Source: an uncultured SAR116 cluster alpha proteobacterium (GTDB taxonomy: Bacteria > Pseudomonadota > Alphaproteobacteria > Puniceispirillales > Puniceispirillaceae). Taken from it: a stretch of 64,000 bases of DNA. This document shows positions 1-64,000 of this stretch, one piece after another (the stretch's first letter is position 1; every line of letters begins with the position of its first letter). The notes under the pieces were generated by a model that was not told the DNA's origin, made no database searches, and worked only from the letters and a program-made list of their open reading frames with translations. Location: the NCBI GenBank assembly GCA_902632595.1, contig CACPDC010000002.1, forward strand, positions 62,001 through 126,000, read 5' to 3'. Position numbers and translations under genes: made by a program.

Positions 1-331
1 TTATATGGCACATTATGACAGAACTTTCGGAACCCCATCTTTTCTAACTGATTTTCCAGGTCTAACAAAAGAGTCTGCAATCTGGCTTGGCAAAAAAAAG
101 ATTGCTAGTTTTGGAGTAGAGGCTCTGAGTCCTGGAAGACCTGGAAAAAATAATTTTGAAGTTCATTTAGTCTGCCGTGATTGGGGCTTTACTCATATGG
201 AAGGTCTAACAAACTTGCACAAAGTGGTTGGCATAGGACGTTTTCAATTCGCAGGTTTTCCATTAAAAATAAGAGGAGGCACAGGTAGCCCAATTCGTGC
301 CGTCGCTATAATAAATGATTCGGAAAAGTAA
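1..331 (+). CDS. Cyclase-family protein (kynurenine formamidase-like), C-terminal part only
   Basis: The reading frame is open from the window edge to a TAA at 329-331, so this is the 3' end of a longer gene and the Met at position 5 is probably internal. The visible end has the tail typical of the cyclase/KynB-like metal-dependent hydrolase family: an E-G-L-T-N-L segment (family: E-x-L-x-N-L), then a core ending PLKIRGGTGSPIRAVA. The N-terminal metal-binding HxGTHxD-type motif must lie outside the window. Such enzymes hydrolyse N-formylkynurenine or related amides; the substrate cannot be told from this end. It runs just upstream of the LysE gene with only 5 bases between them. Confidence 0.75.
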   Translation, partial: YMAHYDRTFGTPSFLTDFPGLTKESAIWLGKKKIASFGVEALSPGRPGKNNFEVHLVCRDWGFTHMEGLTNLHKVVGIGRFQFAGFPLKIRGGTGSPIRAVAIINDSEK

Positions 332-336
332 ATTAA

Positions 337-963
337 GTGATAAATTCCCCTTTCATGAATGGGTTTTTTCTAGGATTGTCATTAATCCTCGCAATTGGTG
401 CCCAAAACAGTTTTGTAATAAGGCAAGGATTGGCACGAAATCAAATTGTGTTGACCGTAGTTTTCTGCGCACTAGCTGACATTTTTCTAATTTTTTTTGG
501 TATAAGTGGACTTGGACTGATTGCAGAAAAGTTTTTTAATTCTTTTCGTCAATGGATATTCATTTTGGCCGCATTATGGATTGGTTGGTATGGGATATCT
601 CATGCACATAATGCATTTAGATCGTATAACCGAGAGCTTCAGGATTTCAACCCTGACACTTTGACAGTTATGCAAACTCTCACTAAATTGATTATTCTAA
701 CATTTTTGAACCCACATGTATATTTGGATACTGTATTACTTATCGGCATTGTATCGCTTCAATATGAAGAATTAGAAGCATGGATTTTTGGCTGTGGTGC
801 TTCATTAGCAAGTATCGTGTTTTTCTGCTCTCTTGGATTTGGGGCAACTGCTGTTTCTTCATTTTTTAATAATAGAATGGCCTGGAGAATTTTAGATAGC
901 CTAATTTCAGGCATAATGTTCTTCATTTCCTTTAAACTAATTTTTCAAAGTGGCATACTTTAA
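337..963 (+). CDS. LysE/ArgO-family amino-acid exporter
   Basis: Integral inner-membrane protein of 208 residues with about six hydrophobic segments. The N-terminal region G-L-S-L-I-L-A-I-G-A-Q-N-S-F-V-I-R-Q-G is the hallmark of the LysE/ArgO exporters of basic amino acids, and the internal F-L-N-P-H-V-Y-L-D-T segment is the second family signature. The predicted job is export of lysine/arginine-like amino acids. The GTG at 337 lies five bases after the preceding stop; the in-frame ATG at 355 is an alternative start. Probably co-transcribed with the cyclase-family gene. No adjacent LysR-type regulator (ArgP-like) is seen. Confidence 0.85.
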   Translation: MINSPFMNGFFLGLSLILAIGAQNSFVIRQGLARNQIVLTVVFCALADIFLIFFGISGLGLIAEKFFNSFRQWIFILAALWIGWYGISHAHNAFRSYNRELQDFNPDTLTVMQTLTKLIILTFLNPHVYLDTVLLIGIVSLQYEELEAWIFGCGASLASIVFFCSLGFGATAVSSFFNNRMAWRILDSLISGIMFFISFKLIFQSGIL

Positions 964-1066
964 TAAGACCGCGTTTTCTTGAAAAAATTTCGGAATAGAA
1001 TAAGAGTATCATCTTGAAATCAATCATTAACGTGTCAGAAATTATAAAATATCTAGGAGTAAAACC

Positions 1067-1342
1067 TTGAGAGCTATATTAATTTTAAAGATTGCTATTG
1101 GCAGTTTGGTTTTAAATTATTCATCTGCATTTGCGCATATTTGTGAGCTGTCAGGTACCGAAACAGCGGATATAATTAAATACAATCAATGCGTGGCGGA
1201 TCAAGATCGGGAGACTAAAATAAATAAGAAGATAAGTGGTTACGAAGATGAAATCAAAGAGTTAGTGCAGGATAATATTAGATTAAAAAGACGACTGGCA
1301 AAAATTAAAAGTGCACTATCCACTATCATATCAAATTACTAA
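1067..1342 (+). CDS. Small secreted coiled-coil protein, function unknown
   Basis: A 91-residue protein with a hydrophobic N-terminal signal-like segment (residues 1-23, ending S-S-A-F-A) followed by a short Cys-containing stretch (HICEL ... NQCV) and then a charged helical region, about residues 45-85, with heptad-like spacing (EIKELVQDNIRLKRRLAKIK). The TTG start is favoured because AGGAG sits 6 bases before it. A periplasmic protein is likely. The two cysteines could pair. I do not recognise a family. Confidence 0.6.
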   Translation: MRAILILKIAIGSLVLNYSSAFAHICELSGTETADIIKYNQCVADQDRETKINKKISGYEDEIKELVQDNIRLKRRLAKIKSALSTIISNY

Positions 1343-1510
1343 AATTCATATTTTTATCTGTTAAAATACTGGATTTCAGTCAGCATCATGCTATATTTTA
1401 GGGAAAAATTCAAGCGGAACAATTGTAGTAGATGATTTAGCCACAAGAAAATAAGTTAGTTTTATTTTAATGACAATTTTATAGATATGTTTTGATTAAT
1501 GAGGCAAGTA

Positions 1511-2650
1511 ATGAGTGCTCTTAGAGACGATGTTGATCCAGATGGACTTTTAGAATTTTCAGTTGTTTTTTCTGATCGATCCCTTAATTCTATGTCCATA
1601 GCTTTTGGAGATGTAATGCGAGACATATCTCGCATTCTAAAAAAAGCTTATAACGCAGAAGCTTTGGCTGTTGTACCAGGAGGTGGAACATATGGAATGG
1701 AGGCTATTGCCAGACAGTTTACAACTAATAAATCTGCGCTAATAATTCGGAACGGATGGTTTTCCTACAGATGGTCACAAATTTTAGATGCAGGCGACAT
1801 TGCGAAATCGCAAACGATAATAAAGGCTGCGCAAATTTCTGACGAGCCCAACTCTTGTTTCGCACCAGCTTCAATTGACAAAATAACAGAAGAAATAGCT
1901 TCCCAAAAACCTGATATTGTATTCTGTCCTCACGTGGAAACGTCTGCTGGTATATTAGTGCCAGATAATTTTTTAAAGCAAGTGTCTGAAGCTGTGCATA
2001 AAGTTGGTGGTTTGTTTGTTCTGGATTGTGTTGCTAGCGGAACCTTGTTTGTGGATATGCAAGCGTGCGGCGTAGACATATTGCTCACGGCACCTCAAAA
2101 AGGATGGAGCGCCAGCCCTTGTGCTGCAGCGGTAATGATGTCAGATAACGGTCGCAAAATGTTGGACAGAACAAAAAGCTCAAGTTTCGCAAATGATTTA
2201 AAAAAGTGGACAGAAATAATGGAAGTTTATGAGCAGGGAAAGCACGCATATCACGCAACCATGCCAACGGACTCACTCCGATTATTTAGAGATGCACTTT
2301 TGGAAACAGAAAAATTCGGTCTGAATGAGATAAAAAACGCACAGACTGAATTAGGCAAAAGGTGTCGTGAAGTGATTGAGCAGTATGGATACAAATCCGT
2401 CGCAGCAGATGATTACAAAGCGCCTAGTGTAATTGTAAGCTATACAGATGATATTGACATCAAGTCAGGGAAAAAATTTATGCAGGCAGGTATGCAGGTG
2501 GCTGCTGGAGTTCCTTTGGAGTGTGGAGAGCCAGAAGGGTTTTCCACTTTCCGAATAGGTTTATTTGGTCTGGATAAATTAAAAGATATTGATAGAACAG
2601 TGGCAAATCTTAGGAATACTCTTGAAACAATTCGAGGTCAAAATACATAA
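1511..2650 (+). CDS. Class V aminotransferase (alanine-glyoxylate / serine-pyruvate type)
   Basis: PLP-dependent fold-type I enzyme of about 380 residues. Visible landmarks are the PGGGTYGMEA segment near residue 55 (phosphate-binding region), V-L-D-C-V-A-S-G containing the PLP-ring Asp, and T-A-P-Q-K-G-W with the Schiff-base lysine near residue 197. The family transfers an amino group between alanine or serine and glyoxylate or pyruvate; exact substrates cannot be read from sequence. The ATG at 1511 is preferred to the in-frame ATG at 1499 because an AGG sits 6 bases before it, whereas 1499 has no ribosome-binding site. Stands alone on the plus strand, convergent with the gene at 2737. Confidence 0.85.
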   Translation: MSALRDDVDPDGLLEFSVVFSDRSLNSMSIAFGDVMRDISRILKKAYNAEALAVVPGGGTYGMEAIARQFTTNKSALIIRNGWFSYRWSQILDAGDIAKSQTIIKAAQISDEPNSCFAPASIDKITEEIASQKPDIVFCPHVETSAGILVPDNFLKQVSEAVHKVGGLFVLDCVASGTLFVDMQACGVDILLTAPQKGWSASPCAAAVMMSDNGRKMLDRTKSSSFANDLKKWTEIMEVYEQGKHAYHATMPTDSLRLFRDALLETEKFGLNEIKNAQTELGKRCREVIEQYGYKSVAADDYKAPSVIVSYTDDIDIKSGKKFMQAGMQVAAGVPLECGEPEGFSTFRIGLFGLDKLKDIDRTVANLRNTLETIRGQNT

Positions 2651-2736
2651 CATTTCGCTGACTTCATTACTTAATTTTTAGGTAATGTTAATATTGCGCC
2701 TCTTTTCAAGTCGACAAGCGATATTATTTTTTGGTT

Positions 2737-3387
2737 TTACAGCTTTTCAGAAAACTTTTGCTCGGAAAAGCGTCTCGCAAATGCCTCCTGTGCCTCTAAA
2801 GGTAAAACGCCGGTTGCATCCCATTGTTTTTTATTGAAATCTGTCGTTTCTAATTCAGACCTAAATGTGTCATTCAATCTATTGATCATATTAAACATGG
2901 ATGATGCGAGAGTTATTTCCACTATCTCTGCATCCGAGAACTGTGTCCGCATCTTATCCCAAAGCGGCCCGTCATTCTGTGCTTTGTTAAGGGTGACAGC
3001 TTCCGCCCATTCTATAGCAATTTTTTCTTTATCGTTAAATTCGTTACTAGTTTTATAACTATCATCAACCATGAGTGCAATTTGGTTTTCAGAATAACCA
3101 AGACCCTGCGCATAGATACTAGTATGTGATGTGCAATAATTACATTCATTTGTCATAGAAGTTTTGACACAAGCTAATCCCCTCAAGCCTACATCAGAGT
3201 TTGCGCCTAACCCTTCCTGTCGTGTTGAAGTGAGAAAACCTAGAAACCATCTAGCAATTTTTGGAGAAGTGTTTGTCAGTATCTTTAAAAGGTTGGATGA
3301 CCTGCCAAGAAACATGTTAGAAGCTTCTAATATTTCGGCTTCACCGTCTGTCACTTTGTCTGGGTTGACGCCTTGTATTCGTTGCAT
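2737..3387 (-). CDS. Carboxymuconolactone decarboxylase/AhpD-like (peroxidase-related) protein
   Basis: An all-helical protein of 216 residues with the AhpD-type redox motif C-N-Y-C-T-S-H (CxxC followed by xxH), the catalytic cysteine pair and proton-relay histidine of alkylhydroperoxidase-like enzymes. Total length and C-terminal sequence (A-x-S-M-F-N-M-I-N-R-L-N-D) match the uncharacterised peroxidase-related branch of the CMD family. It could reduce organic hydroperoxides, but no partner (lipoamide system) is visible. The start has a good AAGGAG site. A paralogue with the same motifs lies at 5194-5847. Confidence 0.8.
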   Translation of the reverse strand: MQRIQGVNPDKVTDGEAEILEASNMFLGRSSNLLKILTNTSPKIARWFLGFLTSTRQEGLGANSDVGLRGLACVKTSMTNECNYCTSHTSIYAQGLGYSENQIALMVDDSYKTSNEFNDKEKIAIEWAEAVTLNKAQNDGPLWDKMRTQFSDAEIVEITLASSMFNMINRLNDTFRSELETTDFNKKQWDATGVLPLEAQEAFARRFSEQKFSEKL

Positions 3388-3487
3388 TATCTGCTCCTTA
3401 TCAAATAGTTTTGTTATTGCGACTAATTTTTTATAGTCACATCATTAATCCAAAAGGGTATCTCTCTAACTTGTCAAACTGCATATT

Positions 3488-4558
3488 TTATATAAACGGT
3501 GCGACTTTCTCAGATGTTAAAATCATAGAACGTTTAGCTAAGTCAGCATCTGCCCAGTCCATACCAGCATACATTAAAGTGCCAAATTCTCCTACCTCTT
3601 CTTTGAATACATTAAGGTCATCTATAACTTTATCTGCTGTACCCCAAATTATCATTTTTTCACAAACATCCTCAAATTTTACGTCCTCATCTGCTTGATT
3701 AATGTCACTTTTAAATAGTCCAATTTTACCCATAGCAGAAAATTTCGTAAAAAGCTGTTTGTAATAATAAACATAAGGACTGTCTGGTCCTAAAGCATAT
3801 TCTTTCGCTGTATTTAAATCATCGGCGACAAAAACGGCTTTAGCAACACGCCAATTAGAAGGGTCTGCAACGCGGTTTATTCTAGCACAACCCTCAGAGT
3901 ATTTTTGCCAATGAGAAGCCACCCAGATAGGCATAATTATGTCTGCACTAATCGGATCCCAACCTCGGGCCGCGGCTTCACTTACGCCTTTAGAAAAAGG
4001 TGCAACCGCAGTTACGACAATAGGTGGATGAGGTTGTTGCAAGGGCTTTGTCATAATGCCCTGTCCGATTTCTTTCATCATAGTATTTTCAGTGGATACC
4101 TGCCAATATTTGCCCGAAATGTTGTATGGTGGCTCACTTTGCCATATCTCTAACACCATATTTATACCTTCCAAAAACATTTCTGCACGATCTTTATTTA
4201 AAGTTCCAAACAATTCCGCGTCGGATATGAGACCACCTGGAGATATGCCAAAATTAAACCGACCTCCAAGCATATGATCAAGCATAGCAACCTGCCCTGC
4301 GATATGAACAGGATGGAGATTTGGGATGTTAACTGTCCCGGTTCCCAGTCGTATTTGCTTTGTTTGATAGGCAAGCGATGCCATAAACATACCACAGGAT
4401 GTTATATTTTCTGCACTATCAGACAGATGCTCGCCCGCGTATGCTTCAACAAATTCTAACTCATCAGCAAGCAAAATTGCTTGTCTATCTTCATTCAAAC
4501 ATCTTTGCCAATTTTTCCCAATTGGATGAACTGGACGAGTAAAAAAACCTAGCTTCAT
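3488..4558 (-). CDS. Luciferase-like (LLM class) flavin-dependent monooxygenase
   Basis: A 356-residue TIM-barrel oxidoreductase. It opens M-K-L-G-F-F-T-R-P-V-H-P, has E-A-Y-A-G-E-H-L-S-D near residue 37, R-L-G-T-G-T-V-N-I-P-N-L-H-P near residue 71 and the L-D-H-M-L-G-G-R-F-N-F-G-I-S-P-G-G motif near residue 93: the classic FMN-binding layout of bacterial luciferase/alkanal monooxygenase relatives. Uses reduced FMN and O2 to oxygenate an unknown small organic substrate. Start supported by an AGGGAGA site. The divergent gap upstream (4559-4743) and an AhpD-like gene just downstream suggest one minus-strand transcription unit handling oxidised organics. Confidence 0.87.
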   Translation of the reverse strand: MKLGFFTRPVHPIGKNWQRCLNEDRQAILLADELEFVEAYAGEHLSDSAENITSCGMFMASLAYQTKQIRLGTGTVNIPNLHPVHIAGQVAMLDHMLGGRFNFGISPGGLISDAELFGTLNKDRAEMFLEGINMVLEIWQSEPPYNISGKYWQVSTENTMMKEIGQGIMTKPLQQPHPPIVVTAVAPFSKGVSEAAARGWDPISADIIMPIWVASHWQKYSEGCARINRVADPSNWRVAKAVFVADDLNTAKEYALGPDSPYVYYYKQLFTKFSAMGKIGLFKSDINQADEDVKFEDVCEKMIIWGTADKVIDDLNVFKEEVGEFGTLMYAGMDWADADLAKRSMILTSEKVAPFI

Positions 4559-4743
4559 ATAAAATCTCCCTAATTTTATTCTGCCCTGTCCTCTACCTAT
4601 AAGCCAAGTATAAGTTTTATTTTTTTCCCAAAAAAATTATGCTAAAATTTTGCTATTTTTTAGCTACGATTAAAATTCGTTATACATTGACACTCAATGA
4701 TATGATTGAGCACCATGTTTCTGTATTTTGTTAGGTAAGAACT

Positions 4744-5178
4744 ATGCATTTTATAAAAAAAATTTTGGTACATTCTTTCTTAATACTATTCTTCACAACT
4801 GGCACAGTATCAATATGCAACTCAGAAACAATTGACGATTTAGTTCGACGTGAAGGCTTATTTTATCTCAAATTTACAGATGTTCCATTTAATGGCGAAT
4901 TAGAGGGTATTCAACAAGGACTCATTTCAGAAGGAAGAAAACAAGGACAGTGGTTGGAATTCTGGGTCACAGGTCAACTAAAAAGTAAAGGCATGTATAA
5001 TGACGGTAAAAAAACGGGGACCTGGCTTTTTTTCTTTACTAATGGGCAACTTCTTGGAAAAGGTGATTATTTGGAAGATAAAGAAACCGGACAATGGCAA
5101 TTTTATTTTAGAGATGGAAAAATCAATCAAGAAAAATCTGGAAATTATATGGAAGGTAAAAAAAGTATACCCGAATAA
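4744..5178 (+). CDS. Secreted MORN-repeat (YwqK-like) protein
   Basis: A 144-residue protein with a signal peptide (basic start, hydrophobic run to about residue 27) followed by three antitoxin-YwqK-type MORN variants of the form G-x-W-x-x-[FW]-x-x-x-G-[QK]-L/I: at about residues 64-79, 87-102 and 110-125. Despite the family nickname, secretion argues against an antitoxin role; such repeats are usually surface or periplasmic interaction modules. The stop lies 15 bases before the next gene, so the two are probably co-transcribed. Confidence 0.75.
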   Translation: MHFIKKILVHSFLILFFTTGTVSICNSETIDDLVRREGLFYLKFTDVPFNGELEGIQQGLISEGRKQGQWLEFWVTGQLKSKGMYNDGKKTGTWLFFFTNGQLLGKGDYLEDKETGQWQFYFRDGKINQEKSGNYMEGKKSIPE

Positions 5179-5193
5179 AAAAGGAGATGTCCG

Positions 5194-5847
5194 TTGACAC
5201 GTATACAAAAAATTAAAAAGAAAGCGATCGGGCCGCAATTTGTAGAGTTTTATTCTGCAGTTGAGAATTTACTAGGAAGAGTACCCAATTTTTATAAAAC
5301 GTTTAGTAATTCACCTCTTCTTGCTATGACATTTCTACCTATTAATGCACTTGCTCAAAGAGAATGGGATGGTACGAGCATAAGCGGCAAAATCAAAGAA
5401 CTCATTGTAATAAAGACTAGTCACACAAACGGGTGTAAATACTGTTATGCCCACAATACGTCCCTTGGCAGAGCAGCAGGAATTACCAATGAGCAAATTG
5501 AAGCTATCTCAAAAAATGAAGTTTCTGAATCAGCGCTTTTCAATACCCAAGAAGTACTAGCAATTAAATGGGCAGAGGCTGTAACATTAAATCTGGCGGC
5601 CAAAAATAATGAACTTTTCGAAGAATTAAAGATCAATTTCACCGAAAAACAAATAGCAGAGATGACGATTTTATGCGCAATGTTCAATATGATAAATAGA
5701 ATTAACGATTCTCTGGATGTTGAACTTGAAGATACGAGCGAAATAGATAAAATACAAAAATCATTAATTTTAGAGCCAAAAAGAATGACTGATTATTTAA
5801 CTTGGTTAGCTAATTTTTGGCAAAAAGAATATCCATCGACAGAATAG
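5194..5847 (+). CDS. Second carboxymuconolactone decarboxylase/AhpD-like protein
   Basis: A paralogue of the protein at 2737-3387: 217 residues, the C-K-Y-C-Y-A-H motif (CxxC plus His) near residue 85, I-K-W-A-E-A-V-T-L-N and the C-terminal M-F-N-M-I-N-R-I-N-D that both copies share. The TTG start is supported by AAGGAG 7 bases upstream. Likely redox or peroxide chemistry; substrate unknown. It sits 15 bases after the MORN gene. The two copies on opposite strands flanking the monooxygenase may be an old inverted duplication. Confidence 0.8.
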   Translation: MTRIQKIKKKAIGPQFVEFYSAVENLLGRVPNFYKTFSNSPLLAMTFLPINALAQREWDGTSISGKIKELIVIKTSHTNGCKYCYAHNTSLGRAAGITNEQIEAISKNEVSESALFNTQEVLAIKWAEAVTLNLAAKNNELFEELKINFTEKQIAEMTILCAMFNMINRINDSLDVELEDTSEIDKIQKSLILEPKRMTDYLTWLANFWQKEYPSTE

Positions 5848-5996
5848 GTCACCAATAATGTAAATATTATTCTTATCCATTTAGCTTCAAGGAAAGAAAT
5901 TTTTATGTTTGTCTATTACCGGAATAAAATTTCAAGATATTTCAAATTGAACTTAAGCAAATAATATTTTAAGTGTTGAAAGGATTAGGAATAAAT

Positions 5997-6317
5997 ATGC
6001 AAATAAATATTACTATTCAGACGTTTAAAACCGAAAACGAATTAGAACTTAGTGTAATGCGGTGGGACAAAATTAAGAATGAGTTTATGCCAAAGTTTCA
6101 GCAGATGGGACTCACTAGATACACAACAAGTAAAATTTTAACTGAACAGAATAAATTTCAGCTCAGCCATATCTTTGAATATAAAGATAATGAATCTGCT
6201 AAAAACTGCATAGCCATTTGGCGTGAAATAGAATTAAAATGGAGCGAAAAAATTGAAAATACCACAACAAGTTTTAGGGGAAAGATGATAGACCGATTTG
6301 ATTTTGAGCAGAAATAA
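5997..6317 (+). CDS. Small dimeric alpha/beta-barrel-like protein
   Basis: 106 residues from the ATG at 5997, which has a GGA-rich site 8 bases upstream; a GTG 24 bases earlier is a weaker alternative. The pattern (beta-strand start M-Q-I-N-I-T-I-Q-T-F, then a helical W-D-K-I-K-N-E-F-M-P-K-F, then Q-L-S-H-I-F-E-Y and a helix with an alternating pattern) looks like a single ferredoxin-like ABM domain such as DUF6176 or NIPSNAP. That assignment is by eye only. The TAA overlaps the next ATG (TAATG), indicating translational coupling. Confidence 0.5.
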   Translation: MQINITIQTFKTENELELSVMRWDKIKNEFMPKFQQMGLTRYTTSKILTEQNKFQLSHIFEYKDNESAKNCIAIWREIELKWSEKIENTTTSFRGKMIDRFDFEQK

Positions 6318-6799
6318 TGACGCGAAATATTGAACTAGGTAAATTTGTAATCATACTTGTTAGTTTTTCAATAATGATTAAAACAGCGGATGTGATGGCT
6401 GATATGGATAGGAAAGGCATTATTTGCTCAATGGAGGATGGCTTTGATTATGGATACTCTTTTAACAATGGGGAAGTTCTTAGCTACAAGTTTATTGTAA
6501 CTAATAATAAAGTGTTATCTAATATTTCATTACTTGGTCAATACGTTGATAAAACTGAATATTTAGAATGGAAAATTCAATTCTCAAGCAGAATATTTTG
6601 GTTTCGATTTAATAAAAAAACAAATTTTCTAACAACAGAAAGCGAACAAGCTCAGATAAGTTTCAACCATAAATGTCAGACGTTTGACTTGATGGAATGG
6701 AACCAGCACCTCTCAGGATTAAGTGATATGTATCAATTTGAATATGATAAATATTTGAAATCGAGTGACGAATATAATAAAGGGTTAAATTTGAATTGA
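6317..6799 (+). CDS. Probable exported protein, unknown
   Basis: 160 residues, starting at an ATG that overlaps the stop of the previous gene. Residues 10-30 form a hydrophobic stretch ending T-A-D-V-M-A-D, compatible with a signal peptide. The rest is beta-rich and polar with two cysteines (I-I-C-S near residue 36 and K-C-Q near residue 117) that could form a disulphide. No family recognised. Operon position with the ABM-like gene is its only functional clue. Confidence 0.55.
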   Translation: MTRNIELGKFVIILVSFSIMIKTADVMADMDRKGIICSMEDGFDYGYSFNNGEVLSYKFIVTNNKVLSNISLLGQYVDKTEYLEWKIQFSSRIFWFRFNKKTNFLTTESEQAQISFNHKCQTFDLMEWNQHLSGLSDMYQFEYDKYLKSSDEYNKGLNLN

Positions 6800-6909
6800 T
6801 AAGAAATAAAAATTTTCGATGGTTTTAGAAACATAAAGCCTTATGAACCAAGTGGAGAGGGTATTAAAAAAAATTATATAATTAATTAATTTTGGGTCAT
6901 TTAAAATAA

Positions 6910-6984
6910 TGGTGGAGCGTACTGGGATTGAACCAGTGACCCCCACGATGTCAACGTGGTGCTCTCCCGCTGAGCTAACGCTCC
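6910..6984 (-). tRNA. tRNA-Val (anticodon GAC)
   Basis: A complete cloverleaf on the minus strand: 7-bp acceptor GGAGCGT/ACGCTCC, D arm GCTC-AGCGGGA-GAGC, anticodon stem CCACG/CGTGG with loop TTGACAT (anticodon GAC, valine), variable GGGTC, T arm ACTGG-TTCAATC-CCAGT, discriminator A and an encoded CCA. Total 75 bases. A promoter lies just upstream at 7002-7030. Confidence 0.97.
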
Positions 6985-7001
6985 CAACTTATTTTTCTTT
7001 T

Positions 7002-7030
7002 TTACTAACTACCCTTGCGATTCCTGTCAA
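7002..7030 (-). promoter_or_regulatory. Sigma-70 type promoter of tRNA-Val
   Basis: On the minus strand, TTGACA (7030-7025) is separated by 17 bases from TAGTAA (7007-7002). Initiation about 7-10 bases later would leave a very short leader before the tRNA at 6984. Confidence 0.7.
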
Positions 7031-7144
7031 GCAAAGTGTGTAACTCAAGTCTTGCAAAATTAAAATAAGGCAATTTAATTAAAAATTGATTAGATAATCA
7101 ATAAAAACGCTTAAGTTTTCCGGATAAATGGGTATGTTATAATT

Positions 7145-8047
7145 ATGCCCCAGAATAGTACTTATTTTTCATTCAACACTCGTTTTGAAACAACCACATT
7201 GGACGCTTTCGTAATAACAGAGCCGTCTCTTCTAAAACCAGAAAAGGTCGGTGGTGAAAATTTAAATTCCCCTATTATTTTGTCAGTTCCACATGGAGGT
7301 AGATTTTACCCATCTGAGATGATTAAATATGCAAACTTAAAGGAAATGCGAACACTTGAAGATATTGGTTCGGATGTTATTGTTATGCCTTTAATCAACT
7401 CTGAGCAGTCAGCTATTAAAGCGAATTGTAGTAGAGCAATTATTGACGTAAACAGACCAAAAACAGCACTTGATCCAAAATTAAACCCTATCGCTTACAA
7501 CGGAAAATTTCCAAATCCGAAAGATAGATGGCAACGATACATAAATTCTGGTTATGGGGTTATACCGCGTCTTTCCTCGGGCCGTCACCCTCTGTACAAA
7601 ATGGAACCAACAATATCATCAGTTGAAAAAAGGATAAAATACTGGCATCAGCCTTTTCATCAATTAATATCTGAAGCTGTAGATGAAGCACAAAAATTAT
7701 TCCAAAAAACCTTATTATTAGATATTCACACTATGCCGCAATCATCTCCTGAACTTCCAGATATTGTGATAGGTAATTTAAATGGGGTTAGTGCTTCGAA
7801 AGAATTTATTTACTTAATTACGAATATTCTTGAACAATTCGATTTAACATACTCTATGAACATACCTTATGCGGGTGGATACATCACAGAACATCATGGG
7901 GACCCAAGTGAACATAGACATGCTATCCAAATAGAAATAAATAGAAACCTTTATTTGAGTAAAAATTACATAATTAATAATAAAAATATTAATGAGTTAA
8001 GTGAGGTACTTAAGAGAATTATTGAATCTGTAAGCTCTGTTTGCTAA
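7145..8047 (+). CDS. N-formylglutamate amidohydrolase
   Basis: Zinc-dependent amidohydrolase of 300 residues. Family motifs: I-L-S-V-P-H-G-G-R-F-Y-P near residue 50 (metal ligand His), A-I-I-D-V-N-R-P near residue 99, L-L-L-D-I-H-T-M-P near residue 195 (metal ligands) and the G-G-Y-I-T-E-H-H-G-D-P segment near residue 243. Hydrolyses N-formyl-L-glutamate to formate and glutamate, the last step of one histidine-degradation route. No other hut genes are visible nearby, so it may act on other N-acyl amino acids. Convergent with der. Confidence 0.88.
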   Translation: MPQNSTYFSFNTRFETTTLDAFVITEPSLLKPEKVGGENLNSPIILSVPHGGRFYPSEMIKYANLKEMRTLEDIGSDVIVMPLINSEQSAIKANCSRAIIDVNRPKTALDPKLNPIAYNGKFPNPKDRWQRYINSGYGVIPRLSSGRHPLYKMEPTISSVEKRIKYWHQPFHQLISEAVDEAQKLFQKTLLLDIHTMPQSSPELPDIVIGNLNGVSASKEFIYLITNILEQFDLTYSMNIPYAGGYITEHHGDPSEHRHAIQIEINRNLYLSKNYIINNKNINELSEVLKRIIESVSSVC

Positions 8048-8062
8048 TTATAGTACAGGTTT

Positions 8063-9490
8063 TCAAATATAGGGATTACTACCTTTCCTAGTTATCATTC
8101 GCAAAGGAACCCCTTTCAATTTAAATTCATTTCTCAACCCGCTGACTAAATATCTAAGGTAGGATTCAGGTAAAGCTTCAGGACGAGACACAAATAGGGT
8201 GAAAGTTGGCGGTCTTGTTTTTATCTGTGTCATGTAGCGAATTCTGAGACGTTTTCCTTGAACTAGAGGTGGTGGGTGAGCTTCTAACATCATTTCTAAC
8301 CATCTGTTTAATTTGCCCGTTGAAACCCTAGTCTGCCAGATGGTTTTTATAAGTTGGACAGACTCAAATAATCTGTCTAACCCCTTCCCATATAAGCCAG
8401 AAACGGGAACCACGGGAACGCCACGGAGCTGCGCAAGAGAAGTTTTAAGCCTATCATTAATTTGTTTTATAGAGGAGGATTTGTCCTCTACGGCATCCCA
8501 CATATTTGCGCCTATAATTAAAGCTCGTCCTTCATCTGCAATATGCCGCGCGATGGTCATATCCTGTTTATGCGGTGTTTGACGAGCATCCAACAGTAAA
8601 ATACAAACCTTTGCAAATTGAATGGCTCTTTGTGCATCCTTCACCATCAACTTTTCTACTTTCTCAAAAATTCTTGCAGAGCGTCTTATACCTGCTGTAT
8701 CAACAATTTCATATTTTTTATTACCAAACACAAACGGTACCATTATGGAATCTCTAGTTATTCCTGCTTCAGGCCCCGTCAATAATCTGTCTTCACTCAA
8801 AAGCGTGTTAATGAGAGTGGACTTTCCCATATTTGGTCTGCCTACTATTGCTATACGAACAACCTCTTCCGGATCATTATCATCCGACAATAATTCTGCA
8901 TTAACATTACCATCTTCTTGCAATAATATATTGTTTGATATAACAGGTGCTTCTCCTTGGTCTCTATCACCAAAAAGCTCGTCTTTTCTCCCCAAATCAG
9001 TCGCAAGTTCGAGGATAGATTCGTATAAATCTATTAGGCCTTCGCCATGTTCAGCAGAAATGGGAACAGGTGCCCCTAGGCCCAATTTCCAGGATTCCCC
9101 TAAAGCCTCTTGACCTTTTTTACCCTCACATTTATTCCCAACTAGTATTACTGGTGCGCCTGATTTTCTAAGTTGGCTAGCAAAGTAAATATCATCAGGC
9201 AAAATCCCAATTCTTGCATCGATTAACATCAGAGAAATATCTGCTTCATCAATTGCTATCTGTGACTGCCGTCGCATTTTATCTTGCAACGTACCTATTT
9301 TCGCTTTTTCAAAACCAGCCGTATCAATTAACCTAAATTTCATTGAAGCAAGTGTTGCTTCACCATCACGTCGGTCACGCGTAATGCCAGGTTCATCACT
9401 TACAATTGCATGCTTAGTTTTCGTCAATCTGTTGAAGAGAGTTGATTTTCCAACATTGGGCCTGCCAACAATTGCAACGGTAAATAACAT
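8063..9490 (-). CDS. der: Ribosome-assembly GTPase Der (EngA)
   Basis: 475 residues with two tandem GTPase domains, each with its own P-loop (GRPNVGKST near residue 9 and GRPNMGKST near residue 217), G3 (DTAG in both) and G4 (NKCE; a variant N-M-W-D in domain 2), followed by the C-terminal KH-like domain (K-T-R-P-P-T-F and L-R-Y-L-V-S-G-L-R). Der is essential for 50S subunit maturation. Last gene of a minus-strand operon, only 3 bases after bamB. Confidence 0.97.
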   Translation of the reverse strand: MLFTVAIVGRPNVGKSTLFNRLTKTKHAIVSDEPGITRDRRDGEATLASMKFRLIDTAGFEKAKIGTLQDKMRRQSQIAIDEADISLMLIDARIGILPDDIYFASQLRKSGAPVILVGNKCEGKKGQEALGESWKLGLGAPVPISAEHGEGLIDLYESILELATDLGRKDELFGDRDQGEAPVISNNILLQEDGNVNAELLSDDNDPEEVVRIAIVGRPNMGKSTLINTLLSEDRLLTGPEAGITRDSIMVPFVFGNKKYEIVDTAGIRRSARIFEKVEKLMVKDAQRAIQFAKVCILLLDARQTPHKQDMTIARHIADEGRALIIGANMWDAVEDKSSSIKQINDRLKTSLAQLRGVPVVPVSGLYGKGLDRLFESVQLIKTIWQTRVSTGKLNRWLEMMLEAHPPPLVQGKRLRIRYMTQIKTRPPTFTLFVSRPEALPESYLRYLVSGLRNEFKLKGVPLRMITRKGSNPYI

Positions 9491-9493
9491 AAT

Positions 9494-10810
9494 TTATTTA
9501 AACACTTGAATAGTTCCGTCGCGTGATAATGCGACAAGATGTTGGTCGCCGATTTGAAGCGGTGTAGTAATTTTTGATGTGATTTTCGTTTTAGAAATAA
9601 GTTTTCCAGAATGCGCTTCAAATTTAAATAGTTCGCCCGTGCTGCGGACTATCAAAACCTCAGCATTAGCGACAAGTGGTCCGAGATATCGCGGTAAATC
9701 TTGTGTTGCGGCAACTCCTTCTGGAATCGCTCCTGGTAGTTCAGTAACCCAACGAACTGCGCCATCTTTCTTTCTTATTGATATAAGTCGACCATCAATA
9801 GTGACCACAAACAAATTCAATCCAGCGATCCAGGGCATTTCGATTCCGCTAATTGGTTTTGCCCATATCTCAAATCCTGTTTTAACGTCAAAGGCACTCA
9901 TTCGACCAGATTGGCTGACAAAATAAGTATTTTTTTTATCTGTCGCAGCAAAAGCTCGGATATCACCCAAACGTTCCAGGGGTGTTCTTGGATTAAAACT
10001 TGCAAGAGAGTCAGCCCAAATTAACGTGCCAGATAATAGATCATAAATCGCTATCTCGCCAGCCTGTCCGCTGACAATAATTGTTTGCTCCATTACAGCT
10101 GGAGATGAGGCCCCATAAACTACCGTATCAACCGGAAAGCCTGCTCGCTGCCATATCAACGTTCCGTCTGAGAGTGTAAATACATAAACCCTTCCATCCA
10201 AATCGGTCACCACTACATTATTTAATTCGCTCAGTGTTGGCCCACCTCTCAGGTTATCCTCTACAGCCTTATGCCACAAAACATCACCAGTATTTGCATT
10301 AAATGCATATAGATTATTTCTACCAGAATGGGCAACGATTATATTATCACGAAAGGCAACACCGCCAATAATACCGGGAATATGCTCATCTTCTTTTGGA
10401 TCTAACCTAAAAGACCACACTAATTCACCAGTATCCAAATCAAAAGCACGAAGCTGGCTAAGCCCATCTATTGCAAAAACCTTACCGCCGGCAATAATTG
10501 GCTGAGGGAGATCAATTGTTTTGTCTTTTACACCTTTGGTGCGAGTGGACCAACTTAATTTTAAGGGGAATGATAACGATAAGTTACCGCCTGAATGTCT
10601 CTCATTTCCACCAGCATGCGTTGCGTTTGTTTTTAAAATCTTGTTCAAACTCGTATCTATTTCGCTTGCCGCTAGTTTATCTATCGAGATATCACTAAAA
10701 ATGGGTAAAACCGCCTGACGTTCCCCTGGTAATACAATGCTATTATTAGAACAGGAAATTAATATCGAAGCAGATAAAATCATGAGAATCAAATGAGAGA
10801 AATGTCGCAT
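9494..10810 (-). CDS. bamB: Outer-membrane assembly lipoprotein BamB (PQQ-like beta-propeller)
   Basis: 438 residues. The N-terminus is a lipoprotein signal with lipobox L-I-S-C (Cys near residue 20). The body contains repeated WD/PQQ-type blades with the recurrent A-x-x-x-x-T-G-x-x-x-W pattern (for example D-L-D-T-G-E-L-V-W-S and A-N-T-G-D-V-L-W-H). BamB is a periplasmic scaffold of the BAM complex that inserts outer-membrane beta-barrel proteins. Gene order yfgM-like, bamB, der is widely conserved in Proteobacteria and supports the call. Confidence 0.93.
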   Translation of the reverse strand: MRHFSHLILMILSASILISCSNNSIVLPGERQAVLPIFSDISIDKLAASEIDTSLNKILKTNATHAGGNERHSGGNLSLSFPLKLSWSTRTKGVKDKTIDLPQPIIAGGKVFAIDGLSQLRAFDLDTGELVWSFRLDPKEDEHIPGIIGGVAFRDNIIVAHSGRNNLYAFNANTGDVLWHKAVEDNLRGGPTLSELNNVVVTDLDGRVYVFTLSDGTLIWQRAGFPVDTVVYGASSPAVMEQTIIVSGQAGEIAIYDLLSGTLIWADSLASFNPRTPLERLGDIRAFAATDKKNTYFVSQSGRMSAFDVKTGFEIWAKPISGIEMPWIAGLNLFVVTIDGRLISIRKKDGAVRWVTELPGAIPEGVAATQDLPRYLGPLVANAEVLIVRSTGELFKFEAHSGKLISKTKITSKITTPLQIGDQHLVALSRDGTIQVFK

Positions 10811-10818
10811 CGGTCTGA

Positions 10819-11484
10819 TTACTCTGATTTTGTTGGCAATACGTCATGATAGTTAGCTTGAAGTATCAATAAAAATTGTGAAATTCGTTGTCTGAGAGAG
10901 GGTGAAATGTCCGTCAGTTTCGAAGCCTGCTTGAGTAGAGACATAGCTTTTTCCGGATCACCAAGTTCTAAATGTAAGCCAGCACTTATCTCTAATGCTA
11001 AGCCTTGAAGTGGTCCAGCAAATGCGGAGAGAGAAGATATTCTGTCAATAAGTTCACTCTTGTTTGCTGTTGTAGGTGCATTCATCACTGAGAGTAATAA
11101 GGCTGTATCTTGGTAAAATGGGTCATTACCGGCCTCTCTACTTATTGAAAGATAGGATTGCTCGGCATCTATTTCGTTCTTTTTCTTCGCTTGCAATGCT
11201 GCCATCCTAAACTTGGCAAGCATTTTATATCCTTCAGGTAATTGTGGGGTTATTGACATTAATTCATCAAAAGAATTATCGGCTGAAACTGCATTAAAAA
11301 AAGCATCTCCTGCCGCTTGCATTCTCGAATCCCTCCAGTAATCATATCCTTGATTACCAGCTACTACAACAATAATCAGAATGGCAATCCCTATAACAAT
11401 GTTACCGTAGCGATTCCACAACATTTTCATCTTATCGCGGCGTAAGTCTTCTTCAATCTCATCAAAAATATCAGCCATAAACAA
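10819..11484 (-). CDS. YfgM-like membrane-anchored TPR protein
   Basis: 221 residues: a cytoplasmic acidic start D-I-F-D-E-I-E-E-D-L-R-R-D, one membrane helix (about residues 27-45, I-V-I-G-I-A-I-L-I-I-V-V-V-A-G) and a periplasmic helical TPR-like domain. This is the layout of YfgM/DUF2133 proteins, which act with the Sec translocon and periplasmic chaperones. Directly upstream of bamB (8-base gap). Start: TTG at 11484 has the better-spaced AAGG, while the ATG at 11478 fits family N-termini (M-A-D-I-F); either is possible. Confidence 0.85.
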   Translation of the reverse strand: MFMADIFDEIEEDLRRDKMKMLWNRYGNIVIGIAILIIVVVAGNQGYDYWRDSRMQAAGDAFFNAVSADNSFDELMSITPQLPEGYKMLAKFRMAALQAKKKNEIDAEQSYLSISREAGNDPFYQDTALLLSVMNAPTTANKSELIDRISSLSAFAGPLQGLALEISAGLHLELGDPEKAMSLLKQASKLTDISPSLRQRISQFLLILQANYHDVLPTKSE

Positions 11485-11578
11485 AATTAGCCTTTCATAT
11501 ATTTACACTATAATCGTTAAATTTAGTTGTAATATAGATACCATAACAAAACAATTTATGCATATCACATTATGAGTT

Positions 11579-11971
11579 ATGCTAAAAAAAACACAGGTTT
11601 TCTTGAAGAATTATTTTATATTTATAAACTTTTATCAAATGACAAAATTATCTCATTTACAAAAATCCCAAAAACCATTTTATTTTAGCCGAAAAGAATT
11701 GGCTGTTATCCTATCAACATATTCCACAAAGGTTTCAAACGGAGACTGGCGAGACTATGCTCTTGATAATTCATCGGAAGCAGCATCGTTTTCAATTTAT
11801 AGACATGCACATGAAACCCCCGTTTTAGTCATTGAAAAAAGAAGATTACGAACAGCATCAATGCCTTTATTTTTATTACATGATAGACATAAAATAATTA
11901 GTAAATCCAATTCCCTCGAAAAGGTAATAAATTATCTTAATAATATGCCAAAGCTTGTTTACTCGCGGTAA
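11579..11971 (+). CDS. DUF2794-family protein
   Basis: The core F-x-x-R-K-E-L-A-V-I-L-S-T-Y followed by G-D-W-R-D-Y-A-L-D, F-S-I-Y-R-H-A-H-E-T-P and V-I-E-K-R-R-L matches the alphaproteobacterial DUF2794 family, whose function is unknown. Family members are about 110 residues, so the ATG at 11639 (M-T-K-L-S) may be the real start and the first 20 residues spurious. Divergent from the yfgM-like operon. Confidence 0.8.
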   Translation: MLKKTQVFLKNYFIFINFYQMTKLSHLQKSQKPFYFSRKELAVILSTYSTKVSNGDWRDYALDNSSEAASFSIYRHAHETPVLVIEKRRLRTASMPLFLLHDRHKIISKSNSLEKVINYLNNMPKLVYSR

Positions 11972-12082
11972 TTTGTGTCCTCTCCTTTAACCACATAACT
12001 TCAAATTTAAATTTAACAACACATTAAAATTTATCACTTATAATTATTTCTGTTGATATTATCTTTAACATTTACTAAATTA

Positions 12083-12097
12083 GAACAAAACAAGAAC
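12083..12097. promoter_or_regulatory. LexA-like SOS box (GAAC-N7-GAAC)
   Basis: The sequence GAAC AAAACAA GAAC fits the alphaproteobacterial LexA operator, which is a direct repeat GTTC-N7-GTTC (GAAC-N7-GAAC on the other strand). It lies 99 bases before the ATG of the 79-residue CxxC protein at 12196 and 112 bases after the DUF2794 gene. One match in 64 kb of AT-rich DNA could be chance. Confidence 0.45.
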
Positions 12098-12195
12098 AAA
12101 TTAAATTTTTATTAAGGTCATTTACTAAGTTCAAAATTCAGGAAATGATTTTTTTTACAACCAAACCCAACGTATAATTCTGCACAAATAATAAA

Positions 12196-12435
12196 ATGAC
12201 GGTAACATTAAATGATTTATTAGCCGAAAATTTAAATATTTTTTGCTGGTGTAACAAATGCAGTCATAACAAAGTGATTAAAACAGAACAAATCATTAAA
12301 AAATTAGGACCTAACTACCCTGTTCCGTTAGTTGGACGTCATTTAAAATGCAAAAAATGTAATAATACTCGAGATATAACAACACGACCTAATTGGCCCA
12401 CTCATGGTGGACAAATCACACGCCATACAACTTGA
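12196..12435 (+). CDS. Small Cys-rich (zinc-ribbon-like) protein
   Basis: 79 residues. Two CxxC pairs, C-W-C-N-K-C near residues 18-23 and C-K-K-C near residues 55-58, with H-L-K preceding the second, suggest a zinc ribbon. The pattern F-C-W-C-N-K-C-S-H-N and L-G-P-N-Y-P-V-P-x-V-G resembles a small conserved but uncharacterised alphaproteobacterial protein. Nucleic-acid binding is possible. A LexA-like box lies upstream, so it may be damage-inducible. No clear Shine-Dalgarno site. Confidence 0.72.
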   Translation: MTVTLNDLLAENLNIFCWCNKCSHNKVIKTEQIIKKLGPNYPVPLVGRHLKCKKCNNTRDITTRPNWPTHGGQITRHTT

Positions 12436-12550
12436 TTTAAAAATAATCTTTGTTTCAGAATTATTTCAGTTACTGGACATTGGTAAGTAAATCATTCATA
12501 TTGCGGACTAACGGACAAATCTTCATATTCTTTTAAAAAAGAGGGAAATT

Positions 12551-12760
12551 GTGAACTCTGACGAAATTCTAAAAATTGAGGCTTTTTTAAAGGCAAAATT
12601 CTCTAAGGCTAATATCAAATTAAAACCAAGAGTTGAGACGAAGGATTCTGTCGAAATTATCATTGATGACGAAACTCTTGGCATTATTTTCAAAGATGAC
12701 GAGGATGGGGATGTTTGTTATCATTTCCAAATGACTATATTAAGCGAAGATATTAATTAG
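12551..12760 (+). CDS. DUF3126-family protein
   Basis: 69 residues; E-I-L-K-I-E-A-F-L-K-A-K-F, then V-E-I-I-I-D-D-E-T-L-G-I-I-F-K-D-D-E-D-G-D and the ending F-Q-M-T-I-L match DUF3126, a short alphaproteobacterial family of unknown function. GTG start with GAGGG 5 bases upstream. Confidence 0.85.
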   Translation: MNSDEILKIEAFLKAKFSKANIKLKPRVETKDSVEIIIDDETLGIIFKDDEDGDVCYHFQMTILSEDIN

Positions 12761-12796
12761 CGCATGCAATAAGTAATTTAACGCTTTTTCACCTAG

Positions 12797-13570
12797 TCAT
12801 TTATCCGTAAAATTTGCCTCTCTTTTTTCAACAAAAGCCAACATACCCTCTTTTTGATCGATGGTTGAGAACATAGCGTGAAATAATCTGCGCTCAAAGC
12901 GAATTCCCTCAGATAGACTCGTTTCATAAGACCTATTGATTGACTCTTTTAACATTTGAACGGCAGGTTTCGAGAAACTCGCTATTTTCTTAGCAGTGTT
13001 TTTGGCCTCCTCCATCAAAATTTCATTTGAAACTATTCTAGCCACCAAACCAGCTTTCTCAGCTTCTTCCGCATCCATCAATCTTCCTGTTAAACACATT
13101 TCCATAGCTTTTGACTTACCAATAATCCGTGTCAAGCGTTGACTCCCACCTATGCCAGGCATAATTCCTAATGATATTTCTGGCTGACCAAATACGGCTG
13201 TCTTGGAAGCAATTATAATATCACACATTAACGCTATCTCGCACCCTCCACCCAGTGCGTATCCTGAAACGGCTGCAATAATAGGCTTACGAATTTGGCT
13301 AATCTGGTCCCATTCAGCGAACCAATTTAACTGATACATCTCTGCAAACGAGTGCTCACGCATTTCTTTGATATCTGCCCCAGCTGCGAATGCTTTTTCA
13401 GAACCAGTAATTATCATGCATCCTATATTATCATTTTTATCTGCCTCTTGAAGTGCATAGATCGTCTCTTCAGCTATTTTACTGTTCAACGCATTTAGCA
13501 TTTTTGGACGATTGATTGTAACAATCATTATATTTTCATTAATTTCCATAACTATCGTTTCAAACTTCAT
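12797..13570 (-). CDS. Enoyl-CoA hydratase/isomerase
   Basis: 257 residues of the crotonase superfamily. Contains N-R-P-K-M-L-N-A-L-N near residue 20, A-F-A-A-G-A-D-I-K-E-M (oxyanion-hole segment, near residue 60), G-Y-A-L-G-G-G-C-E (second oxyanion-hole Gly, then a Glu) and F-G-Q-P-E-I-S-L-G-I-M-P-G with the second catalytic Glu. Both glutamates of the true hydratase are present, so hydration of trans-2-enoyl-CoA to 3-hydroxyacyl-CoA in beta-oxidation is likely. Single gene on the minus strand. Confidence 0.93.
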   Translation of the reverse strand: MKFETIVMEINENIMIVTINRPKMLNALNSKIAEETIYALQEADKNDNIGCMIITGSEKAFAAGADIKEMREHSFAEMYQLNWFAEWDQISQIRKPIIAAVSGYALGGGCEIALMCDIIIASKTAVFGQPEISLGIMPGIGGSQRLTRIIGKSKAMEMCLTGRLMDAEEAEKAGLVARIVSNEILMEEAKNTAKKIASFSKPAVQMLKESINRSYETSLSEGIRFERRLFHAMFSTIDQKEGMLAFVEKREANFTDK

Positions 13571-13842
13571 TTTTCTCTATTTCCCTATTTTTTGATAATG
13601 TTAGGCATGCTCAATCCAAAGTAAAATTTAAATATCATAAGAAAAAGAGAGGATTTAGCAAATTAAATTGTTCAATTGAAGTGTCTATGATTTTATCCTT
13701 AAATTTTTAAGAATGCCTTCAGTTTTCAAGTTCTATACTATGCACTTAGAAATTTGTTTTTTTCTTTATTTATTGTCACGTAATAAATAATGGTGTTTAA
13801 CGATTTCATTAATGTTTTCCATTTAACCTTTTGGAGTTAACA

Positions 13843-14145
13843 ATGACAGCATATTGGCTTGCCCGCGCAAAAATAAATGAACCAATTTCGTACAAAAGAT
13901 ATACTGACCAAGTCCCTGGAATAATTAAGGCTCATGGCGGAAAGGTGTTGGGTCGAGGAGGAAAATTCAAAATACTGGAGGGTCCTACTAATTTCGAACG
14001 ATTTGTTGTAATAGAATTTCCGTCTCTTGAAGCAGCAGAGAAATGTTGGGCCTCTGATGAATACCAAAATGCTGCTAAACACCGAAAAAATGGGGTTGGT
14101 GAGAATGAACTAGTGATTTTAGAATCTGGTGAATTCACTAAATAA
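13843..14145 (+). CDS. DUF1330-family ABM-fold protein
   Basis: 100 residues from the ATG at 13843, chosen because GGAG sits 6 bases upstream. The pattern A-Y-W-L-A-R-A-K-I, a Y-x-x-Y-T-x-x-V-P helix, H-G-G-K-V-L-x-R-G-G, then F-E-R-F-V-V-I-E-F-P-S-L-E-A-A-E-K-C-W and S-D-E-Y-Q is diagnostic of DUF1330, a ferredoxin-like dimer of unknown activity. Convergent with the dehydrogenase at 14175. Confidence 0.9.
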   Translation: MTAYWLARAKINEPISYKRYTDQVPGIIKAHGGKVLGRGGKFKILEGPTNFERFVVIEFPSLEAAEKCWASDEYQNAAKHRKNGVGENELVILESGEFTK

Positions 14146-14174
14146 CAATATAATTTTAAAAGTATTCAGTTTAA

Positions 14175-15299
14175 CTAGTAGCTATTGGTTACAACGACTT
14201 TTATAGCATCATCCACTCTATCTCTTGCATAACGAATTGCCTCAGGTAGCTCATTCATATCAAAAGTATGGGTATGCACAAGACCCGGATCGAATCTATT
14301 CTCTGCCATAAAAGCCATAGCGCGGTGAGTGGCTGACTTACCCTCACCACGTATTCCATATAAATATATATTATTCACTGCCAGATAACCTATGTCAAAA
14401 TTTACTGGGTTTTTGGGAAAAGCCGCCAAACATACTTTTCCGCCTCTATTTGCCATGTGAACAGATTGATTAACCGTCTCCTCAGAGCCAGCACAATCAA
14501 TAATATAGTCAGCACCTTTTCCTGTAATTTCTCTTACTTTCTTCTCAATATCCACCTCTTTTGCGTTCAGGATATAATCAGCACCAAGCTCTTGTCCAAT
14601 TTTAAGCCTATTTTTTCGCGTGCCAATTAAAATTACTGGAGACGCTCCAAGGGACTTGGCTACAGCCACAGCAAGCAACCCAATAGGACCAGGACCAATC
14701 ACAACTACGCTTTCACCTGCTACTAAGCCCCCTAACTCGGTTAGTCCGTACATAGAGGTACCAGCTGTAACCACTAGAGTAGCTACTTCATCACTCATAT
14801 TGCGAGGGACCCTGATAATCGTATTAATGTTATTAACAGCATATTGGCAAAATCCGCCTTGAGAAGTGAATCCGTTCGCACGATGTCCTTTGTTCACACT
14901 CCCATAGTTAAGTCCATAGTTGTGACAAGATGTATACATTCCTGACCGGCATCTTTTACATTGACCACAACCGGCATGAATTTCCACTGTAACCCTCTCA
15001 CCAATCTCAAATTCGTCTACACCGGGCCCCAGGGCAGCAATTGTACCCATATATTCATGACCGGGGGTAAAATTTTTATTAAAGGGCGTACCTCCCTCTA
15101 TTAAAGCGGGTGTGCCATATTTCATCACTTCAAGGTCTGTTGCACAAATTGCGATAGCATCTATGCGGACCAGCACCTCTGCCTTCCCGGGTTTCGGAAC
15201 AGGTTTTGAAATTTGAACTAATTCTTCAGGATTTTTGAGAACCCAAGCATTCATATTTTCTGGCACTGGCATTTTAGTTGAATATATTATCCCAGACAT
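14175..15299 (-). CDS. Zinc-dependent medium-chain dehydrogenase (sorbitol/threonine dehydrogenase-like)
   Basis: 374 residues. Catalytic-zinc region I-A-I-C-A-T-D-L-E and G-H-E-Y-M-G; structural-zinc cysteines in C-G-Q-C-K-R-C-R-S-G-M-Y-T-S-C; Rossmann motif V-V-I-G-P-G-P-I-G-L-L-A. NAD(P)-linked oxidation of a polyol, threonine-like or sugar-acid substrate is likely. Last gene of a minus-strand operon with a cupin and a DapA-family aldolase, which suggests a short catabolic route. Confidence 0.9.
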   Translation of the reverse strand: MSGIIYSTKMPVPENMNAWVLKNPEELVQISKPVPKPGKAEVLVRIDAIAICATDLEVMKYGTPALIEGGTPFNKNFTPGHEYMGTIAALGPGVDEFEIGERVTVEIHAGCGQCKRCRSGMYTSCHNYGLNYGSVNKGHRANGFTSQGGFCQYAVNNINTIIRVPRNMSDEVATLVVTAGTSMYGLTELGGLVAGESVVVIGPGPIGLLAVAVAKSLGASPVILIGTRKNRLKIGQELGADYILNAKEVDIEKKVREITGKGADYIIDCAGSEETVNQSVHMANRGGKVCLAAFPKNPVNFDIGYLAVNNIYLYGIRGEGKSATHRAMAFMAENRFDPGLVHTHTFDMNELPEAIRYARDRVDDAIKVVVTNSY

Positions 15300-15336
15300 A
15301 AATCTTTCCTGTTTTCGCGTTTTTTATCAAAACGGG

Positions 15337-15810
15337 TTAAGCATCAGGCTCTTTCAAACGGTAGCTATCTGGTATATCTAAAGGCCTGTTTTCGCCATCA
15401 ATGAATTCCACGGTCGTGAATAATAATTCAGAATCACCAATATTTTCCACAGAATGAAGCATGTACTCATCCTTACCATAGTAAAAGTGCCTAGTTTCAC
15501 CTGCAAAATGGTTAACTTCTTTAATTTGTCCAGAAGAAAAATAATTTCTAGCACGCCCATCATTATGAGAACTCCAAAAATATGGATTGACATGTCTGTG
15601 GAAAGGACATCGGTACCCAGGCGGTAGCCTTAAATGCCATACACGAACCATAGGTGTTTCGGAAACTAATATAGACCCAACACATCCGTTATCATAACTT
15701 TGTCTCATCTCGTCAATAAGATCTTCAGGCCAGTCTTTAAAATCATTTAAATTTTGAGAAGTCTCAATATGATCACTTTTTCTATTCAATTTTTCTGAAT
15801 GTCCATCCAT
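15337..15810 (-). CDS. Cupin-domain protein
   Basis: 157 residues with a conserved beta-barrel core: L-R-L-P-P-G-Y-R-C-P-F-H-R-H-V-N-P-Y-F-W carries the HxH metal pair near residues 72-74, and D-E-Y-M-L-H-S-V-E-N-I-G-D supplies the later His near residue 118. Could be a metal-dependent isomerase or dioxygenase or only a binding protein. It lies between the DapA-family and dehydrogenase genes with 15- and 37-base gaps, so it probably acts in the same pathway. Confidence 0.8.
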   Translation of the reverse strand: MDGHSEKLNRKSDHIETSQNLNDFKDWPEDLIDEMRQSYDNGCVGSILVSETPMVRVWHLRLPPGYRCPFHRHVNPYFWSSHNDGRARNYFSSGQIKEVNHFAGETRHFYYGKDEYMLHSVENIGDSELLFTTVEFIDGENRPLDIPDSYRLKEPDA

Positions 15811-15825
15811 TATTATCTTCTCCTC

Positions 15826-16740
15826 TTAAGCAAATATTTTTGACAATCCAGAGAAAAGCCGTTGCTTATCTTCTTTTTTTAGTTCTCGAAGTGGCGGTGC
15901 TAATCGCTCCCAAGATTCATCACCAGATCGTTTAGCTTCTGCTGCCTTCATTGCCGCCATCAGATTGAATGCGCCGATAAAATTACGTGCTTCAATAACA
16001 TTTTTAAACTCTTTGCTTTCTGGGCCTCCGGGTGCATTAATTGCGGCCTGCACCAACCCAGCAAAAATATTTGTAGATCCTGAAATAATTCCAGCACACC
16101 CAGCTTCTATACCTTTAAAATAGAAGGCCTCAGAGGATGGATAAATATCAAAGTCGTTCTCTATTCCACCTGTAGCTGATGCGAAAGCCGCAGATTGTAA
16201 AAAATCTCCAGAAGAGTCTTTTAAGCCAGCGATGATTTGTCCAAATTTATTTTTCAAACGGACCACTAAATCAACCGAAATGGGAACTTGAGAAACTTGA
16301 GGAAAATGATATAAGTAAATTCGCAAATTTTCTGATTTAATACTCTCTATCATAAATGAAAAATAGTCATACAATCCATCGTCACTTACAGATTTATAGT
16401 AAAATGGCGGCAATACAAGTTGGTTTACATACCCATACTCTAAGGCTGCTTTAGATATCCGAGTTGCATCTTGCGTTGAAGGATGACCTGTTCCAATTAT
16501 CACCCTATCTGTAGGTATTCCTCCATCTGATAACAATTTTGGAAGAGACAACCTATCGCTGATAGAAATAGACGACCCTTCACCAGTTGTACCTACTGGC
16601 GCGACACCGTCGCATCCACCATCATTCAATAGGTACCTACAATAATCGATTAATTTTGAATGGTCCACACGATAATCTTTTGTAAATGGAGATACAGCTG
16701 CTGCGTAAATGCCTCGTTTTGCTTTTGCCATAACTTTCAC
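15826..16740 (-). CDS. DapA-family Schiff-base aldolase/lyase
   Basis: About 301 residues. Motifs: P-V-G-T-T-G-E-G (phosphate/carboxylate loop, near residue 48), Y-H-F-P (catalytic Tyr, near residue 144) and I-A-G-L-K-D-S-S-G-D with the Schiff-base Lys near residue 174. Family members include dihydrodipicolinate synthase and many sugar-acid lyases. Operon context with a cupin and a polyol-type dehydrogenase favours a catabolic keto-acid lyase over lysine synthesis. The in-frame ATG at 16731 is an equally good start. Confidence 0.88.
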   Translation of the reverse strand: MKVMAKAKRGIYAAAVSPFTKDYRVDHSKLIDYCRYLLNDGGCDGVAPVGTTGEGSSISISDRLSLPKLLSDGGIPTDRVIIGTGHPSTQDATRISKAALEYGYVNQLVLPPFYYKSVSDDGLYDYFSFMIESIKSENLRIYLYHFPQVSQVPISVDLVVRLKNKFGQIIAGLKDSSGDFLQSAAFASATGGIENDFDIYPSSEAFYFKGIEAGCAGIISGSTNIFAGLVQAAINAPGGPESKEFKNVIEARNFIGAFNLMAAMKAAEAKRSGDESWERLAPPLRELKKEDKQRLFSGLSKIFA

Positions 16741-16986
16741 TTTCTAGAAAATTTGCACAATCATTTCAAAATTAGTTATTTTTCATTACTTCGGATATAC
16801 ATCCATAAATAATTTCAAAAACTATGAAATCACGTCGATTTTGTTTTCAAATAATTTTCATCAAATCATACACATCAGACCTCAAAATGCCAAGATTATA
16901 TATTTTTTCTGTAGATAAGAGAATTCTTAATGCTAATGTGATAATGAAAACCTTAGTAATATGTATACCTAAAAAGAGAAAATTTA

Positions 16987-17720
16987 TGACTAGGATATTA
17001 CTTCTTGGCTCGGCACCGAATAGCGTAATAGCAAGAAAGTGGAGTAAAAAGAATTTTGATGTAATCACCGCAATAAATAATGCGTGGCAAATCCGTGATG
17101 ATTGGAATGATTTGATTTATCCTTACGATTTTTCAGCGAAACGACTACCTAAGAAATTAAAAAAGGGACAGAGACTTATTAATGAAGAGAATTTTGTACC
17201 ATCACAAAATAAATATGGCGGATTTATTTATGCCGGAGGTACTATGGCATTTACAGCAGCCTATTGGATATTGGATCACTACAAACCAAAACAAATCGCA
17301 TTTATGGGATGTGATATGAACTATCCAAAAGAAGGTCCAACCCATTTTTATGGCACTGGTGACCCTGACCCACTTCGAGATGATATATCTTTAACATCAC
17401 TTGAAGCTTGTGCCGCACGATTTTATATTTTTGCTCTCCAACAAGGCTGTGAGAGTGTAAATTTATCCGCTTTATCCTCTCGGTTAATATTTCCCCGTGC
17501 AAGCGAAACTCCCAGCAGTTTGTCGGCGGACCTAAAAAAGTTTAACCAGAAAGCTATTGAACATGCACTAAAACTTGAGAGAGAACTCGGCTATTTCGTT
17601 CTCAGTGGACGATACTGGAAGGTTTCAAGTATTATTGATAAAAAATATATGTTGAAATTAGATGAACTGTGGTTATCGGCGGTACCGTCAGAGTTAACAA
17701 AGCATATAAGGTTTAGTTAG
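16987..17720 (+). CDS. Uncharacterised DUF115/MptE-like Rossmann protein
   Basis: About 244 residues from the ATG at 16987; an upstream in-frame extension to 16824 looks like noise because it is AT-rich and family-like sequence starts T-R-I-L-L-L-G-S-A-P-N. The N-terminal nucleotide-binding-like loop, then I-N-N-A-W-Q-I-R-D-D-W-N, and later A-F-M-G-C-D-M-N-Y-P resemble a group related to DUF115/6-hydroxymethylpterin-pyrophosphokinase MptE-like enzymes, some of which are glycan-modifying. Function not determined. Upstream neighbours are divergent (DapA operon); downstream genes are convergent. Confidence 0.55.
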
Positions 17721-17753
17721 GATAAATATGACTAAAATCACTTAGATTTAGCA

Positions 17754-18683
17754 TTATAAGTGTAAATTTCCATTAGCTCCTGTTTTAATGAAAGTACCGT
17801 TGTTTAGGTCTCTAAAAGCTTGTTGCAATTCAGCTTGTGTATTCATAACTATTGGGCCATGCCAAGCAACCGGCTCTTTTAGAGGTTTGCCTGACACCAG
17901 CAAGAATCGGACACCTTCTGGACCTGAGTGAACAAGGACTTCATCACCAGTGTCGAATAGCACTAATGTTCTGTTTCCAGACAAATCTCTGACCTCAAAT
18001 TCCTGCCCGTTAAACTCTTTTTCAACTTTCACACCATGAGGGTTTGAAGCGCCATCAAATCGAGCGCTACCCTCGAATATATATGCAAAACCCTGACGAT
18101 ATGTATCAAAAGGGATCCGTTTGCTTGTTCCTGCTGGCACAAAAATATCGAGATAGTGTGGGTCTGCGGCGATATTATCAACTGGACCTTCAACGCCTTT
18201 ATAACTTCCCGCTATAACTTTAATTTTGCTGCCGTCATCTTCTTCTAAGAGACGAATTTCTTTTGACTTAATATCTTGATATCTAGGAGCAGTCATTTTT
18301 TCTGAGGACGGTAAATTGGCCCAAAGCTGAAAACCATGCATATGCCCATTCTGGTCACCTTTTGGCATTTCTTGATGTATGATTCCTGAACCAGCAGTCA
18401 TCCATTGTATATCTCCGTCGGATAAATCTCCAATATTTCCAAGACTATCTGCATGAGTGACTGTTCCTTTAAGGACGTATGTTATTGTCTCTATGCCTCT
18501 GTGCGGATGCCAGGGAAAACCCTTATTATAGTGGTTTGGATTTTCGTTCCTAAAATCATCCATCATTAAAAATGGATCAAACGGTTTTGTGTCACCAAAT
18601 CCAAAAGCGCGATGAAGATGAACACCAGCCCCCTCCATGGCAGGTTTAGCCAAAGATATACTTTTAACAGGTCTTATTGACAT
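17754..18683 (-). CDS. Pirin family protein
   Basis: 309 residues, double cupin. N-terminal cupin has D-P-F-L-M-M-D-D-F and the metal site H-P-H-R-G-I-E-T near residue 58, H-x-D-S-L-G near residue 77 and G-I-I-H-Q-E-M-P near residue 100: the full pirin set. Iron-containing; some members are quercetin dioxygenases, others regulate. A second, damaged pirin gene lies directly upstream on the same strand. Confidence 0.92.
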   Translation of the reverse strand: MSIRPVKSISLAKPAMEGAGVHLHRAFGFGDTKPFDPFLMMDDFRNENPNHYNKGFPWHPHRGIETITYVLKGTVTHADSLGNIGDLSDGDIQWMTAGSGIIHQEMPKGDQNGHMHGFQLWANLPSSEKMTAPRYQDIKSKEIRLLEEDDGSKIKVIAGSYKGVEGPVDNIAADPHYLDIFVPAGTSKRIPFDTYRQGFAYIFEGSARFDGASNPHGVKVEKEFNGQEFEVRDLSGNRTLVLFDTGDEVLVHSGPEGVRFLLVSGKPLKEPVAWHGPIVMNTQAELQQAFRDLNNGTFIKTGANGNLHL

Positions 18684-18749
18684 TTTTATCCTCTTTAAAT
18701 CAATTGTTTAAATTATAGTAATTTTTCAAATGATTAAGTTTTTTACAAT

Positions 18750-19695
18750 TTAAGGCGATTTATTTGGAAGTGGTATAAATTCATCTTTATCTCCGATAGG
18801 TAACTGGAAACGCCCATTCTCCCATTCTCCTGCCGCCCAGTCTGTTTTTGCAACCTCAATTTTTTCAAGTGAAGAAGAAACGAAATTCCACCATATATAA
18901 CGTGGCCCTTCAAGAGTAGCACCTCCAAGCAATATAATTCTTGCGCCTTTCACTCCTGCTTTAACGGATATCTTATCTCCTGGACGAAAAATAATCATAT
19001 TCCCTGTTTCAAAAATCTGGTCAGCAACCTCTATTTCTCCTTGCATCACATGAACTGCTCTATCTTCATGTTCATCAGGTAAAGGTATTGAAGCTGAGGC
19101 TTCTAATTTGACATCCACATAAAACATTTCAGAGAGTTGTTCAACCGGAGATCGCCCCCCCCCAGGCACTTCCCGCCACTAATCTGGCTTTTACACCAAC
19201 ATCCTCCAAAGTTGGCAGCACCAGTTCTGGGTGATGCGAAAAAAAGGCGCCCCTATCCTCATCTTTTGCTGGTAGAGCTACCCAGCTTTGAATTCCAAAT
19301 AAAGAATGACCTGATGCACGCTCATTCATTCCCGTACGTTCTGAATGAGTTATCCCATTACCAGCTACCATCCAATTTACGTCACCAGCAGAAATTGTCT
19401 GGTATGTGCCAAGTGAGTCTCGATGCTCGATGGAACCTTTCATAAGATATGTGAGAGTAGCGAGGCCGATATGCGGATGCGGCCTTACATCGATACCCTG
19501 ACTAGTTAAAAATTCTGCAGGTCCAATTTGGTCAAAAAATATAAAAGGTCCAACCATTTGTTTTTCTTTTGTTGGTAATGCGCGACGCACTTCAAACCCT
19601 CCGATATCTCGGGCTCTGGGAACTAAAACAGTCTCTATAGCATCTACGTTAGTTTTTTTAGGCATCAGTGCTTCTAAATTTGGATTCCAACTCAT
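18750..19695 (-). pseudogene. Pirin family protein, frameshifted in a 9-G run
   Basis: Two overlapping frames together make one complete pirin: the first (ending near 19141) has H-P-H-I-G-L-A-T, H-R-D-S-L-G and N-G-I-T-H-S-E-R, the second (18750-19169) supplies the C-terminal cupin starting G-G-R-S-P-V-E-Q-L. They meet at a run of nine G (nine C at 19155-19163 on the plus strand). Removing one G joins the frames into a family-like G-S-A-W-G-G-R-S-P-V. Either a sequencing or assembly error, a real pseudogene or slippage-based phase variation. Start taken at M-S-W-N-P-N (19695). Confidence 0.8.
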
Positions 19696-19846
19696 GGTAT
19701 TGACTTTCCCCTGTTTAGTTTTCTGATATGTAATGAAATTCGATTTTTTCAACCAAATTATAATCTTTTTAGTGATTTTATGATTTCTTTTTTAATAATA
19801 TCCAACTAATCCTCATCCCAAATTTGGCCATAGAATAATTCAATTA

Positions 19847-20398
19847 TTATCGGATAAAACCATAGTGAAGTGCTGCTGGTACGATTATATCTTCCTCATC
19901 TTCAAGATGCCTTTTTAGTGCTTCATTAAATCCGTTCTGGCATTCCAACAGCCTTCTTGCGCAATTTGATGCTTCCTTAGTTAACCGAATCTCATCCAGC
20001 AAAACTTCATACTTATTAACGATTAAACTAATTGCTTGATGATCACCTTCCAAAAGGTCAATAGCTGCAGACAATTTACTATCATATTTTACAATCCCCG
20101 GGAAAAAAAAGGTGTCCTCCATAATATGATGCGTGTGAAGTTCCTGAAGCATAAATCCTGAATATGTCAAGGTCTGTTTTTGAAATTCTTTAGTGTCTAT
20201 ATCGTTGTTCAGAATTGCTTGAGAAAGTTGAACTAAATGCAGCCCTAATTTTCGAAACATCTCATGCCTTTGCAACCAAAACTCTGCAAAATTTGGAAAA
20301 TTTGGGTGGGTATTCCATTCTACTCTTGGGTAATCTGATAAAAACGTTTTTAACTCCTCTGGCAAGAAAATCCGATTTAATAAGTCAATTTTTGTCAT
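19847..20398 (-). CDS. Hemerythrin HHE-domain protein
   Basis: 183 residues, mostly helical. Carries the iron-ligand pattern: W-L-Q-R-H-E-M-F, then E-L-H-T-H-H-I-M-E-D-T-F-F-F-P, L-L-E-G-D-H-Q-A-I and L-K-R-H-L-E-D-E-E-D-I-I-V-P. Five histidines plus the acidic residues suit a di-iron four-helix bundle that could bind O2, NO or act in redox sensing. Stands alone on the minus strand. Confidence 0.82.
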   Translation of the reverse strand: MTKIDLLNRIFLPEELKTFLSDYPRVEWNTHPNFPNFAEFWLQRHEMFRKLGLHLVQLSQAILNNDIDTKEFQKQTLTYSGFMLQELHTHHIMEDTFFFPGIVKYDSKLSAAIDLLEGDHQAISLIVNKYEVLLDEIRLTKEASNCARRLLECQNGFNEALKRHLEDEEDIIVPAALHYGFIR

Positions 20399-20453
20399 TC
20401 TTAAAAAACCTTTTTATTGAAATGCTCTAAAGTATTATTTTCTGACATTTATA

Positions 20454-21344
20454 TCAAATTGGGAATGCCCATAAAACAAACCAAATAAGTGCTGGTATCA
20501 GGCATATCATAGTAAGAGAGGAGACAATAACTATTCCACCTATCATATCCGGTTCAACATTGCGTTCCAAAGCAATAACAAAATTTAACAGTGCAACAGG
20601 CATTGAAGCCATGATCATTACTACTCCAGCTAGAATTCCAGAAAGACCCATTGCATAAATTACAAAAATGCCCGCAAGACCTCCAAAAACCAGTCGAGCG
20701 ATAGAATAAATCATTCCTTTCTTTAAATTCCAGATAGATATCTGAGGCAGCGCATAACCAAGTAAAAGTAACGGAAGGGGTATTGCAGTATAGCCTAAAT
20801 AAGATGTCGTATTTAGCAACATACCTGGTATTGTTAAATCCGCTAGTTTAACAATCAAAGCAGCTGCTACTGAAATAACAATTGGCTGCAAAAAGAATTC
20901 CCTTTTTTTAAATTGGCCCGATATCATTCCATAACCTAATGTATTCTGTGACACTGAAATAACAACGAAATACGGAAATGCTAGAGCAAGTCCCTCCTCT
21001 CCAAAAGCCAGCAAGCAAAGCGGCAGTGGTAAATTACCTGAATTAGGATGCAAAAGGCAACTCATATAAGCCCCCAAGCGGTCTCCTTGTATTTTAATAA
21101 ACAGATAAGATGAACATGCTACTATTGCCATAACCGAGAGAGCTGCCAATCCAGACAATGATAATTCTAATAAAGTAGTTTCTGTTTTTATTAATGTGGA
21201 AAATGTAAGACAAGGGGTCGCAATTTTAATAATTAGAATACCGATAGTCTTCGAATCAAAATGTATATTCAAAATAAAGAGTGCACTGCCGATACCAAGC
21301 ATCAGTAGCACTGGCACCGTAATGTCCAAAATATCAAGTAGCAT
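20454..21344 (-). CDS. AEC (auxin efflux carrier) family transporter
   Basis: 296 residues with about ten hydrophobic segments. Layout M-L-L-D-I-L-D-I-T-V-P-V-L-L-M-L-G-I-G near the start, the polar break L-H-P-N-S-G-N-L-P-L-P near residue 100 and the mirrored C-terminal half M-P-V-A-L-L-N-F-V match the AEC/BASS-like permeases. Likely exports or imports small carboxylates or malonate-like compounds. Confidence 0.83.
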   Translation of the reverse strand: MLLDILDITVPVLLMLGIGSALFILNIHFDSKTIGILIIKIATPCLTFSTLIKTETTLLELSLSGLAALSVMAIVACSSYLFIKIQGDRLGAYMSCLLHPNSGNLPLPLCLLAFGEEGLALAFPYFVVISVSQNTLGYGMISGQFKKREFFLQPIVISVAAALIVKLADLTIPGMLLNTTSYLGYTAIPLPLLLLGYALPQISIWNLKKGMIYSIARLVFGGLAGIFVIYAMGLSGILAGVVMIMASMPVALLNFVIALERNVEPDMIGGIVIVSSLTMICLIPALIWFVLWAFPI

Positions 21345-21397
21345 CTATTTTACACTAACTCTGCACGCTAAATTTATATAATTTTGAAGATTATTAA

Positions 21398-22441
21398 TTA
21401 TTCATAGGTATTTACCGGTAGCATAACCGGCTCGCCTCTTTCGACAGAAAGGTCGGCAGCTGTATATAAATCCATGACCTCCTTTGCTTCTTCAGGTTTA
21501 ACTAAAACCGGTTTGTTTCGACAAACTGCATCTAAGAAGTGAACTGTTTCCTCATACATAGGGCCTGCATATGTATGATTCACTGGTTCGCCCGGCATTG
21601 AGGACATGGGGTATCTGATGCCATCCTTTGTTGTCGTTAAATGAACATCTTTATGGGAGTCATCTATTATTAAAGCGCCATCTGTTCCTATTACCTCAAT
21701 CCAGGTGTGAGCGTAATTTGGATATCCTAAAGGAAGTATCCACCCAGCACCTACAGTAATTGTTGTACCGTCATCCATTGTGACTAAAATCCACTGATGA
21801 TCGGGAGTTTCACTATTTTGGGAAAATAGCTTACCTGCCGTTTGACTATAAACTTTCACTGGTTTTCTTGGACGTAAGCACCATAGAAGAAAATCTAAAT
21901 CATGCGTTGCCTCCATTGCCGCGGGAGAGAGAGCTGTTCGTCCTGATATTTTTGTTCCTAATTCGCGCGTTACGTGTCTACTAACAAGGCATGTTACTGG
22001 CTCTCCTATAAGTCCTTCGCTTAATGCTTTTTGGACATATGCATACTTCGAGTTGAATCGTTGAGAGTATCCTATAGTAAACTTTACATCCTTATCTATA
22101 GCAGTCTGAATAAGTTCATCAGCTTGCTCTAACGTTGTAGCAATAGGTTTTTCCATGAAGACGTTTTTGCCAGCCTGCAAAGCGGCGAGTGCCATTGGAT
22201 AATGTGTTGTCTCTGGAGTAGCTGAGATTATTATAGTATCGATGTCGGGATTCAATATAAGTTTTTGCCAATCTGATACAGACTCGTGTACATCATATTG
22301 ATCTGCAACCTCCTTCCGCCGGCCATCATTAATTTCTGCAATGAACACCTTATCTACAAGAGGATTATCTGAGCAAGCTTTGGTACGAATACCCCCACAC
22401 CATCCTGTACCTATCACCCCCACATTAATTTGCTCAATCAT
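21398..22441 (-). CDS. Gfo/Idh/MocA family NAD(P)-dependent oxidoreductase
   Basis: 347 residues. N-terminal Rossmann motif V-G-V-I-G-T-G-W-C-G, the family signature G-K-N-V-F-M-E-K-P-I-A-T with the catalytic Lys near residue 97, and D-L-D-F-L-L-W near residue 187. Usual substrates are inositols, sugars or amino sugars. The start has GAGGAGA spaced well. No sugar ABC transporter is adjacent. Confidence 0.9.
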   Translation of the reverse strand: MIEQINVGVIGTGWCGGIRTKACSDNPLVDKVFIAEINDGRRKEVADQYDVHESVSDWQKLILNPDIDTIIISATPETTHYPMALAALQAGKNVFMEKPIATTLEQADELIQTAIDKDVKFTIGYSQRFNSKYAYVQKALSEGLIGEPVTCLVSRHVTRELGTKISGRTALSPAAMEATHDLDFLLWCLRPRKPVKVYSQTAGKLFSQNSETPDHQWILVTMDDGTTITVGAGWILPLGYPNYAHTWIEVIGTDGALIIDDSHKDVHLTTTKDGIRYPMSSMPGEPVNHTYAGPMYEETVHFLDAVCRNKPVLVKPEEAKEVMDLYTAADLSVERGEPVMLPVNTYE

Positions 22442-22614
22442 AATTATCTCCTCAGCTCACTGATTGATCTATTTGTAATAGGTGTTTTATTAGATGTATC
22501 TCACCTGTCAATGCTAAAGGATAAATATAATCAGGAATAGGTAATTTTTTTTTTGGCAAACAATTGTATAATAATTGGTATGTTGATGTTATTACTAAAT
22601 ACCTATATTACCAA

Positions 22615-22833
22615 TCAGGAATCAGTAGTTATTTGCAATGCTCTAAAACCGCCAAGCCATTCTTGAGTAGAACATTTTGGTCCAAAAAGGCGGGGTGTTG
22701 CCCATAATAAGTTAGGCTCTATAACGCTCATATTGCGATCATCAAGCTGAGAGTCAGATTTTTTATTTTCTGACTTCATTTGCTTCGGTCTTCTGTCAAG
22801 TTCTGATTGAATTTTAATTAAATCGTTCATCAT
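22615..22833 (-). CDS. Small unknown protein
   Basis: 72 residues, highly polar N-terminal half (K, E, S, Q and D rich) followed by a hydrophobic/aromatic tail N-L-L-W-A-T-P-R-L-F-G-P-K-C-S-T-Q-E-W. No clear ribosome-binding site. The tail with one Cys, two Trp and two Phe could be a packing or binding segment. I do not recognise it; open-frame chance cannot be excluded. Confidence 0.35.
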   Translation of the reverse strand: MMNDLIKIQSELDRRPKQMKSENKKSDSQLDDRNMSVIEPNLLWATPRLFGPKCSTQEWLGGFRALQITTDS

Positions 22834-22916
22834 AAAAAACGTTACGACCCATCAAACAAAATATTTAGTTTTTACTTTGCCTAATCGAATAGTTAAACAT
22901 AAGTTTTTAAAATGAG

Positions 22917-23360
22917 CTAAAGCTTAATGTTATCAGAAAGATAGACCACTGCTTCCTCGACATCTGCTTCTCTTATGATTTCTCCAAGAAGACCATTGAC
23001 TAAGAATTCGCCAAATTCTGAGAATTCAACAAATATTGAAAACTTCTCAGTTCCAAATAAATGAGCCGGCACCCAGCTAAATAAAAAATGTTGATTTTCG
23101 CTTGCAAGAGACCTCGCAAATGGTTCAATCATTTCAGGAAAACTAAAATTTGTGGTGACGGCCATCGCAACAAAAAAATTTTTACTACCATAGTTTTTAA
23201 CATCTATTTCCGGAGAAAATAAAATAATAACATCTGCTATATTATTTTCTTTAAGATAACGTTTTAGCGAACCGCGAAACTTATTTCGAAGTTCTAAAAG
23301 ACTTATAATATCAACACTCTCTGGCTCTTTTATATTTTTGTCTTTTGATAATCGTGTCAT
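22917..23360 (-). CDS. Hypothetical protein, unknown
   Basis: 147 residues from the ATG at 23360; a TTG start 33 bases further upstream is possible. Mixed alpha/beta sequence: L-L-E-L-R-N-K-F-R-G-S-L-K-R-Y, then N-I-A-D-V-I-I-L-F-S-P-E-I, F-F-V-A-M-A-V-T-T-N, and an acidic C-terminus. No signal peptide or transmembrane segment and no family recognised. Confidence 0.5.
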   Translation of the reverse strand: MTRLSKDKNIKEPESVDIISLLELRNKFRGSLKRYLKENNIADVIILFSPEIDVKNYGSKNFFVAMAVTTNFSFPEMIEPFARSLASENQHFLFSWVPAHLFGTEKFSIFVEFSEFGEFLVNGLLGEIIREADVEEAVVYLSDNIKL

Positions 23361-23531
23361 GCAAATCAACCCAAGCAAAAGCTCTTCGTACAAATTCTAG
23401 ATATTAGTGTGATAATCAAAAAGTTAAAAAAGAGCAAAAATTTTTAATCTAATTCAGTTTTAAAATGAAGTTTAATGGACCTGAACGAAATCAAGATTCT
23501 TTCGCAAAAAATTCTAAGGCCTTTTAAGGAC

Positions 23532-24287
23532 TCAGTTTGGTATAAAAAGATAATTATTTTCTCCTCGAATAGAATCAACTTTCACAATTTCTAAATTTCC
23601 GTCAAATAAGTATGCCTCATAACCCGCATCAATCATTCTTTTAAAAATCCTAGAAGAAGAATTGCCCATTGAATTTGCTCGACTATCATCAAGCTCAAGA
23701 AACCAAATTGGTCTGATTTCATGAATAAGCCTCAAAGCCCCGTCTAGAACATTTTCCTCAGCCCCCTCTACGTCAATCTTTACGAGGTCAACACTTGAAA
23801 TATCATGCTCTAATAACATTTGATCCAATTTCATTACTTGCACCGACTCACTGTGCACATTTTTATGTTTTCGACGTCCTATATAAGCCAAGCCTACTCT
23901 TAGTGAACCACTATCTTTAATAGGTGTATGAAGTTTTCTCATCCCCGCACGGTTCGATAAAATATATTTCTTACAAATAATTTGAATATCGTGAGAGGAC
24001 CATAAATTTGACCAGAATTCTAGGATTGGAAACACATAATGAGAAGGTTCAACTGCAATCACCAAATTAGTCTTATTTTTCTGTTTAATACATGACCGAG
24101 TGAAATTTCCAACATTTGCACCCACATCGACTACAACTAACTTATCTTTGGGTATTAAACCAAAAATCACTCCAACGAGGTCATCGAAACGTCTATCAAA
24201 ACCAGTCCTTAGTAAGAGTCTAAACCATCTGACCTTTTGAGATAATGAAAAGTCTTTACTAGTTAATACTTCTAACAAATCCAACAT
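23532..24287 (-). CDS. FkbM-family methyltransferase
   Basis: 251 residues. SAM-binding motif V-V-D-V-G-A-N-V-G-N-F near residue 53, followed by V-A-V-E-P-S near residue 79 and V-D-L-V-K-I-D-V-E-G-A-E near residue 164, the strict FkbM signature. These methylate sugars or polyketide-like glycan hydroxyls; target unknown. No glycosyltransferases are nearby. Confidence 0.9.
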   Translation of the reverse strand: MLDLLEVLTSKDFSLSQKVRWFRLLLRTGFDRRFDDLVGVIFGLIPKDKLVVVDVGANVGNFTRSCIKQKNKTNLVIAVEPSHYVFPILEFWSNLWSSHDIQIICKKYILSNRAGMRKLHTPIKDSGSLRVGLAYIGRRKHKNVHSESVQVMKLDQMLLEHDISSVDLVKIDVEGAEENVLDGALRLIHEIRPIWFLELDDSRANSMGNSSSRIFKRMIDAGYEAYLFDGNLEIVKVDSIRGENNYLFIPN

Positions 24288-24577
24288 CCCTTTATTTTAT
24301 AATAGAAGATAAACTTTGTTTGTTAAAAATAAGGCGCCAGTAAGAAAAAAAGTTTTAAATATAATCAATACTTTATCTAAATATTTTTATTTTACAATAT
24401 GATTTTTCATGAACATTGTGTTAACAAGGAAATTATTGCTCATTAAGTGCAATTATTTTTTCACAATAAGTTAGTGACATCCCAAATCATAAAAACATTT
24501 AGTGTAAATTAATGTCTCTCAGTTATACACAGAGAATAATATAACAGCTCGTAATTTTTCAAATGAACAAACATATC

Positions 24578-25105
24578 CTAATCCCGGTTAATCTTTTCAT
24601 TCCAAAAGGGTACCATTGAGCTCCAGACACCATCTCCTAAAAACCTATGATAAATTGCGGCAGAAACATGGATCAGTATTAAAAAATAGATCACTGTAAA
24701 GGAGAATTCATGAATACTAATAACCCCTTCTATGATCAATCCACTTTTAAAGCCCAACCAATACAAAGTACCTATTGATATTCCAGAGATTGCGATTATT
24801 CCAAGGCAAAAATACATCCCATAATGCACTATTTTTGCAGCGTATTTCTGTGTTTGAGAGGTTGCGGTAGGGAGTGAAGATTTTTGGGTTCTTCTCATGT
24901 AAATAAAGCGAATAATTAATAAAAATAAAAACGCTGCAGCAAAAATCATCTCAAATTTTAGCAAAGACAAATCTGCTAGTTGATCTAGCTCATCTACTTG
25001 TTTATATATCCCATATCCAAAAATAACAATGAAACCCCAATGAAAAAATTTTGCTAAAAAGCTGTATTTTCTCGGTTTTTCAAGATCAAATTTTTCGCTT
25101 GGCAT
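24578..25105 (-). CDS. Cytochrome b561-type diheme membrane protein
   Basis: 175 residues with four transmembrane helices. Probable heme ligand His residues are in K-F-F-H-W-G (helix 1), I-V-H-Y-G-M-Y (helix 2/3), S-I-H-E-F-S (helix 3/4) and I-L-I-H-V-S-A-A-I-Y-H (helix 4). The bacterial b561 family shuttles electrons from quinol. Start has no strong ribosome-binding site. Confidence 0.85.
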   Translation of the reverse strand: MPSEKFDLEKPRKYSFLAKFFHWGFIVIFGYGIYKQVDELDQLADLSLLKFEMIFAAAFLFLLIIRFIYMRRTQKSSLPTATSQTQKYAAKIVHYGMYFCLGIIAISGISIGTLYWLGFKSGLIIEGVISIHEFSFTVIYFLILIHVSAAIYHRFLGDGVWSSMVPFWNEKINRD

Positions 25106-25545
25106 TTTTCAGACATTTCATTCTTTTTTCTTAAATTAAACTATAAATTAGTCAAAGATCAACAATTGTTATTTTTGTTTTAGTAAAATATTGCTGTGTA
25201 AATCGTTTGGTAAAAAAATAATATAATACGTTAATCTACAGTAATGTATTTTCCTTCCAAGCTCTTCTGTACTAAGCGGAGCATCTATATACTAATTTAA
25301 TCTTTGTTAGACATTTATAGTAAAGAAATTTTAAGCCCTTTTTATCAACAAATCTAAACGAAAAGAAACTTCTTTTTTCTGCAAAAAAACTACATTTTTT
25401 GCTCAGTTCTCATCGTATTTTCATTTTACATTTTCTTGTTAGTCAGAATAGATGTCCAAAAAAGTTAATACTAATTCAGTTATAAGTTAATAAAAATAAC
25501 AGAAAGTATTTGTAAAATTCATTTTTATACATATAATGTTTTATT
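25106..25545. other. Intergenic, very AT-rich, no gene seen
   Basis: 440 bases between the divergent cytochrome b561 and XRE genes. I see no convincing small ORF, RNA or strong terminator; both promoters presumably lie here. Confidence 0.6.
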
Positions 25546-25959
25546 ATGCACGTATTTGAAAGAATTATAAATCCCCTAGAAAGAAGAAGAGTAAACCGCG
25601 GTTATACTCAAAAAAAAATGTCAAACCTTTTAGGTCTGACCCAATCTCAATATTCAAGAATTGAAAATGGAGAAACAAATGTAAAGAAACATCTGAAAAA
25701 GTTGTCAGAGATATTTGAATGTGAACCCAACGAGGTCTTCCAGGGTGATATTTTAAAAGAAATAGACGATGACTTCATAAACGATGAAACCAATAGTTTT
25801 CAAAGATCTTTCCATGAAAGAAAAAAGGGGTTTGTCCACTTGAAAATAAATGGTTGGTTTACCAAAAAGCAAATAATTGAAAATTATAAAATGCTATTAA
25901 ATGAATTGGACGAATGGAAGGTTAATGAAGATGGTATTAGATGGAAACATAAAGGTTAG
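25546..25959 (+). CDS. XRE-family helix-turn-helix regulator
   Basis: 137 residues. The first 65 form an HTH_3 domain: R-R-R-V-N-R-G-Y-T-Q-K-K-M-S-N-L-L-G-L-T-Q-S-Q-Y-S-R-I-E-N-G-E-T, followed by the usual L-S-E-I-F-E-C-E-P-N-E-V-F. The C-terminal 70 residues are unassigned. Its stop is 15 bases from a copy of the guaA 3'-end repeat, so it borders the integrated element; it may be host or a remnant of an older insertion. Confidence 0.85.
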   Translation: MHVFERIINPLERRRVNRGYTQKKMSNLLGLTQSQYSRIENGETNVKKHLKKLSEIFECEPNEVFQGDILKEIDDDFINDETNSFQRSFHERKKGFVHLKINGWFTKKQIIENYKMLLNELDEWKVNEDGIRWKHKG

Positions 25960-25974
25960 AAAATTAAAGTAAAA

Positions 25975-25995
25975 TATCTACTCCCACTCAATAGT
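25975..25995. repeat. Distal attachment-like copy of the guaA 3' end
   Basis: Perfect 21-bp direct repeat of 27373-27393; core CTCCCACTCAATAGT is the reverse complement of guaA codons for T-I-E-W-E and its stop. Lies 15 bases after the XRE stop. Confidence 0.8.
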
Positions 25996-25999
25996 TCTT

Positions 26000-26019
26000 T
26001 TTATATAAGTCATTGTTTT
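26000..26019. repeat. Internal arm-like repeat, left
   Basis: 20-bp motif TTTATATAAGTCATTGTTTT, matching 27342-27361 at 19/20 bases in the same orientation. It lies four bases inside the left boundary repeat. In an excised circle the two copies would flank the core, as integrase arm sites do. Confidence 0.55.
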
Positions 26020-26055
26020 ATATATATTTTTAAAAAGTTTGTAACTACTTTGTAA

Positions 26056-27312
26056 CTAATTTTCTCTCTCATCAAATTGATCTTTTTTATATTGTAAGCA
26101 AACTCGATCGGGATGATAGTTTTTATCTCTAGGAAGGTGGATCTTCATGCCGGCATAGGGTTTTAATTGCTTATGCAATTCTGGGTCATATAAAACACTT
26201 TGCGAAATTCTAACTTTGTAATTTTTATCAATTGATATCAAGTTATCTTCATAACATTTATCCATTAATTTAGATAAGCATATCCCATTTTGTGGATCCA
26301 TCCTTCGATCTTTATCTACACTCCAGGGAATGATATGGGCGCCTACCAGAAGAGATCGTGTACGGATACCAGTAATCGCGCATTGGTGGTTGTAATTGTT
26401 TTTTACATTGTCAGAAAATATTTTCTGATATGCGCCCCGATGTTTTCCAAGTGTCTCTTTATCTTCTACTGAGAAACTTCCAGAAGCAATTTTGTTATGA
26501 GCAGAAATCATTGCTTCTTGTTTCATTTTTTCAGGTTTTAAATCTCCCATTCCTTTTGATATAAGAAAATTAAAATCCTCTTTCGATATTTCATTCATTC
26601 CATAATTATTAAAGAAATGGTTCCAAGTTTGGTCTTTGTTCTTTCTTGTATCGGTAATTTCACCAGGTTCAATATCATTTTGATAGATTAAGTTTTCAAA
26701 AGGGCAGGGATCCTCAATCATTGCGTATTGATCTCCATCCTGTACGTACTGAGGTTCAGATGTTTTTGCTTCTCTTATTTCTTTAACTTTGCCCGCTCCG
26801 AAAAAATAAAATTGCTTTGATGATGAAACTTTCTGGGGTGTTCTGTATATGAATAAGTCACCAGGTGAAACCTTATTATAACGGAACTTATTCCATGTAT
26901 AATAAGAGTAATCTAAGTCCCGATGTGTTTTTTTTCCAGTATCGAAAATAAAGTATTTTGTATTAGGGTTTCCAACCTCTATTTGAAAATGATTTACATT
27001 ACCTATTCGAACAATAGAAAAAACCTTCTTTGAGTGCGAAATCCGATATTTACCAAAATGTCTTTGAAGTTTTAATGCTGTTGCAGTCGCTTTGATCCTT
27101 GCAGGAAAGCGAGTTTTGTCTTTGTTAGTAAACTTTGAAACATGGAAGTGATTGCTATGCTCTAAGATATTTACTGAGTATGATCCTGCATAACCATCGC
27201 TCTCCAAATCATTTAATGTAAATTTCAAGTTATCTGAAAATGAGGTTAATTCATTCAAAATCTTTGGGACAATATCTGATTTTTTTTCATCTGCAAAAGC
27301 AATATAAGTCAT
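26056..27312 (-). CDS. HNH (HNH_2-type) endonuclease with unknown N-terminal domain
   Basis: 418 residues. The C-terminal part, about residues 311-365, has C-A-I-T-G, then G-A-H-I-I-P-W and N-G-I-C-L-S near the end, the HNH_2 pattern seen in restriction and homing-like endonucleases. The first 300 residues are a mixed domain (about 100-200 resembles the sort of recognition module found in modification-dependent nucleases, but I cannot name it). No methyltransferase is adjacent, so if it is a restriction enzyme it would target modified or foreign DNA. Sole gene of the integrated element; its own AT content is similar to the surroundings. Confidence 0.8.
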   Translation of the reverse strand: MTYIAFADEKKSDIVPKILNELTSFSDNLKFTLNDLESDGYAGSYSVNILEHSNHFHVSKFTNKDKTRFPARIKATATALKLQRHFGKYRISHSKKVFSIVRIGNVNHFQIEVGNPNTKYFIFDTGKKTHRDLDYSYYTWNKFRYNKVSPGDLFIYRTPQKVSSSKQFYFFGAGKVKEIREAKTSEPQYVQDGDQYAMIEDPCPFENLIYQNDIEPGEITDTRKNKDQTWNHFFNNYGMNEISKEDFNFLISKGMGDLKPEKMKQEAMISAHNKIASGSFSVEDKETLGKHRGAYQKIFSDNVKNNYNHQCAITGIRTRSLLVGAHIIPWSVDKDRRMDPQNGICLSKLMDKCYEDNLISIDKNYKVRISQSVLYDPELHKQLKPYAGMKIHLPRDKNYHPDRVCLQYKKDQFDEREN

Positions 27313-27341
27313 GACATTATCAATAAAAATACTTAAATAAA

Positions 27342-27361
27342 TTTATATAAGTTATTGTTTT
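27342..27361. repeat. Internal arm-like repeat, right
   Basis: Partner of 26000-26019 (one mismatch, T for C). It ends 11 bases before the right boundary repeat. Confidence 0.55.
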
Positions 27362-27372
27362 TAAACACTTTT

Positions 27373-27393
27373 TATCTACTCCCACTCAATAGT
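27373..27393. repeat. Proximal attachment-like copy overlapping guaA stop
   Basis: 21-bp direct repeat identical to 25975-25995. It contains the guaA stop codon and the last five codons, so integration keeps the gene whole. Confidence 0.8.
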
Positions 27394-28911
27394 GCCTGGT
27401 GGTTTACTCGTGTAATCATATACAACCCTATTGATACCTGACACTTCATTAACAATTCTAGTAGAAACATGCGCTAAAAATTCAGTTGTAAACGGAAAAA
27501 TATCGGCTGTCATTCCATCTGTTGAAGTAACAGCACGTAAACCACAAACATACTCATAAGTCCGTTGGTCTCCCATTACTCCAACAGTTTTTACAGGAAG
27601 CAGAACCGCAAAAGCTTGCCAGATTTCATCATACAGACCGGCTTTACGAATTTCTTCTAAATATATTGCATCAGCATCTCTGAGAACATTTATTTTATCA
27701 GAACTTATGCTACCTGGTATTCTTATTGCTAACCCGGGTCCTGGAAATGGGTGGCGATCAATCAAAACCTTCGGGAGACCCAACTCTTTTCCAAGAAGAC
27801 GAACTTCATCTTTGAACAGCATACGCAGTGGCTCGACAAGTTTTAGTCTCATATGTTCCGGTAATCCGCCCACATTATGATGTGATTTTATCGTGACATG
27901 CTTGCCTCCTGAAATCGAAATAGATTCAATGACGTCTGGATATAACGTTCCCTGTGCAAGATATTCAGCCCCCTCTATTTTTTGAGCCTCTTCGGTAAAT
28001 ACGTCTATAAAACTAGCCCCTATTATCTTTCGCTTTTGTTCTGGGTTGGATATGCCTTTCAACTTTGAAAGAAAAAAATTGCTAGCATCCTTATGTATCA
28101 GCTTAATATTTAAATGGTTTCCAAATAACTTAATTACCTCCTCTGCTTCACCTTTGCGAAGTAGACCGTGATCCACAAAAACACAAGTTAACCGTTCACC
28201 AATAGCCTTATGCAATAAAACAGCAGTTACTGAACTATCCACTCCTCCAGATAGCCCACAAATGACTTGTCCAGATTTTCCTACCTGTTCCTTTATTTTT
28301 TGGATTGCCTGATATTTATATGTAACCATTGACCAGCCTTTTTCACAATTACAAATCAATTCAGCAAAATTTTTTAGAATTTGTGTTCCACCATTTGTTT
28401 GTGCAACCTCAGGATGAAACTGAACACCATAATATCGACGCTTATGATCTGCTATTGCTGCAAAAGGTGCCCCTGCTGAGCAAGCAACCACTTTAAATCC
28501 GTCAGGTAACTCAGACACGTGATCGCCATGACTCATCCATACATCAAAATCTGTTCCCTTTGGGAGGTTATAAAATAGGGGACAATCTGCAATTACGTCT
28601 AGTTTCGCACGTCCAAATTCTCTATTTATACCTGTCTCAACTTTGCCACCTAGCTGTTCGCATAATGTCTGTTGACCATAACAAATTCCAAGCACGGGAA
28701 CACTATTCCAAATTTCATAGGGTGCCCTTGGTGTATCTATTTGCGTAACTGAATTTGGTCCTCCTGAGAGAATTATTCCCTTTGGGTTTTTAACAAGATA
28801 CTTATTTACATCCGAAGTTGACGGCATGATTTCCGAATAAAAACCCGCTTCACGCAACCTTCGAGCAATCAACTGTGTTACCTGTGAGCCAAAATCTATG
28901 ATTAGTATCAT
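27376..28911 (-). CDS. guaA: GMP synthase (glutamine-hydrolysing)
   Basis: 511 residues. N-terminal class I glutamine amidotransferase: I-L-I-I-D-F-G-S-Q near residue 2, G-I-C-Y-G-Q-Q with the nucleophile Cys near residue 77, and G-V-Q-F-H-P-E-V with the His-Glu pair near residue 166. ATP-pyrophosphatase P-loop S-G-G-V-D-S-S-V near residue 224. C-terminal domain ends K-P-P-G-T-I-E-W-E. Converts XMP, glutamine and ATP to GMP. ATG at 28911 preferred over upstream TTG. Follows guaB in the same direction, so the IMP-to-GMP branch is contiguous. Its 3' end is the attachment site of the adjacent element. Confidence 0.98.
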
Positions 28912-28967
28912 ATCAACCAAACCAACTACCTAAAATTTGTTTCTTATAAGAAAAAAAAACAAAACTC

Positions 28968-30470
<1,503 letters not shown>

Positions 30471-30533
30471 TCAATTGCTGGTTAATGGACGTGAACATAC
30501 GCTCTTCAAGCCAAAAAATCCAGACTGCAACAA

Positions 30534-31310
30534 TTAATTGTTTGACTTCTTGAGATTTCTTGTTTTGTTAAAATCGACTGCCAACAAATAAGTCTCGACA
30601 GACTCAACTCGACTTGCAGGAGGCTTAAGATGTTTTACTTTTTTGAACCTATTTTTCAAAAGTGCTAACAATGACTCATCTGCACCACCCCTAAACGACT
30701 TTCCAAGAAAAATACCCCCCTCTGTAAGCACCTCTGCTGCAAAATCTAGAGCAACTTCAAGCAAGCCCATTGTTCTCAAATGGTCTGTTGGACGGTGTCC
30801 CGTAGTTGCAGCTGCCATATCAGATAAAACTATGTCTGCGTCACTCCCTTGTAAATAGGATTTTATATCCCTCAACATCGACTGATCGTATATATCACCT
30901 CTAAGAATATGCGCTCCAGAAACAGCCTCTGTTTCGAGTAAATCGATCCCGATAAGCTTACCCATACCTGCGTCAATTTTACATCTTTTTGCTGCAATTT
31001 GTAACCAACCTCCTGGGGCACACCCTAAATCCACAACATTCATATGTGGTCTCAGGAATTTATGCTTATCATCCATTTGCTCTAGCTTTATCGCAGATCT
31101 TGAACGCAGGCCACGTTCTTGACTTTGAGAAACAAAAGGATCGTTCAATTGACGTGTTAACCAGCGCTGAGATGATAATTTACGGCCACGCATTTTTTTT
31201 GGCTTTTTTGTAAGACCTGCCGCTGTTTTATAAGACCTTCCTGAATGACCCTTTCGGGGTTTCCTTGAAGTTTTTTCCGGGGTGCCAGTATTACTGATAC
31301 TATTTGACAT
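30534..31310 (-). CDS. rlmE: 23S rRNA (uridine-2'-O)-methyltransferase RlmE (FtsJ)
   Basis: 258 residues. After a basic, low-complexity N-terminal extension (about 45 residues rich in K, R and G) the RrmJ core appears: R-S-R-S-A-I-K-L-E-Q (catalytic K), V-V-D-L-G-C-A-P-G-G-W near residue 91, D-I-V-L-S-D-M-A (catalytic Asp-containing motif) and L-G-K-S-F-R-G-G (catalytic Lys). Methylates U2552 in the A-loop of 23S rRNA. Upstream of guaB on the same strand (75-base gap). Confidence 0.93.
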   Translation of the reverse strand: MSNSISNTGTPEKTSRKPRKGHSGRSYKTAAGLTKKPKKMRGRKLSSQRWLTRQLNDPFVSQSQERGLRSRSAIKLEQMDDKHKFLRPHMNVVDLGCAPGGWLQIAAKRCKIDAGMGKLIGIDLLETEAVSGAHILRGDIYDQSMLRDIKSYLQGSDADIVLSDMAAATTGHRPTDHLRTMGLLEVALDFAAEVLTEGGIFLGKSFRGGADESLLALLKNRFKKVKHLKPPASRVESVETYLLAVDFNKTRNLKKSNN

Positions 31311-31565
31311 TTAACTAACTTCCTTATGAATTCTTCTGGATATGTTAGACAATCGAAGCTACCAATTAGAGAAAATTAACGAATAGAAATCTCAATATGT
31401 TTTGTTTTATAATTCATATTTCATTAAAGTAATATTGATTGACGTTAACTATTTATACTGGCATTAAAAATTAATGATAGTTTGTATTCATATTTTTACA
31501 AAAAATTATTGCCAAACCTAACTGAAAAATTACCCATTACTTTTTTTGTTTGAAAGTGTTTCTGA

Positions 31566-32972
31566 GTGTCCTTAAAGATAACTGGTTTTGCTGGTAAGAT
31601 TAATACCAGTTGGAAATTAGACTTTGTTAGTTTGGTAAGACTTTCCATTCCGCTTGGAATAGCACAACTCATCTCTATTGGAGTAATGACAAGTGATATT
31701 TGGGTCATGGGGCGTCTTGGCAGTTTTGACCTTGCCTCAGGCGGACTAGCTATACGATATTATCAACCTTTTTATTTTTTTGCCCTTGGCATGCTAATTG
31801 TCCTCTCATCACTTACATCACAGGCTCTTGGTGCCAATGAAATGATTTTAGTTAGGCGAGTTTTTAGACAAGGGATGATAGTGGCTATTATTTTTGGGTT
31901 ATTATTAGCAATTCCCGTAATATGCGGCATCTGGTTATTACCAGCACTTGGACAAGATCCAGCCCTCGTTCAGCACGCAAGTTCATTTTTGATTGTATCC
32001 GCATTTTCTCTTCCTTTAATGTTTTTGTTTCTTGTGATGAGGTTTTTTTCTGCAGCATATTCAAAACCTTATGTACAACTGCTGGGAGCACTAGTTGCAT
32101 TGCTTTGCAACATAGTCGGAAATGAAATTCTTGCTTTTGGGTTTTTTTGGATACCCAGCTTAGGATTAATTGGAATCGCTATTTCAACCGCCATCTGCTT
32201 TTTAATTGGGACTCTCTCAATGGGGTTAATTATTGGATTACGAACTCCATTCAGGGAGACAAAACCTTTTAGAAGGTGGTGGATAATAGACTGGAAAATA
32301 GCAAAAAAAATACTGCGAATAGGAAGTCCAAATGGAGTAATGGTAATGTCAGAGACTGGTATGTTTGCAGTTGCCTCAATAATGATGGGTGTATTTGGGA
32401 CAGCGGCCCTTGCTGCAACCGCAATCGCTACCCAACTTGCGGGAATTTGCTTCATGATACCCCTTTCCATCGCTCAAGCAAGCTCAATCCTCATTGGAAG
32501 GGCGGCAGGTAGCAAAGATGCTCAAAAGGTTGCTAGATTGAGTATAATTGCTATAGGGTTGGGTATAAGTGTAACGAGTATTTTGAGCCTGTTAATTTAT
32601 CTTTTTCACCTGCCATTAATCAAAATCTTCTTGCGAAGTGACGACCTGCTTCAGCAAGCAGTAACTAATCTCGCAATACCGTTTCTTCTAATTGTCGCCT
32701 TTTTCCAAATCGTTGATGGAACACAGGCCATTGCTGCTGCAATTTTACGAGGCATAAATGATACAGCAATTCCTGCGACGATAGGCTTTTTTTGTTTCTG
32801 GGGCGGCGGTTTATTTGTTGGATATCTCCTTGCTTTTAAAGGAGGGGTTGGGCCAAATGGAATTTGGTGGGGCCTCGGATGCGGACTAACGCTGGCAAGC
32901 TTAATTCTTACTGCGAGATGTTTCTGGTTTTTGTTTAAAATGAAATCCAGCAAAAGAGTTGAATTAAGATAA
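31566..32972 (+). CDS. MATE-family multidrug/cation exporter
   Basis: 468 residues with 12 hydrophobic segments. Family-like signals: S-I-P-L-G-I-A-Q-L near residue 28, D-I-W-V-M-G-R-L near residue 43, Q-A-L-G-A-N near residue 86, and the mirrored second half beginning G-S-P-N-G-V-M-V-M-S-E and I-A-T-Q-L. GTG start with weak ribosome site. Na+ or H+ driven export of cationic drugs is likely. Divergent from rlmE. Confidence 0.88.
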   Translation: MSLKITGFAGKINTSWKLDFVSLVRLSIPLGIAQLISIGVMTSDIWVMGRLGSFDLASGGLAIRYYQPFYFFALGMLIVLSSLTSQALGANEMILVRRVFRQGMIVAIIFGLLLAIPVICGIWLLPALGQDPALVQHASSFLIVSAFSLPLMFLFLVMRFFSAAYSKPYVQLLGALVALLCNIVGNEILAFGFFWIPSLGLIGIAISTAICFLIGTLSMGLIIGLRTPFRETKPFRRWWIIDWKIAKKILRIGSPNGVMVMSETGMFAVASIMMGVFGTAALAATAIATQLAGICFMIPLSIAQASSILIGRAAGSKDAQKVARLSIIAIGLGISVTSILSLLIYLFHLPLIKIFLRSDDLLQQAVTNLAIPFLLIVAFFQIVDGTQAIAAAILRGINDTAIPATIGFFCFWGGGLFVGYLLAFKGGVGPNGIWWGLGCGLTLASLILTARCFWFLFKMKSSKRVELR

Positions 32973-33042
32973 AATTGTATTGAGGTAGACAAAATAAAAA
33001 GATAAACCCAATGTCTTATTTTATGAAAGTAGACAAATCCAT

Positions 33043-35787
33043 ATGTTCCTAGAAAGACGGGCAATATTTACTTCAAAAAAAATTGACTCCCGAGTTGCAC
33101 GTGAGCATCTCGAAATTCACAGGCCTATCGCCAATCAAGAACAACTTATAACGATTTTTTCGACCTGCCCTCATCTACTTCAATTGAGCCAACGTTATGC
33201 AGCTAATAATTTAAAACAAATTTTAAAAGGGGAATGGAAGTTAGCTTTAAACGAATTAAAAAAAGAATTTTTCAACAAAGTCTCAATAGCACAAGATGAG
33301 GCAAATGCGCAAAGTGCAATTAGACTTTATAAGAATAAATCAAATTATGTCATCGCTTTAAGTGAGCTACTTGGTTTTGTTTCAATCGAAGAGAGCTGTA
33401 AGCTACTATCAGAAATAAGTGAATATGCGATACAACAAACTCTATCATTTATCTTTCAACAGGAAGCTGTAAAATCAATCGAAGACTGTGGTTTAGCCAT
33501 TTTGGCTATGGGAAAATTAGGATCTAAAGAGCTCAATTATTCTTCTGACCTAGACCTAATTTTTTTACATAAATCTGACACTAACAACAGTAGTCAAAAA
33601 TTTATAGAGCTAAGCAAGAAATTAATTTTTATGCTTTCTACTCCCTCTAAGGATGGCAATGGGTGGCGAATAGACATGCGTCTCCGCCCTAATCCAAGCT
33701 CCACTTCAGTTAGCCTCGATGTTAATACAGCTATGATTTATTATGAGAGTATAGCCAGGTCATGGGAAAGAGCGGCATTTATCAGGGCAAGACCAATTGC
33801 GGGAGATACTAAACTTGCGAAAGATTTTTTGTCAAAAATAGAGCCCTTTATCTGGCGTGGTACACTAGATTATACTGTTGTAGAGGACTTACAAAATTGG
33901 CTTCGACATTACCCTATTCCAAAAAATTATTTAGGTTATGATGTAAAATTAGGTGCCTTTGGTATTCGTCATGTTGAACTAATTACCCATATACTACAAC
34001 TCCTTGGTGGAGGAAGAAATTTTGGTCTTCGTAGCTATAATACAAGTAAGGCCCTTGAAGCCCTAGAGAATTCTGGATGGATTGGGAATGGTAAGGCAAA
34101 TGACTTAATCTCCTGTTATTATGCGTGGCGAAGAATAGAACACAGACTTCAATATCAGAGAGATAACCAAACCCACAAGCTACCAAAATCAGAAGCGGAA
34201 TTTATGGCATTTTCTCACTTATTGGGATATGAAAATTCCTTTAAATTTAGAGAGTTATTGCACCAATTACAGGAGTTTACAAGAATTTCTGCTTCACATC
34301 CAATTTTAGATAAAATGATATCAAAGAAAGACAATACAAATTCGTCTTCTATTACATTGCCGCAAGATACAGAATTAATTTTTGAGTGGATATCTCAACT
34401 CGGTTTTGAGAATGAAACGTCTATACAGAAAACTATACAAGAATGGATTGAAGGTGGCATTGCTGCCACTGCAAGTGAGCGTTCAAGAAATTATTTTGTA
34501 AGACTACTTCCCAAAATGTTACCTGAAATTGCAAAAGCTGATTTTCCTAATGCTGCCTTTGCAGCCTTTCAAGATATTATATCCAGTCTCCCGGCTGGCG
34601 TACAAATATTTGCACTACTTGAAAATAATCCATCGCTTGTTGGTCTTTTGTCTAACATACTTGTCAAAGCTCCTCGCTTAACAGAAATACTTCGTTATAA
34701 TAATTACCTACTTGATGATTTATTAGAAAATCAATTTTTTCAACAGCTTCCTGACAAAAATACAATTAAAGAAATATTGTCAAATGAAATAATAAATACC
34801 TCTACAGAAAAGGCACTCGACCTTATTAGAAAAAGAAATAAAAGTTGGCAATTTCAGGCAGATATTCATTTATTAGAAGCAATATCAGAGTCAAATGAAA
34901 TTGCTACTTTTAGAAGTAATGTTGCAAGCGAATGTCTCAGCAAGATAATACAATTGGCGTTGGAGGATTTAGCAGCAAGACATGGCAATATTGAAAACAA
35001 CTATGAAATAATTGCCCTAGGAAGATTAGCAACTTACTCACTTACAGCACATTCCGATCTCGATTTAATTCTTGTTTATGAAAACAGGCATAGAGAATCT
35101 TCAAAAAGTGAGGAACAGTTAGGCTTAAGCAGTTATTTTATCCGCTTAACACAGTTAATTACTAGTTGGATGAGCTTAAAAACATCTCATGGAAGCCTAT
35201 ATGAATTAGATTTAAGATTACGACCAGACGGTAATGCAGGCCCACTCGCCGTTAACATAGACCGTTTATCATCTTATTACCAAAATGAAGCATGGATATG
35301 GGAATTTTTTGCATTTAGGAATGCTCGTTTACTTTTAAATGAGACAAAATTTTCAAATGAAGTTTCTCAAGTCATAAAATTCATACGTTCACACGCTTTC
35401 AAACGAAATGAATTGATTGATAGTTTCAGAGAAATAATTCATAAGCGCAATTTAGAAACTTATCCTTTTTGGAACTTAAAACAACAACACGGTGGTTTGC
35501 TAGATTGCTCTATTGCCCTATATATTTTGCAAAAATTACGAAAAAATTATCCCGCACTTACAAATAGATTGTATAAAATTCACGAGCGTTTTGACAACAT
35601 AATCCAACAACTATCAACACGTTTGATTTCCCATAATCATAACGAATTACCTGAGCGAGTAATGCATTTCATAGCAGTTCAATTAAACTATGGAAATGCC
35701 AAACTTTTGAAGGAGCAAGTTTGCATTGATCTCCAACTCGTTAAAAAAATTCTTGCAATTTTATTAGATTATAAAATCAATAAATGA
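33043..35787 (+). CDS. glnE: Glutamine synthetase adenylyltransferase/deadenylase
   Basis: 914 residues, normal GlnE length. N-terminal adenylyl-removing domain has the nucleotidyltransferase motif G-K-L-G-S-K-E-L-N-Y-S-S-D-L-D-L-I (Gly160-Ser161, Asp169 and Asp171). C-terminal adenylylating domain has A-L-G-R-L-A-T-Y-S-L-T-A-H-S-D-L-D-L-I (Asp672, Asp674), where the usual G-G is replaced by A-T. Controls glutamine synthetase activity by adenylylation in response to P-II and glutamine; the P-II gene is in the same window (40350). A short intergenic region precedes it after the MATE gene on the same strand. Confidence 0.95.
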   Translation: MFLERRAIFTSKKIDSRVAREHLEIHRPIANQEQLITIFSTCPHLLQLSQRYAANNLKQILKGEWKLALNELKKEFFNKVSIAQDEANAQSAIRLYKNKSNYVIALSELLGFVSIEESCKLLSEISEYAIQQTLSFIFQQEAVKSIEDCGLAILAMGKLGSKELNYSSDLDLIFLHKSDTNNSSQKFIELSKKLIFMLSTPSKDGNGWRIDMRLRPNPSSTSVSLDVNTAMIYYESIARSWERAAFIRARPIAGDTKLAKDFLSKIEPFIWRGTLDYTVVEDLQNWLRHYPIPKNYLGYDVKLGAFGIRHVELITHILQLLGGGRNFGLRSYNTSKALEALENSGWIGNGKANDLISCYYAWRRIEHRLQYQRDNQTHKLPKSEAEFMAFSHLLGYENSFKFRELLHQLQEFTRISASHPILDKMISKKDNTNSSSITLPQDTELIFEWISQLGFENETSIQKTIQEWIEGGIAATASERSRNYFVRLLPKMLPEIAKADFPNAAFAAFQDIISSLPAGVQIFALLENNPSLVGLLSNILVKAPRLTEILRYNNYLLDDLLENQFFQQLPDKNTIKEILSNEIINTSTEKALDLIRKRNKSWQFQADIHLLEAISESNEIATFRSNVASECLSKIIQLALEDLAARHGNIENNYEIIALGRLATYSLTAHSDLDLILVYENRHRESSKSEEQLGLSSYFIRLTQLITSWMSLKTSHGSLYELDLRLRPDGNAGPLAVNIDRLSSYYQNEAWIWEFFAFRNARLLLNETKFSNEVSQVIKFIRSHAFKRNELIDSFREIIHKRNLETYPFWNLKQQHGGLLDCSIALYILQKLRKNYPALTNRLYKIHERFDNIIQQLSTRLISHNHNELPERVMHFIAVQLNYGNAKLLKEQVCIDLQLVKKILAILLDYKINK

Positions 35788-35901
35788 CTCTACAATAGAT
35801 CATTCTTGAGTCTAGTTCATCAAGACTGAGCAAATCATTATATTGATAGCAGATAAACGACAATAATGGCGTAAATAAGAGAGTGGCTACACAGAAACAG
35901 T

Positions 35902-35926
35902 TGTAACGACTACGTTACACTTTTTT
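35902..35926 (+). terminator. Putative intrinsic terminator after glnE
   Basis: A 7-bp inverted repeat TGTAACG-ACTA-CGTTACA followed by C and six T. It could also be a regulatory dyad before the MFS gene at 35996. Confidence 0.55.
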
Positions 35927-35995
35927 ATCAAGAACGGTGTGATTATACCAATTTTTTACACTCTTTTGTTTTACTTAAATTAGCGCGAAAATTAT

Positions 35996-37303
35996 ATGTT
36001 ACGGTCTCTATTGTCCACGTGGCCTCTTTTTTTGGGCCTAGCATTAATCATGATTGGGAATGGAATCCAACTCGTTCTTCTAGGTGTGCGTGCTTCTACT
36101 GCCGGGAATAGTAATCTGATTACCGGCGTCATGATGGGTGGATATTTTCTTGGTTTTTTTATTGGCTCTATTATTGTACCAAACACACTCTCAAAAGTAG
36201 GACATATTAGAACTTTTGGGGCTCTCGCATCCATAGCCTCTGCAAGTATTTTATTACACTTACTTTTTATTGACCCAATTTCCTGGGGAATCTTGCGAGT
36301 GATTACTGGGTTTTGTTATGCAGGCATGTTTATAGTTGTTGAGAGTTGGTTAAACGAAAAAGCAACAAATGAGAATAGGGGGCAAATATTATCCATATAC
36401 ATGATCATTACTATGATCGGTCTCGGAGTTGGTCATCTTATAAGTGGATTTGATGATGGAGTTTCTATTGATCTTTTTCTTATAGCATCTGTATTGGTCT
36501 CAATAGCAGTCGCACCTGTTTTGATCACAGCCACCAAAGCACCAGATTTTGAAACACCCGAGATGATATCTTTTCGTAGATTAATTCAGATTTCTCCTCT
36601 AGCATTAGTTGGATTATTTGTAACTGGAATTGTTGTTGCAATGTTATTGGGAATTGGTGTTATTTATGCAAAAAATATTGGTTTAACAACAGGGCAAACA
36701 TCATTATTTATGGCAAGTGTTACCATCGGGGTTTTCTGTCTGCAATACCCTATTGGTTGGATATCAGACAGGTTTGATAGACGCCTTGTTATCTTGGGAA
36801 CATGTTTAAGTGCTGCACTGTTCGCATTAATACTAAATATGCTAGGCAAAGATAATTATGCATTACTTCTTTTGTTTATGGCCTTGTATGGAGGTACATC
36901 GTTAACACTTTACTCCCTCTTTATTGCCCACGCGAATGACTATTTAACACCATCACAAATGGTCAGCACCTCTTCTTCTTTGGTAATGGCAAATGGTATT
37001 GGGGCAGTGATAGGTGCACCAATGGTGGCTGCATCAATGGACCTCATTGGAAACTGGTCTTATTTTAGTTTGATAGGAACAATTCATTTTATATTAGCGA
37101 TTTTTATTATATATCGAATGATGGTCAGACCATCAATTCCATCAGAAGCTCAAGGTCCTCTGATCTTATTGCCAGAAACTGCAACAGCGACTGCCGCATC
37201 ACTAAACCCAGAGACAGAATGGATTGACAGCACCCCACAATCAATTTCAGAAGGAGACCCTCTTGAGGACAATCCTTACCTTCCGAAAGACGCGGGCAAA
37301 TAA
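35996..37303 (+). CDS. Major facilitator superfamily transporter (YcaD-like)
   Basis: 435 residues with 12 transmembrane segments. MFS loop motif Y-P-I-G-W-I-S-D-R-F-D-R-R between helices 8 and 9 (usually between helices 2 and 3, with a counterpart here P-N-T-L-S-K-V-G-H-I-R). Arrangement resembles the YcaD/bacterial uptake-transporter branch; substrate unknown. Hydrophilic C-terminal tail of about 45 residues. Ends 27 bases from the convergent DUF1489 gene. Confidence 0.85.
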   Translation: MLRSLLSTWPLFLGLALIMIGNGIQLVLLGVRASTAGNSNLITGVMMGGYFLGFFIGSIIVPNTLSKVGHIRTFGALASIASASILLHLLFIDPISWGILRVITGFCYAGMFIVVESWLNEKATNENRGQILSIYMIITMIGLGVGHLISGFDDGVSIDLFLIASVLVSIAVAPVLITATKAPDFETPEMISFRRLIQISPLALVGLFVTGIVVAMLLGIGVIYAKNIGLTTGQTSLFMASVTIGVFCLQYPIGWISDRFDRRLVILGTCLSAALFALILNMLGKDNYALLLLFMALYGGTSLTLYSLFIAHANDYLTPSQMVSTSSSLVMANGIGAVIGAPMVAASMDLIGNWSYFSLIGTIHFILAIFIIYRMMVRPSIPSEAQGPLILLPETATATAASLNPETEWIDSTPQSISEGDPLEDNPYLPKDAGK

Positions 37304-37330
37304 AAATGAGACTTTATTTAATTTTTATTT

Positions 37331-37756
37331 TCACAAAAGGCCAAGTTCACGGAGTTCTTTAGCTAAGGAGAGAGGCATTGGTGTTTCGTCTGTCTCGTTC
37401 GTAGGCATATCTGCAGGAATATCTGAGCTCTCTAAATAACGCCATCCTTGAAATATTTTTTCTTTCCTTGGCCAAACAGGTACAAGGCCGGGTTCAAGTA
37501 TTATGCCACATTTTGGTTTAGAATCTGGCTGCAATACCTCAATGAAATCTTTTATAGGTTGACGTGCCACCATCTGTCCCTTAATTATCCAATAAAGGCT
37601 CCCACCGTCAAGCAACTCTTCTTTTCGCCTTGGCCAATTTCTTGTTGGATGTAACAATTCTCTACCAGCATCAACAACTTGTCTCTGTCGGGTGACAAGA
37701 GATTCCAATGTATCAATTCCCACTGATAATTTTTTAAGGTGAACCGTCATTTTCAA
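37331..37756 (-). CDS. DUF1489-family protein
   Basis: 141 residues. H-L-K-K-L-S-V-G-I-D-T-L-E, W-P-R-R-K-E-E-L-L-D-G-G-S-L-Y-W-I-I-K-G and F-Q-G-W-R-Y-L-E match alphaproteobacterial DUF1489, whose function is unknown. 12 bases after the threonine aldolase gene, so part of the same transcript. Confidence 0.88.
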   Translation of the reverse strand: MKMTVHLKKLSVGIDTLESLVTRQRQVVDAGRELLHPTRNWPRRKEELLDGGSLYWIIKGQMVARQPIKDFIEVLQPDSKPKCGIILEPGLVPVWPRKEKIFQGWRYLESSDIPADMPTNETDETPMPLSLAKELRELGLL

Positions 37757-37768
37757 TACTATTGTTGT

Positions 37769-38818
37769 TCATTTTATAAAATTGCTACTGCTTTTGATTA
37801 GTTTATTTATGTCCTCTTTATTTATGTCCAAATGAACAACAAAGCGAAATCTGGATATGATTTTTCCATCAATTTTTTTTTGTTCAGGATAATTCACTTT
37901 GATGCTATTAATTTCGAGATGTTTGTGCATTGCTGAAGCTTTTTCAGGTTCGATGTCAGCAAAAACAATATTAGTGTGTATTATATTCATTGGCACTTGG
38001 AATGATGAATATTGAGAGAGCTTTTCCGCTAAAAAAAGAGCATTTTCATGATCATCATTAAGTCTCTGTAAATTATGCTCAAGCGCAAAAATACCCGCTG
38101 CAGCAAGGATACCAGATTGGCGCATTCCTCCACCAATTTGTTTGCGCAGTCTGCGCGCTCTTTCAATAAAATCTGGGGCTCCAGCCAAAACGGAACCAAT
38201 TGGTGCACCCAACCCCTTTGATAAACATACAGAAATCGTATCAAAGAGCATACCATAGGAACTAAAGCTATTTCCAGTCTTCACGACAGCGTTCGCCAAC
38301 CTTGCACCATCGAGATGAGTAGATAGATTATGAGTTCGCGCTAAATTAGATAAACCCCTCATTTTTTCAATTGGTTGTATAATTCCGCAAAAAGTATTTT
38401 CTAATGATAAAAGCTTGGTAGTTGGTTCATGACTATTACCCTTTTTAATCGACAGTTTTAAATCATCTAGGTCAATCGTACCTTCTTCATCAGTTGTGAG
38501 CGGATTTACAATGACACCACCTAGCGAACTCGCTCCTCCAGCTTCCCAGGCATAAATATGGTATTCTTTTCCAGTTATTACCTCCTCACCTCTTTGGCAA
38601 TGAGTTAAAATTGCGACTAGATTTGATTGCGTGCCAGATGGCATAAAAAGAGCAGATGGCTTGCCCAAAAGTGAGGCTACTTTTTCCTCGAGTTTTTTCA
38701 CAGTGGGATCATCGCTATAGTCATCATCGCCTACGATAGCATCACGCATCACACGACGCATATCCAAAGAAGGTTTTGTTACGGTGTCACTTCGAAAATC
38801 GGAAAAACAATCGCTCAT
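37769..38818 (-). CDS. ltaE: Low-specificity L-threonine aldolase
   Basis: 349 residues. F-R-S-D-T-V-T-K-P-S near the start, H-I-Y-A-W-E-A-G-G near residue 86, L-D-G-A-R-L-A-N-A near residue 168 and S-V-C-L-S-K-G-L-G-A-P-I-G-S with the PLP Lys near residue 199 are the family set. Cleaves L-threonine or L-allo-threonine to glycine and acetaldehyde. Stands before DUF1489 in a two-gene operon. Confidence 0.93.
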   Translation of the reverse strand: MSDCFSDFRSDTVTKPSLDMRRVMRDAIVGDDDYSDDPTVKKLEEKVASLLGKPSALFMPSGTQSNLVAILTHCQRGEEVITGKEYHIYAWEAGGASSLGGVIVNPLTTDEEGTIDLDDLKLSIKKGNSHEPTTKLLSLENTFCGIIQPIEKMRGLSNLARTHNLSTHLDGARLANAVVKTGNSFSSYGMLFDTISVCLSKGLGAPIGSVLAGAPDFIERARRLRKQIGGGMRQSGILAAAGIFALEHNLQRLNDDHENALFLAEKLSQYSSFQVPMNIIHTNIVFADIEPEKASAMHKHLEINSIKVNYPEQKKIDGKIISRFRFVVHLDINKEDINKLIKSSSNFIK

Positions 38819-38952
38819 GTTTCTTTTCTACTCATTTTAATTTCAAATATAATTATTAAAGACTATTTTCTATATTACTTCCCTTGAAACCATTTAGGTA
38901 AAGAGTAATAACACGAATTTATTTTATAACATTGTTAAATAAAGACCTAACC

Positions 38953-38982
38953 AAAAAAAAGGCTCCTTGTTTAAGGAGCCTC
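38953..38982 (-). terminator. Intrinsic terminator after amtB
   Basis: On the minus strand AGGCTCCTT-AAAC-AAGGAGCC (hairpin at 38961-38981) followed by eight T. Strong GC stem in an AT-rich region, 26 bases after the amtB stop. Confidence 0.9.
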
Positions 38983-39008
38983 TTCGAAATTATTTTTTTA
39001 TTTTACCA

Positions 39009-40307
39009 TTAATTTGTGAATTCAGGATAAGCTTCCAAACCATTTTCTGTTTTATCTAGACCATCCAATTCGGATTGTTCGTCTACCCTTACACCCATAA
39101 ATAATTTTAGCACATACCATACAATAGCTGAAGTGAAAACGGTAAATACCCCTATAACAATTATCCCGTAAAGTTGTGCTCCAAGCGTTGCATCTGAGTT
39201 GGATAAAACAACCGCTATGGTGCCCCATATACCCGCCACTAAATGAACTGGTATCGCGCCTACAACGTCATCTATTTTAAGTTTGTCTAATAAAGGAACT
39301 GTTAAAAGCACTAAAACGCTGCCAACACCCCCAATAAAGATAGCCAAAATTGGTGATGGCGCTAAGGGCTCCGCCGTAATTGCCACCAAACCGCCAAGAG
39401 CTCCGTTTAACGCCATAGTTAGGTCAACTTTACCATAGAGAGCTATTGTTCCAATGATCGCAACAACCACACCCGCCGCAGCGGCTAAATTTGTGTTTAT
39501 GTATATATTACTAATAGCATCCACATCAGCTGCCGAGCCCATTGCTAATTGTGAACCACCATTAAAGCCAAACCAACCAAACCATAGTAAAAATGTTCCA
39601 AGCGTAGCAAGAGGTAGATTAGAACCCGGCATAGGCTTAACCTTACCATCATCGGTATATTTTCCAGATCGAGCGCCAATTATTATACACCCAGTCAATG
39701 CTGCCCAACCACCGACAGAATGAACTATTGTGGAACCGGCAAAGTCGAGGAAACCCGCTTCTGAGAGGTAACCGCCACCCCAAGACCAACTTCCTTGAAT
39801 AGGATAAATGAAACCAGTTAAAATCACCACAAAAATTAAAAATGAGGTTAGCTTCACTCTTTCTGCTACTGCACCAGAAACAATTGAAGCGGCCGTCGCA
39901 ACAAACACCATTTGAAAGAACCAATCTGACCCAGAAGAATAGCCATCATCGACCACTGTTTCTGAAGGGTTCCAAAAAGAAAATGAGCCAATGTAACCAT
40001 TTACATCCATGTACATCAAATTGTAACCTACAATCGCGTACATAAGTCCGGCGATAGCATATAACGATATGTTTTTTGTGGACTGTACAGTTGCATTTTT
40101 CGCTCTAACAAGACCACCCTCCAGCATACAAAAACCAGCCGCCATTAATGCGACCAAAAACCCATGTATCAAGAAAGAAAACGTATTAAATATGTAAGCT
40201 GTTTCGGCATCCGGGGCAGCGTTGGCCGCTGATGGCAATATTATGGAACTTGACAAAGACCCTACTATAATAGCTAACGATTTTTGCCATTTTATATTTT
40301 TGATCAT
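39009..40307 (-). CDS. amtB: Ammonium transporter
   Basis: 432 residues with a cleavable signal-like N-terminus (ends S-A-A-N-A) and 11 hydrophobic segments. Conserved features: A-A-G-F-C-M-L-E-G-G-L-V-R-A-K-N near residue 56, F-A-G-S-T-I-V-H-S-V-G-G-W-A-A-L-T-G with the first pore His, and V-H-L-V-A-G-I-W-G with the twin His. Transports NH4+/NH3, blocked by P-II. Cotranscribed with the P-II gene 42 bases upstream. Ends at the terminator at 38953. Confidence 0.97.
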   Translation of the reverse strand: MIKNIKWQKSLAIIVGSLSSSIILPSAANAAPDAETAYIFNTFSFLIHGFLVALMAAGFCMLEGGLVRAKNATVQSTKNISLYAIAGLMYAIVGYNLMYMDVNGYIGSFSFWNPSETVVDDGYSSGSDWFFQMVFVATAASIVSGAVAERVKLTSFLIFVVILTGFIYPIQGSWSWGGGYLSEAGFLDFAGSTIVHSVGGWAALTGCIIIGARSGKYTDDGKVKPMPGSNLPLATLGTFLLWFGWFGFNGGSQLAMGSAADVDAISNIYINTNLAAAAGVVVAIIGTIALYGKVDLTMALNGALGGLVAITAEPLAPSPILAIFIGGVGSVLVLLTVPLLDKLKIDDVVGAIPVHLVAGIWGTIAVVLSNSDATLGAQLYGIIVIGVFTVFTSAIVWYVLKLFMGVRVDEQSELDGLDKTENGLEAYPEFTN

Positions 40308-40349
40308 AGTAATCTCCTATATAATTATGAATTAAACAATTAGATTTAA

Positions 40350-40688
40350 TTAAAGGGCGCTGCTTCCGGTTTCCCCTGTGCGAATACGAATAGCTTCTTG
40401 TAAATCCAGCACAAAAATTTTTCCGTCTCCGATCTTCCCAGTTTCAGATGCTGATTTTATAGCGGTTATTACAGCTTCTTCCGTGGCTTCATCGACCGCT
40501 ATTTCTATTTTAGTCTTCGGTATAAAGTTAACAGTGTATTCGGCCCCGCGGTAAATCTCGCTTTTACCCATTTGACGACCATATCCTTGAACTTCGCTCA
40601 CGGTCATACCTGTTATATCAATATTTTTCAGCGCTTCATGTACAGTTTCCAACTTACTAGGTTGAATTATCGCAATGATGTATTTCAT
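40350..40688 (-). CDS. glnK: P-II nitrogen regulatory protein (GlnB/GlnK)
   Basis: 112 residues from the ATG at 40688, which has a good GAGGAAA site (a start 12 bases earlier is less likely). The T-loop has Y-R-G-A-E-Y at 46-51, including the uridylylation residue Tyr51, and the C-terminal signature G-K-I-G-D-G-K-I-F-V. Senses 2-oxoglutarate/ATP/ADP and regulates AmtB and GlnE. Linkage to amtB favours the name glnK. Confidence 0.95.
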   Translation of the reverse strand: MKYIIAIIQPSKLETVHEALKNIDITGMTVSEVQGYGRQMGKSEIYRGAEYTVNFIPKTKIEIAVDEATEEAVITAIKSASETGKIGDGKIFVLDLQEAIRIRTGETGSSAL

Positions 40689-40826
40689 ATTTTTCCTCAT
40701 GTTGCTGATGTCGTTATATGAATATGAAGAACAGCTTATGGCCAGAATTTCCGATTACTAAAGGTCCAGTTAAATAGCTTTTTTGGAATTATGACTCATT
40801 TACCTGCTGTCAATCATTTCATTGAA

Positions 40827-40853
40827 CTGCATTAGCAAATTGCTTTAATGCAG
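40827..40853. promoter_or_regulatory. Inverted repeat in the glnK/LysR divergent gap
   Basis: CTGCATTA at 40827-40834 and TAATGCAG at 40846-40853 are perfect inverted arms; the middle AGCAAATTGCT is also palindromic. Likely an operator between the divergent glnK and LysR genes. Confidence 0.55.
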
Positions 40854-40885
40854 CATTCTGCTAAGTTTGCATAAATGCGGTGCAA

Positions 40886-40902
40886 TTTTTGCATCGCAAA
40901 AA
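40886..40902. promoter_or_regulatory. Second inverted repeat, upstream of LysR
   Basis: TTTTTGC-ATC-GCAAAAA, 7-bp perfect arms, 40 bases before the likely LysR start at 40943. It may be an autoregulatory site. Confidence 0.45.
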
Positions 40903-40942
40903 CAAAAAAATAACGAAAACTTATTACAGGACTTACTTTAAT

Positions 40943-41860
40943 ATGCGTTATCTAACTACTCTTAAATATATAGATGTTGTAGCCAAAGAGGGTTCCATTA
41001 GAAAAGCTGCCGACCGCCTTGCTATAACTTCAACTGCGCTAAACCGCCGTATATTGGCAATTGAAGATGAGATAGGACACCCATTATTTGAGCGTACACC
41101 AGCAGGAGTGCGTTTAAACACAGCAGGTGAATTGTTTGTGCAACATATCCGAAGTCAGATGTCAGATGTAAACCGAGTATTATCGCAAATATCAGATTTA
41201 TCAGGTATACGCCGAGGACATGTAAGGATAAGTAGTGGTCCTCAGACAATAAGCGCTTTCCTTCCAAGAGAGATTGCCAGATATCGGGAAAAACACCCGG
41301 GAGTAACATTTCAAGTGTTAAGGAAAAACTCTCAATCAGCTGTAGAATCGTTAGTGAGTCATGAAACTGATACAGCTATTATTTTTGAATCTTTGCTTCC
41401 CTCTGATATTCAAATAGTATCGTCAGTTTCCCAGATAGTACAAATTATAATGTCACCTGAACATCCGTTAGCCAGCAAAAAAACATTGAGACTTCAGGAC
41501 TGTCTCGGCTGGCCAATATTAATGCCTAGTGAAAATGAGGGAATCAGAACATTATTGAATGTTGGTCAGGTTCAGCAAGCAACACCACTACAAACTATCA
41601 TTGAAGCGGATTCTTTTGACATGATGGCAAATTACTTAATCTTTGAAAACGCCTTGGGGTTTCAAATTCCGATAAGCATCAAGGGTCAATATGGAATTTA
41701 CAGCCACTTAAAAGCAATACCCCTAGACCATCGTGACTGTAAGCCTGGATTACTGCATATCGCTCAGTTAAAGGGGCGCGTGTTACCGGTTGCAGCTGCA
41801 AAGTTTCAGGATCAATTAGTACAACGGTTTAACGAAGCATTCCCAGAAGACACAATATAA
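40943..41860 (+). CDS. LysR-type transcriptional regulator
   Basis: 305 residues from the ATG at 40943; the frame extends upstream but the HTH starts here. Winged HTH: T-L-K-Y-I-D-V-V-A-K-E-G-S-I-R-K-A-A-D-R-L-A-I-T-S-T-A-L-N-R-R-I. Rest is the periplasmic-binding-protein-like effector domain. Divergent from glnK with palindromes between them, so it may control the nitrogen operon or itself; that is inference. Ends a few bases before a bidirectional hairpin. Confidence 0.9.
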   Translation: MRYLTTLKYIDVVAKEGSIRKAADRLAITSTALNRRILAIEDEIGHPLFERTPAGVRLNTAGELFVQHIRSQMSDVNRVLSQISDLSGIRRGHVRISSGPQTISAFLPREIARYREKHPGVTFQVLRKNSQSAVESLVSHETDTAIIFESLLPSDIQIVSSVSQIVQIIMSPEHPLASKKTLRLQDCLGWPILMPSENEGIRTLLNVGQVQQATPLQTIIEADSFDMMANYLIFENALGFQIPISIKGQYGIYSHLKAIPLDHRDCKPGLLHIAQLKGRVLPVAAAKFQDQLVQRFNEAFPEDTI

Positions 41861-41863
41861 AAA

Positions 41864-41886
41864 AAGAGAGGGTAATACCCTCTCTT
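41864..41886 (-). terminator. Strong intrinsic terminator (serves microgene, perhaps LysR)
   Basis: AAGAGAGGG-TAATA-CCCTCTCTT, 9-bp stem. On the minus strand it is followed by a T-run, exactly as an intrinsic terminator needs, and it sits 30 bases after the microgene stop. On the plus strand it can also follow the LysR gene. Confidence 0.85.
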
Positions 41887-41916
41887 CCGTGTTTAGTGGT
41901 AGGAATGTATTGTTAT

Positions 41917-42003
41917 TTAGAATTCGGCCCCCAGAAAGAAGCTGTTCTCCTGCCAAGCTTTAACTTCCACAAACATTTCCACCGTACTTTCAACACTAGA
42001 CAT
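41917..42003 (-). CDS. 28-residue microprotein / possible RiPP-like precursor
   Basis: A tiny ORF (start ATG 42003, stop TAA 41919-41917). Peptide begins MSSVESTVEM and ends FFLGAEF: acidic with central aromatic residues and one Trp. It is unusually well supported for its size: a near-perfect Shine-Dalgarno AAGGAGGTG with the ATG five bases after it, a possible promoter upstream, and a strong terminator just downstream. Size resembles PqqA-like precursors but the E-x3-Y core is absent and no pqq or radical-SAM gene is in the window. Too short for a database family call. Chance ORF is unlikely given the flanking signals. Confidence 0.65.
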   Translation of the reverse strand: MSSVESTVEMFVEVKAWQENSFFLGAEF

Positions 42004-42063
42004 TTGACCACCTCCTTTCGCTATTTTCACATTAGAATTTGTATGCTACAAACCCTCAATTTT

Positions 42064-42093
42064 ATTAAACCGTGAACAGAACCAACAGGTCAA
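42064..42093 (-). promoter_or_regulatory. Candidate promoter of the microgene, overlapping an inverted repeat
   Basis: Minus strand TTGACC (42093-42088), 18-base spacer, TTTAAT (42069-42064). The -35 overlaps one arm of an imperfect inverted repeat, ACCAACAGGT (42081-42090) and ACCTGT-GG-TTGGT (42117-42129), which could be an operator or an RNA fold. Confidence 0.4.
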
Positions 42094-42298
42094 TTATTCA
42101 TTTGAAAATCACCCCTACCTGTGGTTGGTTTTTCATCTATTGAGATTTAAATTAAAGTAATGTCTATTTTTTACTGCTTTTATAGCCATAAATTAGCGTT
42201 GATTACTGTTTTTACATCTAACTGGATCGAAAGAATTAATATTAATACCACAACTTCTGTGATTTTTGTTAATAACCGCCTCTAAGCTTTTAAATACT

Positions 42299-43528
42299 AT
42301 GAAACTAGATAAACTTACTGAAAAACAATATAAAAATAAGCAAAATGCTGTGACTTCAGTCGGTTTTATTGCTCTCACGATTGCCAGTCCTGTAATGGGT
42401 CTTGTTCTTTTAGTCCCCGCCATTCCGGAAATTGTAAATAAATTTTCTGTTTCCGAAAATGTCGGCCAATCTCTAATTACTTTGTATTTGATTGCATTAG
42501 GCCTTGGTCAACTCGTTTATGGTATAGCATCAGATAGATTTGGTAGGCGCCCTATTCTATTGATCGGCTCATTTATATTCGCTGTTGGTAGCGGTTTGAC
42601 GTTGATTTCCTATTCGATAGAAACTCTACTAGCTTGCCGAGTCATTCAAGGGCTTGGTGCGGCAGCCTGCCTTTCCATGGGGAGAGCAATGATAAATGAC
42701 AATTTTGTGCGGGAAGAGGCAGCAAAACATATGTCTACTGCTCAAACTATCCAATCTACAGTTCCTATAATATCTGTTTTATTCGGCGGAGTACTGGTCG
42801 AGTTTTTTGGCTGGAAAAGTGGCATGGCGGTATCTTGTATCGCTGGATTAATCATATTTTTTATCACTCTAAACAGGATCACTGAGACCCATAAAAATAA
42901 ATTATCCAAAATTAATATAATAGAAATTGCAAAAGCATATGGCGAAATATTAACTAACTTGACCTTTCTCAGTTTTGCAATCACTTGCGGTATGCAAAGT
43001 GGGATGTTTTATGTATTAGCAGGTATCCTTCCCTACCACTATGAGGCGTTGGGACAATCAGCACTTGCATTTGGTTTTTGGTTCTCAATAATGCCTATTG
43101 GATTTTTCATTGGAAATTTCATAAATAGACGATACTTGGTGATGCGAGGAATCGAGGTCGTGGCTTTTTCAGGGTCTTTGATCACTCTATCCTCTATGGT
43201 TATTCTTTTAATCGCGTCCTATACGGGAAATCTAAGTCCGATATTAATTGCACTTCCATGCGGGCTATTTGGATTTGGCAATGGGATTTTAATCTCTAAC
43301 GCTACGATAGGCGCCATATCTGCCGCTGGCAGGTATGCAGGAACAGGTTCAGGGTTCACAGGAGCATGGCAAATGATAGCAGGAGCTGGCTTCGGGGTAT
43401 TAATTGTGGGTATAGGTGGCGCGGAAAGTATGCTGGTAACAGTAAGTTCTGTTATTATTATTTCCATAACCTCCATTATTTGCCTATCTTATGCATTTGT
43501 TTACCGATACAAATCGAATGATAATTAA
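42299..43528 (+). CDS. Bcr/CflA-type MFS drug exporter
   Basis: 409 residues from the ATG at 42299, the first Met that gives a normal family N-terminus. Loop motif G-I-A-S-D-R-F-G-R-R-P-I-L, then C-R-V-I-Q-G-L-G-A-A-A (helix 4 region) are typical of the Bcr/CflA drug:H+ antiporters. 12 hydrophobic segments. The preceding 295 bases hold the microgene promoter and presumably this gene's promoter. Confidence 0.87.
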   Translation: MKLDKLTEKQYKNKQNAVTSVGFIALTIASPVMGLVLLVPAIPEIVNKFSVSENVGQSLITLYLIALGLGQLVYGIASDRFGRRPILLIGSFIFAVGSGLTLISYSIETLLACRVIQGLGAAACLSMGRAMINDNFVREEAAKHMSTAQTIQSTVPIISVLFGGVLVEFFGWKSGMAVSCIAGLIIFFITLNRITETHKNKLSKINIIEIAKAYGEILTNLTFLSFAITCGMQSGMFYVLAGILPYHYEALGQSALAFGFWFSIMPIGFFIGNFINRRYLVMRGIEVVAFSGSLITLSSMVILLIASYTGNLSPILIALPCGLFGFGNGILISNATIGAISAAGRYAGTGSGFTGAWQMIAGAGFGVLIVGIGGAESMLVTVSSVIIISITSIICLSYAFVYRYKSNDN

Positions 43529-43580
43529 AATATTACAACTAAATGACTTGACAGGGATCACAGCTTTTGATTCATTGTAG

Positions 43581-43603
43581 ACACAAGATGTTGTGTGTTT
43601 TTT
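43581..43603 (+). terminator. Putative intrinsic terminator after MFS gene
   Basis: ACACAA-GATG-TTGTGT followed by G and six T, 53 bases after the MFS stop. The stem is short and AT-rich. Confidence 0.5.
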
Positions 43604-43636
43604 GGGTTTTTTCCTACTATAAATAGGGTTTCTTTT

Positions 43637-44059
43637 ATGGCCGGGCCATCAAAACAGCTAAAAAGTAGTAAAAATAAGTCAATTTTGACTTGGCTCTCAA
43701 TTTTACTTCCATTCTTGGCTGAAAAAAATCCGCTGGGGATTAATTTCAATATTTCAACAGCTATGAAATCGTATCGCAAACAAACACAAAAGAAAATGCT
43801 AGACTCTCATTATGTTAATGCAGAGCTTTTTGAAAGTGTTATGGATGCATTTGATGAGATACCACTAGAAGATCTGGAAATTCAACCTGATCGTTCTTCA
43901 TTAGTTCAGAGTAACCAATCAGATAAGGTGAAGGATGGAGAATTCACCCTGATATTTAGCAAAAAAAAGTCTCATAAAAATATTAAAGGTAAACCCTCAA
44001 AAAAAGTTAAATCAGGAAGAGATAGCCGTCAACAAGCTTTACCCAATATTGTTGGCTAG
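43637..44059 (+). CDS. Hypothetical protein with basic C-terminus
   Basis: 140 residues from the ATG at 43637 (AGGG nine bases upstream; an earlier in-frame start at 43595 adds 14 residues). Possible membrane-proximal hydrophobic segment L-T-W-L-S-I-L-L-P-F-L near residue 18, an acidic central region F-D-E-I-P-L-E-D-L, and a Lys-rich tail (K-K-K-S-H-K-N-I-K-G-K-P-S-K-K). No family recognised. Partial overlap with the terminator-like region upstream is only in its leader. Confidence 0.5.
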   Translation: MAGPSKQLKSSKNKSILTWLSILLPFLAEKNPLGINFNISTAMKSYRKQTQKKMLDSHYVNAELFESVMDAFDEIPLEDLEIQPDRSSLVQSNQSDKVKDGEFTLIFSKKKSHKNIKGKPSKKVKSGRDSRQQALPNIVG

Positions 44060-44250
44060 GAATAATTTTTAACAAATTAAGTCGGAAATTAGAAAATATT
44101 TGCCATATAATCAATGCACTCATGACAGAAAATTCATGGCGCTAACTCATAATTCTCAGAAGTCTACAATTTTATGCCGACAAATATTTTTTTCAGAATG
44201 GAGTAAAAAATTATCAACAGATAAAATTTTTATTTATGAGATGAAGGTAA

Positions 44251-45183
44251 ATGAACAATATTGTATTCCTTGATGGAGGTTTAGGACAAGAAATCAACAA
44301 ACTCTCTTTCAACCGAAAATCCCATCCTCTGTGGTCATTAAAAGTTATGTATGACCAACCTGAGATCGTATTAAAAGTCCATCTCGATTTTATTCAGGCG
44401 GGAGCAAAAGTGCTTAGTCTTAATAATTATACAGCAACTCTCCCGCGCCTAACTAAATACGGTGATCCTAAGAGATTCCATCAAACACATAAACTGGCAT
44501 CCACCATTATGCTAGAAGCCATAAAAATAGCAAATATAGATCGCAAAGAAATTGATGTTGCAGGTTGCTTGCCACCTTTGGTGGCGAGTTACGTCTCTTC
44601 AGAAGCACTTCCATTTAATGAATCTGTAATGCAATATCAAAATCTAATAATGAGCCAAAAAGAAAATGTTGATTTATTTTTAATCGAGACAATGTCAAAT
44701 ATTTCTGAAGCAAAAGCTGCAATATCTGCTTTGCAAACATTTGGAATTCCCGCACTAGTTGCACTTACTATTTCTGATGATTTTTCCAATACACTTCGTT
44801 CAGGAGAAAAACTTGAACTAGCAGTGGAACAGCTAGCAGAAAGTGGCGTATCGGCTCTAATGCTCAATTGTAGCCTTCCAGAGTCAATAGATAATGCACT
44901 GCCTATTCTTGCCAAATCAGGATTGCCATTCGGTGCCTATGGAAACAGGTTTAAATCTGTTCAAGAACTTACTCCGGGATCAACAGTAGATAAATTATCA
45001 GCTCGAGAAGATCTATCAATAAAAGCATATTCAGAATTTGTATTTAGATGGATAGATATTGGAGCAACCATAATCGGTGGATGTTGTGAGATTGGTCCTA
45101 GCTATATCAAACATTTGAGCGGAGCGTTAAAGCAGAGTGGATACCACCTTGTTTCTTTTCGCCAATCTGACATTTTTAATTAG
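44251..45183 (+). CDS. Homocysteine S-methyltransferase family protein
   Basis: 310 residues. TIM-barrel start L-D-G-G-L-G-Q-E-I, then zinc ligand cysteines: M-L-N-C-S-L-P near residue 210 and I-G-G-C-C-E-I-G near residue 286. These form the homocysteine-binding zinc site. Methyl donor could be S-methylmethionine or a betaine; not set by sequence. Upstream gap has no obvious riboswitch. Confidence 0.88.
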   Translation: MNNIVFLDGGLGQEINKLSFNRKSHPLWSLKVMYDQPEIVLKVHLDFIQAGAKVLSLNNYTATLPRLTKYGDPKRFHQTHKLASTIMLEAIKIANIDRKEIDVAGCLPPLVASYVSSEALPFNESVMQYQNLIMSQKENVDLFLIETMSNISEAKAAISALQTFGIPALVALTISDDFSNTLRSGEKLELAVEQLAESGVSALMLNCSLPESIDNALPILAKSGLPFGAYGNRFKSVQELTPGSTVDKLSAREDLSIKAYSEFVFRWIDIGATIIGGCCEIGPSYIKHLSGALKQSGYHLVSFRQSDIFN

Positions 45184-45271
45184 CACAGAGTTCAGATATG
45201 CTGCATTTCAATAAACTACGTGGTAAAATGGTACTAAAACGCCCTATTCATAAACACAGCCTTTGACTACT

Positions 45272-47176
45272 ATGCTTCAAATCTCAAATATATCCTTTTC
45301 AGTTCAGGGGAAACAGCTTTTTAAAGATGCGAGCGCCAACATACCAAAGGGACAGAAAGTTGGAATCGTTGGACGTAATGGTACTGGCAAGACTACTCTA
45401 TTCAAATTAATTAAAAATTCACTCACATTAGATTCCGGGAGCATAAAAATCCCAGACTATTTTAAAATTAGTGGCATAGAACAAGAGGTCCCAGCGAGTG
45501 AAACATCGTTAATCCAAACCGTCTTGAATGCTGATTCAGAAAGGGAAAGACTTTTAGACGAAGTAGCCGTCTGTGAAGATGCACAAAGAATTACGGACAT
45601 TTATCAAAGACTAGAGGATATAAGAGCATATTCTGCAGAAGCTCGTGCCGCTTCCATACTATCTGGTCTTGGCTTTGATAATAATGCACAACAACGTCCA
45701 TGCTATGAATTTTCAGGGGGTTGGCGAATGCGTATTGCACTCGGCGCTGTTCTATTCTCATCACCAGACCTGCTTTTATTAGATGAGCCAACCAATTATC
45801 TTGATTTAGAAGGTGCATTCTGGCTAGAAAAATATCTCTCTAAATTTCAAAACACAACATTGATTATTTCTCATGACAGAGAGTTACTTAATAAATCTGT
45901 GACTGGTATTTTACACCTCTATAACCTCAAACTCACCTATTTCTCTGGAAATTACGAGCAGTTTGTCTCGGAACGTCGCTTAAAATTAGAGCAGCAGCTT
46001 TCTTTGAAGAAAAAGCAAGAAATGCAGATATTTCAAATGCAGAGCTTCGTTGAGAGGTTTCGCGCTAAAGCCTCAAAAGCTAAGCAAGCTCAGTCAAGAA
46101 TCAAAATGTTAGAAAAAATGAAACCGATTAATGCCCTAACTGAAAATGCAGTAATTAATTTTTCATTTTCCCCGCCAGAAAAATTACGCCCACCTTTAGT
46201 CGTAATCAATAATGGAAAGGTTGGCTATAACAAAAAAGCTGTTTTGAGCAGGCTTTCGTTAAGAATTGATGTGGATGACAGAATTGCTTTATTAGGTGCG
46301 AATGGTGAAGGAAAATCTACCCTATCCAAACTTATAGCAAACCGATTAAAACTAATGTCCGGTGAATATTTTACCACTAATAAACTTCGTATTGGTTTTT
46401 TTGCTCAGCATCAACACGATGAATTAATACTCGGGGACAGCGCTTACACACATATCTTGAGATTGAAAAGAAATTTATCTGAAGCTCAATTACGCAATCA
46501 ATTAGCCTCTTCTGGTTTCAATAATGATATTGTGGACTTACCCGTTGAACAATTATCTGGTGGGCAGAAAGCAAGATTATTAATGTTAATTGCCACAATT
46601 GATGCTCCCCACATATTAATTTTAGACGAACCTACCAATCACCTTGATATAGAAAGCAGAGAAGCCTTAATTATGGCATTAAACGAATATAGTGGAGCGG
46701 TCATTTTAGTTAGTCATGATTCCTATCTTGTAGAAACAGTTGCGGATAAATTTTGGCTTATAAATAATGGGGAAGTTATTGATTTTGATGGAGATATGAA
46801 AGATTACAAGGAATATATTATTTCTGAAAAACGTCGAAATAGACAAACGTTGAAAACTAAAAGTATGCAACCTCAAAAATCGGAGTATACTAATAACGAG
46901 TTAAACAATTCTCGCTCAAGAAAGGAACAGAAATTATTAAAAAATAACCTTATTCAATTACGCAAAAAACGCAAAGAAATAGAAAAACAAATTGAAAACT
47001 TAGAGGCTGAACAAAAAGATATTGAGGGTCAAATGACTTTGTCTAGCTATTATATTACAACTCCAAAGACAGAAATTGCTTCTACTTCTAAAAGGCTCGA
47101 GAAGATAAACATTGAGCTAAAGTTATTAGAAGAACACTGGCTAGAATTTAGCGAGAAAATCGAGCAAATAACGTAA
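45272..47176 (+). CDS. ABC-F ATPase (Uup/YheS-like)
   Basis: 634 residues with two ABC cassettes and no membrane segments: Walker A G-R-N-G-T-G-K-T-T and G-A-N-G-E-G-K-S-T, signatures F-S-G-G-W and L-S-G-G-Q-K-A-R, Walker B L-L-L-D-E-P-T-N-Y and L-I-L-D-E-P-T-N-H, inter-domain charged linker, and a C-terminal coiled coil rich in E and K (about residues 535-600). ABC-F proteins act on the ribosome or in DNA metabolism (Uup). Which one is not certain. ATG at 45272 preferred to upstream TTG. Confidence 0.92.
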   Translation: MLQISNISFSVQGKQLFKDASANIPKGQKVGIVGRNGTGKTTLFKLIKNSLTLDSGSIKIPDYFKISGIEQEVPASETSLIQTVLNADSERERLLDEVAVCEDAQRITDIYQRLEDIRAYSAEARAASILSGLGFDNNAQQRPCYEFSGGWRMRIALGAVLFSSPDLLLLDEPTNYLDLEGAFWLEKYLSKFQNTTLIISHDRELLNKSVTGILHLYNLKLTYFSGNYEQFVSERRLKLEQQLSLKKKQEMQIFQMQSFVERFRAKASKAKQAQSRIKMLEKMKPINALTENAVINFSFSPPEKLRPPLVVINNGKVGYNKKAVLSRLSLRIDVDDRIALLGANGEGKSTLSKLIANRLKLMSGEYFTTNKLRIGFFAQHQHDELILGDSAYTHILRLKRNLSEAQLRNQLASSGFNNDIVDLPVEQLSGGQKARLLMLIATIDAPHILILDEPTNHLDIESREALIMALNEYSGAVILVSHDSYLVETVADKFWLINNGEVIDFDGDMKDYKEYIISEKRRNRQTLKTKSMQPQKSEYTNNELNNSRSRKEQKLLKNNLIQLRKKRKEIEKQIENLEAEQKDIEGQMTLSSYYITTPKTEIASTSKRLEKINIELKLLEEHWLEFSEKIEQIT

Positions 47177-47391
47177 ACCATTTTTTTTAAAAAAAACAAA
47201 ATCCTGTGCCTGAATAGAAAATTATAATCAATTTTTAACGGTATTCTTTTCCGTCATTAATTTTCAATTTAAATGTTTGTTGCAGTATCTGAAATAAAAG
47301 GGGGGTTTTTGTACTTCATCTCTGAAGCATGATTGACAGTTTAGTATGTACATAATAAGGCTATTATACTGCGGGGGGAGGATGATATAGC

Positions 47392-48600
47392 ATGGATTTT
47401 AATTTAAGTAATAGTCAGCTTGAATGGCAGTTAAAAGCCCGAAAATTTGCTTCTGAAATAATAGCGCCTGAAGCATTAAAAAGAGATAGAAAAGCTTCTG
47501 CTCAAGATAGGATACCATGGGACTGGATAAAACTTGCTGACAAAGCTGGAATTAGAACGCTTGGAATTCCAAAAGAATTTGGTGGCGCGGAAGAAACCAT
47601 CTTAACAATGTGCATTGTTGGAGAAGAATTAGCCGCAGGGGATTTAGGATTTGCAGTGATTATGGACCAATGCTGGAAAATGGCACACTTATTCAAAGAC
47701 GCTATGACAGTAAGTCAACAGAATAAATTCATACCACCCTTTGTCGCTGATGACCAAGCAACAACAGCAATAGGAATTACAGAACCTGATATTGGCTCTG
47801 ATCATCAAGGATATTATGACAGTGCTGATATTGGAATGAAAACAACAGCTGTTCGCGATGGTGATAGCTATATTCTTAATGGGACAAAGCGCTACATCTC
47901 AAATGGGTGTATGGCCAAACTTTATTTTATTACTGCCAGATTAGACCCTAGCAAACCATTAAGTGAAGCAGGGGCTGTTTTCATTGTTCCAAGCGACACA
48001 CCAGGTTTTCGACCTGACTTTTTTCATGAGAAAAGCAGTCAACGTCTAGCAACTAACGGATGTTTTCATCTTGAAAACTGCAGAATACCGGCAGAAAATA
48101 TTATGCTAGGAGAAGGCAAATTAATCGAACTGCGAAGCCAGTATATGCCCGGCAGTAAAGCAGAGGCTGCCGCCACTGTTTTGGGTGTCGGAAGAGCAGC
48201 TTATGACTATGCAATGGGATATGCGAAAGAGCGAAAACAAGGTGGAAAAAATATTATAGAGCATCAAGCAGTTTCTTTAATGCTCGCGAAAATGGCCATG
48301 TTATTAGACGGAGCAAGACTTCAGATTTATAAAGCTGCCTGGCTTGCAGATAATCAAAATAAGGATGCAAAAGTTCAAGGCCTGATAGCAAAAGTGCAGG
48401 CATCAGAAGCTGCTTTTGAAGTGTGTAGACTCGCAACAGAAATTCTAGGTGGTGCAGGTATAATGTATGATCACCCTGTTGAAAAATACTTGAGGGACGC
48501 GGCAAGCTTTTTGCATTCTGACGGCACAAATCAGATTTGCTCGTTACGTGTAACAAAAGCTTTGGCAGGATTAAATAAAGCAGCTCTGTATGGCTTTTAA
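47392..48600 (+). CDS. Acyl-CoA dehydrogenase, with Asp in place of the catalytic Glu
   Basis: 402 residues. FAD-dependent ACAD fold: A-I-G-I-T-E-P-D-I-G-S-D, C-terminal helical G-G-A-G-I-M-Y-D-H-P-V-E-K-Y-L-R-D-A. The usual catalytic segment Y-E-G-T-x-x-I is here H-S-D-G-T-N-Q-I, Asp377 at the Glu site. Some ACADs use Asp for cyclic or unusual substrates, others place the base elsewhere. Dehydrogenates an acyl-CoA to enoyl-CoA. Strong GGGGGAGGA ribosome-binding site. No partner beta-oxidation gene in tandem. Confidence 0.92.
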   Translation: MDFNLSNSQLEWQLKARKFASEIIAPEALKRDRKASAQDRIPWDWIKLADKAGIRTLGIPKEFGGAEETILTMCIVGEELAAGDLGFAVIMDQCWKMAHLFKDAMTVSQQNKFIPPFVADDQATTAIGITEPDIGSDHQGYYDSADIGMKTTAVRDGDSYILNGTKRYISNGCMAKLYFITARLDPSKPLSEAGAVFIVPSDTPGFRPDFFHEKSSQRLATNGCFHLENCRIPAENIMLGEGKLIELRSQYMPGSKAEAAATVLGVGRAAYDYAMGYAKERKQGGKNIIEHQAVSLMLAKMAMLLDGARLQIYKAAWLADNQNKDAKVQGLIAKVQASEAAFEVCRLATEILGGAGIMYDHPVEKYLRDAASFLHSDGTNQICSLRVTKALAGLNKAALYGF

Positions 48601-48649
48601 ATTTGGAGAATAGCATGAACTTCGGTTGCCAGGCAAAAATAAAGATTAG

Positions 48650-49672
48650 ATGATTTTGGAACCTGTTTTAGTTACACTGGAAAGAAAAGGATTAATTGAG
48701 TCTAGCCATCGTGGCTCTGCGATTATCTACCACTCAACTCAAGGAGTGATTGCAAGCTGGGGAAATCCGGAAAAGGTATTTTATCCTCGTTCTGCACTGA
48801 AGCCACTACAGGTATTCACAACACTATCAAGAGGGCTTTCTCTATCTAATGAACAAGTGGCTTTTGGCTGTTCTTCCCACCACGGAGAAAAAAGCCACAT
48901 CGAATTAGCCCAAAATTGGTTATCGCAGTATGGGCTTTCTTCAGAAAAACACCTCGCATGTGGACTTGCACTCCCCCAACAACAAGAGAGTCTTGTGTCA
49001 ATTCTGCAAAATTCTTTAAATGAAATATCAAATCAAAATTCCTATGCAAAACGAGTTTATCACGGTTGTTCTGGTAAACACTGCTGTCAGCTTGCATTTT
49101 GCGTTCACAACGGTTGGGATATAGATGGATACTTTGAGCCAAATCACCCAGCACAGCAGGCGCTGTTTTCACATTTAGAACAGTTGTCGGACCGTGCTCT
49201 TGAAAATATAGCTATAGATGGATGTAATCTTCCAGCACCAGCAATGCGTTTGAGTAGCTTTGCCAAAGCATTAGCTAAACTTGCTGACCCAAAAAATCTG
49301 AGCCAATCTGAACAAAAGGCGGCACTACAAATCTTCCGAAGTACGACTCAGTTTCCTTTTCTAACAGGAGGTTTATCTGCTCCAAATAGTATAATGTCAG
49401 CTAATTCTGACAAAACCTTTTTCGCTAAAAATGGGTCTGAGGGAGTATATGGATGCCTGGTTCCGTCAGCAAATTGTTCTATTGTTCTCAAAATAGCCGA
49501 CGGGTCAATGAGAGCCGCTGATGCCGCCATAGCCGGGCTATTAGAAACATACGAAAAACAACTTAAAATCAATTCCTCCGGTGCCAAGCTTTTTGCTAAT
49601 CAGAAAATAAAAAATACCGATGGTAAAGAGATAGGAAAATGTAATTGGGTAGGCGAAAAATTTAAAATTTAA
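48650..49672 (+). CDS. Type II asparaginase family protein
   Basis: 340 residues. E-R-K-G-L-I-E-S-S-H-R-G near the start, Y-P-R-S-A-L-K-P-L-Q, G-C-S-S-H-H-G-E near residue 72, H-G-C-S-G-K-H near residue 138 and the D-G-C-N-L-P-A-P-A segment near residue 190 are hallmarks of the thermolabile Rhizobium-type asparaginase II family. Hydrolyses asparagine to aspartate and ammonium. 49 bases after the acyl-CoA dehydrogenase. Confidence 0.9.
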   Translation: MILEPVLVTLERKGLIESSHRGSAIIYHSTQGVIASWGNPEKVFYPRSALKPLQVFTTLSRGLSLSNEQVAFGCSSHHGEKSHIELAQNWLSQYGLSSEKHLACGLALPQQQESLVSILQNSLNEISNQNSYAKRVYHGCSGKHCCQLAFCVHNGWDIDGYFEPNHPAQQALFSHLEQLSDRALENIAIDGCNLPAPAMRLSSFAKALAKLADPKNLSQSEQKAALQIFRSTTQFPFLTGGLSAPNSIMSANSDKTFFAKNGSEGVYGCLVPSANCSIVLKIADGSMRAADAAIAGLLETYEKQLKINSSGAKLFANQKIKNTDGKEIGKCNWVGEKFKI

Positions 49673-49734
49673 CTTGGTATAAATATGACAAGCATATTAA
49701 CCTTGTGAGAAAGTTTAATTGGTTAGGTGATGAA

Positions 49735-50562
49735 ATGTTAGCTTTATATCACTTCGCACAATCAACATGCAGTATAAAAGTTCGATTATTACTGGCAGAA
49801 AAAAACCTTGCCTGGCAAGATAATATGCTAATTTCCTCTGAACATCACCATCTTTCAGACTGGTATTTAAAACTTAATCCGAATGGGGTAGTCCCAACTC
49901 TAGTAGACGAAAATTTACCCATTTTTGAGTCCACAGCAATTCTTGAGTATCTTGAGGATAAATATACTCAAACTTCATTTAGACCTGTTGACCATTATGT
50001 GCGGGGACAGATGCGTGCCTTCCTAGTTTTTGTTGATGTCTGGCCCACACCTGCAGTTCGCACACCATCATTTCAATTTGGGGGATTATTAGAAAAGTTT
50101 ATTGCTATGTCGGATAAAAAGTTCCTTAGTCTTATAAAAAAAAGACCATTAAAAACAGAATTTTATCTCTCTTTTGACAAAAATACAGGTTTTACAACAG
50201 AACAAATTTTTAATTCTTTTACTGTAATTTTGAGGACGATAAAGCGAATGGATGCAATGTTAACGAAGTTTGGTGGTCCCTGGTTAATGGGACAAGAATA
50301 CACGCTTGCTGATATAGCTGTGTTGCCATTAATTGATAGAATGCAGGATCTCGGCTTAGATGGATTGTGGGAGGAACCTTACCCTTCTATATCAAAATGG
50401 CTCTATAAAGCGCAAAGACGACCCGCAACCCTCAAAAGCTATTTCCAAGGTAGCAGATTATCGGAACAATTTCCTAAGATTGTAAAAGGTCCAGGCTCTC
50501 TCTCTGAATGGACGAATAAATATTTTCAAGTTTATAGAGGCAATCCTCAGAGCAGGTCATAA
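49735..50562 (+). CDS. Glutathione S-transferase family protein
   Basis: 275 residues from the ATG at 49735 (AGGTGA five bases upstream). Thioredoxin-fold N-domain: L-Y-H-F-A-Q-S-T-C-S-I-K-V-R, L-N-P-N-G-V-V-P-T-L and F-E-S-T-A-I-L-E-Y-L (the cis-Pro and GSH-contacting Ser). Helical C-domain with W-L-M-G-Q-E-Y-T-L-A-D-I-A near residue 190. Conjugates or reduces with glutathione; substrate unknown. Confidence 0.9.
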   Translation: MLALYHFAQSTCSIKVRLLLAEKNLAWQDNMLISSEHHHLSDWYLKLNPNGVVPTLVDENLPIFESTAILEYLEDKYTQTSFRPVDHYVRGQMRAFLVFVDVWPTPAVRTPSFQFGGLLEKFIAMSDKKFLSLIKKRPLKTEFYLSFDKNTGFTTEQIFNSFTVILRTIKRMDAMLTKFGGPWLMGQEYTLADIAVLPLIDRMQDLGLDGLWEEPYPSISKWLYKAQRRPATLKSYFQGSRLSEQFPKIVKGPGSLSEWTNKYFQVYRGNPQSRS

Positions 50563-50679
50563 CTTAAGAGCACCCTCAACCAAATAGAAAATTAACATCG
50601 TGATGCTGAGAATGACAAATATAGTCAATCCAATTATTAAATAACTCGCTAAAGCCTTGAGAATTTTTTTAAACAACAC
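50557..50679 (-). CDS. 40-residue single-span membrane protein (putative)
   Basis: GTG start with AGGTAGGA upstream; 40 residues with one hydrophobic stretch (about residues 12-34: Y-L-I-I-G-L-T-I-F-V-I-L-S-I-T-M-L-I-F-Y-L-V) and a basic amphipathic N-terminus (K-K-I-L-K). It overlaps the GST stop on the other strand by a few bases. Plausible small inner-membrane protein, but evidence is composition only. Confidence 0.45.
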   Translation of the reverse strand: MLFKKILKALASYLIIGLTIFVILSITMLIFYLVEGALKL

Positions 50680-50837
50680 AATTCCTACCTAATATTGCTC
50701 ATATCAAACATTAAAAAATTTCTATACCAGAGCCGGTTACAAAACTGTATACAAAGTTCTAGAAACACCAGCGTAAATAATTTTGAAAAAGAAATCTAAC
50801 AAATAAAGCGCTTCGTAAACAAATAAAAAGATTCAAC

Positions 50838-50924
50838 ATGCCAAATTTTTTCGTCATATTAGCGTTTTTAATTGCTCTAAAAATTTTTAAGACCTACGCC
50901 CGTCGAACAAAATTAAAGAGCTAG
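50838..50924 (+). CDS. 28-residue membrane peptide (putative)
   Basis: M-P-N-F-F-V-I-L-A-F-L-I-A-L-K then a basic tail (K-I-F-K-T-Y-A-R-R-T-K-L-K). One short hydrophobic helix plus positive C-terminus. Ribosome-binding site weak; could be chance. Confidence 0.3.
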   Translation: MPNFFVILAFLIALKIFKTYARRTKLKS

Positions 50925-51283
50925 TTGCACTCTTTTACGCGATTTTTCGTTCGATTTCGTTTAAAGTTAAATTGAGTTCGAAAAAAAAACGGCCAATTCA
51001 TTAAAAATTGAAGCTACAGTAAATCAGCTTAGTTGATATGTGAAAAACAAGGTACCTATAGTCAGAAAATGTTTTTAATTCTTAACTGAAAATGACTGGA
51101 TAATTGAGCGTATTCCCTTCTAATTCTTAGTTTCCGAAAACTAGAATTTTAACAAAAGTGTTATTTTTGCTGCGATTGCCCGTTTTCAAAATCGCAAAAT
51201 TATCTAGAAATTTATTATTCTACCTTGATTTAAAATTTGTGATATACTTCAAAAACGGAAAATTTTATTGGAAGATTACGAAA
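50925..51283. other. Intergenic, no gene seen
   Basis: About 360 AT-rich bases before the serine hydrolase. The frame of that gene is open back to 51158 but family similarity starts at 51284. No clear RNA or repeat. Confidence 0.6.
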
Positions 51284-52435
51284 ATGTCTAAAAATGAGCC
51301 TATAATTGACGGATATTGTGATTCTAAATTTGAAGACGTAAAAAATGTTTTCACAGAAAATTTTGCTCATCGCAATGAACTTGGTGCTAGTGTATGTGTT
51401 TTTAAAGATGGTGAAAAAGTTGTAGACCTATGGGGTGGTCATAAAGATAGTAATAAATCGGAATTATGGCAAAAAGATACAATTGTTCTGATGAATTCCG
51501 TTGCGAAGTCTATTTGCTCTATCTCTGTGCACATCCTTTCTGATAAAGGGCTAATTAATTTAAACTCACCAGTCTGTGACTATTGGAAAGAATTCGGCCA
51601 AGCTGGAAAAGAAAATATTACTGTTGCGAATGTTTTGGGTCACGAATGCGGAGCTATCTTTTCAGACACTGCAAATCCCTCTGACTGGTACAGTTATGAG
51701 AAACAATGTGCTGCAATCGCTGCGCAAGAACCAGCGTTCACTGCCGGAACGAATGGTGCATATAATACAGTGAACATTGGTTTTATTCTTGGTGAAGTAG
51801 TTCGACACGTAACTGGTAAAAATGTTGGGCAATTTATAAGAGACGAAATTTCACTGCCTCTAAACGCAGAATATCAAATTGGTTTGAAAGATGAAGAAGC
51901 AGAACGACTTTCTGATATGCATTTAAACACAGAGAATGCTTTTTGGGCGATGGGCGCGGATCCAAATTCTAACTTACATAGAGCATGGTCAGGAAAACCG
52001 GCCTCAGGAGATTTTCTTAATTCAGAACATATAAGGAAGGGAATTTTTCCAGCTTTTGGTGGACATGGAAATGCGCGTGGTGTGGCAACTATCTATGCTG
52101 CATTAGCAGGAAATGGTCAGTTAAATGGGGTAAGAATATTAAGCGAAAATGCCGTAAAACGTGCTGCACAGTTGGTTTGGGAAAGAAAATGTTACATGAC
52201 TGGTTGGGATCTTAGAATGGGCCTAGGATTTGAGCAAAATAGTCCCTACTACATCCCAATGGGTGATAATCCTAAAGCTTTTGGAAAATTTGGCTCTGGT
52301 GGTGCGATAGGTTTTTGTGATAGAGAAAAAAACTTGTCGTTTAGTTATGCTACAAATTTTCAGTGTGAAGGTGCTGGTATTGGTGAGCGAAGTCGACTAC
52401 TGACAGAGGCAGCTGCTGGAAAAGCAAATTTCTAA
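51284..52435 (+). CDS. Serine hydrolase of the beta-lactamase class C / esterase family
   Basis: 383 residues from the ATG at 51284; an in-frame extension upstream looks unreal. Catalytic S-x-x-K is S-V-A-K (Ser72, Lys75), then Y-N-T-V-N near residue 155 standing in for the Y-x-N motif, and G-K-F-G-S-G-G-A-I-G near the C-terminus. Preserves G-x-x-V-x-V-F-K-D-G-E-K-V-V-D-L-W-G-G. These are usually esterases or D-aminopeptidases rather than resistance enzymes. No signal peptide is evident. Confidence 0.88.
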   Translation: MSKNEPIIDGYCDSKFEDVKNVFTENFAHRNELGASVCVFKDGEKVVDLWGGHKDSNKSELWQKDTIVLMNSVAKSICSISVHILSDKGLINLNSPVCDYWKEFGQAGKENITVANVLGHECGAIFSDTANPSDWYSYEKQCAAIAAQEPAFTAGTNGAYNTVNIGFILGEVVRHVTGKNVGQFIRDEISLPLNAEYQIGLKDEEAERLSDMHLNTENAFWAMGADPNSNLHRAWSGKPASGDFLNSEHIRKGIFPAFGGHGNARGVATIYAALAGNGQLNGVRILSENAVKRAAQLVWERKCYMTGWDLRMGLGFEQNSPYYIPMGDNPKAFGKFGSGGAIGFCDREKNLSFSYATNFQCEGAGIGERSRLLTEAAAGKANF

Positions 52436-52484
52436 ATTAAAAGCTTTAAATTGATAAAAATTCTATTAGAAAAAAAAGGAATAA

Positions 52485-53219
52485 ATGTTGCCAGAAATTT
52501 TGCGGGCAGAATGGTTTGATATTCATCGTGAAAATAAAGTCAGGCTTTGGCAATGGCTCCATGGTTTTTTTCTAAATTCTCTTCAGTCTCAATCTGGTAT
52601 AAACTGGGTTGCCCATTATGAAATAGTTCCACACCCAATAACACAATATATAGAGGGTGCTCCGCAAAAAAAAGAAACAAAAAATACGAATATTCCAACC
52701 GGTTGGGAAAATCTGATTGTAACATCAGCTAGCTCCCCCTCTGTTTTTTTTGGACCTGGAAATGAATTGAATAAAATGGAAGAGCAAAACGCAATTAATC
52801 TCTCTATGCGTGAAAATTATCGGTCTGCAATTTTTATTGAAGAAGAAGTTATTAACGGTCCTGAACAAGACAAAAAACCACAAGGTACAGGCGGACCTCC
52901 AGCTATGCAGTTTGGTAGTTATAACGTGGATTCAGTTGCTGATGATATCGAACTTGCCAAATGGTATAGGGGAGAGCGTTTTCCAAGACTAGCTGTTACT
53001 CGAGGCTTAATTAGAGGACGAAAATTATTGTCTATAACGGGGTGGGCAAAGCATGGTGTTTTTTGGGAATTTATAGATATGGATAAAAAAGAATATAGTT
53101 TTGAGCTTCGCTTCGTTGAAGCAGATAGAGGTGAAAATTGGAATGGCCGACACGTTTTAGAATACGTGACGCATGCGCCAGGAAGTCCCCATGCCGGTAA
53201 ACGTGTTTGGCCCAAATAA
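52485..53219 (+). CDS. Uncharacterised protein with tandem EthD/ABM-like halves
   Basis: 244 residues. Two similar halves separated by a 30-residue Gln/Pro/Gly-rich linker: the first begins L-R-A-E-W-F-D-I-H-R, the second includes E-L-A-K-W-Y-R-G-E-R-F-P-R-L, resembling duplicated EthD-like ABM domains. Follows the hydrolase gene by 49 bases. Function unknown. Confidence 0.55.
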   Translation: MLPEILRAEWFDIHRENKVRLWQWLHGFFLNSLQSQSGINWVAHYEIVPHPITQYIEGAPQKKETKNTNIPTGWENLIVTSASSPSVFFGPGNELNKMEEQNAINLSMRENYRSAIFIEEEVINGPEQDKKPQGTGGPPAMQFGSYNVDSVADDIELAKWYRGERFPRLAVTRGLIRGRKLLSITGWAKHGVFWEFIDMDKKEYSFELRFVEADRGENWNGRHVLEYVTHAPGSPHAGKRVWPK

Positions 53220-53538
53220 AAATCCTTTTATTTAGGTCTTTATAAAGAAATAATTACTGAAATCTGTATCTATTTGCAAAAAGAAGTTAGTTTCTAATCC
53301 TGACTACATTTATCATAGCGGACTATGCCTTCGAAAAGGCCTATTTGATTAAATATTGCAATCAGTGATTATGAAATCTTTTTTTTGTAATAATAAGTTT
53401 TCATACGGAATGCCAAAACTAGGGGACAGTCAACCTTACTTTGCAAAGACAAAATTAAAAGAAATGTAACTCTTACAATTGGGTATATACCAACAGCAAT
53501 TTTTAAATTAGTTTGAAATCATAAGCAAAGGGCTAATT
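53220..53538. other. Intergenic, no gene seen
   Basis: 319 AT-rich bases with no convincing ORF or RNA. Confidence 0.6.
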
Positions 53539-54261
53539 ATGATTATTTCAGAAAAGTATAAATTTATTTTTTTAAAACCATACAAGGTTGCAGGAAGTTC
53601 TGTAGAGTTTGCCCTGTCAAGTATATTATCTGACCAGGATTTGATAACCTACTTAAGTAAAGATGAAGAAAACAAACGTCAAAATCTATTTAAAATAGGT
53701 GAACAAAATAATCGCAAAAAATTTTTTGATTTATTGAGAGATTTTTCAAAACAAAATAAACGTGATTTACAAAAATTAAAGTGGCCCAAGCTTTTTCATC
53801 CTCATTGCTCAGCCTTGGAAGTTAAAACATTCATGGGTGACCGTCGTTGGAGAGATTTTAAAAAGATTAGTGTTATTAGAAATCCTTGGGACTATTTACT
53901 TTCATTTTATCACTGGAATCCAGGGCAAGCAAAAAGACCCCCTTTTAAACAATGGGTTTTTGAAAATCGTCATTTAATTGGACAGAATAATTACCAATAT
54001 AAAATTAATGGGACTTGCATCATTGATATATTCCTAACATTCGAGAATTTGCAAAAAGATATTGATAAATTGCCTCTGAGTGATGGCGAGTTACAGAAAG
54101 TAAAAACTCTTTTAAGTACGACTTTTTTAAAATCAGGTTTTAGAAAACAAGGTAGGAAAGCAGAAATCGAATTTCTTAAATCTGCTGATTTTATAGATAA
54201 AGCCATCGAAGGTTTTTGTGATATCGAGATTGGAACATTCGGTTATAAACGACCCTATTAA
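53539..54261 (+). CDS. Sulfotransferase family protein
   Basis: 240 residues. 5'-phosphosulfate loop F-L-K-P-Y-K-V-A-G-S-S near residue 14, 3'-phosphate segment V-I-R-N-P-W-D-Y-L-L-S-F-Y near residue 112. These bind PAPS. A carbohydrate-type (Sulfotransfer_2-like) sulfotransferase is the best guess. No PAPS synthesis gene in the window. Confidence 0.82.
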   Translation: MIISEKYKFIFLKPYKVAGSSVEFALSSILSDQDLITYLSKDEENKRQNLFKIGEQNNRKKFFDLLRDFSKQNKRDLQKLKWPKLFHPHCSALEVKTFMGDRRWRDFKKISVIRNPWDYLLSFYHWNPGQAKRPPFKQWVFENRHLIGQNNYQYKINGTCIIDIFLTFENLQKDIDKLPLSDGELQKVKTLLSTTFLKSGFRKQGRKAEIEFLKSADFIDKAIEGFCDIEIGTFGYKRPY

Positions 54262-54686
54262 GGATAGGTCTTTTTAAAACCCCACACTGTAGGATAATAA
54301 AATAATCAGTGTATTTGTTTTTACGATATTTAAAATATCTGCGTTGATATTTCGAACAAATTTTGTAAATATTTTGTTTATAAATTTTAAATAAATTTTA
54401 GCCTTTCTTTCCTTCATCTCTACTTATGTAAGTTACCAAATACTGGTCAGATAATATACTAGTCGGGCAAACTGCAACTTTATATGGCTTTCAAAAATAA
54501 ATTAAAAGGCTTAAATAAACCTAATATAGTTTTAAAAAATATCTTGTTTGAAAATAAATACTTTATAAATTTTTATCCTCTTGTTGAATAAGTTTTGTTT
54601 TTCTGCCAAAAGTTTGGAAAGACTGCGCGTCGAAATCATAAATAACTAACCTAGAGTAGGTTTTATAAGACAAATTAAAATATCGA
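54262..54686. other. Intergenic, no gene seen
   Basis: 425 bases, about 75% A+T by eye, with a few short inverted repeats. No small ORF with a ribosome-binding site. Confidence 0.6.
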
Positions 54687-55448
54687 ATGCTAGAACTTGA
54701 AACTATATTAAGTAAATTGGACTCCAGCGATTTTTGGGAGCTCTTCATAAAATCAGACGAGGACTTTGATTTCAACTCTCGTAACAACTGTTACCTTGTT
54801 AAAGAAGGAGAGATGTTGGCATATGGAGAAAGAAATTTTACGCATAAATTACGAGTTGACGACCCAATTAGAATTGCAGAGAGCATCTATGGAAAATCAA
54901 ATATTTTAGGTTATAGAAGATTAAGCGATGTCTCATTAATTGCATTTGACGCAAAAAAAATGAGAGATGAAGTTAACTCATCAAGAGCAATGACAAAGTC
55001 TATTATCAAATATAGTCTGAACAGAATTTTTAATATTGGAAGCACTAAAGTCCCATATTATTTTGAAGATGACTTTCTTTATAAATTCGCTGATAAAATG
55101 AGAAGGATTGAAATAGATGCAGGCTCTATTTTATTTGGTCATGGCGCCACAGCAACAAAAATGTATTTTGTTGAAAAAGGATTAATAAGGCTGTCTCAAG
55201 AAAGCGGCAACGAAATCGCTTTAATCGGAAAAACAGAATGTTTCGGTGAGAGTGCAGTCTTACAAGCTTCAAGCAGAAGTTTGACAGCTGAAGTTGTCGA
55301 AGATGCTAAACTTAGAGTGATAGACGCTGAATTAATTGAAACGGAATTACAAAAAGAGACAGGTTTAGTTCAAATAGCTATATTTGGGGTACTTCGCAGA
55401 CTTGAATTTATGAACATTCTTCGCAACCCATCTAAGCAAAATTCCTAA
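54687..55448 (+). CDS. Cyclic-nucleotide-binding domain protein (two tandem CNB-like modules)
   Basis: 253 residues. The second module (about 130-245) is a clear CNB domain: I-D-A-G-S-I-L-F-G-H-G-A-T-A-T-K-M-Y-F-V-E-K-G-L-I-R-L and the phosphate cassette E-C-F-G-E-S-A-V-L. The first module (about 20-115) is a degenerate CNB with Y-L-V-K-E-G-E-M-L-A-Y-G and E-S-I-Y-G-K. No DNA-binding or enzymatic domain, so it may be a stand-alone sensor or adaptor. No start ribosome site is obvious. Confidence 0.8.
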   Translation: MLELETILSKLDSSDFWELFIKSDEDFDFNSRNNCYLVKEGEMLAYGERNFTHKLRVDDPIRIAESIYGKSNILGYRRLSDVSLIAFDAKKMRDEVNSSRAMTKSIIKYSLNRIFNIGSTKVPYYFEDDFLYKFADKMRRIEIDAGSILFGHGATATKMYFVEKGLIRLSQESGNEIALIGKTECFGESAVLQASSRSLTAEVVEDAKLRVIDAELIETELQKETGLVQIAIFGVLRRLEFMNILRNPSKQNS

Positions 55449-55809
55449 ATGAAATTTAGCCATTTTTAAAATAGAAAAAAAACGCTTTTGTCCTCACATT
55501 CTGATATTTATAGTAAATTATATTCATTATAATTATTGTGAGGTTTTAATCTCAAAAAAAATTTATTTTTACCATAATCCTAGTTTGGAATATCTAGAAA
55601 ATAACTATTTACATGTTCTTTTTTATAATTAAATTTTTAATCAGAATAACGAATTACAAATTTTTATAACAAGTTGTGCATTGACTCTCTTACCCCCGTT
55701 TGTTCAGATTATTGAATTAATACAGGTGGCGATTGCACCATAGAACAATCTCAGAAGTCTTGCTTAGAAAAATTTTCCAAACTAAATGGTGGTAAGCGGA
55801 GGAAGAAAT
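55449..55809. other. Intergenic, possible promoter
   Basis: 361 bases. TTGACT near 55681 followed 18-20 bases later by GATTAT could be a promoter of the hydrolase gene. Otherwise featureless. Confidence 0.4.
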
Positions 55810-56604
55810 ATGCCTATTACAAAAACGTCCAATTATGACATATTTTACATCGATGAGGGAGAAGGTTTTCCAGTTTTCCTAATCCATGGATTAGCTGGGG
55901 ATCATAAAGCTTGGCTTGATCAAATAGGATATTTCAAAAGTAATTATAGAGTGATAGCTGTTGATAACCCCGGTTCGGGGAAAAGTTCTCCAGTTACAAA
56001 ACCCTGCACCACCCAAGAATTAGCGAATACTATGTTAGAGGTTATGGAAAATCTCTCTATCGATAAAGCACACATAGTAGGTCGTTCACTTGGCGGTTTT
56101 ATTGGACAATGGATGGTAAACACCAGGCCAGAATGCGTAAAGTCTCTTGTTATATCTGCATCAGCGGCAAAAGTTGACCCGATAGGAACAAGAATTCTCA
56201 AAAATATGAAAGAAATATTAGAATGGAGAGGCAACTGGACCGATTGGGCCCGGCACTCAAATCACTTGTTTTTTTCTGCAGATTTTTTTAATAATAATCC
56301 TGATGTTGTCAAAGCAGTAGAAGCAATAGTTGGGGACGAAAAAAGAAGTAAAGAGTCCTATTTAAATTTAAATGATACAGCTCTTGCGCATGATTTCAGA
56401 GATAGATTAGGTACCATAACTTGCCCTACTCTCATAATGGCCGGGCTATTTGATCCCATATGCTCAATACAATGCGCTTATGAGATGAGAGATAACATTC
56501 CAGAATCCGAACTAGTGGTTTTTGAAAAATCCAGTCATTTTCTTCTGGTTGAAGAATATGAAAAGGCGTTAAATACGTTAGACAATTGGTTTAAAAAAAA
56601 TTAG
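55810..56604 (+). CDS. Alpha/beta hydrolase
   Basis: 264 residues from the ATG at 55810 with GGAGG six bases upstream. Oxyanion-hole F-L-I-H-G-L-A-G near residue 23, nucleophile elbow G-R-S-L-G-G (Ser93), Asp in A-G-L-F-D-P and His in K-S-S-H-F-L. Resembles the 3-oxoadipate enol-lactonase/haloalkane-type branch. Substrate unknown. Confidence 0.9.
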   Translation: MPITKTSNYDIFYIDEGEGFPVFLIHGLAGDHKAWLDQIGYFKSNYRVIAVDNPGSGKSSPVTKPCTTQELANTMLEVMENLSIDKAHIVGRSLGGFIGQWMVNTRPECVKSLVISASAAKVDPIGTRILKNMKEILEWRGNWTDWARHSNHLFFSADFFNNNPDVVKAVEAIVGDEKRSKESYLNLNDTALAHDFRDRLGTITCPTLIMAGLFDPICSIQCAYEMRDNIPESELVVFEKSSHFLLVEEYEKALNTLDNWFKKN

Positions 56605-56628
56605 ATTAGTTAAATTCTTGAAAAAGAA

Positions 56629-56766
56629 CTAAGACCCTAATCTTATCACGATGTTGAAATTTAAAACCCAAACTAAACCGATAAATACGGCATAGGTTAC
56701 CCAACTGTCTTGCCATTTTGCTGGTTTTTTTTGTTTTGGCTTAAAATTATCGCTACTTATAAACAT
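56629..56766 (-). CDS. 45-residue single-span membrane protein (putative)
   Basis: ATG start; N-terminal half is basic (K-P-K-Q-K-K-P-A-K-W-Q), followed by one membrane segment (about residues 23-41, V-T-Y-A-V-F-I-G-L-V-W-V-L-N-F-N-I-V-I). Convergent with the alpha/beta hydrolase. The ribosome-binding site is weak. A small membrane protein is plausible. Confidence 0.45.
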   Translation of the reverse strand: MFISSDNFKPKQKKPAKWQDSWVTYAVFIGLVWVLNFNIVIRLGS

Positions 56767-56996
56767 TTTAAAAATTTATTTCTTAAAGTATTTCAATCGA
56801 TAGCATTAACGACAAATTCTCAAATAATATTATGTCATTTTTTTCAATTATAAAATTGCTTTTAGAATAAGCCGCTTAAGAACATTTCAGATTAAGAAAA
56901 CTCTTATTTGGCTCTCCACTACTTTAACAAGAGAGGCTTCAGCCAAAAACAAAAATGCTACAATGACCAAATTATAGCTCTTTTTCAACAAATTTA

Positions 56997-57323
56997 TTAC
57001 ACTGATAGTGGAGTTGAACCAGTTTCAGTTCTCCAAGCTAGTCCATCTTTTTTCAGTATAACCATCATCACGGCATCTTTAGTTCCGTTTGGAAATTCTC
57101 CTATCATGTGTGTAACTAAGATATCTTCGTTTTCATATAAACAACGTTGGTTTGATTGTTTGACAGATTTCATCATTTCCCTCCTTTCATCAATGTTCAT
57201 ATCACCTTTCTTCATTATTTTGCCGTTGGAGTGAAATTTAAATTCCCAGTCCTCGTGGTATAGTTCGAATTCTGCTTCAGCATCATTGTCTTCCCAAGCT
57301 TTTTTAAATTTTTCATACAACAT
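56997..57323 (-). CDS. SnoaL/NTF2-like protein
   Basis: 108 residues with W-E-D-N-D-A-E-A-E-F-E-L-Y-H-E-D-W-E-F near the start, typical of the NTF2-like cone fold. A clear AGGAGG site precedes the ATG. May be an isomerase, a binding domain, or a polyketide-cyclase relative; not determined. Followed on the same strand, upstream, by the EamA gene with an 11-base gap. Confidence 0.75.
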   Translation of the reverse strand: MLYEKFKKAWEDNDAEAEFELYHEDWEFKFHSNGKIMKKGDMNIDERREMMKSVKQSNQRCLYENEDILVTHMIGEFPNGTKDAVMMVILKKDGLAWRTETGSTPLSV

Positions 57324-57334
57324 TTTTAAGCCTC

Positions 57335-58246
57335 CTATTCATAAGTTTTTTGAGCACCTTTTTGTGGGCTAACAAAAAATAATGCAATTAAAATTGTGAT
57401 AAGTGAAGCCCAGACCCATCCAGAATGAACCTCGTTAAACAGCAAAATTCCCCAAATTACGCCTCCAATTGTAACAAGATAACCTGTCTGACTGGCAAAT
57501 ACTGGACCAGCTAAGTTTATAACTTTGATAAATAAAGTATAAGCCACTGCGCCAATGATACTTAAAAGCAAAATAGACCATTCTAGGACTCCAAAAGGAA
57601 AAGATAAAACAAACATTTGATTATAGTAATTAGCTATCGGAAACATAATAATAGCACCAAAAAAATTCATGCCCACAGCTATTCTCAATGGACCCATTTT
57701 TGTAAGGGCAAGTTTGGAAAGATAAATATTCTCCATTGCCCAACAAACGGCACTTAAACACGCCAACAAAATCCATGGTACAGCCTTAGCATCTGGTAGA
57801 CTACTGTCAGGCAAAACAAGTAGCCCCACTGACACACAACCTAAAAGCACACCAAAAATTCTTATAACAGAAAAACTTTCTGTTCTTAAAAACGTAGCAA
57901 AACTGTAGGTTATCATAGGAATGAGGGCCACTGTTATAGATAAAACACCGGCTTGAACATGTTTTGCTGCAAAATACAATATACTTGTGGGAATAGATGC
58001 TCCTAAAAGAGCCACGACAATATAAACTTTGACATTAGCTATACTCAGTGAAGGGGGCCTTTTTCTAATAAATGAAAAAACTAATAAGAGCACTCCACCA
58101 ATTAGGCATTGCCAAAAAGTCATACCAAGAGGTTTACCTCCAACATCTACAGACAGCCGCGCTAACGAAAATGTAAGACCCCAAATACACCCAAGAAAAA
58201 TCAAGAGCAACCATGGTAATATTTTAAAAAATAAAGCCTTTACCAC
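57335..58246 (-). CDS. EamA/DMT-family transporter
   Basis: 303 residues with ten hydrophobic segments in two EamA repeats (G-C-I-W-G-L-T-F-S-L-A-R near residue 19; second repeat starting A-C-L-S-A-V-C-W-A-M-E-N near residue 162). Exports metabolites or amino-acid-like compounds; substrate unknown. First gene of a minus-strand pair with the SnoaL-like gene. Confidence 0.87.
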   Translation of the reverse strand: MVKALFFKILPWLLLIFLGCIWGLTFSLARLSVDVGGKPLGMTFWQCLIGGVLLLVFSFIRKRPPSLSIANVKVYIVVALLGASIPTSILYFAAKHVQAGVLSITVALIPMITYSFATFLRTESFSVIRIFGVLLGCVSVGLLVLPDSSLPDAKAVPWILLACLSAVCWAMENIYLSKLALTKMGPLRIAVGMNFFGAIIMFPIANYYNQMFVLSFPFGVLEWSILLLSIIGAVAYTLFIKVINLAGPVFASQTGYLVTIGGVIWGILLFNEVHSGWVWASLITILIALFFVSPQKGAQKTYE

Positions 58247-58547
58247 ACGAAACCGTCGAATGTTATATTTTCATACATGCAAAAGTAAACACCCAGTTTT
58301 TCACTAAAAAAAATGTTTATATCATTCAAGTAAAACTCCTATTATAAATAATCTGTTTCCTTCCAAAGCATTGTTATTTATTGACTTTTATCTCAAATAT
58401 CCAATAAATCTCTACATTTCATTTGCTTTTTTTTGATTGTGTTAAAAACATTGTTTCTTCGACACCTCTTACTCAAGAAAAACTTAAAAAACCCCTGACT
58501 GTGAGTCGCCAATTATTTTCAACCTCGTTTTAATCAGAATAGACATA
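58247..58547. other. Intergenic, no gene seen
   Basis: About 300 bases. No RNA or convincing ORF. Confidence 0.55.
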
Positions 58548-59171
58548 CTACTCTGTGATAACACCTGCCTCTCTCAATCGCTTTCTCCTTGGATACCACA
58601 TTCCTTCATTGTCGGCCTGAAGAGTCTCTATTATAAAATCTGCTTTTACCCCTCTTTCAAGCATGTATTTCATCTGCCGTAATATCTCTTCTTGCGTATC
58701 TTCATATAGCCATGAAGAGAACTCGAATGGATTATTCCATCCCTCTTCTTTTCTTTTAAAATCATAAAAATTCTTCATGTCAGTTGCTGCCCAGCTACCC
58801 TTATGAAAACCTAACCAGGATCCTTTTTGCAAAACCCGTTTATTTCCAGCTAAGAATATATCTACGCACGCGCTACTGCATTCACCAATTACATATGTGT
58901 CTAATTCGAAATCGATAACTAAATCGGAGATATATTTTGCCGCCTCTACTAAACCTCCACCAGAATTTAATTGCATTCTAGTTAAATTTGGATTTTCCAA
59001 TAATATTTTATATATATAATCTGCATCTTCCCAATTTATCTCGGCGTTCACTTCTTCCTTTGCCAGATTGGTGTCGTAAAAAAGAGTGTCTCCATCCATG
59101 TGAAACTTTTCATTAGCAAAAGCTTGAACACCTAGTGCAAAAAAAATAAATATTGTGATTAATAAGCGCAT
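58548..59171 (-). CDS. Secreted ClpP-fold (COG3904-like) protein
   Basis: 207 residues from the ATG at 59171. Signal peptide (residues 1-19, ending V-Q-A-F-A). ClpP/crotonase-type features: L-N-S-G-G-G-L-V-E-A-A near residue 70, G-E-C-S-S-A-C-V-D-I-F near residue 97 with the nucleophile-like Ser, and W-L-G-F-H-K-G with the His near residue 120. Resembles COG3904-type periplasmic proteins of unknown role. Could be a serine protease or an inactive homologue. Confidence 0.78.
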   Translation of the reverse strand: MRLLITIFIFFALGVQAFANEKFHMDGDTLFYDTNLAKEEVNAEINWEDADYIYKILLENPNLTRMQLNSGGGLVEAAKYISDLVIDFELDTYVIGECSSACVDIFLAGNKRVLQKGSWLGFHKGSWAATDMKNFYDFKRKEEGWNNPFEFSSWLYEDTQEEILRQMKYMLERGVKADFIIETLQADNEGMWYPRRKRLREAGVITE

Positions 59172-59346
59172 TGTAAAATATTGAACCAATCATTTCTTTT
59201 TATGAATGTGCCAATTACAAAAACGAGTCAATATAAGTTTTGCAAAGGTGTTATCTTTCCGGAAAACTTTTATTCGATTTTCTGCTTTCCTTATGATAAT
59301 TATCGTGCGTAATGCCCATGAGGTTAATGTATTTAGGAAATTTTAA

Positions 59347-60624
59347 ATGAGATTATCATCATCTTATATTTGGGCGGCTCTTATCGCTACCATCACAGTA
59401 GTTTGGATGTTTTCTGACAATCTAACTAATTTGTTTTTTGGTGAACAGGACCCGAAAATTGAGGATATCAAACCAAATAATATCAAAAATGATTTAGGTG
59501 ACAACACTTTAATTGTTTCTGCTATCGAGGTAAAAAATGAGAACGTGCCCATTTACTTTCGTTCTACTGGTATAACTAAAAGTAATTTTGATATTCAAAT
59601 AGCCTCAAGAAGAGAAGGTTTAATAGTGAATATTTCTGCGATAGATGGCTCTTTGATAAACAAAGGGGACTTAATTATTACCCTAGACCAGCGAACTCTG
59701 AAACAAGAATTAAATGCGGCAAAAGCTTTACTTCTAGCTGAAAAAAATGAGCTCGATTTTGTAAAACGAAGATTTCAAGAAGATGGTTCTTACTCGAAAA
59801 AAATAGATTCTGCAAAAGCTATACTTTCTCAAAACAAAAAAGATTTTGAAAGCTCGAAAAAATTAAAGGAAAAAGGAATAAGAACAGAATTAGAACTTGA
59901 GGAAAAACATGCTAATTATAAAACGGCGGAAGCCGCTTTATCAGAGCTTCTTGAAATATCAGAAAATTTAGAGATTTCAAAGCTCTCTGCTAATATTCAA
60001 AAGATTAATACAGATATAGCTAAGTTAGAAGAACAGATTGAATTTACAGAAATAAAGTCACCAAGGTCAGGTTGGATAGAAAATATCAAAGTAGATGTCG
60101 GAGAGTTTATAGTAAACGGTAAAAATGTTGCGCGCCTAATTGGACTTGACGAATTAATCGTAGAAATGCAAATACCGCAGTCAAATATTAGTAATGTAGA
60201 ACTAGGTGACCTTGTTGAAATAAGCTTTACTGACAATAAATTTTACACGGGGAAAGTTCAGAAAATTGGAGCGGTTGCGAATGATTCGACACGTACGTTT
60301 AATGTAGAAGTGCGAATTCAAAATTCAGATGCAACACTACGAGCCGGTATGAGCGCAGAGGCACAAATAAAAATGGGGCAAGTCGATGCATTTAAAATAT
60401 CACCTGCTCACCTAACTGCTGATAATAATGGCAATCTATACGCTAAAGTAATTGGCAAAGACAAACTTGTTGAGATGAAAAAAGTAAAAATTGTAAAAAC
60501 CCAGGATAATTTTGCTTATATTTCGGGGCTCACCGATAACACTATCGTATTAACGACTGGTCAAGCATTCTTGCAGAAAGGTGATAAGCCAACCTATAAA
60601 ATTATGAAGGATGGAAGCCAATGA
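59347..60624 (+). CDS. RND efflux membrane-fusion (adaptor) subunit
   Basis: 425 residues. N-terminal membrane anchor, then a split biotinyl-lipoyl domain (I-A-S-R-R-E-G-L-I-V-N near residue 85), a long alpha hairpin (about 120-225, very charged), beta-barrel with E-I-K-S-P-R-S-G-W near residue 236, and C-terminal membrane-proximal domain. Links the inner-membrane pump to an outer-membrane factor. Last four bases overlap the next gene (ATGA), so they are translationally coupled. No TolC-like gene in the window. Confidence 0.93.
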   Translation: MRLSSSYIWAALIATITVVWMFSDNLTNLFFGEQDPKIEDIKPNNIKNDLGDNTLIVSAIEVKNENVPIYFRSTGITKSNFDIQIASRREGLIVNISAIDGSLINKGDLIITLDQRTLKQELNAAKALLLAEKNELDFVKRRFQEDGSYSKKIDSAKAILSQNKKDFESSKKLKEKGIRTELELEEKHANYKTAEAALSELLEISENLEISKLSANIQKINTDIAKLEEQIEFTEIKSPRSGWIENIKVDVGEFIVNGKNVARLIGLDELIVEMQIPQSNISNVELGDLVEISFTDNKFYTGKVQKIGAVANDSTRTFNVEVRIQNSDATLRAGMSAEAQIKMGQVDAFKISPAHLTADNNGNLYAKVIGKDKLVEMKKVKIVKTQDNFAYISGLTDNTIVLTTGQAFLQKGDKPTYKIMKDGSQ

Positions 60625-63600
60625 ATACCTTTATTTCTGCAGCTTTTGCTCGGCCAAGTGCAATCGTTTTTAGTCTGCTGATAATATTTTTCATTGGTTT
60701 AAACTCAACTATCAATATTCCTAAAGAATCTAGCCCTGATATTGATATACCGGTGGCATATGTCTCCGTGAATTATTCAGGCATTTCTCCAGAAGATTCT
60801 GAAAAGCTATTAGTCAAACCCCTCGAAAAACATCTGAGATCTATAGCAGGTCTGGAGAAAATGACTGGTGTTGCGGCGGAGGGCTACGCTTCAATTACGC
60901 TTGAATTCTTGGCGGGCGAAAATATGGACTTAGCATTAGATGATGTTAGAGAGGCAATAGATAATGCAAAATCAGACTTACCGGAGAAAGCTGATGAACC
61001 AGTAATCTACGAAATATCTTTATCTTTGTTTCCAGTGCTCACAGCAGCGATTTATGGCGATGTTCCAGAAAAATTATTAATATCCAAAGCAAGAGATCTG
61101 AAAGAAAAAATTGAGGCTATTGACGGTGTCTTAGAAGTCGATATAGGCGGAGACCGCACGGAAATAGTTGAAATATTAATCGACGCAGCAGCGCTGGAAA
61201 ACTATGGCGTAAGCCCAACAACCGTTATTGGATTAGTCTCCGCCAACAATCAACTAGTTAATGCTGGAGCGATTGATACAGGTTCTGGACGTCTTTTAGT
61301 TAAGGTTCCTGGTGTGCTCGAAACTGTCCAACAACTGACTGATTTACCAATCAAAGTGGGAGAAAAAACAACTTTAAAATTTGGGGATATCGCAACTGTA
61401 CGAAATGCGTATTCCGATGCAGAAAGTTGGTCACGTGTTAATGGAAGTGCTGCAATAGTATTGGATGTGAAAAAAAGAGTGGGAGCAAACGTAATAGAAG
61501 TCGTGAAAGCCTCTAAAAAGCTCATTGATAAAGATATAGAAACCATTCAGGGTACCACCGAAGTAAGCTATCTCTATGATGACTCCCAAAGTGTTTTAAA
61601 TTTACTCAATGACCTTGGAAATAACGTAATTGCTGCCGTACTTATAGTAACTATTTTAATTGTTGCTAGTCTTGGACTCAGAAATGCTCTGATAGTCAGC
61701 TTGTCAATACCTGGGAGTTTTCTGATTGGTATATCTTTGATTTACTATTCTGGAATCACCATGAATATAGTAGTATTATTTTCCCTAATTTTAGTCGCCG
61801 GCATGCTCGTTGATGCTGTAATTGTTACCACAGAGTACGCAGACCGAAAAATCAATCAATCGGTGAATAAAATTGATGCCTATAAACAGGCTGCCATGCG
61901 CATGTCATGGCCAATAATTGCATCTACTGTCACTACCTTAATGGTTTTTCTTCCATTGCTTTTCTGGCCAGGAGTAATAGGTGGATTTATGAAATATCTT
62001 CCTATTACAGTTATTTTCGTATTATCTGCTTCACTTTTAATGGCGCTAATTTTTGTGCCTGTATTAGGCTCTATTTTTGGCAAATCCAATACTGCTGAAA
62101 ATAGAAAGGTATATAAAACAGCACCAAGGATTTATAGATGGCTTTTGAAAAGAGCTATTAAGTTTCCATTAACAGTAGTTGCGATTGTTATTGGATTTAT
62201 GTTCGCATCATTTGCAGGTTATTTTTCCGCAGGGCTCGGCGTATCATTTTTTCCAGATATTGAGCCAGAACAAGCTATCGTTCAAGTTTTATCAAGAGGC
62301 GATTTATCAGCAGCAGAAAAAGACAAGCTATTACAGCGTGCTGAAGGACAGATTATTGGAATGGACGGAATATCTGCAGCTTATGCCAAATCAGGGCCAG
62401 GAGATGGGCAAGAAGCAAAAGATTCGATAGGAAAAATAAGAACCGTTTTTATGGATTGGCAAGAGAGAGATAAGGCCTCGGCTCTTATTGAAAATATGCG
62501 TCAGAAATTAAACAATCTTGCTGGAGTTAAAATAAATGTGAAAGCCCAACAAGATGGTCCTGGCAGTGAGTCTCCCATAAATATAGAAATTTACGACGAA
62601 AATCTAGATAGCGGAGCAAAAGCAGTAGACCAGATTATAGCATTGATGAGAGAATTAGGTGGGTTTGTTGACATAGTTGATAGCCGTCCATTACCTGGTA
62701 TTGAATGGACTATTGCATTTAATAGAGATATCGCTAGCAGATATGGTGTTTCAATCAGTTCACTTGGAGATATGTTAAAATTGCTTACTAGCGGTGTCGA
62801 AATAACCGATTATCGACCACAGGAAAGTGACGAGGAGTTAGAAGTAAAATTAAGATTCCAAGAAGATCAAAGAACTTTGAGTAGACTCCAGGAAATTAAA
62901 GTGCCAACAGCTTCTGGAGATTATGTGCCATTATCTGTCTTTGCAAATTTAATACCGCAGAAGACTGGTGGAGAAATTCAAAGAAAGAATGGACGCAGAT
63001 TTTATTTCATAACATCAGACGTCGGACCAGACGTTCTACCTGCAGAACAGATAGAAAAATTACAAAAACTTATACAAGAGGGTTCATTAGGTGATGGTCG
63101 TGAAATTTTATTTGGTGGTGAAAGTGAAGACATCGAAGAAACACAAACATTTCTAGGACAGTCATTTTTGCTTTCACTTTGTCTGATGGTTCTCACTTTA
63201 ATGGTTTTGTTTAACTCTACTTGGCAAACCTTCGTTACAATGTCAGCGATCGTTTTATCGACTGGGGGTGTGTTTCTTGGATTGTGGTTGGTTGGTCGAC
63301 CTTTTGGGATTGTTATGTCTGGTCTTGGAATAATTGCGTTAGCCGGGATTGTTGTTAATAACAATATTATCTTGATAGATACTTACAATGAGTATTTAAA
63401 AAAGGGATACAAACCGAGAAATGCCGCTTATCATGCTGGGATCGTTAGGTTCAGGCCAGTGATACTTACGGCAATAACTACTATCCTTGGCTTGGTTCCA
63501 ATGGTGTTTGAGCTAACCATTCTATTTGCAAAAAGAACGGTTTTATTTGGAGCACCCTCCTCGCAATGGTGGACCGATCTGTCAAGTACCATAGCAGGAG

Positions 63601-63734
63601 GGCTTACATTCACAACCGCGCTTACTTTACTAGCTACCCCAGCCCTTTTAGTGCTCGGTGCCAAATTTAATTTGAGTTCAAACAAAATTATTAACAGTAT
63701 ATTGAGAAGAAAAACTAACCTTCAAAAAGCGTAA
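60621..63734 (+). CDS. RND-family inner-membrane efflux pump
   Basis: 1037 residues. Standard AcrB-like layout: TM1, large periplasmic loop (porter domain), TM2-6, a second loop, TM7-12. Visible: D-I-D-I-P-V-A-Y-V-S-V (start), V-A-G-M-L-V-D-A-V-I-V-T-T-E near residue 390 (TM4 acidic pair), F-P-D-I-E-P-E-Q-A near residue 545, and N-N-N-I-I-L-I-D-T-Y near residue 914. Drives H+-coupled export of drugs or cell metabolites through the adaptor at 59347. Confidence 0.95.
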   Translation: MNTFISAAFARPSAIVFSLLIIFFIGLNSTINIPKESSPDIDIPVAYVSVNYSGISPEDSEKLLVKPLEKHLRSIAGLEKMTGVAAEGYASITLEFLAGENMDLALDDVREAIDNAKSDLPEKADEPVIYEISLSLFPVLTAAIYGDVPEKLLISKARDLKEKIEAIDGVLEVDIGGDRTEIVEILIDAAALENYGVSPTTVIGLVSANNQLVNAGAIDTGSGRLLVKVPGVLETVQQLTDLPIKVGEKTTLKFGDIATVRNAYSDAESWSRVNGSAAIVLDVKKRVGANVIEVVKASKKLIDKDIETIQGTTEVSYLYDDSQSVLNLLNDLGNNVIAAVLIVTILIVASLGLRNALIVSLSIPGSFLIGISLIYYSGITMNIVVLFSLILVAGMLVDAVIVTTEYADRKINQSVNKIDAYKQAAMRMSWPIIASTVTTLMVFLPLLFWPGVIGGFMKYLPITVIFVLSASLLMALIFVPVLGSIFGKSNTAENRKVYKTAPRIYRWLLKRAIKFPLTVVAIVIGFMFASFAGYFSAGLGVSFFPDIEPEQAIVQVLSRGDLSAAEKDKLLQRAEGQIIGMDGISAAYAKSGPGDGQEAKDSIGKIRTVFMDWQERDKASALIENMRQKLNNLAGVKINVKAQQDGPGSESPINIEIYDENLDSGAKAVDQIIALMRELGGFVDIVDSRPLPGIEWTIAFNRDIASRYGVSISSLGDMLKLLTSGVEITDYRPQESDEELEVKLRFQEDQRTLSRLQEIKVPTASGDYVPLSVFANLIPQKTGGEIQRKNGRRFYFITSDVGPDVLPAEQIEKLQKLIQEGSLGDGREILFGGESEDIEETQTFLGQSFLLSLCLMVLTLMVLFNSTWQTFVTMSAIVLSTGGVFLGLWLVGRPFGIVMSGLGIIALAGIVVNNNIILIDTYNEYLKKGYKPRNAAYHAGIVRFRPVILTAITTILGLVPMVFELTILFAKRTVLFGAPSSQWWTDLSSTIAGGLTFTTALTLLATPALLVLGAKFNLSSNKIINSILRRKTNLQKA

Positions 63735-63902
63735 ATATTCAAAATTATTTTACCTTTAAAAAATATATGAACCCTCTCTCTTTTATAAAAATGTTCAGAG
63801 ACTGATATTAAATTTACAGTTTTCAGTCCTTATTTTTAAATATATTGTATTGATTAAATTATAAGATGACTTTTAGTAGGACAAATTTTTTAGGAGTTTT
63901 CC

Positions 63903-64000
63903 ATGACGTTATATTTCATGATGGGTACTTATACAAACGAAGCAGCAGGCCCGTTGATAGAGGGTAGCTCGGATAGAAGAGCCGCAATGGTTACAATGGT
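63903..64000 (+). CDS. GYD-domain protein, 5' end only
   Basis: Open frame from ATG to the window edge, 32 residues visible, with AGGAG seven bases upstream. Y-F-M-M-G-T-Y-T-N-E-A with later R-R-A-A resembles GYD-domain ABM proteins. Partial, so low certainty. Confidence 0.55.
   Translation, partial: MTLYFMMGTYTNEAAGPLIEGSSDRRAAMVTM

Follow-up and report, generated by a model that had tools for sequence, protein, structure and literature searches.

A candidate CC2171-like small RNA with a strong ribosome-binding site and a short drifting reading frame in a SAR116 alphaproteobacterium

The locus and its surroundings

The minus strand of the window (the whole 64,000-nucleotide stretch analysed, positions 62,001 to 126,000 of contig CACPDC010000002.1 from an uncultured SAR116 cluster alphaproteobacterium) carries a 28-codon open reading frame (ORF; ATG 42003–42001, TAA 41919–41917) for the peptide MSSVESTVEMFVEVKAWQENSFFLGAEF, preceded by an extended Shine-Dalgarno (SD) sequence and followed by a terminator hairpin (Table 1). 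An earlier sequence-only reading had proposed a self-contained microgene here; the minus-strand 28-codon ORF was confirmed at these positions and the description of a self-contained unit with a conserved short ORF was borne out. A tblastn search with the peptide recovered matches in seven of the ten genomes of the same genus, including its own (63–68% identity in the other six), and the six relatives share the same syntenic neighbourhood, with LysR on one side in convergent orientation and a Bcr/CflA-type MFS gene on the other in divergent orientation, which places the gene beyond chance. One match outside the genus (G029, E = 0.08) falls within an open frame of 945 residues and was discounted as fortuitous. 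The flanking genes examined were LysR, MFS, P-II, and S-methyltransferase. The three same-genus genomes without the peptide (completeness 80%, 61%, and 95%) also gave no LysR match at E ≤ 1e-60; the convergent LysR gene (window 40880–41860) and the RNA are both present in seven of the ten genomes and both absent in the other three. Overall, the tiny gene is real, and what has been conserved looks like a folded small RNA (sRNA) with an exceptionally strong ribosome-binding site and a short, drifting frame.

Table 1. Parts of the structured RNA unit and their positions in the window
Feature	Position	Strand	Basis or remark
Whole structured RNA unit, CC2171-like	41854–42031	minus	about 178 nt; full-length match of model R1
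Promoter-like TTGACC-18-TTTAAT	42064–42093	minus	sequence; genus comparison
Extended Shine-Dalgarno GAAAGGAGGTGGTC	42006–42019	minus	computed 16S duplex; module conservation
28-codon ORF, ATG to TAA	41917–42003	minus	in-frame stop conserved
Closing stem, 5′ strand GUGUU, shortly after the start codon	41992–41996	minus	pairs with 41889–41893
Closing stem, 3′ strand AACAC, adjoining the terminator stem	41889–41893	minus	partner is 41992–41996
Long hairpin holding most of the ORF	41895–41988	minus	RNAalifold, seven genus members
Apical hairpin (loop 41941–41944)	41926–41959	minus	part of the long hairpin 41895–41988
Intrinsic terminator hairpin	41862–41888	minus	scan; kept in 7/7 genus members

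Both ends of the unit were compared among its relatives. The promoter elements that had been proposed, TTGACC (42093–42088) and TTTAAT (42069–42064) 18 nt apart, are present in the sequence, and by eye TTGAC is kept in 7/7 genus members, with a TTTA hexamer after 17 nt (four members) or 18 nt (three members); because this spacing varies, the -10 element is kept only loosely, and the pair was not listed by the promoter scan, which gave four sites in the window compared with 8.3 in shuffles. A promoter belonging to the RNA unit itself is likely. The inverted repeat reported over the promoter (about 42080–42130) is found in the window, but is not visible by eye in the aligned upstream regions of the six relatives. 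Upstream of the promoter, a block at 42128–42152 (minus strand, AATCTCA-T-ATGAAAAA) hardly varies among the seven genus members and may be where a regulator of the RNA or of the divergent MFS gene acts. At the other end, the terminator was present as claimed, with a stem of 11–12 bp, slightly longer than the 9 bp first given, and, on the minus strand, a tail rich in T. A terminator scan of the window returned two sites that are alternative registers of one hairpin. Shuffles gave 2.4, which leaves the hairpin taken alone within chance; it is supported by its retention in the six relatives.

The SD had been described as near-perfect and the best in the window, and this held: the duplex with an assumed alphaproteobacterial 16S 3′ tail was computed at −25.7 kcal/mol over 14 base pairs, compared to −17.6 kcal/mol for the best of the 49 other ORFs compared (window ORFs ≥150 aa, each scored at the best start found within its first 40%). 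A 16S-end pattern gave no match in seven genomes. AAAGGAGGTG has a single occurrence in the window, with both strands counted. The start module AAGGAGGTGRTC-NN-ATGTCNAG was present in 44 of 61 genomes of the family and in 9 of 11 genera (reversed control, 0), a slightly longer form with ≤3 mismatches in 50 of the 61, and the module with ≤1 mismatch in 94 of 385 genomes of the class (control matches, 0). Carriers among the matches listed (at least 118 stretches) include Sphingomonas, Bradyrhizobium, Mesorhizobium, Methylobacterium, Paracoccus, Ruegeria, Brevundimonas, and Bosea. As the motif by which the copies were gathered contains the start codon, the start codon itself is no evidence, whereas the position of the stop is.

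Module sites also occurred in other settings. Viral contigs held 25, many of them ahead of longer ORFs of other kinds, and five contigs filed as viral (L263, L264, L266, L274, and L279) carry Bradyrhizobium-type copies with ORFs of 14–16 codons, perhaps from prophage-flanking host DNA. In L254 (Azospirillum sp. B21), L099, and L102, the module is followed by ORFs of 59, 58, and 56 codons, respectively, with a signal-peptide-like hydrophobic N-terminus; this may be a lineage whose module now drives a small secreted protein; alternatively, the gene may be unrelated and share only the start. Gene neighbours were common to groups of loci only and not across groups. In Rhodobacterales loci, L145 and L152 among them, the RNA follows a Vut_1-type transporter gene, a neighbour common to 18 loci, and in a group of nine loci it mostly precedes a gene that has an RF-1 domain and looks like the ribosome-rescue factor ArfB.

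Conservation of the reading frame and of the peptide

The position of the stop codon was examined in 200 copies, of which 191 have an in-frame stop at codons 14–31, compared to 44 and 37 for the other two frames and a mean of 58 (maximum, 77) in shuffles. Sequence clusters (n = 39), made to allow for kinship and uneven sampling of the copies, gave the same picture (36 in frame; other frames, 8 and 5; shuffles mean, 11.3; maximum, 20). Three copies with open frames of 141, 136, and 109 residues (L159, L165, and L214, respectively) were left out before the ORF-length tests, an omission that favours the conserved-stop reading, and with these added back the count is 191 of 203; a Gemmatimonadota record (L187) was retained in the copy set. 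The nine copies with ORFs >31 codons consist of six among the 195 copies of ≥140 nt and three among the five shorter, truncated copies. No gap columns fall inside the ORF in the three genus alignments, compared to 3/21, 4/30, and 8/52 columns after the stop. Further, the ORF reaches the terminator in none of the 169 copies with a detected terminator (median distance, 55 nt; smallest, 1 nt), a set obtained with the looser of two versions of the terminator finder, the first of which detected 138 of 200.

The amino acids did not follow the frame. The sequence-only reading had proposed to check whether amino acids are kept over bases, a check that failed in the six 28-codon ORFs of the window's genus, where pairwise differences at codon positions 1, 2, and 3 numbered 72, 62, and 64, and again across nine groups of alignable ORFs, in which the third codon position was the least variable in five, intermediate in two, and the most variable in the remaining two. 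The synonymous share of single-base codon changes ranged from 0 to 0.47 over the groups; the highest value (133/280, in the genus g9), along with the two of nine groups in which the third position is the most variable, would allow for some, weak coding constraint in g9. After the module, the peptides are completely different between genera, and a peptide profile run over the class matched 2 of 385 genomes, namely the window's own and a second at E = 0.007, where the match was confined to positions 1–16. The motif GAGCAGCC was found exactly in 28 of the 200 copies (11 from one genus; shuffles, 0.26), where it is read 11 times in frame 0, once in frame 1, and 16 times in frame 2, and since this one RNA hairpin motif gives EQP or SSL depending on the clade, a selected peptide is hard to reconcile with it. 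The sequence-only reading had named the loss of the ORF in close relatives, with a drifting SD and hairpin, as the outcome that would speak against the gene; instead, SD, hairpin, and frame are kept and the amino acids alone drift. The comparison shows an ORF that is kept as a device, with no selection for amino acids over bases.

Fold and relationship to CC2171

RNAalifold returned 53 pairs for the window's genus (seven members; four pairs with double-sided changes), 45 for g9 (five with double-sided changes), and 60 for g6 (ten with double-sided changes). Counted over the helices minus the small SD hairpin, and for structures that came from the same alignments, which favours them, double-sided cells numbered 6 in the window's genus compared to 1.9 in shuffles and 19 in g6 compared to 8.6, with 0 of 500 shuffles as high in either case. 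When partners were slid, pairing fell from 95.6% to 53–67% in the window's genus and from 93.4% to 42–56% in g6. Further pair types in the window's genus showed no excess over shuffles (225/500). The closing stem GUGUU/AACAC is invariant in the window's genus and by clade takes the forms GTGTT/AACAC, GTGAT/ATCAC, CATTGTC/GACAATG, and CATGGTT/GACCATG, with both sides changed. With one copy taken per class, the mean closing-stem score was 7.04 compared to 5.19 with shuffled partners (0/1000), and under crude anchoring only 12 of 47 classes had helices of ≥5 pairs, where shuffles averaged 3.7 and peaked at 11. When the comparison was restricted to the window's family, the score was attained in 4 of 1000 shuffles. 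The comparison among copies shows a conserved fold with compensatory changes.

At Rfam gathering thresholds, nothing was found in the window but a tRNA. CC2171 (RF01867; gathering threshold, 75 bits), which is catalogued by Rfam as a sRNA of Caulobacter, matched in register the window copy (L076) at 19.1 bits (E = 2.7; model positions 1–159) and two other copies from the family at 28.2 bits (L052; E = 0.015) and 24.9 bits (L086). Because its score falls far under the cut-off, and those of the two other family copies fall under it as well, the window RNA is named CC2171-like, a distant homologue and not a member. Across the 385 class genomes, the CC2171 model matched 95 at E ≤ 0.01, 13 of those over the cut-off, and missed the window copy. 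Start-module matches lay inside CC2171 matches in 79 of 95 cases, 68 of these at offset 9, and among the 16 outside are those of the window and of the four members of its family that were sampled; conversely, 28 of 107 CC2171 matches, several of them weak, are without the module. A match below the cut-off in Deinobacterium chartae, one of 14 named control genomes, was taken as chance.

The relationship was also approached from the other side, using a covariance model (R1) built from 11 copies of g9 only, a genus other than the window's. In a search of 53 chosen sources that included the window and 13 loci above the Rfam CC2171 cut-off, R1 matched from end to end at 41854–42031 of the window, with 51.5 bits and E = 1.4e-10, and recovered 10 of the 13 loci at E ≤ 0.01 and 12 at E ≤ 1, with L129 missed. 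Across the order, 83 of 136 genomes matched at E ≤ 0.01, some through weak matches alone. A 5′ module in register, reciprocal detection, and a closing stem between the start region and the terminator were all found, and, taken alone, the statement that the window RNA is a distant homologue of the alphaproteobacterial CC2171 is very probably correct. Of the 385 class genomes, 13 exceed the cut-off, 95 match at E ≤ 0.01, and 94 have the module, which suggests that RNAs related to CC2171 reach well past the Rfam cut-off.

CC2171 is a barely studied family whose open-access mentions are table entries, and no function for it was found in the open-access literature. It is listed among covariation-improved structures, with one extra pair, in a table of the Rfam 15 paper (PMC11701678), and excerpts of PMC5988900, PMC4287350, and PMC11005374 contain no mention of 2171.

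Proposed translation of the RNA, alternatives, and known systems

The reading preferred here, held tentatively and at somewhat less than even confidence, is of a sRNA whose ribosome-loading ORF crosses its own hairpin, such that translation would gate the fold. In this reading the unit is a small structured RNA that ends in a terminator of its own and likely has its own promoter, presenting a near-maximal SD and a start codon at its 5′ end, from which a short ORF (14–31 codons in most copies) climbs the 5′ arm of the long conserved hairpin, crosses the apex, and stops in the 3′ arm ahead of the terminator. Ribosomes would load efficiently at the start module, and a translating ribosome would melt the long hairpin; in the window the stop codon lies 22–24 nt beyond the apical loop (41944–41941), so that the apical hairpin would be covered by a ribosome terminating there. 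The RNA would alternate between translated and folded states according to ribosome supply, with the peptide as a by-product, and the folded or the opened form would then act on a putative partner. Translation acting on the RNA itself would be the best explanation because the start is strong, the ORF passes through its own hairpin, and the peptide is free to drift; a kept stop position with an unkept peptide is an unusual combination. A wider reading, which is more doubtful, holds that for an RNA spread over many alphaproteobacterial orders, translation without a selected product would be the regulatory act, with the ribosome as a ligand that switches the RNA between melted and folded forms. 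If true, an RNA with the ribosome as its ligand would be a sensor of free initiating ribosomes.

Among the alternatives, a plain sRNA that pairs with targets or with a protein, its start module serving as the seed and its ORF incidental, is unlikely but retains the best standing. The cataloguing of CC2171 as a sRNA and the conserved fold are in its favour, as is the assignment of an expressed Mesorhizobium huakuii candidate, MH_s33, to RF01867 in a table of PMC5596092. It is further favoured by ribosome profiling of Caulobacter, in which, according to an excerpt of PMC4117421, most ncRNAs are intergenic and untranslated, with two earlier predicted ncRNAs translated as an exception. An incidental ORF, however, should not keep an in-frame stop, a gap-free ORF, and a normally spaced initiation codon. 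Less probable again is a ribosome or 30S decoy, an RNA that binds the 16S 3′ end or occupies initiating ribosomes and for which the short ORF would offer a quick exit. The duplex of 14 base pairs computed with the assumed 16S tail and a module conserved while the peptide drifts are as such a decoy would have them, but the conserved long hairpin and apical motif are left unexplained, and titrating ribosomes would demand very high abundance of an RNA present in a single copy.

It is improbable that the peptide itself is the product, as a functional microprotein or a RiPP precursor of the kind raised by the sequence-only reading, with the structured RNA as its mRNA. Peptides of the genus share MSSVxS...AWQxNSFFLGA over five aligned sequences (L007 with R in place of W), ORF length is conserved, and the Azospirillaceae-type copies have ORFs of 56–59 aa with a hydrophobic N-terminus. 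Against these points, the ORFs have no codon signature, bases and not amino acids are kept, the peptides are unrelated between genera, and the shared C-terminal motifs amount to one RNA hairpin read in differing frames. The peptide had no Pfam match at E ≤ 1 and no NCBIfam match at E ≤ 10, which agrees with the earlier statement that the peptide is not PqqA; the PqqA/RiPP reading was rejected on the absent family match and the absent codon signature. Searches with the peptide strings gave no match in the open-access literature.

It is very improbable that the RNA is a sponge for anti-SD sRNAs of the alphaR8 (SisA–D) type. These RNAs have a conserved UUUCCUCCCU core and are sponged in Caulobacter by CrfA, according to excerpts of PMC12559287; the module pairs with the UUUCCUCCCU core over 5 pairs at −8.7 kcal/mol, compared to −25.7 kcal/mol with the assumed 16S tail, and the proposal was rejected on this weak pairing, extended complementarity with the core not having been found. 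The alphaR8 core had three one-mismatch matches in the window, where 4.43 are expected, and is not beyond chance. A gene for N-formylglutamate amidohydrolase, the usual neighbour of alphaR8 RNAs in the account excerpted from PMC12559287, lies at window 7145–8047, and the core was not found nearby. Least probable is control in cis of a downstream gene by a leader peptide or attenuator, as the earlier suggestion of a regulatory leader would have it, because, for all its attenuator-like outline of short ORF, hairpins, and terminator, the downstream LysR gene in the window is convergent, the nearest downstream ORF at 106 class-wide loci (a count that includes three unrelated loci dropped later) is on the opposite strand at 55 and on the same strand at 51, which leaves no consistent co-oriented partner, and neighbours are shared within groups of loci only.

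The window RNA can be set beside known systems. PqqA and other RiPP precursors are similar in length to the 28-codon ORF, but differ in that the window peptide is without a family match and without a codon signature. Dual-function sRNAs and sRNA-encoded peptides, as excerpted from PMC5521070, resemble it in having a short ORF and a strong SD on a sRNA; for the sRNA-encoded peptides scored there, coding is seen partly by amino-acid conservation, a signal that the window RNA does not have. CrfA and the alphaR8 RNAs, by the description in excerpts of PMC12559287, are likewise alphaproteobacterial sRNAs with pairing regions of SD or anti-SD-like sequence, and CrfA, compared here by that description, pairs with alphaR8 via a G/A-rich stem loop, whereas the window module fits the assumed 16S 3′ end far better than it fits the alphaR8 core. 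CC2171 shares with the window RNA the 5′ module (A)AAGGAGGUGAUC-NN-RUG-UCU in register, a similar length, a terminal hairpin, and a closing stem placed after the start codon and ahead of the terminator, and the Rfam consensus of CC2171 is readable as a 22-codon GUG ORF ending in UAA. The two differ in the closing stem itself (GUGUU/AACAC in the window and CAUUGUC/GACAAUG in CC2171), in the start codon (AUG and GUG, respectively), and in the middle of the RNA.
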